This document shows positions 1 to 33,971 of a DNA stretch of 33,971 bases, piece after piece (the first letter of the stretch is position 1; every line of letters starts with the position of its first letter). Position numbers and translations under genes: made by a program. This DNA comes from a virus: positions 1 through 33,971 of IMG/VR virus record IMGVR_UViG_3300004369_000066, one strand, 5' to 3'. A model generated the notes under the pieces. That model was not told the DNA's origin, ran no database searches, and worked only from the letters and a program-made list of their open reading frames with translations.

Positions 1-105
1 GGTCTCGTGGATAAGATTGATAAAGAGTTTATTCCACCTTCAAGTGAGAAGAATGGGTATGAATGGGAAAAGTGTTTGAAGATTATGAGGGAGAAACTAA
101 AATGA
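1..105 (+). CDS. 3' end of an upstream gene, product not recognised
   Basis: Frame 1 is open from the first base to a TGA at 103-105 and encodes the last 34 residues of a protein that starts outside the window. The tail is charged (it contains EWEKCLKIMREKLK) and gives no recognisable domain. A short possible reading frame (ATG at 102, five codons) and the next gene (ATG at 116) follow with almost no gap, which is the usual packing here. I cannot name the product. Confidence 0.6.
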   Translation, partial: GLVDKIDKEFIPPSSEKNGYEWEKCLKIMREKLK

Positions 106-115
106 CTGAAGAAGA

Positions 116-337
116 ATGAACAACTTTGAAATATTCTTTTACTTCGTTTGCTTTGCTGCCATTGCTGGTGCTGCATTTGCAATGATGTGGTCTAATATTC
201 AATCCATTAATGTGGAAATGAATAAACCAAAACCACGTCATCCAGAGGCACCTGCTCCTGGTGATGAAGTGATGTATGTTGATATGACAAGAGAGCGTCT
301 GGAGAACCTTTACAAAGAGGAAGAAACTGATATATAA
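116..337 (+). CDS. small single-pass membrane protein, hypothetical
   Basis: A 73-residue protein with one hydrophobic segment at about residues 5-25 (FYFVCFAAIAGAAFAMMW) and an acidic, polar C-terminal tail containing HPEAPAPGDE. It resembles the small membrane protein at 1782-2003 in layout: N-terminal membrane span, an HPE motif right after it, then DE-rich sequence with an EN pair. The two may be distant paralogues. Its stop overlaps the TAATG at 335-339, so it is probably co-transcribed with talC. Function unknown; an inner-membrane location is inferred only from the hydrophobic span. Confidence 0.65.
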   Translation: MNNFEIFFYFVCFAAIAGAAFAMMWSNIQSINVEMNKPKPRHPEAPAPGDEVMYVDMTRERLENLYKEEETDI

Positions 338-360
338 TGAGCGTAGCAATTTGTTCATTA

Positions 361-1005
361 ATGAAAATCTTTTTAGATACTGCTGACACCGATATAATCG
401 AAAAATATTTCTCAACGGGATTGGTTGATGGTGTCACAACTAATCCCACTCTCATTATGAAGAGTGGTAAAAACCCAGAAGATGTCTATCAGAAGATTAA
501 GGACATTGGGGTACAAGACATCAGCATGGAGGTCGTTGGATCTGACCTTGAGATGTATGATGAAGGTATTCGTTTGTATGAAAAGTTTGGCATTGTTGCT
601 ACAATCAAAGTACCTTGTACACGCGAGGGTTTGATTGTCTGTAAGCGACTTTCTGAGCAAGGTATTAAGGTCAACGTCACATTAATCTTCAGTGCTGCTC
701 AGGCAGTCCTAGCAGCGAAGGCAGGGGCAACATACGTTTCTCCCTTTGTAGGACGCTTGGACGATCAATCAGTGGCAGGATTGGAGGTTGTCAGAAGCAT
801 CTCTGAGTTGTATCGTATCCACAGAATTCCAACTCAAGTCCTTTCTGCTTCTATTCGCAGTGTGCAACGTGCCGTCAGATCATGGTATAATGGTGCTGAA
901 ATCTGCACGATGCCACCCAAAGTATTTGATCAGATGTATGATCACATCCTTACTGATAAAGGTATGGAAATTTTTGAAAACGATTGGAAAGAGGTTCAAC
1001 AATGA
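361..1005 (+). CDS. talC: transaldolase, TalC/FSA-type
   Basis: A 214-residue protein of the small transaldolase family (TalC/fructose-6-phosphate aldolase group, usually 210-220 aa). The family opening MKIFLDTAD is present at ATG 361, followed by DGVTTNPTLI. The Schiff-base lysine lies in TIKVPCTREG (K83 counted from 361). The enzyme transfers dihydroxyacetone units in the non-oxidative pentose phosphate pathway. In cyanophages it is an auxiliary metabolic gene thought to raise pentose phosphate flux for nucleotide synthesis. An in-frame ATG at 337 overlaps the upstream stop and has a GAGGAA sequence before it, but it would add eight residues outside the family; I prefer 361 although its ribosome site is weak. 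The stop overlaps the glutaredoxin start. A CP12-like gene at 20253 probably works in the same redirection. Confidence 0.93.
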   Translation: MKIFLDTADTDIIEKYFSTGLVDGVTTNPTLIMKSGKNPEDVYQKIKDIGVQDISMEVVGSDLEMYDEGIRLYEKFGIVATIKVPCTREGLIVCKRLSEQGIKVNVTLIFSAAQAVLAAKAGATYVSPFVGRLDDQSVAGLEVVRSISELYRIHRIPTQVLSASIRSVQRAVRSWYNGAEICTMPPKVFDQMYDHILTDKGMEIFENDWKEVQQ

Positions 1006-1238
1006 CATTTACAGTTTATTCTAGAGATGGATGCCCATATTGTGATAAGATTCAGCAGGTATTAATACTCTCTGAAATCAAGCATGTGATATATAAACTT
1101 GGCAGGGACTTTACACGCGAGGAGTTCTACGATAAATTTGGAGAGGGATCAACCTTCCCAAGAGTCGTCAAAGACGATGAGCTCATCGGAGGATGTACTG
1201 AAACTGTCAAGTATCTAAGGGAACAAAAACTGGTCTAA
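1002..1238 (+). CDS. glutaredoxin
   Basis: A 78-residue glutaredoxin. The redox motif CPYC is at residues 11-14 after the first beta strand (MTFTVYSRDG), and the cis-proline segment TFPRVV comes later, followed by the GGCTET glutathione-binding region. The length is at the short end for the family, as expected for phage forms. The likely role is dithiol transfer, for example to reduce ribonucleotide reductase. ATG 1002 is preferred over an in-frame TTG at 984 because AGAGG lies just upstream and the start overlaps the talC stop (ATGA). A relative lacking CxxC is encoded at 3031. Confidence 0.92.
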   Translation: MTFTVYSRDGCPYCDKIQQVLILSEIKHVIYKLGRDFTREEFYDKFGEGSTFPRVVKDDELIGGCTETVKYLREQKLV

Positions 1239-1597
1239 TGGAACAAAACCTCATCGACATGTACGATCTTATTGAACACGCGATTGATAATGCCTTTGGG
1301 GGACAAATGAATTTAAAGTTCTATAATTATCTTAAGGACAATAAAATCAAAAAACATGAGATAGATGCTTTCATTGAGAGTGCTGCTGCATGGGAAATAA
1401 GTGAGATCACCATGGACCTTGATGAATATATCAAGGGAGGTTCAGACAATGAACACAAACAGTTGCGAGAAGGTTATGGATATATTCCAAAACCTCAAGC
1501 AAGGAAAATAAAAGAATATTTGTATGGCATCTTAGAAGATGCGTGGAGGTACAGTCATGACCGAAGACCAGGAAGACGCAAAAAGCAGTCTAAATAA
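1238..1597 (+). CDS. hypothetical protein, 119 aa
   Basis: Starts at the TAATG that ends the glutaredoxin gene, so the two are probably translationally coupled. The 119-residue product looks soluble and helical. Its first half is acidic to neutral (MYDLIEHAIDNAFGG, EITMDLDEYIKGG). Its C-terminus is strongly basic (RRPGRRKKQSK), which could bind nucleic acid. No family recognised. The basic tail is encoded in the overlap with the next gene. Confidence 0.7.
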   Translation: MEQNLIDMYDLIEHAIDNAFGGQMNLKFYNYLKDNKIKKHEIDAFIESAAAWEISEITMDLDEYIKGGSDNEHKQLREGYGYIPKPQARKIKEYLYGILEDAWRYSHDRRPGRRKKQSK

Positions 1598-1763
1598 ATC
1601 AGATTCTCACATTAATCGTGGGGTTGAGTTGCTGTTACGCAACAGGAGGGGAAAACCAGAACCGCCCAAAACTTTTCAGATAAAGTTCGGTAAAATGGTT
1701 GCTCTCTTTCAAAGAGAAATTGTTTTCCATTTGAACTTCTATCTGAATATCAGAAAGAAATAG
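1557..1763 (+). CDS. hypothetical protein, 68 aa
   Basis: Overlaps the previous gene by 41 bases in another frame. ATG 1557 is chosen because GGAGG lies at 1545-1549; an in-frame ATG at 1539 lies upstream of that site. The product has a polar N-terminus, an Arg-rich centre (LLLRNRRGKPEPP), and an alternating hydrophobic C-terminus (FQIKFGKMVALFQREIVFHLNFYL) that suggests beta strands. No function recognised. Confidence 0.55.
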   Translation: MTEDQEDAKSSLNKSDSHINRGVELLLRNRRGKPEPPKTFQIKFGKMVALFQREIVFHLNFYLNIRKK

Positions 1764-1781
1764 TCTCTGGAGGACAGAAAG

Positions 1782-2003
1782 ATGTTAGCAGTAACACTAA
1801 CGATTGGAACACTAGTTTCCATTATTATGTTTTTTGTTGGAGGTATGGTAGGATGGTTAGCAAAAGAGCACGTCTATCAAACCCAACCCGTTTACACTCA
1901 CCCAGAGATGTTTGATGAAAACGGAAATCTATTACCAGACGAAATTTTAGCAGTACGATTTGAAAATAGCTATGACGAATTCGACGAAGAAGAAGACAAC
2001 TAA
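1782..2003 (+). CDS. small single-pass membrane protein, hypothetical
   Basis: A 73-residue protein with an N-terminal membrane span (about residues 5-27, SIIMFFVGGMVGWLA), then HPEMFDENGNLLPDE and a very acidic end (EFDEEEDN). GGAGG at 1768-1772 gives a good ribosome site. The layout is like that of the protein at 116-337. The 3' end overlaps the start of the next gene by 32 bases in another frame. Function unknown. Confidence 0.7.
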   Translation: MLAVTLTIGTLVSIIMFFVGGMVGWLAKEHVYQTQPVYTHPEMFDENGNLLPDEILAVRFENSYDEFDEEEDN

Positions 2004-2457
2004 AGACAAGGCAAAACTTCCACCCAATCCTTTTGTGCACGAGATCCTTGAACTTGCAAGCAAGCAAAGGACTAGAGCAAAGAAAGTAGAGATTCTTCAA
2101 GAGTATGCTAACCCTGCTCTGAAGAGTCTCTTTATCTGGAACTTTGATGAGACTGTGATCTCTATGATTCCTGAGGGTGACGTTCCGTACAAAGAGAATG
2201 AAGTACCTGTCGGAACTGATCATACATCGCTTCGTAAGGAATACAAGCACCTCTTTAACTTTGTAAGAGGTGGTAATGATAGTCTCACGTCTCTTCGTAG
2301 AGAGACAATGTTTATCCAGATGCTTGAAGGATTGCATCCAGAGGAAGCAAAGATTCTCTGCCTTGTAAAAGATAAAGCATTACAATCTAAATATAAAATA
2401 ACACACGAAGTCGTTAAAGAATCTTATCCTGATATTAATTGGGGTGGTCGTTCATGA
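1972..2457 (+). CDS. conserved T4-like phage protein, DUF6433-like
   Basis: A 161-residue protein starting MTNSTKKKTTKDKAK, a Lys/Thr-rich lead, then PPNPFVHEILELASKQRT, LFIWNFDETVISMIPEGDVP, and RRETMFIQMLEGLHPEEAKILCLVKDK. This resembles a family widespread in T4-like cyanophages that I associate from memory with DUF6433. It has sometimes been linked to gp33, but the gene at 6252 matches T4 gp33 far better. The ATG at 1972 lies inside the previous gene; an in-frame TTG at 1960 is less likely. The C-terminus WGGRS runs into the next start by ATGA overlap. Biochemical role unknown. Confidence 0.7.
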   Translation: MTNSTKKKTTKDKAKLPPNPFVHEILELASKQRTRAKKVEILQEYANPALKSLFIWNFDETVISMIPEGDVPYKENEVPVGTDHTSLRKEYKHLFNFVRGGNDSLTSLRRETMFIQMLEGLHPEEAKILCLVKDKALQSKYKITHEVVKESYPDINWGGRS

Positions 2458-2789
2458 CAGCAGCCGTAGAACAACGGGAAGAAGAACAAATGGCAGAGTT
2501 TGGGTCGGACATCAATCCATCGGACTATAGTTGCCAGATTCTGCAGGAAAAAACTACTCTTGAAGCAGCAAACGACAAGTCACTACCAAATGATGCGATG
2601 CTTGTCTGGTACGTTGTTGATGGGGTAGAGCATATTGACCTTACTCGTTGCAGGAAGACTGTAGAGTTATTTGATATGTACTTTGACAAGTATGGAAAAG
2701 GTGCCATTCAAAAAATTGATTTTGGGTATGGTCAAGCAAACCCTAAGTTGTGGGGTAATAAACCAAAAAAGGATAAAAAAGGAAAATGA
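2454..2789 (+). CDS. hypothetical protein, 111 aa
   Basis: Begins at ATGA overlapping the upstream stop, with GGGGTGG just before it. A second in-frame ATG at 2490 (MAEFGSDINP) could be the true start. The product is acidic at the N-terminus and Lys-rich at the C-terminus (NKPKKDKKGK). The core contains AMLVWYVVDGVEHIDLTRCRK and ELFDMYFDKYGKGAIQKIDFGYGQANPKLWG. I do not recognise the family. The short overlaps on both sides place it in the same transcription unit as its neighbours. Confidence 0.7.
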   Translation: MTAAVEQREEEQMAEFGSDINPSDYSCQILQEKTTLEAANDKSLPNDAMLVWYVVDGVEHIDLTRCRKTVELFDMYFDKYGKGAIQKIDFGYGQANPKLWGNKPKKDKKGK

Positions 2790-3004
2790 GTGAAGGTTTT
2801 AAGGGGTTTGCTCAATCTGGAGAGGACAAAGAGTTTACCCTCAATATTAATGGTAAAGAAGTACAGAAAATTATTAGAGAGTATAAGAAAATAAAGAAGT
2901 ATCAGAAGTCCTCTATCTTTGAGTTGGAAAAACTATCAGGGCAACAAACTCAGGTAGATAAACTGCTTGATGAATATGGAATTGATTCAGAGGCAATCGA
3001 ATAA
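2786..3004 (+). CDS. hypothetical protein, 72 aa
   Basis: Starts at an ATGA overlap with the previous gene. The product is charged and probably helical, with Lys-rich heptad-like sequence (KIIREYKKIKKYQKSS) followed by an acidic end. No cysteine pair, membrane span or known motif. Function unknown; assignment rests on coding layout. Confidence 0.65.
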   Translation: MSEGFKGFAQSGEDKEFTLNINGKEVQKIIREYKKIKKYQKSSIFELEKLSGQQTQVDKLLDEYGIDSEAIE

Positions 3005-3030
3005 ACCTATGATTAAAGGAAAAGAGACTA

Positions 3031-3267
3031 ATGCAAGCACTTATATATTCAAATGGTAGTCAAGAATCTGAAAGAGCCAAGATGGTTCTTGAGGCATGTG
3101 GTCAGGATGTAAGGGAGTTCTTACTTGGTGCTGACTTTAGCGACAGACAGTTTCGTGCTGAGTTTGGTAATGAAGCAGAGTATCCTCAGGTTGCTATTGG
3201 ACTCAATCATCGTGGAACATTAAAAGAAACACTCAAATTCATGAGTAATTCTGGGATGTTTCTATAA
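3031..3267 (+). CDS. glutaredoxin-fold protein lacking the CxxC motif
   Basis: A 78-residue protein, the same length as the glutaredoxin at 1002, that aligns with it by eye throughout. YSNGSQESERAKMVLEACG stands where YSRDGCPYCDKIQQVLILS is, then ADFSDRQFRAEFGNEAEYPQV stands where RDFTREEFYDKFGEGSTFPRV is. The cis-proline (YPQV) is kept, but the redox cysteines are replaced by S, Q, E and S. It is therefore probably a redox-inactive paralogue with a binding or structural role. AAGGA at 3016-3020 serves as ribosome site. It is the last gene before the promoter at 3293. Confidence 0.72.
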   Translation: MQALIYSNGSQESERAKMVLEACGQDVREFLLGADFSDRQFRAEFGNEAEYPQVAIGLNHRGTLKETLKFMSNSGMFL

Positions 3268-3292
3268 ACTGTATCATGTTATACAAAAGAAC

Positions 3293-3321
3293 TTGACTAT
3301 ATAGTTCATAGGGTTTATAAT
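3293..3321 (+). promoter_or_regulatory. sigma70-type promoter
   Basis: TTGACT (3293-3298) and TATAAT (3316-3321) are separated by exactly 17 bases, close to the bacterial housekeeping-sigma consensus. Transcription should begin near 3328, at the very first base of the riboswitch-like leader. Host-type promoters mark early genes in T4-like phages, so this unit is probably read by the unmodified host polymerase. Confidence 0.85.
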
Positions 3322-3328
3322 ACCCATA

Positions 3329-3409
3329 CGTTCATCCACTTCAGTGGACGCAAGTAAGTCGCGGAACGGATCGTTCATCTCTTCGGAGACGCAAACGACT
3401 GAAGGAACG
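3329..3409 (+). promoter_or_regulatory. tandem glutamine-riboswitch-like aptamers (glnA / Downstream-peptide type)
   Basis: Two adjacent elements share one plan. Element 1 (3329-3368): CGTTC, AT, a hairpin CCAC-TTCA-GTGG, then GACGCAAGTAAGTCGCG and closing GAACG. Element 2 (3372-3409): CGTTC, A, hairpin TCTC-TTCG-GAGA, then CGCAAACGACTGAAG and closing GAACG. CGTTC pairs with GAACG as the P1 stem in each. The CGUUCAUC...GGACG(C/G)AAGUA...GGAACG core is the signature of the glutamine-binding aptamers known in cyanobacteria and cyanophages, the second class of which precedes short peptide genes. Element 2 departs from the GTAAG part of the core and may bind less well. Identification is by remembered consensus, not by a covariance model. 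Confidence 0.8.
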
Positions 3410-3421
3410 GGAAAACGGATC

Positions 3422-3433
3422 CTGCGAAAGCAG
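3422..3433 (+). promoter_or_regulatory. GNRA-loop hairpin in the 5' leader
   Basis: CTGC-GAAA-GCAG forms a 4-bp stem with a stable GNRA tetraloop between the second aptamer and the ribosome site (AGGAG, 3458-3462) of the 54-aa gene. It may be part of an expression platform. UCCU at 3420-3423 could pair with AGGA of the ribosome site, which would compete with this hairpin, but this is only a pairing read by eye. Confidence 0.45.
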
Positions 3434-3470
3434 AGAAGGTTAACTTTCCATTCTTTTAGGAGTCATTACA

Positions 3471-3635
3471 ATGAACACACTTACACTGATCAAAAAGCAA
3501 ATCGAAAAGCAGGCTGCTCTGCACGACGCACAAATCCACATCACCAAATATCGTGGTGTAGATTGTAAAGTGCATGAGGTTGGTGAGGAAACTCACGGCA
3601 CTTTCTGCTATCGTGGTCGCACTTACACCAAGTGA
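3471..3635 (+). CDS. 54-aa YRG-motif protein (DUF4278-like)
   Basis: A 54-residue protein with AGGAG eight bases before ATG 3471. The N-terminal half is Lys/Gln-rich and helical (LIKKQIEKQAAL). The C-terminal half carries two YRG motifs, KYRGVDCKV and CYRGRTYTK, the hallmark I associate with the small cyanobacterial DUF4278 family. Two cysteines (C32 and C46) are present. It is the only gene between the promoter at 3293 and the terminator at 3663 and sits behind the glutamine-riboswitch-like leader, as short peptide genes do after Downstream-peptide aptamers. Its role is unknown; control by glutamine, the host nitrogen signal, is inferred. Confidence 0.78.
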   Translation: MNTLTLIKKQIEKQAALHDAQIHITKYRGVDCKVHEVGEETHGTFCYRGRTYTK

Positions 3636-3662
3636 TTGCAAAATCAATTGAATAGTGTTAGG

Positions 3663-3688
3663 ATGGGAGGGTAACCTCCCATTTTTTT
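3663..3688 (+). terminator. intrinsic terminator of the 54-aa gene
   Basis: A perfect 8-bp stem ATGGGAGG/CCTCCCAT closed by a GTAA tetraloop is followed by a run of T residues (3682-3688). It ends the unit that begins at the 3293 promoter. The next gene starts at the ATG right after the T run. Confidence 0.88.
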
Positions 3689-3859
3689 ATGGATAGAGAT
3701 AAACTAAAATTAATCGTGAGGAACCTAAAATCTTTAGTAGATGTGCTAGAGTCTGAGGTATACTCAAATGTGGATGCATACAAAACAGAGAACTTTGATG
3801 ATCCTGTAGAAAATTACATCATAGATTACGACGAGGTATTTGAAGACGACGATGACTGA
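3689..3859 (+). CDS. small acidic protein, hypothetical
   Basis: A 56-residue open frame from ATG 3689 to TGA 3857-3859. It begins MDRDKLKLIVRNLKSLVDVLESEVYS, a probable amphipathic helix, and ends in a very acidic tail (DYDEVFEDDDD). It overlaps the thyX start by eight bases in another frame, which supports real coupled coding. No strong ribosome site is seen, because the upstream sequence is the terminator T run. Function unknown. Confidence 0.6.
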   Translation: MDRDKLKLIVRNLKSLVDVLESEVYSNVDAYKTENFDDPVENYIIDYDEVFEDDDD

Positions 3860-4541
3860 TATCAAATTGATTAGTGTTACTCCCGATGCAGAAAGGCACA
3901 TGGCCTACTGTGCCCGTGTGTCGAATCCAAATAACCAGGAGAATGAAAAGTTCTCAGGTCTTCTGCGTTATTGTGTGAAGCACCAGCACTGGAGTATCTT
4001 TGAGCAGGCATATATGACACTGGAGATTAACACTACCAGAGGAATCGCAGCTCAAATTTTGAGACATAGGTCTTTTACATATCAAGAGTTTTCCCAACGC
4101 TATGCTGATTCTTCCTTACTCGCGGAGACGATCCCTCTTCCTGAACTACGCAGGCAAGACACCAAGAATCGTCAGAATTCTATTGATGATATTGACCCGT
4201 TTGTCCGTCAAGAGTTTCAGATCAAAATGAAGAAGCACTTTGATGAGGGAATGAAACTCTATCAAGAAATGTTGGATGCTGATATTGCAAAGGAGTGTGC
4301 TCGTTTTGTGCTTCCACTCGCCTGTCCCACAAAAATTTACATGACCGGTTCTGTAAGATCATGGATTCATTATATCGATTTGCGTTCTGCAAACGGTACA
4401 CAGAAGGAGCACATGGATATTGCGAATGCATGTAAGTGTATCTTCATTTGTCAGTTTCCAGCAGTTGCTGAAGCAATGGGTTGGGGACTACTACCAGAGT
4501 GTCCAGAATGTTTAGATCAGTCTGCAATTACACTTGAATAA
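3852..4541 (+). CDS. thyX: flavin-dependent thymidylate synthase
   Basis: A 229-residue ThyX. The family signature RHR-x7-S is present as RHRSFTYQEFS (residues 71-81), in the usual context QILRHRSFTYQEFSQRY. The enzyme makes dTMP from dUMP with methylenetetrahydrofolate, FAD and NADPH, and so supplies thymidine for phage DNA. ATG 3852 is preferred over an in-frame TTG at 3840, since MTDIKLISVTPDAE is the usual N-terminal beta strand. Length is normal for the family. The stop codon lies inside an AATAAATA sequence that may be a late promoter for the next genes. Confidence 0.95.
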   Translation: MTDIKLISVTPDAERHMAYCARVSNPNNQENEKFSGLLRYCVKHQHWSIFEQAYMTLEINTTRGIAAQILRHRSFTYQEFSQRYADSSLLAETIPLPELRRQDTKNRQNSIDDIDPFVRQEFQIKMKKHFDEGMKLYQEMLDADIAKECARFVLPLACPTKIYMTGSVRSWIHYIDLRSANGTQKEHMDIANACKCIFICQFPAVAEAMGWGLLPECPECLDQSAITLE

Positions 4542-4544
4542 ATA
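4537..4544 (+). promoter_or_regulatory. possible T4-like late promoter
   Basis: AATAAATA spans the thyX stop and differs by one base from the T4 late consensus TATAAATA. It is 22 bases before the ATG at 4567. In AT-rich DNA such a match occurs by chance, so support is weak. Confidence 0.3.
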
Positions 4545-4566
4545 TTCATACTAAGACTTGAGGTTT

Positions 4567-4818
4567 ATGCCAACGTACCCTGTTATTAATTTAGAAACGA
4601 AAGAAAAAAAGACTCTTAGCATGACCATGAAGCAGTATGCTGAATGGAAAGAACAGAATCCAGGATGGGATAAGGATTGGTCTGAAGGATGTGCGGGTCA
4701 GTCCACAGAATTTAGATGGACTGGTGAGGCTCGTTCCAGTGGATGGAACGAAGTCTTAGACAGAGCATCAAAACAACCTGGTGCTAATGTTACCAAACAC
4801 CGTGATTACAGTTTCTAA
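4567..4818 (+). CDS. hypothetical conserved cyanophage protein, 83 aa
   Basis: An 83-residue protein beginning MPTYPVINLETKEKKTLSM, with GGWDKDW-like motif PGWDKDWSEG and a second block WNEVLDRASKQPGANV. The MPTYPV start recalls small zinc-ribbon regulators (FmdB-like), but the Cys pairs needed for a ribbon are absent (one Cys only). TGAGG at 4558-4562 supports ATG 4567; an in-frame TTG at 4558 is less likely. It precedes phoH by eight bases. Function unknown. Confidence 0.7.
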   Translation: MPTYPVINLETKEKKTLSMTMKQYAEWKEQNPGWDKDWSEGCAGQSTEFRWTGEARSSGWNEVLDRASKQPGANVTKHRDYSF

Positions 4819-4826
4819 AACAGCGT

Positions 4827-5582
4827 ATGCCATCAAAAAGAAAGTCACAGACTCCAGTAGTTCCATTCGGAACGTCTAATAGACAAATGAAAAGAAAGAA
4901 ACCTCTCAATACGGATTTGATGAAAACCATCGATCCGTTAACAGAAAATCAACAAGAACTTTTCCGCTGCTACAAGAACGATCAGAATATCGTTGCTTAC
5001 GGAGCAGCAGGCACAGGAAAGACCTTTATCACGCTCTACAATGCCTTGAGAGATGTTCTTGATACTCGGACACCTTATGAGAAGATCTACATCGTTAGAT
5101 CGCTTGTAGCAACTAGAGAGATTGGTTTCCTTCCAGGAGATCATGAGGATAAGTCCTCGCTTTACCAGATTCCATATAAGAATATGGTGAAGTACATGTT
5201 TGAACTTCCTACAGAATCAGACTTTGAGATGCTCTACGGTAATCTCAAAACACAAGGCACTGTAAGTTTCTGGTCCACTTCATTCATTCGTGGCACAACT
5301 CTTGATAATGCAATCATCATTGTTGATGAGTTCCAGAACTTGAACTTTCACGAACTTGATAGTATAATCACAAGGATTGGTGAGAATAGTAAGATTATGT
5401 TCTGTGGTGATGCCACTCAATCTGACCTTACTAAAACCGCAGAGAAGAATGGTATTGCTGACTTCATGAGAATTCTCAGAACAATGCCATCTATGGATAT
5501 TATTGAATTTGGTGTCGAAGACATTGTTCGTTCAGGTCTCTGTAAAGAATACTTAATAGCAAAAATGGATCTTAATTTATGA
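4827..5582 (+). CDS. phoH: PhoH-like P-loop ATPase
   Basis: A 251-residue PhoH family protein. Walker A is GAAGTGKT (residues 59-66), Walker B is IIIVDE (163-168), and the sensor region is FCGDATQSDL. The family is a P-loop ATPase with a helicase-like core found in most marine T4-like phages. It was named for phosphate-regulated E. coli PhoH, but its role in phage is not settled; RNA metabolism or nucleotide repair has been suggested. A short basic N-terminus (RKSQTP..RQMKRKK) precedes the core. It ends by ATGA overlap with the exonuclease gene, so the two are probably co-translated. Confidence 0.93.
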   Translation: MPSKRKSQTPVVPFGTSNRQMKRKKPLNTDLMKTIDPLTENQQELFRCYKNDQNIVAYGAAGTGKTFITLYNALRDVLDTRTPYEKIYIVRSLVATREIGFLPGDHEDKSSLYQIPYKNMVKYMFELPTESDFEMLYGNLKTQGTVSFWSTSFIRGTTLDNAIIIVDEFQNLNFHELDSIITRIGENSKIMFCGDATQSDLTKTAEKNGIADFMRILRTMPSMDIIEFGVEDIVRSGLCKEYLIAKMDLNL

Positions 5583-6262
5583 TTTTTGAGCATTGTAATT
5601 ATCTCGGTGACCTTGAACTAAACAAGAAAGAAACAAAAGGCATCCGTCTCTATAACCTTCCAAATGGAGATTGGGTGCCTTCTATTACGTCTGTAACTTC
5701 TTTCTACAACCGACAGATTTTTGCCGATTGGCGTAAGCGAGTTGGTGTTGAGGAAGCTAATCGTATTACGAAGAAAGCAACAACCCGTGGGACAGACTTC
5801 CACGCGGCAACGGAACTTTATATGTTGAATAAAGAAATCAACTGGGATGATTTCAGACCTCTGACAAAGTTCATGTTCCATCATGCTAAACCGTATCTTG
5901 ACAAGATAAATAATGTACATGCTATCGAAAGAACTCTGTATTCAGAGTATCTTGGATTAGCAGGAAGAGTAGACTGCATTGCTGAGTATGAAGGAGAACT
6001 TGCAGTCATTGACTTTAAGACATCAGAAAAGATTAAACCAGAAAAGTGGTTGGAAAACTACTTCGTCCAAGAGATGTTTTATGCGTCTGCTTACTATGAA
6101 CTAACTGGTATCTCCGTCAAAAAACTAATCACCATCATGGTCACTCCTGGTGGTGAGGTCAAAGTATTTGACAAAAGAAACAAAGACGATTATATTAAGC
6201 TGCTAGTTAGATATATTAAAGAATTTGTACATCACAATACTGGGTCAGAGGATGGAGAATGA
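5579..6262 (+). CDS. PD-(D/E)XK exonuclease (MGME1/Cas4-like fold)
   Basis: A 227-residue nuclease. Motif order fits the RecB/Cas4-like PD-(D/E)XK group: histidine in RGTDFHAATE (H75), GRVDCIAEYE with D132, VIDFKTS with D145 and K147, then QEMFYASAYYEL carrying the Q-x3-Y motif (Q164, Y168). Cyanophage proteins of this type are often labelled mitochondrial genome maintenance exonuclease 1-like. The likely role is processing single-stranded DNA ends in replication or recombination, or host DNA degradation. No Cys cluster is present, so it lacks the iron-sulfur site of Cas4. It overlaps phoH by four bases and gp33 by eleven. Confidence 0.85.
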   Translation: MIFEHCNYLGDLELNKKETKGIRLYNLPNGDWVPSITSVTSFYNRQIFADWRKRVGVEEANRITKKATTRGTDFHAATELYMLNKEINWDDFRPLTKFMFHHAKPYLDKINNVHAIERTLYSEYLGLAGRVDCIAEYEGELAVIDFKTSEKIKPEKWLENYFVQEMFYASAYYELTGISVKKLITIMVTPGGEVKVFDKRNKDDYIKLLVRYIKEFVHHNTGSEDGE

Positions 6263-6506
6263 ACTAGAAAAAGCACTAGAGAGTAAATTCTTTTGTCCTA
6301 CCCGATTTACGCAAGAGATTGAAAGTCTTGTTCTTGAGGGTAAGATGAAATATATTGATGCTATCATTCATTTTTGTGAAAAGAACAGTATTGATGTAGA
6401 GTTTGTTCCTAAACTAATTACTAAACCTTTGAAAGAAAAGGTAAAGTATGAAGCAATGGAACTTAATTTTCTGAAGAAGAGTTCGAGAGCAAAACTACCT
6501 CTATAA
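6252..6506 (+). CDS. 33: late transcription co-activator gp33
   Basis: An 84-residue protein that aligns by eye with the C-terminal two thirds of T4 gp33: IESLVLEGKMKYIDAIIHF matches IEKMVEEFGMSYLEATTAF, then CEKNSIDVEFVPKLI matches LEENSIPETQFAKFI. T4 gp33 joins the host polymerase beta flap to the sliding clamp gp45 and so couples late transcription to replication. The T4 clamp-binding tail is acidic and hydrophobic (LDFLL); here the end is basic then KLPL, a divergent version. ATG 6252 has CAGAGG before it and overlaps the exonuclease gene; the TTG at 6225 is unlikely. Confidence 0.8.
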   Translation: MENELEKALESKFFCPTRFTQEIESLVLEGKMKYIDAIIHFCEKNSIDVEFVPKLITKPLKEKVKYEAMELNFLKKSSRAKLPL

Positions 6507-6523
6507 TTTTTGTATTTTTCGTG

Positions 6524-6850
6524 ATGCCCTTTGATAAATATTTTTACACCTGCTGTAAAAATATGTTTAAATTTAACTTTTCATCTTTGAACGAGTGCTT
6601 TAATGTTAGTGGTCCTGATGTAATGGAGGGTGGTGGTCAGTTTGTCCCTTGTAAAACTAATAAGGAATATAAATGAGAATGGTATCTTGAGAATCAAGAT
6701 AGATTGAAAGCAGCAGCAGCAAAAAGACTTGATGAGAATCGTGATGAAATTAACCGCAAGCGCAGGGAACGACGTAACACAGAACCGTATCGTTCAGAAT
6801 ATCTTGCACGGCAACGTGAGAGGAGACATAAGAAAAGTGGTCCCGTTTGA
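6524..6850 (+). pseudogene. broken Arg-rich gene with an in-frame stop (HNH/zinc-binding-protein-like)
   Basis: One frame runs from ATG 6524 to TGA 6848-6850 but is cut by a TGA at 6674-6676. Before the stop: MPFDKYFYTCCKN, then a Cys in FVPCKTNKEYK. After it: EWYLENQDRLKAAAAKRL and a strongly Arg-rich stretch (NRKRRERR, RQRERRHKKSG). The sense NKEYK-x-EWYLEN continues smoothly across the stop, and one base change from CGA or AGA would give TGA. The Cys plus Arg/Lys-rich pattern recalls the N-terminal part of small phage HNH-type proteins, but no HNH core is visible. The 3' end overlaps the probable gp59 start. GATAAATA at 6533-6540 is a late-promoter-like match inside it. Confidence 0.6.
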
Positions 6851-7430
6851 TGCCTATAAACAATACCTCTCTTTGAAGAATCACTTTACCAAAGAGAAGT
6901 ATGATTACCATAAGTATTGTGGTAAGAGTCGTGCGACCGTACAATCTTTTTATAAACGGAAAGATCGGTTTTGGTTTGAGAAACTAGCACGAAACAAAGA
7001 CGATAAAGAAGTTATCGAATTCTTTGTATCTAACTTTATTACTTGCACTGATCCAAGCAAACTCTGGATCGGTGAGATGATGAGAGAGGGTGAAGGACGA
7101 TATACTGCATGGAAGAAAAGAAACCAGTCCCTTTCTTATATCTTTAAAGAAGAACTTGAGCATGTACTTGTAAATCAGGACTTAGATGCCGTATTTGCAA
7201 GTAAGAGTGGCCATCCAATCATTCTTAAGAAGTATTTGGGTGGGGATATTTCTATAGAAACCATGGTCATCCTTGATAGAATCCTTGATTTTAGGAGGAA
7301 GTTTGATACCAAACTTGATGATCCAGTATGGCAAACCGTAAGTCTCCGAATGAAAAAGTATTCTCCCTTTCTAAATATTGATGTATTTCGTTACAAGAAA
7401 ATCGTGAAGGAGATTGTTTTAGGAAAATGA
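6837..7430 (+). CDS. 59: DNA helicase loader gp59
   Basis: A protein of about 197 residues matching T4 gp59 (217 aa). Shared landmarks are AYKQYLSLKNHFTKEKYDYHKY, RATVQSFYKRKDRFWFEKLAR and EVIEFFVSNFI near the N-terminus, then LDRILDF and LDDPVWQ near the C-terminus. gp59 places the replicative helicase gp41 on gp32-coated fork DNA. The frame is open upstream to 6729 but the homology begins at VPFDAYKQY, so the GTG at 6837 is the best start, with AGGAG at 6821-6825 before it. The start is not certain. gp32, its binding partner, is encoded two genes downstream. Confidence 0.88.
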   Translation: MVPFDAYKQYLSLKNHFTKEKYDYHKYCGKSRATVQSFYKRKDRFWFEKLARNKDDKEVIEFFVSNFITCTDPSKLWIGEMMREGEGRYTAWKKRNQSLSYIFKEELEHVLVNQDLDAVFASKSGHPIILKKYLGGDISIETMVILDRILDFRRKFDTKLDDPVWQTVSLRMKKYSPFLNIDVFRYKKIVKEIVLGK

Positions 7431-7762
7431 GTTTTTTTGATTCGGAAGTCGTCCGCGCAGAGATGACAGAAATAAGTGACCTCCAAGATGATGTATATCG
7501 TAATGTGTTTAACTTTCCTAAAATGAGTTCGGAGGAGAAACTGTTTCATGTTGGTCTTTTAGAAAGACTGATTGAAAAACAAAAGATTCTCTATACTCGT
7601 TTGAGTTTATCAGACGACCCCGAAGCTAAAAAGATGAAGCAGAATATTGTAGATTCTGCTACGATGATGGGTCTCCCACCTGGCACCGACATGAATAAGG
7701 TTTTCGCCAACATGTCTAAGATGCTCGATGTCATGAAACAACAGATTGACATGGAGGAGTAA
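7427..7762 (+). CDS. DUF1825 family protein, cyanobacterial-type
   Basis: A 111-residue protein opening FFDSEVVRAEM and later EKLFHVGLLERLIEKQKILYTRLSLS, then MMGLPPGTDMNKVFANMSKMLDVMKQQ. This is the plan of the cyanobacterial DUF1825 family, small helical proteins also known in T4-like cyanophages. The gene was therefore probably acquired from a cyanobacterium. The function in the host is not known to me. It overlaps gp59 by four bases. The -35 box of the gp32 promoter lies inside its last codons. Confidence 0.82.
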   Translation: MSFFDSEVVRAEMTEISDLQDDVYRNVFNFPKMSSEEKLFHVGLLERLIEKQKILYTRLSLSDDPEAKKMKQNIVDSATMMGLPPGTDMNKVFANMSKMLDVMKQQIDMEE

Positions 7763-7774
7763 TCCTCCTATAAT
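7746..7774 (+). promoter_or_regulatory. consensus sigma70 promoter for gp32
   Basis: TTGACA (7746-7751) and TATAAT (7769-7774) are both perfect consensus hexamers with a 17-base spacer. The spacer contains a perfect inverted repeat GGAGGA-GTAA-TCCTCC (7753-7768), which could be an operator or a hairpin in read-through RNA. Transcription should begin near 7781, leaving a leader of about 38 bases before gp32. Confidence 0.88.
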
Positions 7775-7818
7775 AACGAAGTTCGCACAAGCCAAATCCA
7801 ACTAATCTAACAAATCCT

Positions 7819-8751
7819 ATGTCTTTCGCAAATCTTAAAAAGCAATCCTCTCTTGGTTCCCTGACCTCCAAACTGGTCAAAGAAGTTGAGAAGATGAACA
7901 ATACTGGTGGCGGTGGAGGTGACCGCCTGTGGAAACCAGAGATGGATAAGACAGGTAATGGATATGCAGTTATCCGTTTCCTCCCTGCCCCTGATGGAGA
8001 AGAACTCCCTTGGGCAAAAATGTACTCCCATGCCTTCCAAGGTCCTGGTGGTTGGTACATCGAGAACTCCCTGACTACTCTTGGCCAGAAAGACCCAGTG
8101 TCTGAACGCAACCGCGAATTGTGGAACAGTGGTCTTGATGCCGATAAGGACACGGTTCGTAAGCAGAAGCGTAAACTGTCCTACTATGCCAACATCTATG
8201 TTGTGCAGGATAAAGCAAATCCTCAGAATGAAGGTCGTGTCTTCCTCTATAAGTTTGGTAAGAAGATCTTTGACAAGATCATGGAAGCAATGCAACCCGA
8301 GTATGAAGATGAGACTGCCATCAATCCTTTTGATTTCTGGCAGGGTGCTAACTTCAAACTGAAACTGAAGAAGGTTGCAGGTTACTGGAACTACGACTCT
8401 TCTGAGTTTGCAGCACCTTCTCCTTTGCTGGATGATGACGATGCACTGGAAGCAATTTGGAAGAAGCAGTATTCACTGACTTCTCTGACTGCTGCTGACC
8501 AGTTCAAGTCCTATGAAGATCTGGACAAGCGTCTGAAGATGGTGCTTGGTGACAAACCTGCTCCCCGTCGTTACGATGAGGAACTGGAAGATGAGAGCGA
8601 AGGTCGTGGATCTTTCACTCCTAACTTTGAATCAAGCAAGCCTCCTGCACCTGCAGCAGACTTCAATGCACCAGACATCACTCCTACCAAGTCTGCTGAC
8701 TCTGATGAAGATGACGCTCTGTCCTACTTTCAGAAACTTGCTGAAGAATGA
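7819..8751 (+). CDS. 32: single-stranded DNA-binding protein gp32
   Basis: A 310-residue gp32 (T4: 301 aa). The N-terminal basic cooperativity motif is KKQSS, near residue 7. The OB core shows GGWYIENS, SYYANIYVVQDKANPQNEGRVFLYKFGKKI and FWQGANFKLKLKKVAGYWNYD, all T4-like. The acidic C-terminal tail (DSDEDDALSYFQKLAEE) recruits replication partners. The zinc site of T4 gp32 (His, Cys, Cys, Cys) is lost: YIENC is YIENS (S84), the downstream CPVC is replaced, and the whole protein contains no cysteine. It coats template DNA in replication, recombination and repair. It has its own promoter (7746) and terminator (8795). Confidence 0.97.
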   Translation: MSFANLKKQSSLGSLTSKLVKEVEKMNNTGGGGGDRLWKPEMDKTGNGYAVIRFLPAPDGEELPWAKMYSHAFQGPGGWYIENSLTTLGQKDPVSERNRELWNSGLDADKDTVRKQKRKLSYYANIYVVQDKANPQNEGRVFLYKFGKKIFDKIMEAMQPEYEDETAINPFDFWQGANFKLKLKKVAGYWNYDSSEFAAPSPLLDDDDALEAIWKKQYSLTSLTAADQFKSYEDLDKRLKMVLGDKPAPRRYDEELEDESEGRGSFTPNFESSKPPAPAADFNAPDITPTKSADSDEDDALSYFQKLAEE

Positions 8752-8760
8752 AGCACATCT

Positions 8761-9426
8761 TTAAATAAAAAGTCTAATATTATCTGCAGTCTTTAAGGTT
8801 TCACTCTTATATTGAGTGGAACCTTTTTTGTATAGCATCATTTCTTCCATGTCATCTTTAACTACGTTCAGGAATCTTGGTTTCAATAAGAAAATATTTC
8901 TTCTATCGTCTTGCAATCTTTGTTCGTACATATAGTTTGTCACTTCTTGTACTGGAGAATTAACTGTAGTCATTCCTTCTATTATTTCATCAAAAAATGT
9001 TATCGAATAATTTGAGTCAACTTCCAATCCAGCAGGGAGGATTACTACACCAGATGTGTTTTTAACTTCTGTTGTCTCAAAATGATGTGTTGCATTGATG
9101 TTTTCGTATGTTCCGTACTTTTCAAGTAAGTAGTTCTCAAAATTTAACTGAGTCATTGGCCATTCATCATATACATTGAGAATATTGTTACACGTTAGAA
9201 CCAACCAATCTAAATTAGCATCTCCAAAGACTTCAAACGCAACATTATCTGGTCTATCATCACCTTTGATCTTGTACTTTGTAAATATAGCAACATTTTG
9301 AAAAATATCTTCTCTGAGTTTTCCCCTCATGAAAAGATTTTTTACAGTAATATAATCAGATATCCTAGAATCAGGGAGTCTGCTGACGTATTCAAAATCT
9401 GGTAATTGACTGAAGTAATTTGACAT
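8761..9426 (-). CDS. 53: baseplate wedge protein gp53
   Basis: A 221-residue minus-strand protein. The gp53 hallmark YKIKGDDRPDNVAFEVFGDA followed by NLDWLVLTCNNI matches T4 YYIKGSPRPEEVANNLYGNP...YWVLLMCNDN. gp53 belongs to the baseplate wedge and joins wedges round the hub. It is longer than T4 gp53 (196 aa), with a variable C-terminal region. It is the last gene of the minus-strand block and starts one base after the gp48 stop. Its 3' end carries the gp32 terminator in antisense. Confidence 0.92.
   Translation of the reverse strand: MSNYFSQLPDFEYVSRLPDSRISDYITVKNLFMRGKLREDIFQNVAIFTKYKIKGDDRPDNVAFEVFGDANLDWLVLTCNNILNVYDEWPMTQLNFENYLLEKYGTYENINATHHFETTEVKNTSGVVILPAGLEVDSNYSITFFDEIIEGMTTVNSPVQEVTNYMYEQRLQDDRRNIFLLKPRFLNVVKDDMEEMMLYKKGSTQYKSETLKTADNIRLFI
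8795..8829 (+). terminator. gp32 terminator inside the opposing gp53 gene
   Basis: AAGGTTTCACTC (8795-8806) pairs with GAGTGGAACCTT (8814-8825) in a 12-bp stem with one G-T pair, loop TTATATT, then a T run to 8829. It lies 43 bases past the gp32 stop and within the last codons of gp53 on the other strand. On the minus strand no T run follows the hairpin, so it should stop only plus-strand transcription. Confidence 0.85.
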
Positions 9427-9427
9427 T

Positions 9428-10846
9428 TTAGAAACCTATTACATCGTCTGGATTCGAACCATTATTTGGACCATAATCATCATTAAAGACGGGTTCAAGT
9501 TCGCTAAATCCCATTGTGATTTCATAGGATACCATTGTGCCGTCTTGATATGTTGCATAGTTTCCTGTTGGTGTATAATTTACTCCAAAGGATTGAAGAG
9601 CACACTCTTTGAACATATTCAATTTGAAGTGTAATGAACCACCATCTTCTTCGTTACCTCTATGTAGGTAGCGAAGTTGGAAAGTATGTGGAGTCTTTAA
9701 GAAGAGATTTGATTTACTTCTTATTGGTGCCATTCCTTGCTTGAAGAATCTAATGATTGAAACAATAGTCCTTGCTTCACCTATGTCTCTAGGAGACAAG
9801 GTAAATTTAAACGAAAATGGTCTTAAGGTTGGACCTTTGAACAGCAATTCCATGTTGGGATTCATTACCATCCCTGTGGTTCTCGCCAACAACTGCTGAC
9901 CTTCAACACCTGCTGCTGCAGCCGCAAAAGCATTTACGGTAGCCGCTTTGACCCCAGTGCTGCCCTGTCCTCTGAGAAAATCAAGATAACTTTTTCCAGT
10001 CTCTGCAAATGCTTTACCTGCTCCTGTATTATTTGCAGCAGCATTTAATGTACTTACTGCTAGGTCTGCTTTAAAAATATCCATTGCAGTCATCGATTGT
10101 GATCCCCAATCAGCCTGATTTTGATCAGAGATTCCAGATGGAATAGGAAGAGTTACTGAACCAATTGATCTACTACGGAAATCTTGTCTGCCCACATTAC
10201 TAAAACCAAGTGCTCCTGAATTAGCATTGATGAATTGTTGGGGCATGTACTCCATCATGTCAAATCGAATAACATCTTGTTTTGATTTCCCGAGACCTGT
10301 TGGATGGACTAATGTTGGAAATTGTGTTCTAGTTCCTTCAGAAGATTCTTCAGTAGCATTGATTAACCCATTTATACCATCGCTTGTTGCTGGTGCTGGT
10401 ATAGTGTTAGCACCATCATTATCATTTTCAGCGTCATTACCAGAACCACCACCTACTATATCTTGATTTTTCTCTCCTACCGATGTAAGTCCTCCAGCAG
10501 TAGCTTCTGCTTCATTTTCCCGAGCGGCATCTCCAGCATCTTTGGTTTGGTCTCGTATTGAATTTCTTAATTGGGAGTTTGGGTCTTCTAATGCTCTCTT
10601 TTCTCCTTCTGTAGCACCAGAAGAGATTTCATCCTTTGTTGTATTACCGTTCTTATCAACTATTACTTCCTGAATCTTTACGGAGTTATTTCCATTTGCA
10701 TCAGTTCTAAAGGTTTCTCTCTTAATACCACCATCACCGAGAGTAGTGACCGTTGTTTTATAATAGTTTTGCACACTTTTTTGTGAAGCCTTACCTTGCT
10801 TTTCGGAGACTTTTACAGGTGCGACTTTACTAGTTGCCGATGCCAT
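9428..10846 (-). CDS. 48: baseplate tail-tube cap protein gp48
   Basis: A 472-residue protein, longer than T4 gp48 (364 aa). The conserved C-terminal half contains MNPNMELLFKGPTLRPFSF, FTLSPRDIGEARTIVSIIRFFK, and the end GFSELEPVFNDDY. The N-terminal 180 residues are low-complexity and polar (KNGNTTKDEISSG, GGGSGNDAENDNDGAN), probably flexible. gp48 sits on the central hub and, with gp54, starts tail-tube assembly. It lies between the conserved unknown gene at 10862 and gp53 in a tight operon. Confidence 0.88.
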   Translation of the reverse strand: MASATSKVAPVKVSEKQGKASQKSVQNYYKTTVTTLGDGGIKRETFRTDANGNNSVKIQEVIVDKNGNTTKDEISSGATEGEKRALEDPNSQLRNSIRDQTKDAGDAARENEAEATAGGLTSVGEKNQDIVGGGSGNDAENDNDGANTIPAPATSDGINGLINATEESSEGTRTQFPTLVHPTGLGKSKQDVIRFDMMEYMPQQFINANSGALGFSNVGRQDFRSRSIGSVTLPIPSGISDQNQADWGSQSMTAMDIFKADLAVSTLNAAANNTGAGKAFAETGKSYLDFLRGQGSTGVKAATVNAFAAAAAGVEGQQLLARTTGMVMNPNMELLFKGPTLRPFSFKFTLSPRDIGEARTIVSIIRFFKQGMAPIRSKSNLFLKTPHTFQLRYLHRGNEEDGGSLHFKLNMFKECALQSFGVNYTPTGNYATYQDGTMVSYEITMGFSELEPVFNDDYGPNNGSNPDDVIGF

Positions 10847-10861
10847 TAGATATGGTTCTTT

Positions 10862-11212
10862 TTACTTATTTAGTACTCGTTTTGTATATTGTAATGATAG
10901 AAGATCATCGAGTTCTTCTATATGAACAATATAGACTTGAGTTCCCAATTCTTCCCAAGTATATTGTCTATAATCTCTCCAGTGAAAGTTTATACCACGA
11001 AATCCCCAAGAGAAGACATCACTCACTGCAACTAATGGATGCTGATCGTATTCAATGTTTGGAGTCTTTGCAAAGTATTTGAAGGTACAGATGTTTCCTT
11101 CTTCGGGTATGGGTGTTACAGTATCATTCAGTGCATACATTATTAATTCCATTCTTTCTCCGAGATCTTTCTCAGATTTAAGATCGGCAATAACAGGTTC
11201 TATGCGGTTCAT
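10862..11212 (-). CDS. conserved hypothetical protein between gp4 and gp48
   Basis: A 116-residue protein with NICTFKYFAKTPNIEYDQHPLVAVSDVFSWGFRGINFHWRDYRQYTWEE, rich in aromatic residues. I recall similar proteins in the same gene position in other T4-like cyanophages, which points to a virion or assembly role, but I cannot name a function. Its ATG overlaps the TGA of the GIY-YIG remnant upstream (minus strand). No membrane span or signal. Confidence 0.75.
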   Translation of the reverse strand: MNRIEPVIADLKSEKDLGERMELIMYALNDTVTPIPEEGNICTFKYFAKTPNIEYDQHPLVAVSDVFSWGFRGINFHWRDYRQYTWEELGTQVYIVHIEELDDLLSLQYTKRVLNK

Positions 11213-11295
11213 TTGAGAATTTTACCACCTTTTCCTTTCCCGATATAATATGGTGTGCCTGTATTAGTCAAGTAAGCATAGGTATAATAATTCAT
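11209..11295 (-). pseudogene. GIY-YIG homing endonuclease remnant (N-terminal fragment)
   Basis: A 28-codon minus-strand frame from ATG 11295 to TGA 11209-11211. It contains YTYAYL and, ten residues on, PYYIGKGKGGKI, the two strands of the GIY-YIG nuclease domain in the usual spacing. The rest of the domain (the catalytic Arg helix and Glu) is absent, since the frame stops after KILK. It is therefore a decayed stub of a free-standing homing endonuclease of the Seg type, left between gp4 and the next structural gene. Its TGA overlaps the ATG of the gene at 11212, so it could still be translated and couple that gene. Confidence 0.72.
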
Positions 11296-11314
11296 AAAAA
11301 CTTATTTTCTGTTA

Positions 11315-11764
11315 TTATTTAGAATAACCAAAAAGTTCGTCTTCGGTGATGATCTTAAATTCAATTTTTCTATCTTCACAAAATTCAACAGCAGCTTTCC
11401 ATTTTGCTTTATTTAATTCCCAAGTTTTACATTCATAAATGTAAGATTTTGTAACTCTCTGTTTCTTTTTTGGTGGTTTTGTTTGTTTCTTTGGTTTCAC
11501 TTCAATGACATAAGTTTTTATTTCATTAGTGCTCTCTCTTACTCTTATAATGAAGTCTGGATAGTATTTGTGAACTCTTTTATCAAGAGGAGACATGTAT
11601 GGAATGTAAAATTCTTCACTACCCCACTGAAGAATATTCTCACTTAGATCACACCAACGACAAAACTTGCGTTCCCAACTGCTTCGGCATATGATATTGT
11701 TAGGATCGCCCTTATATTTCTTAGGAAATGACGGTCTGTATTTACTCTTGATACTTTCTGCCAT
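11315..11764 (-). CDS. 4: head completion protein gp4
   Basis: A 149-residue protein with KYKGDPNNIICRSSWERKFCRWCDLSENILQWGSEEFYIPY, closely like T4 gp4 (150 aa). A PD-(D/E)XK-type pattern follows: YYPDFIIRV, then YVIEVKPKKQ. gp4 is needed to complete heads after DNA packaging. The C-terminal half is Lys-rich. It is the first gene of the minus-strand block, 16-23 bases after a TATAAATA late promoter on that strand. Confidence 0.93.
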   Translation of the reverse strand: MAESIKSKYRPSFPKKYKGDPNNIICRSSWERKFCRWCDLSENILQWGSEEFYIPYMSPLDKRVHKYYPDFIIRVRESTNEIKTYVIEVKPKKQTKPPKKKQRVTKSYIYECKTWELNKAKWKAAVEFCEDRKIEFKIITEDELFGYSK

Positions 11765-11786
11765 ACATAATATATAAGGTAAAAAC

Positions 11787-11794
11787 TATTTATA
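11787..11794 (-). promoter_or_regulatory. T4-type late promoter for the gp4-gp48-gp53 block
   Basis: On the minus strand this reads TATAAATA, a perfect T4 late promoter. It lies 22 bases before the gp4 ATG. It is part of the palindrome ATTTATAAAT (11788-11797), whose other half runs into the start codon of the divergent gene at 11796. Confidence 0.7.
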
Positions 11795-11795
11795 A

Positions 11796-12707
11796 ATGCC
11801 TACTCAAGCAGTCTACGGTGGCAAGTCTAACGATGGATCAAAAATCGTTGGTTTAAAAAGTAAGATACTTCGACCCGCACTAACTTCTCATTTTGAGGTA
11901 GAGATTCCTGTGGGAGCAGGTAATCTTAAAACCTTGCTGGAAGGAATTGTGGGCTCTGGCACAGATGGTCAGAGGACTTTAAATATTAATTGTTCTGATT
12001 CATCTCTTCCCGGTTCTTCCATTGCAACTTTTGAACTTCAAAATGACTATACTGGTGTAACCGAAAGGTATGCACACAGAAGAATGTATGATGATAGAAT
12101 AGATTTTACATTTTATGTGGATGCAGAGAAGTACACTCCCATTAGATTTTTTGAAAGATGGATGAGGTTTGTAACAGGTGAATCTGGACCTAGATCTGAT
12201 GGTTCAGAATTAGAACTAACAAACACTAGGTATCATTACAGAATGAATTTTCCGGATGATTATAGATGTGAGGGTCTAAAGATAAAGAAATTCGAGAGAG
12301 ATTTTAGAAATAGTTTGGAGTATACATTTATCGGTGCATATCCAATTTCTGTGTCATCAATGCCAGTGAGTTATGATTCTTCCAGTCTTCTGAAGTGTAG
12401 TGTTTCCATGACATATTTGAGATATGTTATTACTGAATTAGTGGGTTCAACAGAGCAACCATCTCCTGCTATTTCAACTCAAAAACCTGATCAATCAAAT
12501 ACTCAAGAACTACCAGTTGCTCAAGAGAAAGAATCCCAAGTCCAGGATAACGTTATCCTGCAGGATAACCCAGGCAACACTGCAGGCGAAGGCACTGCAT
12601 TTGTCCCAACCGATAGTGCTACTGGATATAGACCAACCGCAAATGATGGACCATTATTAAAAGCTGATGGAACACCTGCGTATGATTCATCAGGTAACGT
12701 ACAATAA
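11796..12707 (+). CDS. 54: baseplate tail-tube initiator, gp54-like
   Basis: A 303-residue protein. The N-terminal two thirds resemble tail-tube-type proteins: LNINCSDSSLPGSSIATFELQNDYTGVTERYAHRRMYDDRIDFTFYVD, then FIGAYPISVSSMPVSYDSSSLLKCSVSMTYLRYV, which parallels T4 gp54 GCIPISVSAPELSYDG...FDVTFAYRV. gp54 binds gp48 on the hub and nucleates gp19 tube growth. gp19 shares the fold, so a tube-like identity is the alternative; the length favours gp54. The last 80 residues are polar and low-complexity. It is divergent from gp4 with 31 bases between them. Confidence 0.68.
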   Translation: MPTQAVYGGKSNDGSKIVGLKSKILRPALTSHFEVEIPVGAGNLKTLLEGIVGSGTDGQRTLNINCSDSSLPGSSIATFELQNDYTGVTERYAHRRMYDDRIDFTFYVDAEKYTPIRFFERWMRFVTGESGPRSDGSELELTNTRYHYRMNFPDDYRCEGLKIKKFERDFRNSLEYTFIGAYPISVSSMPVSYDSSSLLKCSVSMTYLRYVITELVGSTEQPSPAISTQKPDQSNTQELPVAQEKESQVQDNVILQDNPGNTAGEGTAFVPTDSATGYRPTANDGPLLKADGTPAYDSSGNVQ

Positions 12708-12722
12708 TTCTTAAAAAACCCC

Positions 12723-12730
12723 TCTAAATA
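12723..12730 (+). promoter_or_regulatory. candidate late promoter upstream of gp26
   Basis: TCTAAATA, one base from TATAAATA and like the CTAAATA form often noted in cyanophages, lies 29 bases before the gp26 ATG in the gap after the gp54-like gene. Confidence 0.5.
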
Positions 12731-12759
12731 ATCACACTGAAACATATCTATAGGTTATC

Positions 12760-13479
12760 ATGCCATTACCAAAGATTGCTACACCCAAGTATGATCTTGA
12801 ATTGCCATCAACAGGACAAACAATTCAGTACAGACCTTTTCTAGTCAAGGAAGAAAAACTTCTTGTCCTTGCAATGGAGAGTGAGGATACAAAACAAATC
12901 ACAACAGCAATTAAGTCTGTTCTGAAAGATTGTATCCAAACGAAAGGAGTTAAAGTAGAACAACTTCCTACATTTGATATTGAGTATCTTTTTCTCAACA
13001 TTCGTGGAAAGTCTGTCGGAGAAGAAGTTGAAGTTAATTTGATTTCTCCTGATGATGGAGAGACTGAAGTTAAAGTTATAATTGGATTGGATGAGATTCA
13101 AGTGAAAAAGAATGATGATCATACTCGTCAGATCAAACTTGATGATACCTTGATGATGGAAATGAAATATCCTTCATTGGATCAGTTCATTTCAAATAAC
13201 TTTGAGTTTAATGAGAAGAATCAAATGGAACAGTCCTTTGATTTGATTGCATCCTGTGTTGATAAAATCTACAGTGAAGAAGAAGTATGGGCAGCTGCTG
13301 ATTGCACTAAGAAAGAAATTAAAGAGTTCCTTGAACAGATGAATTCTACTCAGTTTAAAGAAATTGAAACTTTCTTTGAGACTATGCCAAAACTTTCACA
13401 TACCGTGAAGTTTGTAAATCCAAATACAGAGAAGGAAAATGAAGTCCTTCTGGAGGGACTGGCAAGTTTTTTCGCCTAG
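12760..13479 (+). CDS. 26: baseplate hub subunit gp26
   Basis: A 239-residue protein of the T4 gp26 type (T4: 208 aa), opening MPLPKIATPKYDLELPSTG with YRPFLVKEEKLLVLAMES and FLNIRGKSVGEEVEV. gp26 is needed for baseplate hub formation; it may be an assembly factor. The protein is acidic and Glu/Lys-rich in the C-terminal half. The gp51-like gene follows two bases after the stop. Confidence 0.87.
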   Translation: MPLPKIATPKYDLELPSTGQTIQYRPFLVKEEKLLVLAMESEDTKQITTAIKSVLKDCIQTKGVKVEQLPTFDIEYLFLNIRGKSVGEEVEVNLISPDDGETEVKVIIGLDEIQVKKNDDHTRQIKLDDTLMMEMKYPSLDQFISNNFEFNEKNQMEQSFDLIASCVDKIYSEEEVWAAADCTKKEIKEFLEQMNSTQFKEIETFFETMPKLSHTVKFVNPNTEKENEVLLEGLASFFA

Positions 13480-13481
13480 GC

Positions 13482-13670
13482 ATGATCCATATGGATCTTG
13501 AGGCTTATTTTAGACTCAACTTTGCCTTGATACAGTACCACAAATATTCATTAACTGAGATTGAAAACATGATGCCTTGGGAACGGGACATCTATGTTGA
13601 ACTCTTAAAGCAACATCTCAAGGAAGAGCAAGAAAAACAAGAAAAGCAGCAAAGAAAGTATGGCGGCTAA
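13482..13670 (+). CDS. 51: small hub-assembly protein, gp51-like
   Basis: A 62-residue protein (FRLNFALIQYHKYSLTEIENMMPWERDIYVELLKQ then Glu/Lys/Gln-rich end). Short proteins of this kind follow gp26 in T4-like cyanophages and are annotated as gp51, hub assembly catalyst, though much shorter than T4 gp51. The ERDIYVELL helix also resembles small tail-assembly chaperones. ATG 13482 or 13491 may start it. It overlaps the next gene by eleven bases. Confidence 0.6.
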   Translation: MIHMDLEAYFRLNFALIQYHKYSLTEIENMMPWERDIYVELLKQHLKEEQEKQEKQQRKYGG

Positions 13671-16203
13671 GACTACTGATCCTATTGATATCCTCCTTGA
13701 GATGGGTATTGACCTCGACAATCTGTCCGAGGAAGAGGATTATCTTAGTGCCTTGATGGAGGCAGCGAATACATTAACAATTAAGGATACTAGTGATCCT
13801 CGCATTACACCTCTTCAGCAAGAGATATTGAAGTTAAGAAAGAAAAGATTTAATAAAGCAAGACCAGAAGCAAAGAAGACAACAATAAAACCAGATGCTT
13901 TCTTTGATGGAAAGTCCGATGAAGAAAAATCTGGAACGATAGATTCTTCTAAACTTAAGTATTATGCTCCAAAACAAAAGGCACTTCCTACCAGTGCATT
14001 GTCATCGATGACAATATTGTCATCATCCAGCAAAGGAGAAGGTGCAAAGAAGAAACGCGCACCAAGAAAGAGTGATCCCTTGAAGGATATTCTAAAGGGT
14101 GTCAATTCTATTATAGAAATTTTAAAGAGACAACAAAAACTTTCCGCAAAGCAGGCAGAGAAAGATAGAAAACGTGCGGAAAAACAAAGGAGAGAAGGAG
14201 CAGAAGATAAATTAGAAGATTCTGGTATCAAAAATTTCATATCTGGTGCTACCAAATTAGTTAAACCAGTCAAAGAATTTCTTGATGGGTTATTTAATTT
14301 TATCAAGAATGTTTTGATTGGTACGGTACTGATTAAAATAATTAATTGGTTTACTGATCCAGAGAATCAAGAAAAGATAGAAGCAATTGGTGATTTCTTT
14401 AAGAACACTTGGCCTGTTCTACTTGCAGCATACTTGTTATTTGGCAATAGTCTTGGTCGGTTTGCAGTAAAACTGATTAAAGTTGTTGGTGGATTTGTTA
14501 TTAAACTTGCATCAAAGATAATACCTGCATTAATTACTGGAATAAAAAGACTTGGATTGGGGAATAGTTTAGCACTTGGTGGACTCGCTGTTGGCGGGGC
14601 AATGCTTGCAGGTCGTATGATGGACGGCGGAGAAGATGATAAAGATCTAAACCAACCTGACGGAAAGCAAAAAACCCCTCCACCAGATAAAGAATCTGAA
14701 CCTGCGGTTATACCTGCACCAGCGGTCGCAGATCCACCAGAACCACCGACCGTCACTGGTCGATTTGACATGGAAGCTAGTCAAGGATACATCAACGACA
14801 AACCAGTTTCTCTAGAGGAATACCAAACCTTCCAGAACATGAGTAATCAAGAGAAGGTTCAGAAGTATGGTACTGGGATGAAAGGTGGTGGAGTGGTCCC
14901 TGGTAGAGGACCAAACAAAGACACCGTACCCGCCATGTTGGCACCTGGCGAATTTGTTATGAGTAGAGGTGCTGTCCAGAAGTATGGAGCAGACACCATG
15001 GCATCAATGAATGCTGCAGGTGGAGGCACCAACTTGCCCAAGAGAATGAATGGTGTCACCTATGCTGCAGGTGGTGGACTGATGGGTAATCGCCGGAGTC
15101 GATATCGACGCGGGCACTTAGCTGATATGTCGGGCTATGGATATGGTGATGATAAGAAAGAGAAACAATCTGCCCAAGTTGAAAAAGAGATGAAAGATAG
15201 GGAAAAGAAAAATCCTAAAAGTCCACCACCAGAACCACCCTCAGCACCAGATTCAGAAAGAACAATAGGAGAAGCAGATCCCAACGCTAAAGTAGAACCT
15301 CTTCCTGATAACTTTAGTGATAAGCAAGCATTTATGCACATTTATAATATAGCAAAGAAAGTGGGTGGTACAAAATGGCCAGAGATTGTTGCTGCACAAG
15401 CAATGCATGAAACTGGTTATTTGAAAGTAAAACCTAGCGTATATTTTGCTACCGGAAAAACCAATCCATTTGGTCAAACGGGAGATAGAGGATATGGTAC
15501 AATACCAAGAGCTGGTGATCCAGCTGGATGGACAAAATATCCAAATCTAGAAGAGTCAGTAAGAGATCATATTAAACTGTGGCACAATGTAAGCAATCAC
15601 CCACAAAACTATAATGCTCATGACACTATATTAGATGGTATTGCAGCAGTTGCTCCAGAATATTCTCCTAATGCTGACCCTGCAAATATTCGTCTCGGTT
15701 ATACAGTTGACGGATATAGCAAAGGTATGGTTAGAGCACTTAAAGTAGGTGGATTTGATCCAAAAACAAAACGAACGGGTGCTGCTCCAAAAATGACTCC
15801 TGGTGGAAGTACCCCTGGTCCTTCCAGTGTTACTCCTAGCGGAAGCACTCCTGGTGGAGTTTCTCCATCTGGAACCACAGTGACATCATTATCAAATTAT
15901 AAGGTTGGAAGTGGGATTGCAATGCTCACTGGCGGTAAGACAGCAGCTGCTGGTGTTTCTCCATCTGGAACCACATTTGCATCATTAACTGGTAAAAGAT
16001 CATTTCAATCACCACCAGCACCACCATCAACATCTCCTCCTCCTACTAGTGTCCCTAGTGATTCAATGCCTGAAGGATCTCAACAGGGATCTTCTGCTAA
16101 CAGTGCTTCCAAGATGAAGAACAATGCAAACAATTTCCCAGAAATCGATGCAAATGCAATGATTTCTATGGAAAAAATTAAAGTCTTAGGTATGGTAGCA
16201 TAA
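13660..16203 (+). CDS. tape-measure/hub-like structural protein with glucosaminidase-like domain
   Basis: An 847-residue protein. Residues 145-185 are a basic coiled-coil-like stretch (KRQQKLSAKQAEKDRKRAEKQ). Several hydrophobic helices follow (FLDGLFNFIKNVLIGTVLIKII, then to about 330). At about 408 a Gly-rich tape-measure motif occurs (GGGVVPGRGPNKDTVPAMLAPGEFV). Residues 560-660 look like a glucosaminidase (FlgJ-type) domain: WPEIVAAQAMHETGYLK with candidate catalytic E584, then NPFGQTGDRG and W..YPNLEESVRDHIKLW. Pro/Ser/Thr repeats (SPSGTT) close the protein. The likely role is tail length or injection plus local peptidoglycan cleavage. It is a paralogue of the next protein in its N-terminal part. 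Confidence 0.72.
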   Translation: MAAKTTDPIDILLEMGIDLDNLSEEEDYLSALMEAANTLTIKDTSDPRITPLQQEILKLRKKRFNKARPEAKKTTIKPDAFFDGKSDEEKSGTIDSSKLKYYAPKQKALPTSALSSMTILSSSSKGEGAKKKRAPRKSDPLKDILKGVNSIIEILKRQQKLSAKQAEKDRKRAEKQRREGAEDKLEDSGIKNFISGATKLVKPVKEFLDGLFNFIKNVLIGTVLIKIINWFTDPENQEKIEAIGDFFKNTWPVLLAAYLLFGNSLGRFAVKLIKVVGGFVIKLASKIIPALITGIKRLGLGNSLALGGLAVGGAMLAGRMMDGGEDDKDLNQPDGKQKTPPPDKESEPAVIPAPAVADPPEPPTVTGRFDMEASQGYINDKPVSLEEYQTFQNMSNQEKVQKYGTGMKGGGVVPGRGPNKDTVPAMLAPGEFVMSRGAVQKYGADTMASMNAAGGGTNLPKRMNGVTYAAGGGLMGNRRSRYRRGHLADMSGYGYGDDKKEKQSAQVEKEMKDREKKNPKSPPPEPPSAPDSERTIGEADPNAKVEPLPDNFSDKQAFMHIYNIAKKVGGTKWPEIVAAQAMHETGYLKVKPSVYFATGKTNPFGQTGDRGYGTIPRAGDPAGWTKYPNLEESVRDHIKLWHNVSNHPQNYNAHDTILDGIAAVAPEYSPNADPANIRLGYTVDGYSKGMVRALKVGGFDPKTKRTGAAPKMTPGGSTPGPSSVTPSGSTPGGVSPSGTTVTSLSNYKVGSGIAMLTGGKTAAAGVSPSGTTFASLTGKRSFQSPPAPPSTSPPPTSVPSDSMPEGSQQGSSANSASKMKNNANNFPEIDANAMISMEKIKVLGMVA

Positions 16204-16204
16204 T

Positions 16205-18898
16205 ATGGCACTACCAGCATTATTGGGTGCAGGATTAAAGTCAATGGGTGGGGGCCTTGTAAAGGGTGCCGCTAAAGGTGCTGCCACAAACTTCATCAAA
16301 GGTAAGAAGACTAAAGTAAAACCAGAAGCAGTAGGGGGTGAGGGAGCAGAAGAGAAAAAACCCGGAGCACTAGCAATTCGCCCCAAGACATCAATGATCT
16401 CTGCTGGTACTATTGTCCCAGCACCGATACAGGAACCAACTTCATCTGAACCTGCTGGTGAGAAGACAGAGCAGGATACTATTCTCATCATAAAAGAGAA
16501 AGTAATTCAGATTCAGAATATTCTGAAAGGAACTCTTGCCGCAGACAAAGCAAGATCTAAATCAGAGAGAAGAGGACTTGAGAAGCAGAAGAGAAAGAAA
16601 CAAGAAACTGCTTTAGAAAAATCTGTACCGAATAAAGATAAGAAGGCTGGAAATAAATTTAATGTTCCTGGAAAGGGATTACTCTCTGGTGTTTTTGATT
16701 TCTTCAAGAACCTTTTCTTGGGTTGGGTGATGATAAAACTCATCGATACTAAATTGCCGGGTGGTCAAAGTCTTCTTGCATTTATTGGTGGTAGTATTGA
16801 TTTTATAACAGACCTTGTATTAGGAATTCTTGATGCTGCAGGAACGTTCTTACTATGGGGTAAAAAAGCATATGAGGGAACCAAAGGATTCATAGAAGAT
16901 AACTTTGGTGAAGGTGCTGGTGAGGCATTTGAAGGTTTGATGTCCAACTTGAATAAGGCATTTAACCTGATATCAATTCTTGCATTAGGTATTGCTGCGT
17001 TCAATCCTTTTGAAGGTCAGGACCCTGATCAGGAAAAAGATGAGAAGAAGAAAGTAAAACGTGATAAGAGGGGACGAGATGTAAACAAGAGAAAACAAAT
17101 AAAGAAAGACTTTGATAAGATAAGGAAAGAAAATCCTAAACTTTCTAGAAAAGAATCTTTAGCAAGAGCAAAAAGACGGAATAGAGATGTAGCGAGAAGA
17201 AATAAGGTAAAGCAAGAGTATAATAAAATTCGGAAAGATAATCCGAAACTTTCAAAATCTGATGCTCTAAAGAAAGCAACTGAAATAGTTGATGCTCCTC
17301 CAAAGAAGCGTGGTGGTATCTTTGGATTCTTTGATAAGGCTATAGGTGGTGGATTAAAGAAGACTGGAGATGTTATAGGTAGTGGATTTAAAGCACTTGG
17401 CAGTGGACTTAATTTCTTATCTCGTGGCAACCTTGGAAAACTTGGAAACTTCCTACAGGATCAATACAAGAATGCATCCGAGTTTGCAAGAAAACAATAT
17501 GATAAAGTAGTTGCTGTTGGTCAGAAATTAAAGTCAAAGTTTAATAGTGCAGCTGAGTCTGCAAAGGGTGCTCTTCAAAAATTAGGAGAAGCAGCACAGA
17601 AAAGAATTCTTCAACCGATACTTGATAAACTAAAACCTTTTACCGATCCCATCATTAAGATGGCAAAGAAACTTCAGGGTGTCATCATAAACACCCTGAA
17701 GAAGATTCCTGGATTTGATAACATTCTTCAAGTCCTGAAAAAGAAAGGTATAAACAGTCTTGGTGATGTTGGAAATATTGCAAAGAAAGTTGGTGGTAAG
17801 GCACTACCCGTTGTAGGTGGTATATTCAATTTAATGTTTGCCTATGATAGACTTGCAAATGGCGATACGATTGGAGCACTTTTAGAGACATTATCTGCTG
17901 GATTTGACCTGGCAGGTCTTGTCCCTGGTGGTCAGTTTGGACCTCCAATATCAATGGGTATTGATGCATATATGTTTGCCCGCGATTTTGTCCCCGCAAT
18001 ACAAGAGACAGAAGAGAAGGTTGTCAATGGTATGGGACTTGGTGCGCTGAAGTCTAATATGGACAAGGCAGCATCATCACTTCCTGATCTTGGATCTCTT
18101 GTCAAGATGTTTACTGGTGGTGATAAGAAAAATGAAAAAGGTGATGGACAGACTCAACAGCAAGGAGGTTCCGCACCTGCTCCTAGTGGTTCTGTTAGGA
18201 CTGGAGACCTTGACCCCAACAGCGGAGCATCTAATGTATCAGGAGAGGCAGGTAAGTTCATCGAACAGAATCTTGAGTCTGCTGCTGTTGCTGCTGATGG
18301 ATATGGAGATTATAATAGAATTACAGAACACCCAGACTTTGGTGGTGTGAGAGGAAGACACGCACCTAATTCATATCATTATTCTGGAAGAGCAATTGAT
18401 ATTGGTGCATACACTAACGAGCAAGGACCAATTGTTGATGTCATCAATCAGTTTAATCAAAAGAAGGGGGTTCAACCTGCTGAGTTAATTACTGGTGCCT
18501 CATTTCCAGGAACAACAATAGTCGATCCTAGTGATCATGGAGATCATGTTCACCTTGCATATGGTCTTGGTGGTCTAGTCAAAGGTATTACTCATGCAAT
18601 GTTGGGTGAGAAGGGTGAAGAATTTGTTGTTGATAATGACTCTTACACTGCCATTGAGGGTGCGTTTCCTGGATTATTTGATGCAATAAACAAAGCAAAA
18701 AGTTCTACTGCTGTAGAAGCACTCATGGCATACACTGATTATGAAAAACCACAAGCACCTCAAATGCAAATGGTAGGCGGTCCATCTGCTCCTGATTATT
18801 CTGGTGGGGATGGAGGTGGATCTACGACAGACACCTTGGCACCTGCGAACCAAGCAGGAGGTTCTTCGTACAAAGATATTCTTTATAAATTTGGGTAA
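16205..18898 (+). CDS. tape-measure/hub-like structural protein with M15-like peptidase domain
   Basis: An 897-residue protein starting one base after the previous stop. The opening is Gly/Lys-rich, then a coiled coil (QNILKGTLAADKARSKSERRGLEKQKRKKQ) and hydrophobic helices (LLSGVFDFFKNLFLGWVMIKLID) parallel to the previous protein. A basic 36-residue tandem repeat follows (KIRKENPKLS, KIRKDNPKLS, residues 295-360), and a long helical tape-like region. Residues 705-790 carry an M15/VanY-like zinc pattern: H725-x6-D732 in YHYSGRAIDIG and H781-x-H783 in GDHVHLAYG. A tape-measure-like ITHAMLGEKGEEFVV motif follows. Likely a virion protein with peptidoglycan peptidase activity acting at injection. 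Confidence 0.7.
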   Translation: MALPALLGAGLKSMGGGLVKGAAKGAATNFIKGKKTKVKPEAVGGEGAEEKKPGALAIRPKTSMISAGTIVPAPIQEPTSSEPAGEKTEQDTILIIKEKVIQIQNILKGTLAADKARSKSERRGLEKQKRKKQETALEKSVPNKDKKAGNKFNVPGKGLLSGVFDFFKNLFLGWVMIKLIDTKLPGGQSLLAFIGGSIDFITDLVLGILDAAGTFLLWGKKAYEGTKGFIEDNFGEGAGEAFEGLMSNLNKAFNLISILALGIAAFNPFEGQDPDQEKDEKKKVKRDKRGRDVNKRKQIKKDFDKIRKENPKLSRKESLARAKRRNRDVARRNKVKQEYNKIRKDNPKLSKSDALKKATEIVDAPPKKRGGIFGFFDKAIGGGLKKTGDVIGSGFKALGSGLNFLSRGNLGKLGNFLQDQYKNASEFARKQYDKVVAVGQKLKSKFNSAAESAKGALQKLGEAAQKRILQPILDKLKPFTDPIIKMAKKLQGVIINTLKKIPGFDNILQVLKKKGINSLGDVGNIAKKVGGKALPVVGGIFNLMFAYDRLANGDTIGALLETLSAGFDLAGLVPGGQFGPPISMGIDAYMFARDFVPAIQETEEKVVNGMGLGALKSNMDKAASSLPDLGSLVKMFTGGDKKNEKGDGQTQQQGGSAPAPSGSVRTGDLDPNSGASNVSGEAGKFIEQNLESAAVAADGYGDYNRITEHPDFGGVRGRHAPNSYHYSGRAIDIGAYTNEQGPIVDVINQFNQKKGVQPAELITGASFPGTTIVDPSDHGDHVHLAYGLGGLVKGITHAMLGEKGEEFVVDNDSYTAIEGAFPGLFDAINKAKSSTAVEALMAYTDYEKPQAPQMQMVGGPSAPDYSGGDGGGSTTDTLAPANQAGGSSYKDILYKFG

Positions 18899-18920
18899 AT
18901 AGATGTAGAGGAAAATACCA

Positions 18921-20246
18921 ATGGCAGACACAAAGAAAATTCAAGGGCAGAATGCAGGATCTTGCATAGTAGAACTTGCAATTATAATTGATAAAAAAGA
19001 CCCTAATCGCCAAGTGAATGTTGCTGGTGGTTTTGTTGAGATGAGATACTATGAAAGTATCTTGCAGGATGGAATTCAGGCATCATTCATATTCGCTGAT
19101 GCAGGTAATTCAATTGATGGAAAGACTGTAAGTGAAGGTCTTCCTTTAAATGGAGGAGAAACTTTTTTATTTAAAGCTAAAGATAATAATGAAACGACAT
19201 TAGAATTTGAAATGATAGTTGGTAATGATACGAATATATCATCAGAAACCACCAAGTCTCTTGTAATTCTACCTCTATCATCTAAAGCATTTGCTGTTAA
19301 TGATACTCAAAATGTCAGAAAGTTTTTCCCGAAACAAAAGATTTCTGATCATGTAAAAACTTTGATGACAGATTTCTTGAAAACAGATAAAACATTGGAT
19401 ATTGAAGAAACTAGTAATACTCTTAAAGAGTATGGGTTGAATAGAAAACCATATTATATGCTGAACACCTTCGCTAAAAAAGCACAACCATCTGGTGGTG
19501 AAGGTCAGACAGCAGGATACTTTTTCTTTGAGACTGCAGAGAAAATGGTCTTCAAATCTATTGATAGTTTCTTTGATGAAGATAAAAATCCCAGAAAGAG
19601 ATCAATTATCTACAACCAAGGACCAGAGAAGAATCAAGTTCCTGAAGGTTATGACTACAAAGCATTAACATATGATAGAGAGAGTAATAATAAATTAGAG
19701 ATGTCAAAGATGGGAGCATTTACAACTGCTTCTATAACATTCGACCCAATCAATTTTAATTTTAAACGAACAATTTTATCTACGATAGAAGATATAGCAG
19801 AGACCGTTGATGATGCAATTAAACCATTGACATCTGCAGCAAAGGAACTAGCTACTTTTAATCCATCGTTGATACAAGAATTTTCAAGAACCACAATGAA
19901 TTTTCTTGATACTGGAGCTTTTGGTGAAACTGTTAATGAGTCTAAAGAAAATAACTTTGATTTTGGTGGTATTTACAACCAATCAATTATGAGATATAAT
20001 CAGGTTTTCGCATCGAAAGTTCATATTCTAATTCAGGGAGACTTTGAGTTACATGCTGGCGATATGATATTCTTTGATGCTCCGTCACCAGAAGAAGACA
20101 CAAAGAACGACGAGATTGACAAGCAGGCTGGGGGTCTATATATTATAGCAAGTCTATGTCATCAAATAAAACCTGATAGAACTCTAACTAAACTCTGTTT
20201 GATAAGAGATTCCTTCGGGAGACAAGGAAACCACGCAAAAAGGTAA
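18921..20246 (+). CDS. 27: baseplate hub protein, gp27-like
   Basis: A 441-residue beta-rich protein. The N-terminus (GGFVEMRYYESILQDGIQASFIFADAG) and the C-terminal barrel (GDFELHAGDMIFFDAP, GGLYIIASLCHQIKPDRTLTKLCLIRDSFG) resemble T4 gp27 and the gpD late-control family. gp27 forms the trimeric torus that holds the gp5 spike, and gp5 is encoded two genes downstream. The name is by fold-like landmarks and position, since sequence identity to T4 is low. GGTAAATAG lies before the start, with AGAGG for ribosome binding. Confidence 0.65.
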   Translation: MADTKKIQGQNAGSCIVELAIIIDKKDPNRQVNVAGGFVEMRYYESILQDGIQASFIFADAGNSIDGKTVSEGLPLNGGETFLFKAKDNNETTLEFEMIVGNDTNISSETTKSLVILPLSSKAFAVNDTQNVRKFFPKQKISDHVKTLMTDFLKTDKTLDIEETSNTLKEYGLNRKPYYMLNTFAKKAQPSGGEGQTAGYFFFETAEKMVFKSIDSFFDEDKNPRKRSIIYNQGPEKNQVPEGYDYKALTYDRESNNKLEMSKMGAFTTASITFDPINFNFKRTILSTIEDIAETVDDAIKPLTSAAKELATFNPSLIQEFSRTTMNFLDTGAFGETVNESKENNFDFGGIYNQSIMRYNQVFASKVHILIQGDFELHAGDMIFFDAPSPEEDTKNDEIDKQAGGLYIIASLCHQIKPDRTLTKLCLIRDSFGRQGNHAKR

Positions 20247-20252
20247 CAGTAC

Positions 20253-20480
20253 ATGGAAAGCATCGAAAAGCACATTGAGACGGATAAGCAGATTCTTGAG
20301 AATCCAACAACTTCTCCTCAGCAACGTCGTCATGTAGAACAAGAACTGCACGAATTGGAAGCATACGTAGAAAATCATAAAGAAGACATCGAAGCAGGAG
20401 ATCATCACGACCCCACGGCATTAGAACTCTATTGCGAGATGGAACCAGATGCGGACGAATGTAGAATGTACGACGACTGA
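20253..20480 (+). CDS. cp12: CP12-like Calvin cycle regulator
   Basis: A 75-residue protein. Its end, LELYCEMEPDADECRMYDD (C61 and C70), is the CP12 C-terminal motif (C-x-E/D-NPDA-x-ECR-x-Y), where the Cys pair forms a disulfide. The helical centre (HVEQELHELEAYVENH) stands in place of the AWD-VEEL core. The N-terminal Cys pair of many host CP12 proteins is absent. CP12 bridges GAPDH and phosphoribulokinase and shuts the Calvin cycle; the phage form is proposed to do so during infection and favour the pentose phosphate pathway, together with TalC. It sits oddly among late baseplate genes, between the gp27-like gene and gp5. Confidence 0.85.
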   Translation: MESIEKHIETDKQILENPTTSPQQRRHVEQELHELEAYVENHKEDIEAGDHHDPTALELYCEMEPDADECRMYDD

Positions 20481-20482
20481 AT

Positions 20483-22474
20483 ATGGCACAAGACGGGGGA
20501 GCACTATTCGATTCAGGTCTTTTAGGATCTAGTTTTCACTGGTGGATTGGTCAGATTGCTGACGATTCCGTGTGGAGAGAAAATATTGTAGCTGCTCCTC
20601 ATGCAAGTCCAGGTGAAAATATAGGTTGGGGTAGAAGGTACAAGGTAAGGATTCTTGGTCTTCATGATCAAGGTGAAACTGAAATACCTTCTAAAGACTT
20701 GCCCTGGGCTAATGTGATGATGCCCGTAACATCGGGAGGAAGTCTCAATAATAGTAGTCAAACGCCAGCACTCCGTCAAGGAAACATGGTGTTTGGTTTC
20801 TTCATGGATGGAACGGCAATGACTGTTCCTATTATTATGGGAGTATTATCAAATAATGCTCAAAATGAACCCGCACTGACTATTGGTGATAATAGAGTCA
20901 CTAATAAACAAGCAGGATCTCTGGCAGTCAGTGGATATGCTGATGGTCAAGTACCTAAGGATCCAAAAACTGGAGAGAAACCAACTCCTCCTGATGGTGA
21001 TATAAAATCAGAGCACCCCAACTCATCACCTGCTGCACAACAAGCACCAGCAGGAGCAAAACTGAATAAGTATGGATTAAGACCAGACATTCCACTGACT
21101 CAAGTTCCTGGAGGACTAGAAGCAGCACAGGCAGCAAGAGAGAAGGCAAGATCACAAGGTAAGTCAGTTCAGGAAGTAGAAAATGCTGCAATGGCAGCAG
21201 TGCAAAACCTTTTATCTGCTAGAGAAGCACAGGTAACAGCACCTACAGCTCCATTCAAAGCAGGGGCACAAAGAGAAAGTCCTGATGTTCAACACATTAC
21301 TGCAGGTGATGTAAAAGAACAGGACTTGGCAGAAGAAAAAACTGTCATGCCCATCCCCGATGAACCTGTGCAGTCTGCAATGAAATCAATTCAGACTATT
21401 ATTGATAATATTGTAGAAAAGATGGATAAGTATTTAAATGCTATCCAGAGTTATATTGATACTGTATCAAGTACCACATCAGGAAGTCTTGAAGACATGA
21501 TCTGTAAGGGTGCGATGCAGGCAGCAAAATACATGAAAGTTATCTTTGATAAGATGATGGAATTTGTTCTGAAGCAACTTAATGTTGTTATGACTAAAGT
21601 TGTTGCTTCATTGCCATCATCTTTTAGAAATCAAATAGGCGATTTGAAAGAGAAATTGAATGAAATGATTTTGGAGATGTATAATCAAATGATAGGTGGT
21701 CTTGGTGATCAGTTGTGCGCTGCTTTATTAGATGCATTGCAACCCGCTAAGAGAATAGAAGAAGCAGAAGCTTTTGCAGCACAACAAGGTTCAGGTAGTG
21801 GACAGAGTGGTATTGATCCAAACACTGGAAATGCTATTGGTGTTGGAGATCCTGTCCGTAATGGTGGAAAATTTAGAACTGCCCCAAAAGTTCCAATGTG
21901 TTATGCCGAGAGTCTTGCATCAACTGTAATATCTAAAAACAAAGCACAGATAGAAGGAGCAAATACTAATGTTGTTCGTAGTATAAATGCATATCTTGAG
22001 AACCGTCAAGCAGAACTGGATAGTGTTTCCAGTATTTTGAGTACTGGACAAGAGGTGATCAGTACTGGACTGGGGGATTTATTTGGAGATTTTGAAGCAA
22101 ATGCAAACACTGTAACTGGTGGTGTGGGTGGGGCAATATCAATGATTCCTGATGTTACTGGTGGTCTTGGTGCTGCTCTTGATTTTGTTAATATTACAGC
22201 AAATGTCTTTGCTGGAGAACTACCACCAAAGAAAGCAATCAATGATTTCTATCAACTTTCTACGGGTGGATCAGGAGCAGCTGCATCTGAACTTCCTAGT
22301 CTTGAATCTATTGGCAACTCTGTTGTTAAAAGCGGTGAAGCAAGGGCAGAGAGGATGACTACACCAAATCCTCAACTAAATTATGCTACTCCAAGAAAAG
22401 ATGAACCAGATGTTGATCTTGATCCTGAATCTGATGATAATACTTATGATCTAAATCAGATACTTATGATCTAA
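20483..22474 (+). CDS. 5: baseplate hub spike protein gp5
   Basis: A 663-residue protein. Residues 15-125 match the gp5 OB domain: FHWWIGQIADDSVWRENI, GWGRRYKVRILGLHDQ, PWANVMMPVTSGG, and GNMVFGFFMDGTAMTVPIIMGVL. The T4 lysozyme domain is not seen. Instead there are Ala/Glu-rich linkers and long helices (SIQTIIDNIVEKMDKYLNAIQ). No beta-helix needle is visible at the C-terminus; the protein at 29586 may supply it. The final codons are altered by a 20-bp tandem duplication, so the end reads DLNQILMI in place of DLNQSA. gp5 forms the tail tip with gp27. Confidence 0.88.
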   Translation: MAQDGGALFDSGLLGSSFHWWIGQIADDSVWRENIVAAPHASPGENIGWGRRYKVRILGLHDQGETEIPSKDLPWANVMMPVTSGGSLNNSSQTPALRQGNMVFGFFMDGTAMTVPIIMGVLSNNAQNEPALTIGDNRVTNKQAGSLAVSGYADGQVPKDPKTGEKPTPPDGDIKSEHPNSSPAAQQAPAGAKLNKYGLRPDIPLTQVPGGLEAAQAAREKARSQGKSVQEVENAAMAAVQNLLSAREAQVTAPTAPFKAGAQRESPDVQHITAGDVKEQDLAEEKTVMPIPDEPVQSAMKSIQTIIDNIVEKMDKYLNAIQSYIDTVSSTTSGSLEDMICKGAMQAAKYMKVIFDKMMEFVLKQLNVVMTKVVASLPSSFRNQIGDLKEKLNEMILEMYNQMIGGLGDQLCAALLDALQPAKRIEEAEAFAAQQGSGSGQSGIDPNTGNAIGVGDPVRNGGKFRTAPKVPMCYAESLASTVISKNKAQIEGANTNVVRSINAYLENRQAELDSVSSILSTGQEVISTGLGDLFGDFEANANTVTGGVGGAISMIPDVTGGLGAALDFVNITANVFAGELPPKKAINDFYQLSTGGSGAAASELPSLESIGNSVVKSGEARAERMTTPNPQLNYATPRKDEPDVDLDPESDDNTYDLNQILMI

Positions 22475-22479
22475 ATCAG
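22440..22479 (+). repeat. 20-bp tandem duplication at the gp5 stop
   Basis: The unit at 22440-22459 is repeated exactly at 22460-22479. Since 20 is not a multiple of three, the second copy is read in a new frame and stops at 22472. Removing one copy gives DLNQ then TCT GCA TAA, a clean stop two codons further. The identity of both copies suggests a recent event. Confidence 0.9.
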
Positions 22480-22519
22480 TCTGCATAAGAAGTCCATGAA
22501 TATTATTGAATGGTAACCT

Positions 22520-22527
22520 AATAAATA
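22520..22527 (+). promoter_or_regulatory. candidate late promoter upstream of the giant structural gene
   Basis: AATAAATA lies 34 bases before ATG 22561 in the 86-base gap after gp5, the longest gap in the tail block. It is one base from TATAAATA. Nothing else is seen in the gap except the gp5 duplication. Confidence 0.5.
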
Positions 22528-22560
22528 TTTCACATATGACATCGGTAGAAGTAGTATAAG

Positions 22561-25500
22561 ATGGCAGGATCCAAATCCGACAGAAAAATCAATGCAAAAT
22601 TTGATATCTTCGCTAACAATGAAGATGCAAATGATTCTGTTCGTGTTGGATACATTCACCCAAAAAGAGGATATATAAGCGGTCTTACTGTATATGAGGC
22701 GAATAAGTATGCAGAAACAAATCCTGGTACGCAATTTATTATAACGAACAGAGATAAAGTAAGGTATATTAATATCAATGAAGTTAATAAATTAAAAAAT
22801 AAAGATACTTTACCATCAGCCAATCCATCAGGTCTTGTAGATAGCAATAATGAGTTTGATCCTTGCAATACACCAAGGGGATTTAGAACTGAGAAAGAAG
22901 GACTAGGATCTCCGTCCTTCAGCGGGGGACCTAATGGCGAAGAACCAATAATTGAACCACCAATTAATAACGGTAAGGGTGAATACAATGCAACGAATAA
23001 TTATAAGAAGTACGGATCAGAACTTGATAAATGTAGAACAAGAATAGAACTACAAGGTGGTGGTGGAATTGGTGCTGTTGCAACTCCAATTGTTGGACTT
23101 GATGGTTCAATTCTTCATGTCCGTGTGATTCATGGTGGATTTGGATATAAGTTTCCTCCACAAGTTCGTATTATTGATGATTGTAAAAGAGGATCTGGTG
23201 CTAGATCCAAATCCATATTAGGAAGTGTTGCATTTGTAACAGAAAATTTTGATGATGAAGCAGATGTAGAAGAGTATGATTTCAAGTTAGGTGAATATGG
23301 TTATGATGCCAATGATAATCCTTGGGGAAAGGTTTATTCGATGGACAATCAAACAGTAGTTGGAGATTGGAATCCTGCTAATGTTTTGAGTTTGACCGCA
23401 AAATCTGGTTTTGAGACAGAATTGCAGGAATACTTGGCATTTCTTAAAGGATTTGATCCAAATAAACCTTGGTGGACAACTAGAGATGAGGTTCCAGTAA
23501 GAGTAACTGGTGATGGTACAAGTAAAAAAGCAAAGAAGTTTGGCAGCGCATTATTTCCTGTAGAGCATTGGACATGGGGTGGTGAAAGGGAGCAAGATGA
23601 CTTATTTCAGGAGGTTGAATTTGAAGTTTATGGACAAGGATCATATAGAAATAGACAGATCTACTTCAAGTTTGAAGCAGAAGATGGATCTCATCAATTC
23701 AGAGTTAAAGGTGTCACGCACGAAGCAAGAAGTGGAAAGAAGAGAACTCAATTAGTATCTCTTAAAGCAAACACAACATATAATGTTACTTCTAATATAA
23801 GGAAGAGAGTAAAAAATAGTGAGCAGAAGAAGGCCGAGCAAGGTCTCATAGAAGAAGCAGGTAGAAGACCAAAAGAAATAGCAGGAAACAAAGCGATTGG
23901 GCAAAGATCTAAAGTTATCCTTGCAGATGTTATTGGATCTGCAAATGATAATGATGATATTCAAGTAACTGCTAATATTGGTAATTTCAAAGCGGGTGAA
24001 AGAACTATAATTGAGCTTGATGCTCCAGATAAAAAACTAGCAAAAAAACTTGAAGAGATTGAAAAGAACGAAAATAACCGATATAGGAGAGGTACTTTTG
24101 CCTTAACTTATCGTCTCAATAGAAAAAAGCAAATAACTTTTACAGAGAAGGTTGAACCTAGTTTCATGAATAGGTATGCTGTTGCACCACAGTTTGCATC
24201 AGATCGACTTGGAACAGATAAGGTAGGAAAACCATATTCATTACTCTATAGAGAATATTTTCCTCATGATGGAGAATATGTCTTTAGAGGAGCTGCTGAC
24301 AATGATGGCGAAGTCCTCTTGGACAATGAAAAGATCATGGATATCACCGACAGATCCAATCAAAAACCTGTAAAGGTAAAGAAGCATGTAAAAGAAGGTC
24401 TTCATGATATTAGAATTGATCTATTAAATAGACCAATAACAAAAATTATTGAGGAAACTTATACCTCTGATGGTGGCGACAAGACCAAGATAAGAACTGT
24501 CAAGTTTCATGTTGTTGGTAGTGGAAGTGGTAGACATAGAAAAATCAAATGCGTTTTTACAAATAAGGCAGATCCCTCTGATAACTTCACTATTGATAAT
24601 GATGGGGAGAATAACGAGGTTAGACTTGTATATCGTAAAGTAACTGCTGGTGCAAAATATGATGTTCAGTTCATAGCAACTGCTGAAAAAGTTGATCCAA
24701 ATAAGGAAAGAGAGATTTCGATTGATATAGCAGCACCTGGAGAAAAAGGTAGATCAAGTGGGTCAAAAATTGATAGTGTAGAACGTAAAAAAATTAAGTA
24801 TCTTGATGGGGATGGAGATGATACAAATGCACAGTTGAGCATTGACTCAACATCACCAGGATTAACTGCTAAATTTAGTGATGATGGATCTAAAATTATT
24901 ACAAAAGGCAATGGCGATCTTTCTTTAAAGCTTAAGTGGAATGATAAACCCAGGATTGCAGGCAAAGCAGTTGGAGAATTGAAGGTTGAAGATAAAACCT
25001 TTAGACAAAAAGGTGAGAAGGGAGAAATTATTGAGACTATTACAGTTGGAAAGGAAAGTGCAAATGCTCTCATAGAACAAGGTTGTGTTGAAAACGGCAT
25101 CAAGAATAAAGAAACAAAAGGAAGTTCTAGTAGAGTCTTTGCAGACTATCTTGGATCTGCGAATGACAATGATGATATGCAAGTCTTTGTTAGGAAAGGT
25201 GGTGTTTTCACATCATCTAATAGAAGGAGAATTAACAGAGATGGTGTGGAAGGTGGTGAAAGGGGTAGAGGTACTTTTGATCTTGAATATGTATTTGATG
25301 TAAAAACTAGTGGATTAATACAAAACCTTTGGCAAGATCTCAAAGATAAGGATATTGTCGATGACAAAACTGGCGAATCTTTAGAGAGAGATGATATTGA
25401 AAAAGCAGTGGTATTCAATACAAAACAGTTTATTGACAAAGCAGACAGAAAACTTTATAGAATGAGACCTGATGTTGGTCCTTTTGGAGACTTCTTCAAT

Positions 25501-28500
25501 ACAGATGGTATCACTCCATTTAACCCACTAGAACTTGATAAGGAGATTCCTGCCGTCCCCCCTACAGTACCACCTGCTCCTTTTGTAAAACCAAAAGCAA
25601 AGTTCATAACAAAAAATGGTGAGGTATTCTTAAAAGTTATTGGAACTGGTAGAGCAAAAATTGGATTCAAATTGAAAATCGATGATAATCCTAAAACAGA
25701 AGGACTTGCACTAAAAGAAGTTCGTATTGACAGTGATGGGGGTGTAGTTAGTATTAAGAGAGGAAGAATTGGTGATGATGGAAAATATGATCGAGGTCGA
25801 TGGAGAGAGAAAGATACCAAGTTTGGTGAAGGAACTTTCACAGCAGGTAAAGAATACAGAGTTCGTGTTACTGGAGGTTCTGGAACTTCTGGATTCAAAC
25901 CTGTAGATAATACTGTTGTTTTTGATGATGATATTGACAACGGTCTTGATAATAATGGAGAACTTACCGTTAGGAGTATTGTGCCTCTTGATGAACCAAA
26001 ATCACAACCACCAAAACCCCCTAAAGATGGTAAGAATGATTCATCTAACAAAAATTTAGATGACCCAATAGGTTCTTGCGATGATTATGCAGGAATTCAT
26101 AAGATTGTTTGGAAAGATGTTAAGTTCCCCGCATCAGGAACTTACACAGTAGATATTCAGGTTGATGATAATGTTCGTCTTGAAATTTTTAATAGAAAAT
26201 TCAGAGCACAAACATTAGATGTAAAAGGATTTAGAGGTCCAGGAAGATCTAAAGGAAAGCAAACATTTGCATTAGAGGTTCAAAAAGGAACTTATACAAT
26301 TAGAGCATTCTTGGAACAGATTCTTGGTAAGTCAATCTATGCAGGCAATCCAATGGGACTTGCTATCAATATTAAAACTGCATTTGTTACTGTTCAAAAA
26401 GAAATTACACTCAATCAATCTTGGAATCAAAATCCTTTCGGTGCTGCATTAACTATTAAGGCTCCCCCACCACCAATTCCACAAGAACCAGTAGTAACAC
26501 CAGATGGTCCTTGTCCACCAAATCCAATTTGGACAACTAGACATCCCGCAAGGAATCAATGGCATCCGGTAACTCATCGCTTTCCTAGTGGAAGAAGATC
26601 ATGGAGTAAATTCATGAATCGTTATGCAATGTCTCCTGTTCTTCCTATCGGAACAAAAGGTAGTGGATATAGTGGTTCGCAATGGAGTAATACCTGGACT
26701 GCTACTATCCCATATGATGGTTTCTATGTCTTCAAAGGAACCGTCGATAATTTCGCGGATGTTATAATTAGGCAGGGACCTCAAGATAGCGAATCTCCAG
26801 AAAATCTGATAGAATTAATTAAAAAAGTTAATGGGTTTCGTACTGAAAAGAAAGACCTTACTAGTAATAAAATTTTCTTGTATAAGGGTAAGGCTTATAT
26901 TTATATTACCATCAAGAATGGAGAGAGAATTAAGTATAAGCAAGTTACCAAGAAAGTATTTAATACTAAAGATTGGATAACAAAACCGACCGAAAAACCA
27001 GATAAAGTTGGTGTTGACTTTTTTGTTTTTGGGAAAGGAAGTAAAGAGAATATGGGATTGAAGTTTATCTTCAAGGAAATTCGTGGTGATGATACATTTA
27101 CGATTGATAATGTCGCAGAAAGTAATTCAACTGAGATAATATCTAAGAGAGTAAAACGTAATACTGATTATAAAGTTACTGCGATTGCTACTGGAAAATA
27201 TACAAAAAAACCTGTTACTGCTCCTGTTAGTGAGAAGTCTTATGATATAACAACTGAAGGTGCTAGTAACCAAGCAGGAAGAAGAGTTGTTAATAATGGT
27301 AGAGAAATTCAATTTGACGATGATTCTAAATTTGGTAGTTTTGATGAAAATGCTTCATTAAAAATTGAATCAACATCTCCTGGAGTCACTGCAAGATTTA
27401 CTGATGATGCTAAACGACTAGTTGTTAAGGGAGATGGTGAAGTTAGTTTGAAGTTTAGTTGGGATGATAATCCTAGGGACTCTGGTCTTGCTGTTGGAAC
27501 TTTAAAAGTTGGTAATGGTAAAAAAGTCAGTTGGACTACTAGACAAAGAGGTGAAACGGGTAGTGAAAGAAAAACTATTAAAGTTGGTAATACAAATACT
27601 GGTGCAGCAAGAGAGAACATTAATAAGAGTTTCTCTATTAACTATAATGAATTGAATAGTAAAAATAATCCTATTGATGTTTCTAGTAATGGAAGAAAAA
27701 TAAAACTAAAAGACAGTGATGGTAGTGACACAAACGCAGAGATTACTATCGAAGATGTAAAAGGAGGTACTGCTAAGTTTTCTTCAGATGGAAGGTCTAT
27801 TGAGGCAAATGGAGATTGTTCTATAAGAATAACTTTAGAATGGAATGATAACCCTAATATTGCAGGAGTTGCTCTGAATAGTTTTGAAATTGGCGGTAAA
27901 GTATGGAGACAAGAAGGAAGAAGTGGTAGTAAAACTCAAACGATTAATCTTGATGCCACTAGACAAACATCTCCAGCACCTGAAGTTGTAGCACTTGTCC
28001 CAGAACAAGGAACACTGAAGGAAGGATCATTTGGTTCTAATAAAAATGCTGGTGCTAAAGAATCTCCGAATCCATCTGATGTTATCTTCGCTGATATTAT
28101 TGGTTCTACAAATGATAATGATGAAATGCAGATAAGATGTAGTAAAGGTGTCTTTACCCCATCAAACAAGAGAAAGAAAGTAGAAGGAACTTCTGGTCAA
28201 GGAACTCAAAAGAGAACCACTTGGGACCTTACATTCAGAGTTGATGCTGCAGAAGAAACTGTGTCAGAACCAATCACTAGTGTTGGCGATGCAACTTACA
28301 AAATTAGGAATAAAGAACTTTCTACAGTAGATACAACGGGAGGTCCTACACCCAATACTGCTCCTATAATTTCAAATCCAACTCTTGCAACATATAGAAA
28401 AGGTGATCTTGGACCATTCTTATCGCCATTTTTCCCAAATGGAACAAAGGAGAGTGGCAGTAATCTTCAAGGTAGAACTTGGGAAATGATATGGAAAAAC

Positions 28501-29562
28501 GTTGATTTTCCGATTGATGGAGAATATAAAATTGAAATGCAAGTAGACGATAGAGCAGATCTTGCAATAGCTGATTCTAGTACAAAATCCAATGATGCAA
28601 ATAGATTTAGAAGTGTAGCATCAGCTAGTCTTGATCGGGGAGTACAAACATATAGTATAAATGCCCCAGCAGGAAAAAAAGATCTTCGATTGATTCTGCA
28701 AAATATTGTTGTACCTGGAACTAGTTTTAGGAAAAATCCCACAGGGGTTTCTTGCAAAATTACATGTGAAATTCCTGTAGAACTTGCGGATCAGAGATCA
28801 TGGTTAAGAAATCCTGTTGGAATTAGTGCAGTTCTTCTTGCTCCTCCTTGCAGTAGACAGGTTGGTGGTATTGGAACAGTTGCTAAAGTTATTGTTGAGG
28901 AACCAGGAAATTCTTATCGACCACCGCCCGATCCACCACCAGGCGTTCCTGGTCAAGTCATTATTACAGGTATTACACCACAAAAACCAGGTATCGGATA
29001 CACTCCTGGAGATACTATCAATATTACTGGCATTGCCACCGATATTCCGATCACTATTGGTGAGTTTGGAAAGATTACTGGTGTTGGAATTGGAACTAGA
29101 CCTGGAATTGGAACTGGACCTGGAATTGGAACTGGACCTGGACCTGGAATTGGAACTGGACCACCACCACCACCACCTCCTATTATCACCACTTATCCAA
29201 AAATTACTATTACTACTAGCACTGGAACTGGATTTGTACCAGGTATTGAAACTGAACTGCGTGTTGATACTCCAGAAGTTGATCCAGAGACCGTCATCCA
29301 GATCACTGACCTTGCTGGTCTTAAGCAGACTGGATATATTGAGGGTCGTCCATACTATGGAGAGGTCTTCTTTAAGAATGGTATTCCTTTTGCTGGAAGA
29401 TATGAAACTGCTGGAAGACTTATCCAAGTCTATGCTACTCTTCAGGAGAGCATCGATGCTGAAGTCACCACTAGACCTTCTGCAATTCAGAGATCTGGTA
29501 CTGATGTTAACAGCAACAATCCTAGACTTAACATTCCAGGAACTCCAGATAATCTTGCTTAA
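22561..29562 (+). CDS. giant modular virion protein, adhesin-like
   Basis: A 2333-residue protein, mostly beta, made of recurring modules. A FADxxGSxNDNDxMQV module occurs near residues 452, 858 and 1841. A D-x-D-x-N-A-x-(L/I) ... ARF/AKFSDDG ... WNDNPxxAG module occurs near 745, 1583 and 1714, with a partial copy near 1012. A (V/E)xGxGS...F(T/R)xDN module occurs near 352, 647 and 1485. FMNRYA-type modules with PYDGFYVFKGTVDN occur near 535 and 1350, and WKDVxFPxxGxYxxxxQVDD modules, PA14-like, near 1180 and 1971. The last part has GGIGTVAKV, GIGTGP repeats and a proline run (about 2176-2215). It is probably a tail-associated host-binding protein. No catalytic motif recognised. Confidence 0.72.
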   Translation: MAGSKSDRKINAKFDIFANNEDANDSVRVGYIHPKRGYISGLTVYEANKYAETNPGTQFIITNRDKVRYININEVNKLKNKDTLPSANPSGLVDSNNEFDPCNTPRGFRTEKEGLGSPSFSGGPNGEEPIIEPPINNGKGEYNATNNYKKYGSELDKCRTRIELQGGGGIGAVATPIVGLDGSILHVRVIHGGFGYKFPPQVRIIDDCKRGSGARSKSILGSVAFVTENFDDEADVEEYDFKLGEYGYDANDNPWGKVYSMDNQTVVGDWNPANVLSLTAKSGFETELQEYLAFLKGFDPNKPWWTTRDEVPVRVTGDGTSKKAKKFGSALFPVEHWTWGGEREQDDLFQEVEFEVYGQGSYRNRQIYFKFEAEDGSHQFRVKGVTHEARSGKKRTQLVSLKANTTYNVTSNIRKRVKNSEQKKAEQGLIEEAGRRPKEIAGNKAIGQRSKVILADVIGSANDNDDIQVTANIGNFKAGERTIIELDAPDKKLAKKLEEIEKNENNRYRRGTFALTYRLNRKKQITFTEKVEPSFMNRYAVAPQFASDRLGTDKVGKPYSLLYREYFPHDGEYVFRGAADNDGEVLLDNEKIMDITDRSNQKPVKVKKHVKEGLHDIRIDLLNRPITKIIEETYTSDGGDKTKIRTVKFHVVGSGSGRHRKIKCVFTNKADPSDNFTIDNDGENNEVRLVYRKVTAGAKYDVQFIATAEKVDPNKEREISIDIAAPGEKGRSSGSKIDSVERKKIKYLDGDGDDTNAQLSIDSTSPGLTAKFSDDGSKIITKGNGDLSLKLKWNDKPRIAGKAVGELKVEDKTFRQKGEKGEIIETITVGKESANALIEQGCVENGIKNKETKGSSSRVFADYLGSANDNDDMQVFVRKGGVFTSSNRRRINRDGVEGGERGRGTFDLEYVFDVKTSGLIQNLWQDLKDKDIVDDKTGESLERDDIEKAVVFNTKQFIDKADRKLYRMRPDVGPFGDFFNTDGITPFNPLELDKEIPAVPPTVPPAPFVKPKAKFITKNGEVFLKVIGTGRAKIGFKLKIDDNPKTEGLALKEVRIDSDGGVVSIKRGRIGDDGKYDRGRWREKDTKFGEGTFTAGKEYRVRVTGGSGTSGFKPVDNTVVFDDDIDNGLDNNGELTVRSIVPLDEPKSQPPKPPKDGKNDSSNKNLDDPIGSCDDYAGIHKIVWKDVKFPASGTYTVDIQVDDNVRLEIFNRKFRAQTLDVKGFRGPGRSKGKQTFALEVQKGTYTIRAFLEQILGKSIYAGNPMGLAINIKTAFVTVQKEITLNQSWNQNPFGAALTIKAPPPPIPQEPVVTPDGPCPPNPIWTTRHPARNQWHPVTHRFPSGRRSWSKFMNRYAMSPVLPIGTKGSGYSGSQWSNTWTATIPYDGFYVFKGTVDNFADVIIRQGPQDSESPENLIELIKKVNGFRTEKKDLTSNKIFLYKGKAYIYITIKNGERIKYKQVTKKVFNTKDWITKPTEKPDKVGVDFFVFGKGSKENMGLKFIFKEIRGDDTFTIDNVAESNSTEIISKRVKRNTDYKVTAIATGKYTKKPVTAPVSEKSYDITTEGASNQAGRRVVNNGREIQFDDDSKFGSFDENASLKIESTSPGVTARFTDDAKRLVVKGDGEVSLKFSWDDNPRDSGLAVGTLKVGNGKKVSWTTRQRGETGSERKTIKVGNTNTGAARENINKSFSINYNELNSKNNPIDVSSNGRKIKLKDSDGSDTNAEITIEDVKGGTAKFSSDGRSIEANGDCSIRITLEWNDNPNIAGVALNSFEIGGKVWRQEGRSGSKTQTINLDATRQTSPAPEVVALVPEQGTLKEGSFGSNKNAGAKESPNPSDVIFADIIGSTNDNDEMQIRCSKGVFTPSNKRKKVEGTSGQGTQKRTTWDLTFRVDAAEETVSEPITSVGDATYKIRNKELSTVDTTGGPTPNTAPIISNPTLATYRKGDLGPFLSPFFPNGTKESGSNLQGRTWEMIWKNVDFPIDGEYKIEMQVDDRADLAIADSSTKSNDANRFRSVASASLDRGVQTYSINAPAGKKDLRLILQNIVVPGTSFRKNPTGVSCKITCEIPVELADQRSWLRNPVGISAVLLAPPCSRQVGGIGTVAKVIVEEPGNSYRPPPDPPPGVPGQVIITGITPQKPGIGYTPGDTINITGIATDIPITIGEFGKITGVGIGTRPGIGTGPGIGTGPGPGIGTGPPPPPPPIITTYPKITITTSTGTGFVPGIETELRVDTPEVDPETVIQITDLAGLKQTGYIEGRPYYGEVFFKNGIPFAGRYETAGRLIQVYATLQESIDAEVTTRPSAIQRSGTDVNSNNPRLNIPGTPDNLA
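29086..29180 (+). repeat. GIGTGP-coding 18-bp repeats and CCA-rich run
   Basis: Four near-identical units of GGAATTGGAACTGGACCT, one with a partial unit inserted, encode PGIGTGP repeats, then CCA codons give a run of prolines. The copies differ by few bases, which suggests expansion by slippage. The protein segment is probably a flexible stalk. Confidence 0.85.
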
Positions 29563-29585
29563 ATAGTTCTTATTAGATAATATAA

Positions 29586-30209
29586 ATGTCAACCAGATCT
29601 AATACAAATAATAGTAGAACAGGGCCACAGTCTGGAACTGCTAAACGTAACTATACTGCTCTTGATTATGGAAATGATCATGGATCTATTTCTTTTGGTA
29701 AGGTCCATAAGAAAGGAGATGTAACTTCTGGCGTGATGCTTCAGGCAAAGGATGGTCGTCATCGTTTCTATATGGATAATGATGGACAGAGACCAGGATA
29801 TACGACACTGACAAGTCCCGGAACCACAAGGATCAGGTCTGGAATGGATCTTGACGCAGAGCAAGATGGTATCGTCCTTATTGCAGATAATGGTGATATT
29901 GACATTATTGCCAGTAATGGTAAAATAAGAATGGTTGCTGATGATATTGAGTTAGTTGCTGTTGGTGCTCTTGATCAGGGAAACATTAAATTGACTGCTA
30001 GTGAGTCTATTTTGTTAGATTCTAAAAAAACAGTATCTACTGCCAAAAACCTTCTTAGATTATCAACACCAAATACACTTGAAATTGTTGCAAATGGACA
30101 GATGAAAATGATTGCCTCAGTCATAAGAGGAGCTACTAATGCATGTGACGCAAAAGACGACAAGTATGGACATCAACGAATGATGAAAGATAACTTTAAG
30201 GTAGGATAA
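29586..30209 (+). CDS. beta-helix tail needle-like protein (gp5 C-terminal-like)
   Basis: A 207-residue protein. Residues 80-185 are short alternating strands (GDIDIIASNGKIRMVADDIELVAV, GNIKLTASESILLDSKKTV, NTLEIVANGQMKMIA), the pattern of intertwined triple beta-helix needles such as the gp5 or VgrG C-terminus. gp5 in this phage lacks such a part, so this may be the separate needle, or a short tail fibre. ATG 29586 is preceded by AATATAA. The end is polar. No catalytic residues. Confidence 0.6.
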   Translation: MSTRSNTNNSRTGPQSGTAKRNYTALDYGNDHGSISFGKVHKKGDVTSGVMLQAKDGRHRFYMDNDGQRPGYTTLTSPGTTRIRSGMDLDAEQDGIVLIADNGDIDIIASNGKIRMVADDIELVAVGALDQGNIKLTASESILLDSKKTVSTAKNLLRLSTPNTLEIVANGQMKMIASVIRGATNACDAKDDKYGHQRMMKDNFKVG

Positions 30210-30210
30210 A

Positions 30211-31014
30211 ATGTCATTTATTACAGACGATCAAAACATAGGTGGGCAACTTAAGGTAGGAATTGGTATTGTTCCTGCTATTGGCGAAGGTTTAACAAAA
30301 ATAAATGGATCAATGTATTCGGAGGGCCCTGCTGTTTTTGGTGGTGCTACTGAATTTGTTACTCCATATGCAACAGTTTGTATTGGTCCGTATGCAAACT
30401 CTGATGACTCTCCCATCTCTGCTACCGTAGGAATTGTTCCCGGCTTTCTCCTTCCAATGGGTAATCATCTTCCATATTCCCTCGCAGTAGCAGGACCTAG
30501 TGCTCTCCTTGGAACTGTAGATACCGGGGAAAATGTTCATGTCGGTGGAGATCTAATTGCTCAAGGAAACGTCATGTCCAATAATGGTGGACACATTCTT
30601 GCAGCAAAGAAAAACTTTGATATCCCTCACCCAACTAGAGATGGATATAGATTACGTCATACTTGTCCAGAAGGACCATCTAATGATGTTTATTGTAGAG
30701 GAAAAGTCATTAATAAAAAAGAAATTTTGTTACCTACATACTGGAAGGGGTTAGTTGATTGGACAACAATTACAGTTAACCTTACTCCTATTGGAGCACA
30801 TCAACATGTGATCGTCAAAAGAGTTGATGAAGAAAAGGTACATCTCCAATCAAATGGAGGTATTCCCATCAACTGTTACTATCATATCTTTGCTGAGAGA
30901 GCAGATGGAGAAAGACTTATCCCTGAATATGAGGGGGAATCACCTGCAGATTATCCAGGAAACAATGATGAATATTCTGTTTCTGGTTACCACTACGATA
31001 AGAGAGGAGAATAA
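30211..31014 (+). CDS. fibre-like virion protein with EGP domain, paralogue A
   Basis: A 267-residue protein. The N-terminal 120 residues are beta-rich (GGQLKVGIGIVPAIGEG, VHVGGDLIAQGNV), fibre-like. The C-terminal domain starts KNFDIPHPTRDGYRLRHTC, then EGPSNDVYCRGKV and LPTYWKGLVDWTTITVNLTPIG, and ends in a conserved YEGESPADYPG..YSVSGYHYD. The same domain is in the next protein. The usual EGPEAGVY core is here EGPSNDVY, so this copy has drifted. AGGTAGGA precedes the ATG. Probably a tail-tip or fibre component. Confidence 0.65.
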   Translation: MSFITDDQNIGGQLKVGIGIVPAIGEGLTKINGSMYSEGPAVFGGATEFVTPYATVCIGPYANSDDSPISATVGIVPGFLLPMGNHLPYSLAVAGPSALLGTVDTGENVHVGGDLIAQGNVMSNNGGHILAAKKNFDIPHPTRDGYRLRHTCPEGPSNDVYCRGKVINKKEILLPTYWKGLVDWTTITVNLTPIGAHQHVIVKRVDEEKVHLQSNGGIPINCYYHIFAERADGERLIPEYEGESPADYPGNNDEYSVSGYHYDKRGE

Positions 31015-31697
31015 TGCCTAAATTTTTACCACCCGAGTTTAATAATACAAGTCACTGTGGAGATCAGCCAACTTTTGGTAGATTTTCTACAAGGTTTGAT
31101 TATCCAACCAAAGCTATCACTCAAGCAAATGATTATCCTCCAGAGGCATGTCAACCTTGGATACATTACAATATGCGACTGGGAAATTTAGCAGTTGATA
31201 GAAATATACAGGCTGGTGGTGTTGTAACTGCTCCAATATTTCGAGGAACTATCAATAAACAATCATGGAAAGGATTTGATATTAAGCATCCAAATAAAGA
31301 AAATTATAGACTAAGGCATATTTGTCTAGAAGGACCAGAAGCAGGTGTTTATTTTCGTGGAAGACTTACAAATTCAAATATAATTGATCTTCCCGAGTAT
31401 TGGAAAGGTCTTATTGATCCAGAATCAATTACAGTTTCTTTAACTCAAATAGGAACATCACAAGACTTGATTGTTGATTCTATTGAATGGGGGTCAAGAA
31501 TTAAAATTAAGTCTGGAAATGGAACTGGTATTGATTGTTATTATGTAATTCAGGCAGCAAGGATTGATGGTGAACCCCTTATTGTTGAGTATGAGGGAGA
31601 AACTCCTGCGGAATATCCAGGAGACGATAAGCAATTCTCAATTTCTGGTTATGACTATGATGCCCGTGGAGATAAAAGTACGGAGGAGAGTGAATAA
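31014..31697 (+). CDS. fibre-like virion protein with EGP domain, paralogue B
   Basis: A 227-residue protein that overlaps the previous stop by TAATG. Residues 85-220 align by eye with paralogue A: KGFDIKHPNKENYRLRHIC, EGPEAGVYFRGRL, LPEYWKGLIDPESITVSLTQIG, YEGETPAEYPGDDKQFSISGYDYD. The EGPEAGVY core is intact here. The N-terminal 80 residues are unrelated to those of A and contain Cys and Pro (EFNNTSHCGDQP). Such domains close phage fibre and spike proteins; the precise role is unknown. Confidence 0.65.
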   Translation: MPKFLPPEFNNTSHCGDQPTFGRFSTRFDYPTKAITQANDYPPEACQPWIHYNMRLGNLAVDRNIQAGGVVTAPIFRGTINKQSWKGFDIKHPNKENYRLRHICLEGPEAGVYFRGRLTNSNIIDLPEYWKGLIDPESITVSLTQIGTSQDLIVDSIEWGSRIKIKSGNGTGIDCYYVIQAARIDGEPLIVEYEGETPAEYPGDDKQFSISGYDYDARGDKSTEESE

Positions 31698-32767
31698 TGG
31701 CAGAAAATCCATTTCTCAATAATCAGGACACTACTGGTGGCAAGGCAGGATTTGGTGCTTTTAAAGAACTACAAACAGATAAAGCATATGATGACGAGAC
31801 TCTGCAACCAAATCCCGGATCGCCATTACCTGTACCATCTGGATCTACTCAAGGGTATCTAGAACAACGTAATGCTATATCTATTCCAGATTATGAGGGA
31901 ATACAACTTCAAAAGTTTAGAGACTTCAAAAAGACTTCTGAAGCAATGGATGATATTCTTGAGAGAGAATATATTGATCCAATCAATGAAAAGAAACAGC
32001 AAATTGTCACTATAATGGCAACAGCACTTTCTGGAATACCTGCTAACGCAGATCCCCCTCTTAATCAAAAGTTAATTACAACAACTGATTCTGCACCAGA
32101 TACAGGGGTTGTCTATTCGTCAGAGGCTTCTGGTGGAAATGCAGGAATCGGTACATTTGTCTATGCAACCATACCAGGAACTCCTGATATACCTGTTATT
32201 GGTGTAAGAGCAGACATTTTTCCAGATATTTTGGCAGCATATCATTATCCTAATTTATCTGACGGAAACCATGGAGATAGTGATCTACCTTTGGCAGGTG
32301 GAGAATTTACTAGAGTATCTAGAACAATCACTAGGTCCGAAGAGTATTCAACTAATACTTTAGGAATTGGAGAGACTGTTTATCATTCTGGTGATAATGA
32401 TTATTCGGGTGCGGTAGGAGTAGTGACATCTCAAAGTTCTTTAGGATATTTTTATTTCTTTGCTGGTACAGAGGACTCTAATGGTGTTGGTGATAATATA
32501 AACAATTTAACATCAGGTGCTCAAAGTCAGGTTTCGGGATTGATTGATGAGATTGATACTTTAAGAACGAATTTACGTATTCGTATTGGTCCCCCTCATG
32601 TAGAAAACAGTGCAGGGATCAACACCCTGAGATCAAATAAATTTCAAGATGAATTGAATGTGTGGTATGATGAAGCAGGAAATAGGACCAGAAACATTGC
32701 TGATTTCCAAAGTGGTATGGATGCTCTGGTTGGAAATGCAACATCAATCTCCCAGTACAACAGTTGA
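31697..32767 (+). CDS. probable virion protein, 356 aa
   Basis: Starts by TAATG overlap with the previous gene. The product is acidic, with a helical segment (EGIQLQKFRDFKKTSEAMDDILEREYIDPINEKKQQIV, residues 68-105), a beta-rich centre with Gly/Ser/Asp (TLGIGETVYHSGDNDYSGAVGVVTS), and a second helix (LIDEIDTLRTNLRIRIG). No family recognised. Position at the end of the tail block suggests a structural or fibre-associated protein. Its stop TGA is within the -35 box of the promoter at 32764. Confidence 0.6.
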   Translation: MAENPFLNNQDTTGGKAGFGAFKELQTDKAYDDETLQPNPGSPLPVPSGSTQGYLEQRNAISIPDYEGIQLQKFRDFKKTSEAMDDILEREYIDPINEKKQQIVTIMATALSGIPANADPPLNQKLITTTDSAPDTGVVYSSEASGGNAGIGTFVYATIPGTPDIPVIGVRADIFPDILAAYHYPNLSDGNHGDSDLPLAGGEFTRVSRTITRSEEYSTNTLGIGETVYHSGDNDYSGAVGVVTSQSSLGYFYFFAGTEDSNGVGDNINNLTSGAQSQVSGLIDEIDTLRTNLRIRIGPPHVENSAGINTLRSNKFQDELNVWYDEAGNRTRNIADFQSGMDALVGNATSISQYNS

Positions 32768-32792
32768 CACCGTGCCCTGATTGCCCTATAAT
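32764..32792 (+). promoter_or_regulatory. consensus sigma70 promoter
   Basis: Perfect TTGACA (32764-32769) and TATAAT (32787-32792) with a 17-base spacer, overlapping the stop of the previous gene. It probably drives the gene at 32816 and perhaps the small genes and tRNAs after it as an early unit. Confidence 0.88.
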
Positions 32793-32815
32793 AAGCAGGT
32801 AATCAAACAAACTCC

Positions 32816-33013
32816 ATGCAAGACGAGTACTTGACCCGCTGTGTCGTTGATCCCGTTTCCCGTAAGTTTTTCCTGTATTCCAGTGAAGGTGGAGAGCTTG
32901 TCGTTGATTGCGAAACCGTGGATCAGTTCATGGCAGTGTTTGAAATGGTGCGAGACAAGTGTGATGGTGACACACTTGCATATGCTGACCCCCTAACCAA
33001 AAACGAACTTTGA
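32816..33013 (+). CDS. small conserved cyanophage protein, 65 aa
   Basis: A 65-residue acidic protein: MQDEYLTRCVVDPVSRKFFLYSSEGG, then VDCETVDQFMAVFEMVRDK. It resembles short proteins I recall from other T4-like cyanophages but without known function. It begins 24 bases after a consensus promoter, which suggests early high expression. The next 88 bases hold no terminator that I can see, only T-rich sequence. Confidence 0.75.
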   Translation: MQDEYLTRCVVDPVSRKFFLYSSEGGELVVDCETVDQFMAVFEMVRDKCDGDTLAYADPLTKNEL

Positions 33014-33101
33014 TTTCATTTTTGATTTATTATTTTTATGAATCATTATTGGTGGTCTTACGACCCAAATTTTTACAAAGAAATCCTAGAGTGCTACAAT
33101 T

Positions 33102-33257
33102 ATGAGACCAGAAACCCGACAATCTATGGAAATGTTATTCGCGGCGAAGTGGAATTTGCCCAAAGCAGCAAAGAATGCGGGTCTGACCAACAAGGAGATG
33201 AAAATCACTTTTAACGAATATTGCACATTTCACCCCCCTACTTGGAAAGAGGAGTGA
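33102..33257 (+). CDS. small conserved cyanophage protein, 51 aa
   Basis: A 51-residue open frame, MRPETRQSMEMLFAAKWNLPKAAKNAGLTNKEMKITFNEYCTFHPPTWKEE. The KAAKNAGLTNKEMK part has the look of a helix-turn-helix (AAKNAGLTNKEM), so it may bind DNA, but this is a weak inference. I recall close relatives in other cyanophages. An overlapping frame from 33039 is not favoured. The tRNA-Leu gene starts six bases after its stop. Confidence 0.7.
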   Translation: MRPETRQSMEMLFAAKWNLPKAAKNAGLTNKEMKITFNEYCTFHPPTWKEE

Positions 33258-33263
33258 TTCCTT

Positions 33264-33348
33264 GGGAGTGTGATGAAACTGGTAAACATTGCGGCCTTAA
33301 AAGCCGTTGACCGTAAAGGTCTTGCGGGTTCGATCCCCGCCGCTCCTA
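33264..33348 (+). tRNA. tRNA-Leu (anticodon UAA)
   Basis: An 85-base class II tRNA. The acceptor GGGAGTG/CGCTCCT pairs with two G-U pairs, D arm ATG/CAT, anticodon arm GCGGC-CTTAAAA-GCCGT with anticodon TAA, a long variable arm GACC-GTAAA-GGTC, and T arm GCGGG-TTCGATC-CCCGC. CCA is not encoded. UUA is favoured by AT-rich phage genes. Confidence 0.93.
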
Positions 33349-33353
33349 TTGCT

Positions 33354-33369
33354 CCACTAAATATAGTGG
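33354..33369 (+). promoter_or_regulatory. inverted repeat after tRNA-Leu, containing CTAAATA
   Basis: CCACTA-AATA-TAGTGG is a perfect 6-bp stem with a 4-base loop, five bases after the tRNA. No T run follows, so it is not a standard terminator. CTAAATA (33357-33363) is a late-promoter-like sequence 23 bases before the gene at 33386. It may be an RNA processing signal, a late promoter, or both. Confidence 0.45.
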
Positions 33370-33385
33370 GGTATCCAATAGACCC

Positions 33386-33661
33386 ATGAAATACCACATA
33401 GAAACCGAATATGCTTGGTATGATACACCAGAAGGAAGCAAAGTCATTCTCGTATATATGATACAGAATGTCCCTTTTACTTTCGATGAACTTCCCGAGA
33501 TCGCAAGAAATCTTCCAGAGGTAACTCAATCTGCCAATGGAAACAAACGGTGGTCTACAGAAGAAATGTACAGAGCAAGTATGTATTTGATGGCAGAGGA
33601 ATGTCATCCTATGATATATGAGTTAGAGATTGAGAATCCAGAACTTCTGCCTGTAGATTGA
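33386..33661 (+). CDS. hypothetical protein, 91 aa
   Basis: A 91-residue acidic protein between the two tRNA genes (MKYHIETEYAWYDTPEGSKVILVYMIQNVPFTFDELPEIARNLPEV, then RWSTEEMYRASMYLMAEECHPMIYELE). The N-terminal half looks beta, the C-terminal half helical. No motif recognised. Its TGA ends two bases before the tRNA-Thr gene. Confidence 0.65.
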   Translation: MKYHIETEYAWYDTPEGSKVILVYMIQNVPFTFDELPEIARNLPEVTQSANGNKRWSTEEMYRASMYLMAEECHPMIYELEIENPELLPVD

Positions 33662-33662
33662 T

Positions 33663-33734
33663 GCCTCTGTAGCTCAGTGGTAGAGCAGGGCTTTTGTAAA
33701 GCTCAGGTCGCAAGTTCAAATCTTGTCGGAGGCT
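33663..33734 (+). tRNA. tRNA-Thr (anticodon UGU)
   Basis: A 72-base class I tRNA. Acceptor GCCTCTG/CGGAGGC, D arm GCTC...GAGC with AGTGGTA, anticodon arm GGGCT-TTTGTAA-AGCTC with anticodon TGT, variable AGGTC, T arm GCAAG-TTCAAAT-CTTGT. CCA is not encoded. The gene fits tightly between two coding genes. Confidence 0.93.
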
Positions 33735-33737
33735 TCT

Positions 33738-33917
33738 ATGAAAATTAATTTATGGTATTCTAAAGGTATGCAACAATGGAGATGGACTCTCTGCGAAGAA
33801 TTTAAGAATGGAGTAACAAAGATAGAGCAACATTCGGGGTCTCAACCGATGCTAAGAGACGCTATGAATGACGTTGCAAATACAGTAGAATATATCTTAG
33901 AATCAAAACAAAAATAA
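33738..33917 (+). CDS. hypothetical protein, 59 aa
   Basis: A 59-residue protein, MKINLWYSKGMQQWRWTLCEEF, then QHSGSQPMLRDAMNDVANTVEYILESK. It begins three bases after the tRNA-Thr gene; an in-frame TTG at 33723 inside the tRNA is rejected. An N-terminal beta hairpin and C-terminal helix are likely. I recall similar short proteins in cyanophages, without function. Confidence 0.68.
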   Translation: MKINLWYSKGMQQWRWTLCEEFKNGVTKIEQHSGSQPMLRDAMNDVANTVEYILESKQK

Positions 33918-33931
33918 GTAATAATACTTAA

Positions 33932-33971
33932 ATGAAAAGTGATTTTTATATAGATAGAGTAGATAAAGAGG
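33932..33971 (+). CDS. 5' end of a gene cut by the window edge
   Basis: ATG 33932 opens a frame to the window end (MKSDFYIDRVDKE). Thirteen residues are too few for a family. The 14-base gap to the previous stop is in keeping with the local packing. Confidence 0.45.
   Translation, partial: MKSDFYIDRVDKE

Follow-up and report, generated by a model that had tools for sequence, protein, structure and literature searches.

A probable interlocked leader RNA of the glutamine riboswitch class upstream of a DUF4278-like gene in T4-like cyanophages, with P2 loops that may serve as gene-carrying sites

Between a promoter and a gene for a 54-residue protein, the cyanophage DNA analysed here carries two adjacent aptamer-like elements, at 3329–3368 and 3372–3409, which raise the question of whether they are two glutamine aptamers in tandem or parts of a single structure, and what such a leader would control. 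The window, by which we mean the whole stretch of 33,971 bases, is an IMG/VR virus record whose talC, thyX and tail genes are those of a T4-like cyanophage, and thyX lies downstream of the leader and the 54-aa gene; it also includes tRNA-Leu(taa) and tRNA-Thr(tgt) genes at 33263–33349 and 33663–33734, respectively. In hundreds of cyanophage sequences the elements are again found upstream of this small gene, which we refer to as the YRG gene, and 211 of the 212 testable second elements lie 31–67 nt upstream of the YRG ORF. The sigma-70-like promoter, TTGACT-17-TATAAT at 3293–3321 (all features of the leader, gene and terminator are on the plus strand), matches the consensus at 11 of 12 positions; taken alone this match is weak, because a looser scan of the window finds 2 sites against 2.2 expected, but of 90 relatives whose first loop is filled, 49 have a promoter of this type 7–9 nt 5′ of the element. 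The near-consensus promoter described in the earlier note is supported by these observations, while the start of the transcript on the first element, at about 3328–3329, is the position expected from it.

The first element opens with CGTTC (s1, 3329–3333), followed by a P2 hairpin with the loop TTCA (3335–3348), a linking strand GACGCAAGTA (3347–3356) that includes AGUA, one half of a possible loop E, the segment AGTCG (3357–3361), and GAACG (e1, 3364–3368). The second opens with another CGTTC (s2, 3372–3376), has a P2 hairpin with a UUCG loop (3378–3389), and closes with a 3′ core, GACGCAAACGACTGAAGGAACG (3388–3409), that ends in GAACG (e2, 3405–3409); a GACGCAA segment is present in both (3347–3353 and 3388–3394). 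The Rfam glutamine riboswitch model RF01739 matches the second element at 3370–3413 with 34.5 bits (E 1e-5) and the first at 3329–3368 with 20.4 bits (E 0.08), and the glutamine-II model RF01704 scores 25.9 bits at 3369–3418. The gathering thresholds are 35 and 33 bits, respectively, and the covariance-model scan of the window with Rfam gives no match at gathering, with RF01739 missing by half a bit. Relatives do reach it: L080 and L061 score 35.1 bits, and in phage ACG-2014f, with both loops empty, a single RF01739 match of 41.1 bits covers both elements. The two elements with their inner hairpins and GACGCAA segments are thus where the earlier note had placed them, and its assignment to the glutamine-aptamer class agrees with the presence of all core motifs and with Rfam matches to both elements, although the sub-gathering scores fall short of formal membership; the result named there as refuting the idea, a lack of covariance-model hits, did not occur.

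The earlier note had each element closed by its own CGTTC/GAACG helix, and this we could not confirm. The AGUA and GAAGG halves of loop E, expected in one aptamer, come together within neither element of the window, and are brought together only if the elements interlock, with s1 pairing with e2 and e1 with s2. Among loci found by protein-only searches, AGUA is present in all 165 A1-like elements (those followed by another element) and RAAG in none, while 150 of 152 A2-like elements have RAAG without AGUA; by comparison, AGUA and RAAG occur together in each of four host aptamers and also in the two aptamers of a host tandem (L304). The inner strands e1 and s2 change jointly, reading GAACG/CGTTC in 326 of 336 leaders and CAACG/CGTTG in the other 10 (with the linkers GAG, GAA, GAAC, GTTC and GTA), and never differ on one strand alone. 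The double change leaves e1/s2 and s1/e2 intact, whereas two separate P1 helices would each lose one pair; it therefore favours the interlocked fold, with the proviso that the ten changes may share ancestry. Because of the AGUA/RAAG split and these joint changes, we infer that the two elements are probably one interlocked structure and not two independent tandem aptamers. This comparison of structures was made after seeing the data, several pairings and P2 positions were examined before those given, and the p-values reported below are uncorrected for that choice.

Tandem glnA RNAs are known (PMC2864571), and the L304 case is an example; moreover, all four strands in the window are identical, so that both closures are possible, and the computed energies are close. 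We nonetheless regard two independent glutamine aptamers as improbable here, since one of the two conserved halves of the type I junction is missing from each element and the paired e1/s2 changes would cost a base pair in each separate P1. Constrained folds of the window give −22.7 for the tandem and −21.2 for the composite form, and the free minimum fold (−24.0) uses the outer s1/e2 pairing; these energies decide for neither form. Their near-equality, together with inner strands that are unchanged in 326 of the 336 leaders, might be expected if the tandem and interlocked pairings were alternative states of one switch, set by the state of the ligand; this reading is possible, if on balance unlikely, as both tandem helices lose a pair in the ten variant leaders and the tandem form is thus not strictly kept. 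Within the interlocked fold, AGTCG (3357–3361) is complementary to 3396–3400 and could form a shared P3, but the AGUCG/CGACU strands are nearly invariant, and so lack covariation support, and are poorly matched in P-SSM4 and P-HM2.

The leader could also keep the aptamer shape while binding a ligand other than glutamine, or nothing. A C replaces the G of the type I linking strand and the Rfam scores are sub-threshold, as this would predict; however, the base following GAACG is a G rather than a C, so that by our by-eye mapping the long-range pair beside the ligand would be kept. That pair is G-C in the hosts and C-G in the window, and C-G is also found in glutamine-II (PMC6698751), which makes a change or loss of ligand quite unlikely in our view.

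The small gene reported to follow the elements is confirmed as a 54-aa ORF at 3471–3635, which matches the phrog_545 profile over its full length (residues 1–54, E 9.5e-29) and has matches in 375 phage records. The Pfam DUF4278 model PF14105, which corresponds to the N-terminal part of the glutamine synthetase inactivating factor IF17, gives 19.9 bits (E 0.001) against a gathering threshold of 25.3 bits, and it matches 21 of 23 relatives at E values up to 0.01 (best 2.7e-5). Alignment by hhalign with host DUF4278 proteins encoded behind glutamine aptamers gives 93.3% (E 2.6e-7) over 30 columns. By these profile comparisons the window protein is a sub-threshold DUF4278 relative, and it is through this relationship that the suggested tie to nitrogen control is upheld. 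It has in common with DUF4278 proteins the repeated YRG motifs and the location behind a glutamine aptamer, and differs in an extra N-terminal segment and in falling below the Pfam cut-off. Structure prediction was uninformative (mean pLDDT 58, with alignments made from the window and the loci of this analysis only). PirA, considered as a possible relative, was set aside, as the paper describing it reports its absence from marine picocyanobacteria and makes no mention of the DUF. The strong terminator claimed downstream is borne out at 3660–3690 (−16.9 kcal/mol, z −4.8); it is detected by folding and was not picked up by a terminator pattern scan of the window.

How the leader might act on this gene is suggested by a second complementarity. 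The core strand CTGAAGGAA (3399–3407) could pair with TTCTTTTAGGAG (3451–3462), which overlaps the Shine-Dalgarno sequence AGGAG (3458–3462), the core CU(G/A)AAG being complementary to CUU(C/U)AG; a fold of 3395–3480 with this helix has −23.1 kcal/mol (z −3.7). Among 166 classified unique leaders (11 more were unclassified), the variable base pair is G-C in 81, G-U in 50 and A-U in 35, and A-C in none. Since a G in the core can pair with C as well as U, only the A cores are informative, and all of these face a U. A gene tree, read on its supported branches, yields about six independent pairs in agreement and no contrary one (median p 0.03). This covariation suggests a translational ON switch, and a plausible mechanism can be outlined in which the leader, an RNA of the glutamine-riboswitch class, would govern how the DUF4278-like small phage protein is translated. 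The outer helix s1/e2 and the inner hairpin e1/s2, with the possible shared AGUCG/CGACU helix, would form two sites, one complete and type-I-like and the other permuted. In the absence of ligand, the core CUGAAGGAA would pair with UUCUUUUAG and hide the Shine-Dalgarno sequence; with glutamine, the core would be held in the aptamer and the gene translated. Cyanobacterial glutamine riboswitches activate expression and lie mainly upstream of DUF4278 genes (PMC6316151). We consider it fairly likely that the interlocked leader is such an ON switch, a reading in which the fold, ligand, direction and role of the protein are all predicted.

Both P2 loops are empty in the window, and genes that relatives carry within them were for that reason missed in the earlier note. 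Among 432 elements with both halves, a long loop is present in 193 of 218 second elements (about 88%) and 64 of 206 first elements; the first loop holds a phrog_6471 gene in about one third of relatives, and the second a phrog_504 gene in most. Of 192 second-loop ORFs, 184 begin at offset 10 and 180 stop 7 nt before the element end, with the core GACGCAAACGACTGA as their last codons, so that the C-terminal DAND-stop is encoded by the 3′ core; 188 of the 192 loops share a single length class modulo 3. The loci behind these counts were selected in part by the aptamer pattern, and relatedness is only partly controlled. A GGAG Shine-Dalgarno sequence is present in the linker before 180 of 192 filled second elements and 1 of 25 empty ones (Fisher 6e-22, uncorrected for relatedness), and is missing from all 90 first-loop ORFs. 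At loci found by the nested proteins alone, the ORF lies between both halves for 64 of 67 phrog_6471 and 47 of 48 phrog_504 proteins, although the latter count is partly circular because the family is recognised by the DAND end that the core encodes. Judging from codon comparisons, the nested genes are under purifying selection, with median dN/dS in the larger length classes of 0.18–0.29 for second loops and 0.12–0.15 for first loops (0.38 in one length class with a single pair).

The stem is maintained across the inserted genes. In the second loop, P2 pairs 3 and 4 are preserved as C-G gives way to U-A, and on the tree about six independent pairs agree for pair 4 with none opposed (median p 0.03); in the first loop pair 3 stays paired, while pair 4 is paired in only 53%. 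The start codon of a nested gene is within the P2 stem or next to it, and the second-loop gene runs through the core, so that folding and nested translation should exclude each other. We therefore propose, tentatively and with less confidence than the switch itself, that the P2 loops of this putative interlocked riboswitch in T4-like cyanophages are gene-carrying sites at which rising glutamine would shut off the nested protein while switching on the DUF4278-like one, with the window representing the empty form.

The nested genes are annotated as hypothetical in several isolates, namely syn9 (gp196 and gp197), P-SSM4 (T4-GC 429 and 430), P-HM2 (PHM2_179 and 180) and S-SM2 (SSM2_270), and the loops are empty in Bellamy and ACG-2014f, as in the window; both are empty in 16 of 194 distinct leaders. 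On a tree of the 194 leaders the second loop has 18 gain or loss changes against a shuffled mean of 22.9, and the first 37 against 46.5, which, for a tree of little resolution based on a 160-nt gene, suggests only rapid turnover or recombination. The phrog_504 protein is predicted to form a helical hairpin (pLDDT 79.5) that has no PDB match under E 1, and its viral matches at E up to 0.001 are all to proteins of cyanophages. The case for common descent of the two nested families as paralogues is weak (hhalign 62%, E 8e-5). In 390 cyanobacterial genomes neither a phage core (with up to two mismatches) nor a phrog_504 protein was found, in a search for which no positive control gave signal. Host P2 loops are mostly 5–66 nt, and in two cyanobacterial cases with loops of about 140 nt (L312 and L387) no start codon was seen by eye at the usual place and no nested gene is apparent. 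The first loop accommodates more than one gene family, as L107 and L162 have a different 75-aa ORF (MPLLMLLMAF...) in that location; the first element of L008 has a longer loop with apparently a hairpin instead of an ORF. In the podovirus P-GSP1, a relative of the first-loop protein is encoded next to psbA but left unannotated (L288:901–1047), with no aptamer halves seen in the stretch 860–1070.

The phage leader shares with the type I glutamine riboswitch (glnA motif, RF01739) the CGUUC/GAACG helix, P2 hairpin, AGUA and GAAGG, and a DUF4278-type gene downstream, but its motifs are split over two interlocked elements, it has CGC...GAACGG where type I has CGG...GAACGC, and its relatives have genes inside the P2 loops. 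With type II (the Downstream-peptide motif, RF01704) it shares the CGCA linking strand with GAACGG and the small downstream gene; however, the score is 25.9 bits against the threshold of 33, and the downstream partner strand of the pseudoknot is not seen for the second element. Group I introns carry homing endonuclease genes in peripheral loops, and are similar in having a protein gene in a loop of a structured RNA; one aptamer-borne gene here is endonuclease VII-like, but the phage elements are without splicing or ribozyme and the nested genes mostly encode small proteins with no function assigned. An insert as long as a gene disrupts the match to the covariance model, which would explain why Rfam misses many of these RNAs. 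Cyanophage glutamine riboswitches (glnA RNAs) have already been catalogued (PMC9964418, PMC9602691), and one at a tmRNA has been described in a phage; in the open-access papers searched we found neither an interlocked layout nor a gene inside an aptamer loop, and an earlier mention may exist. If our reading is true, viruses of abundant marine photosynthesizers have a compact means of placing up to three small genes under one metabolite sensor, and the locus allows the way in which a phage senses host nitrogen status to be tested directly.

The endonuclease VII-like gene belongs to an element of about 0.7 kb that lies directly after e2 in 14 contigs (L414–L427), in which it is 90–100% identical. 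This element has an aptamer of its own with the ORF (phrog_1035, E 1.9e-17) in the loop, and a late-promoter-like ATAAATA site; the flanking genes vary among its carriers while the insertion site is the same, and the element looks like a case of homing. In P-SSM4, a manA RNA (RF01745, 184 bits, L289:571–756) overlaps the annotated CDS PSSM4_169.1 (T4-GC 428, 626–799), which means either that this second RNA is overlapped by a gene or that the gene call is doubtful.
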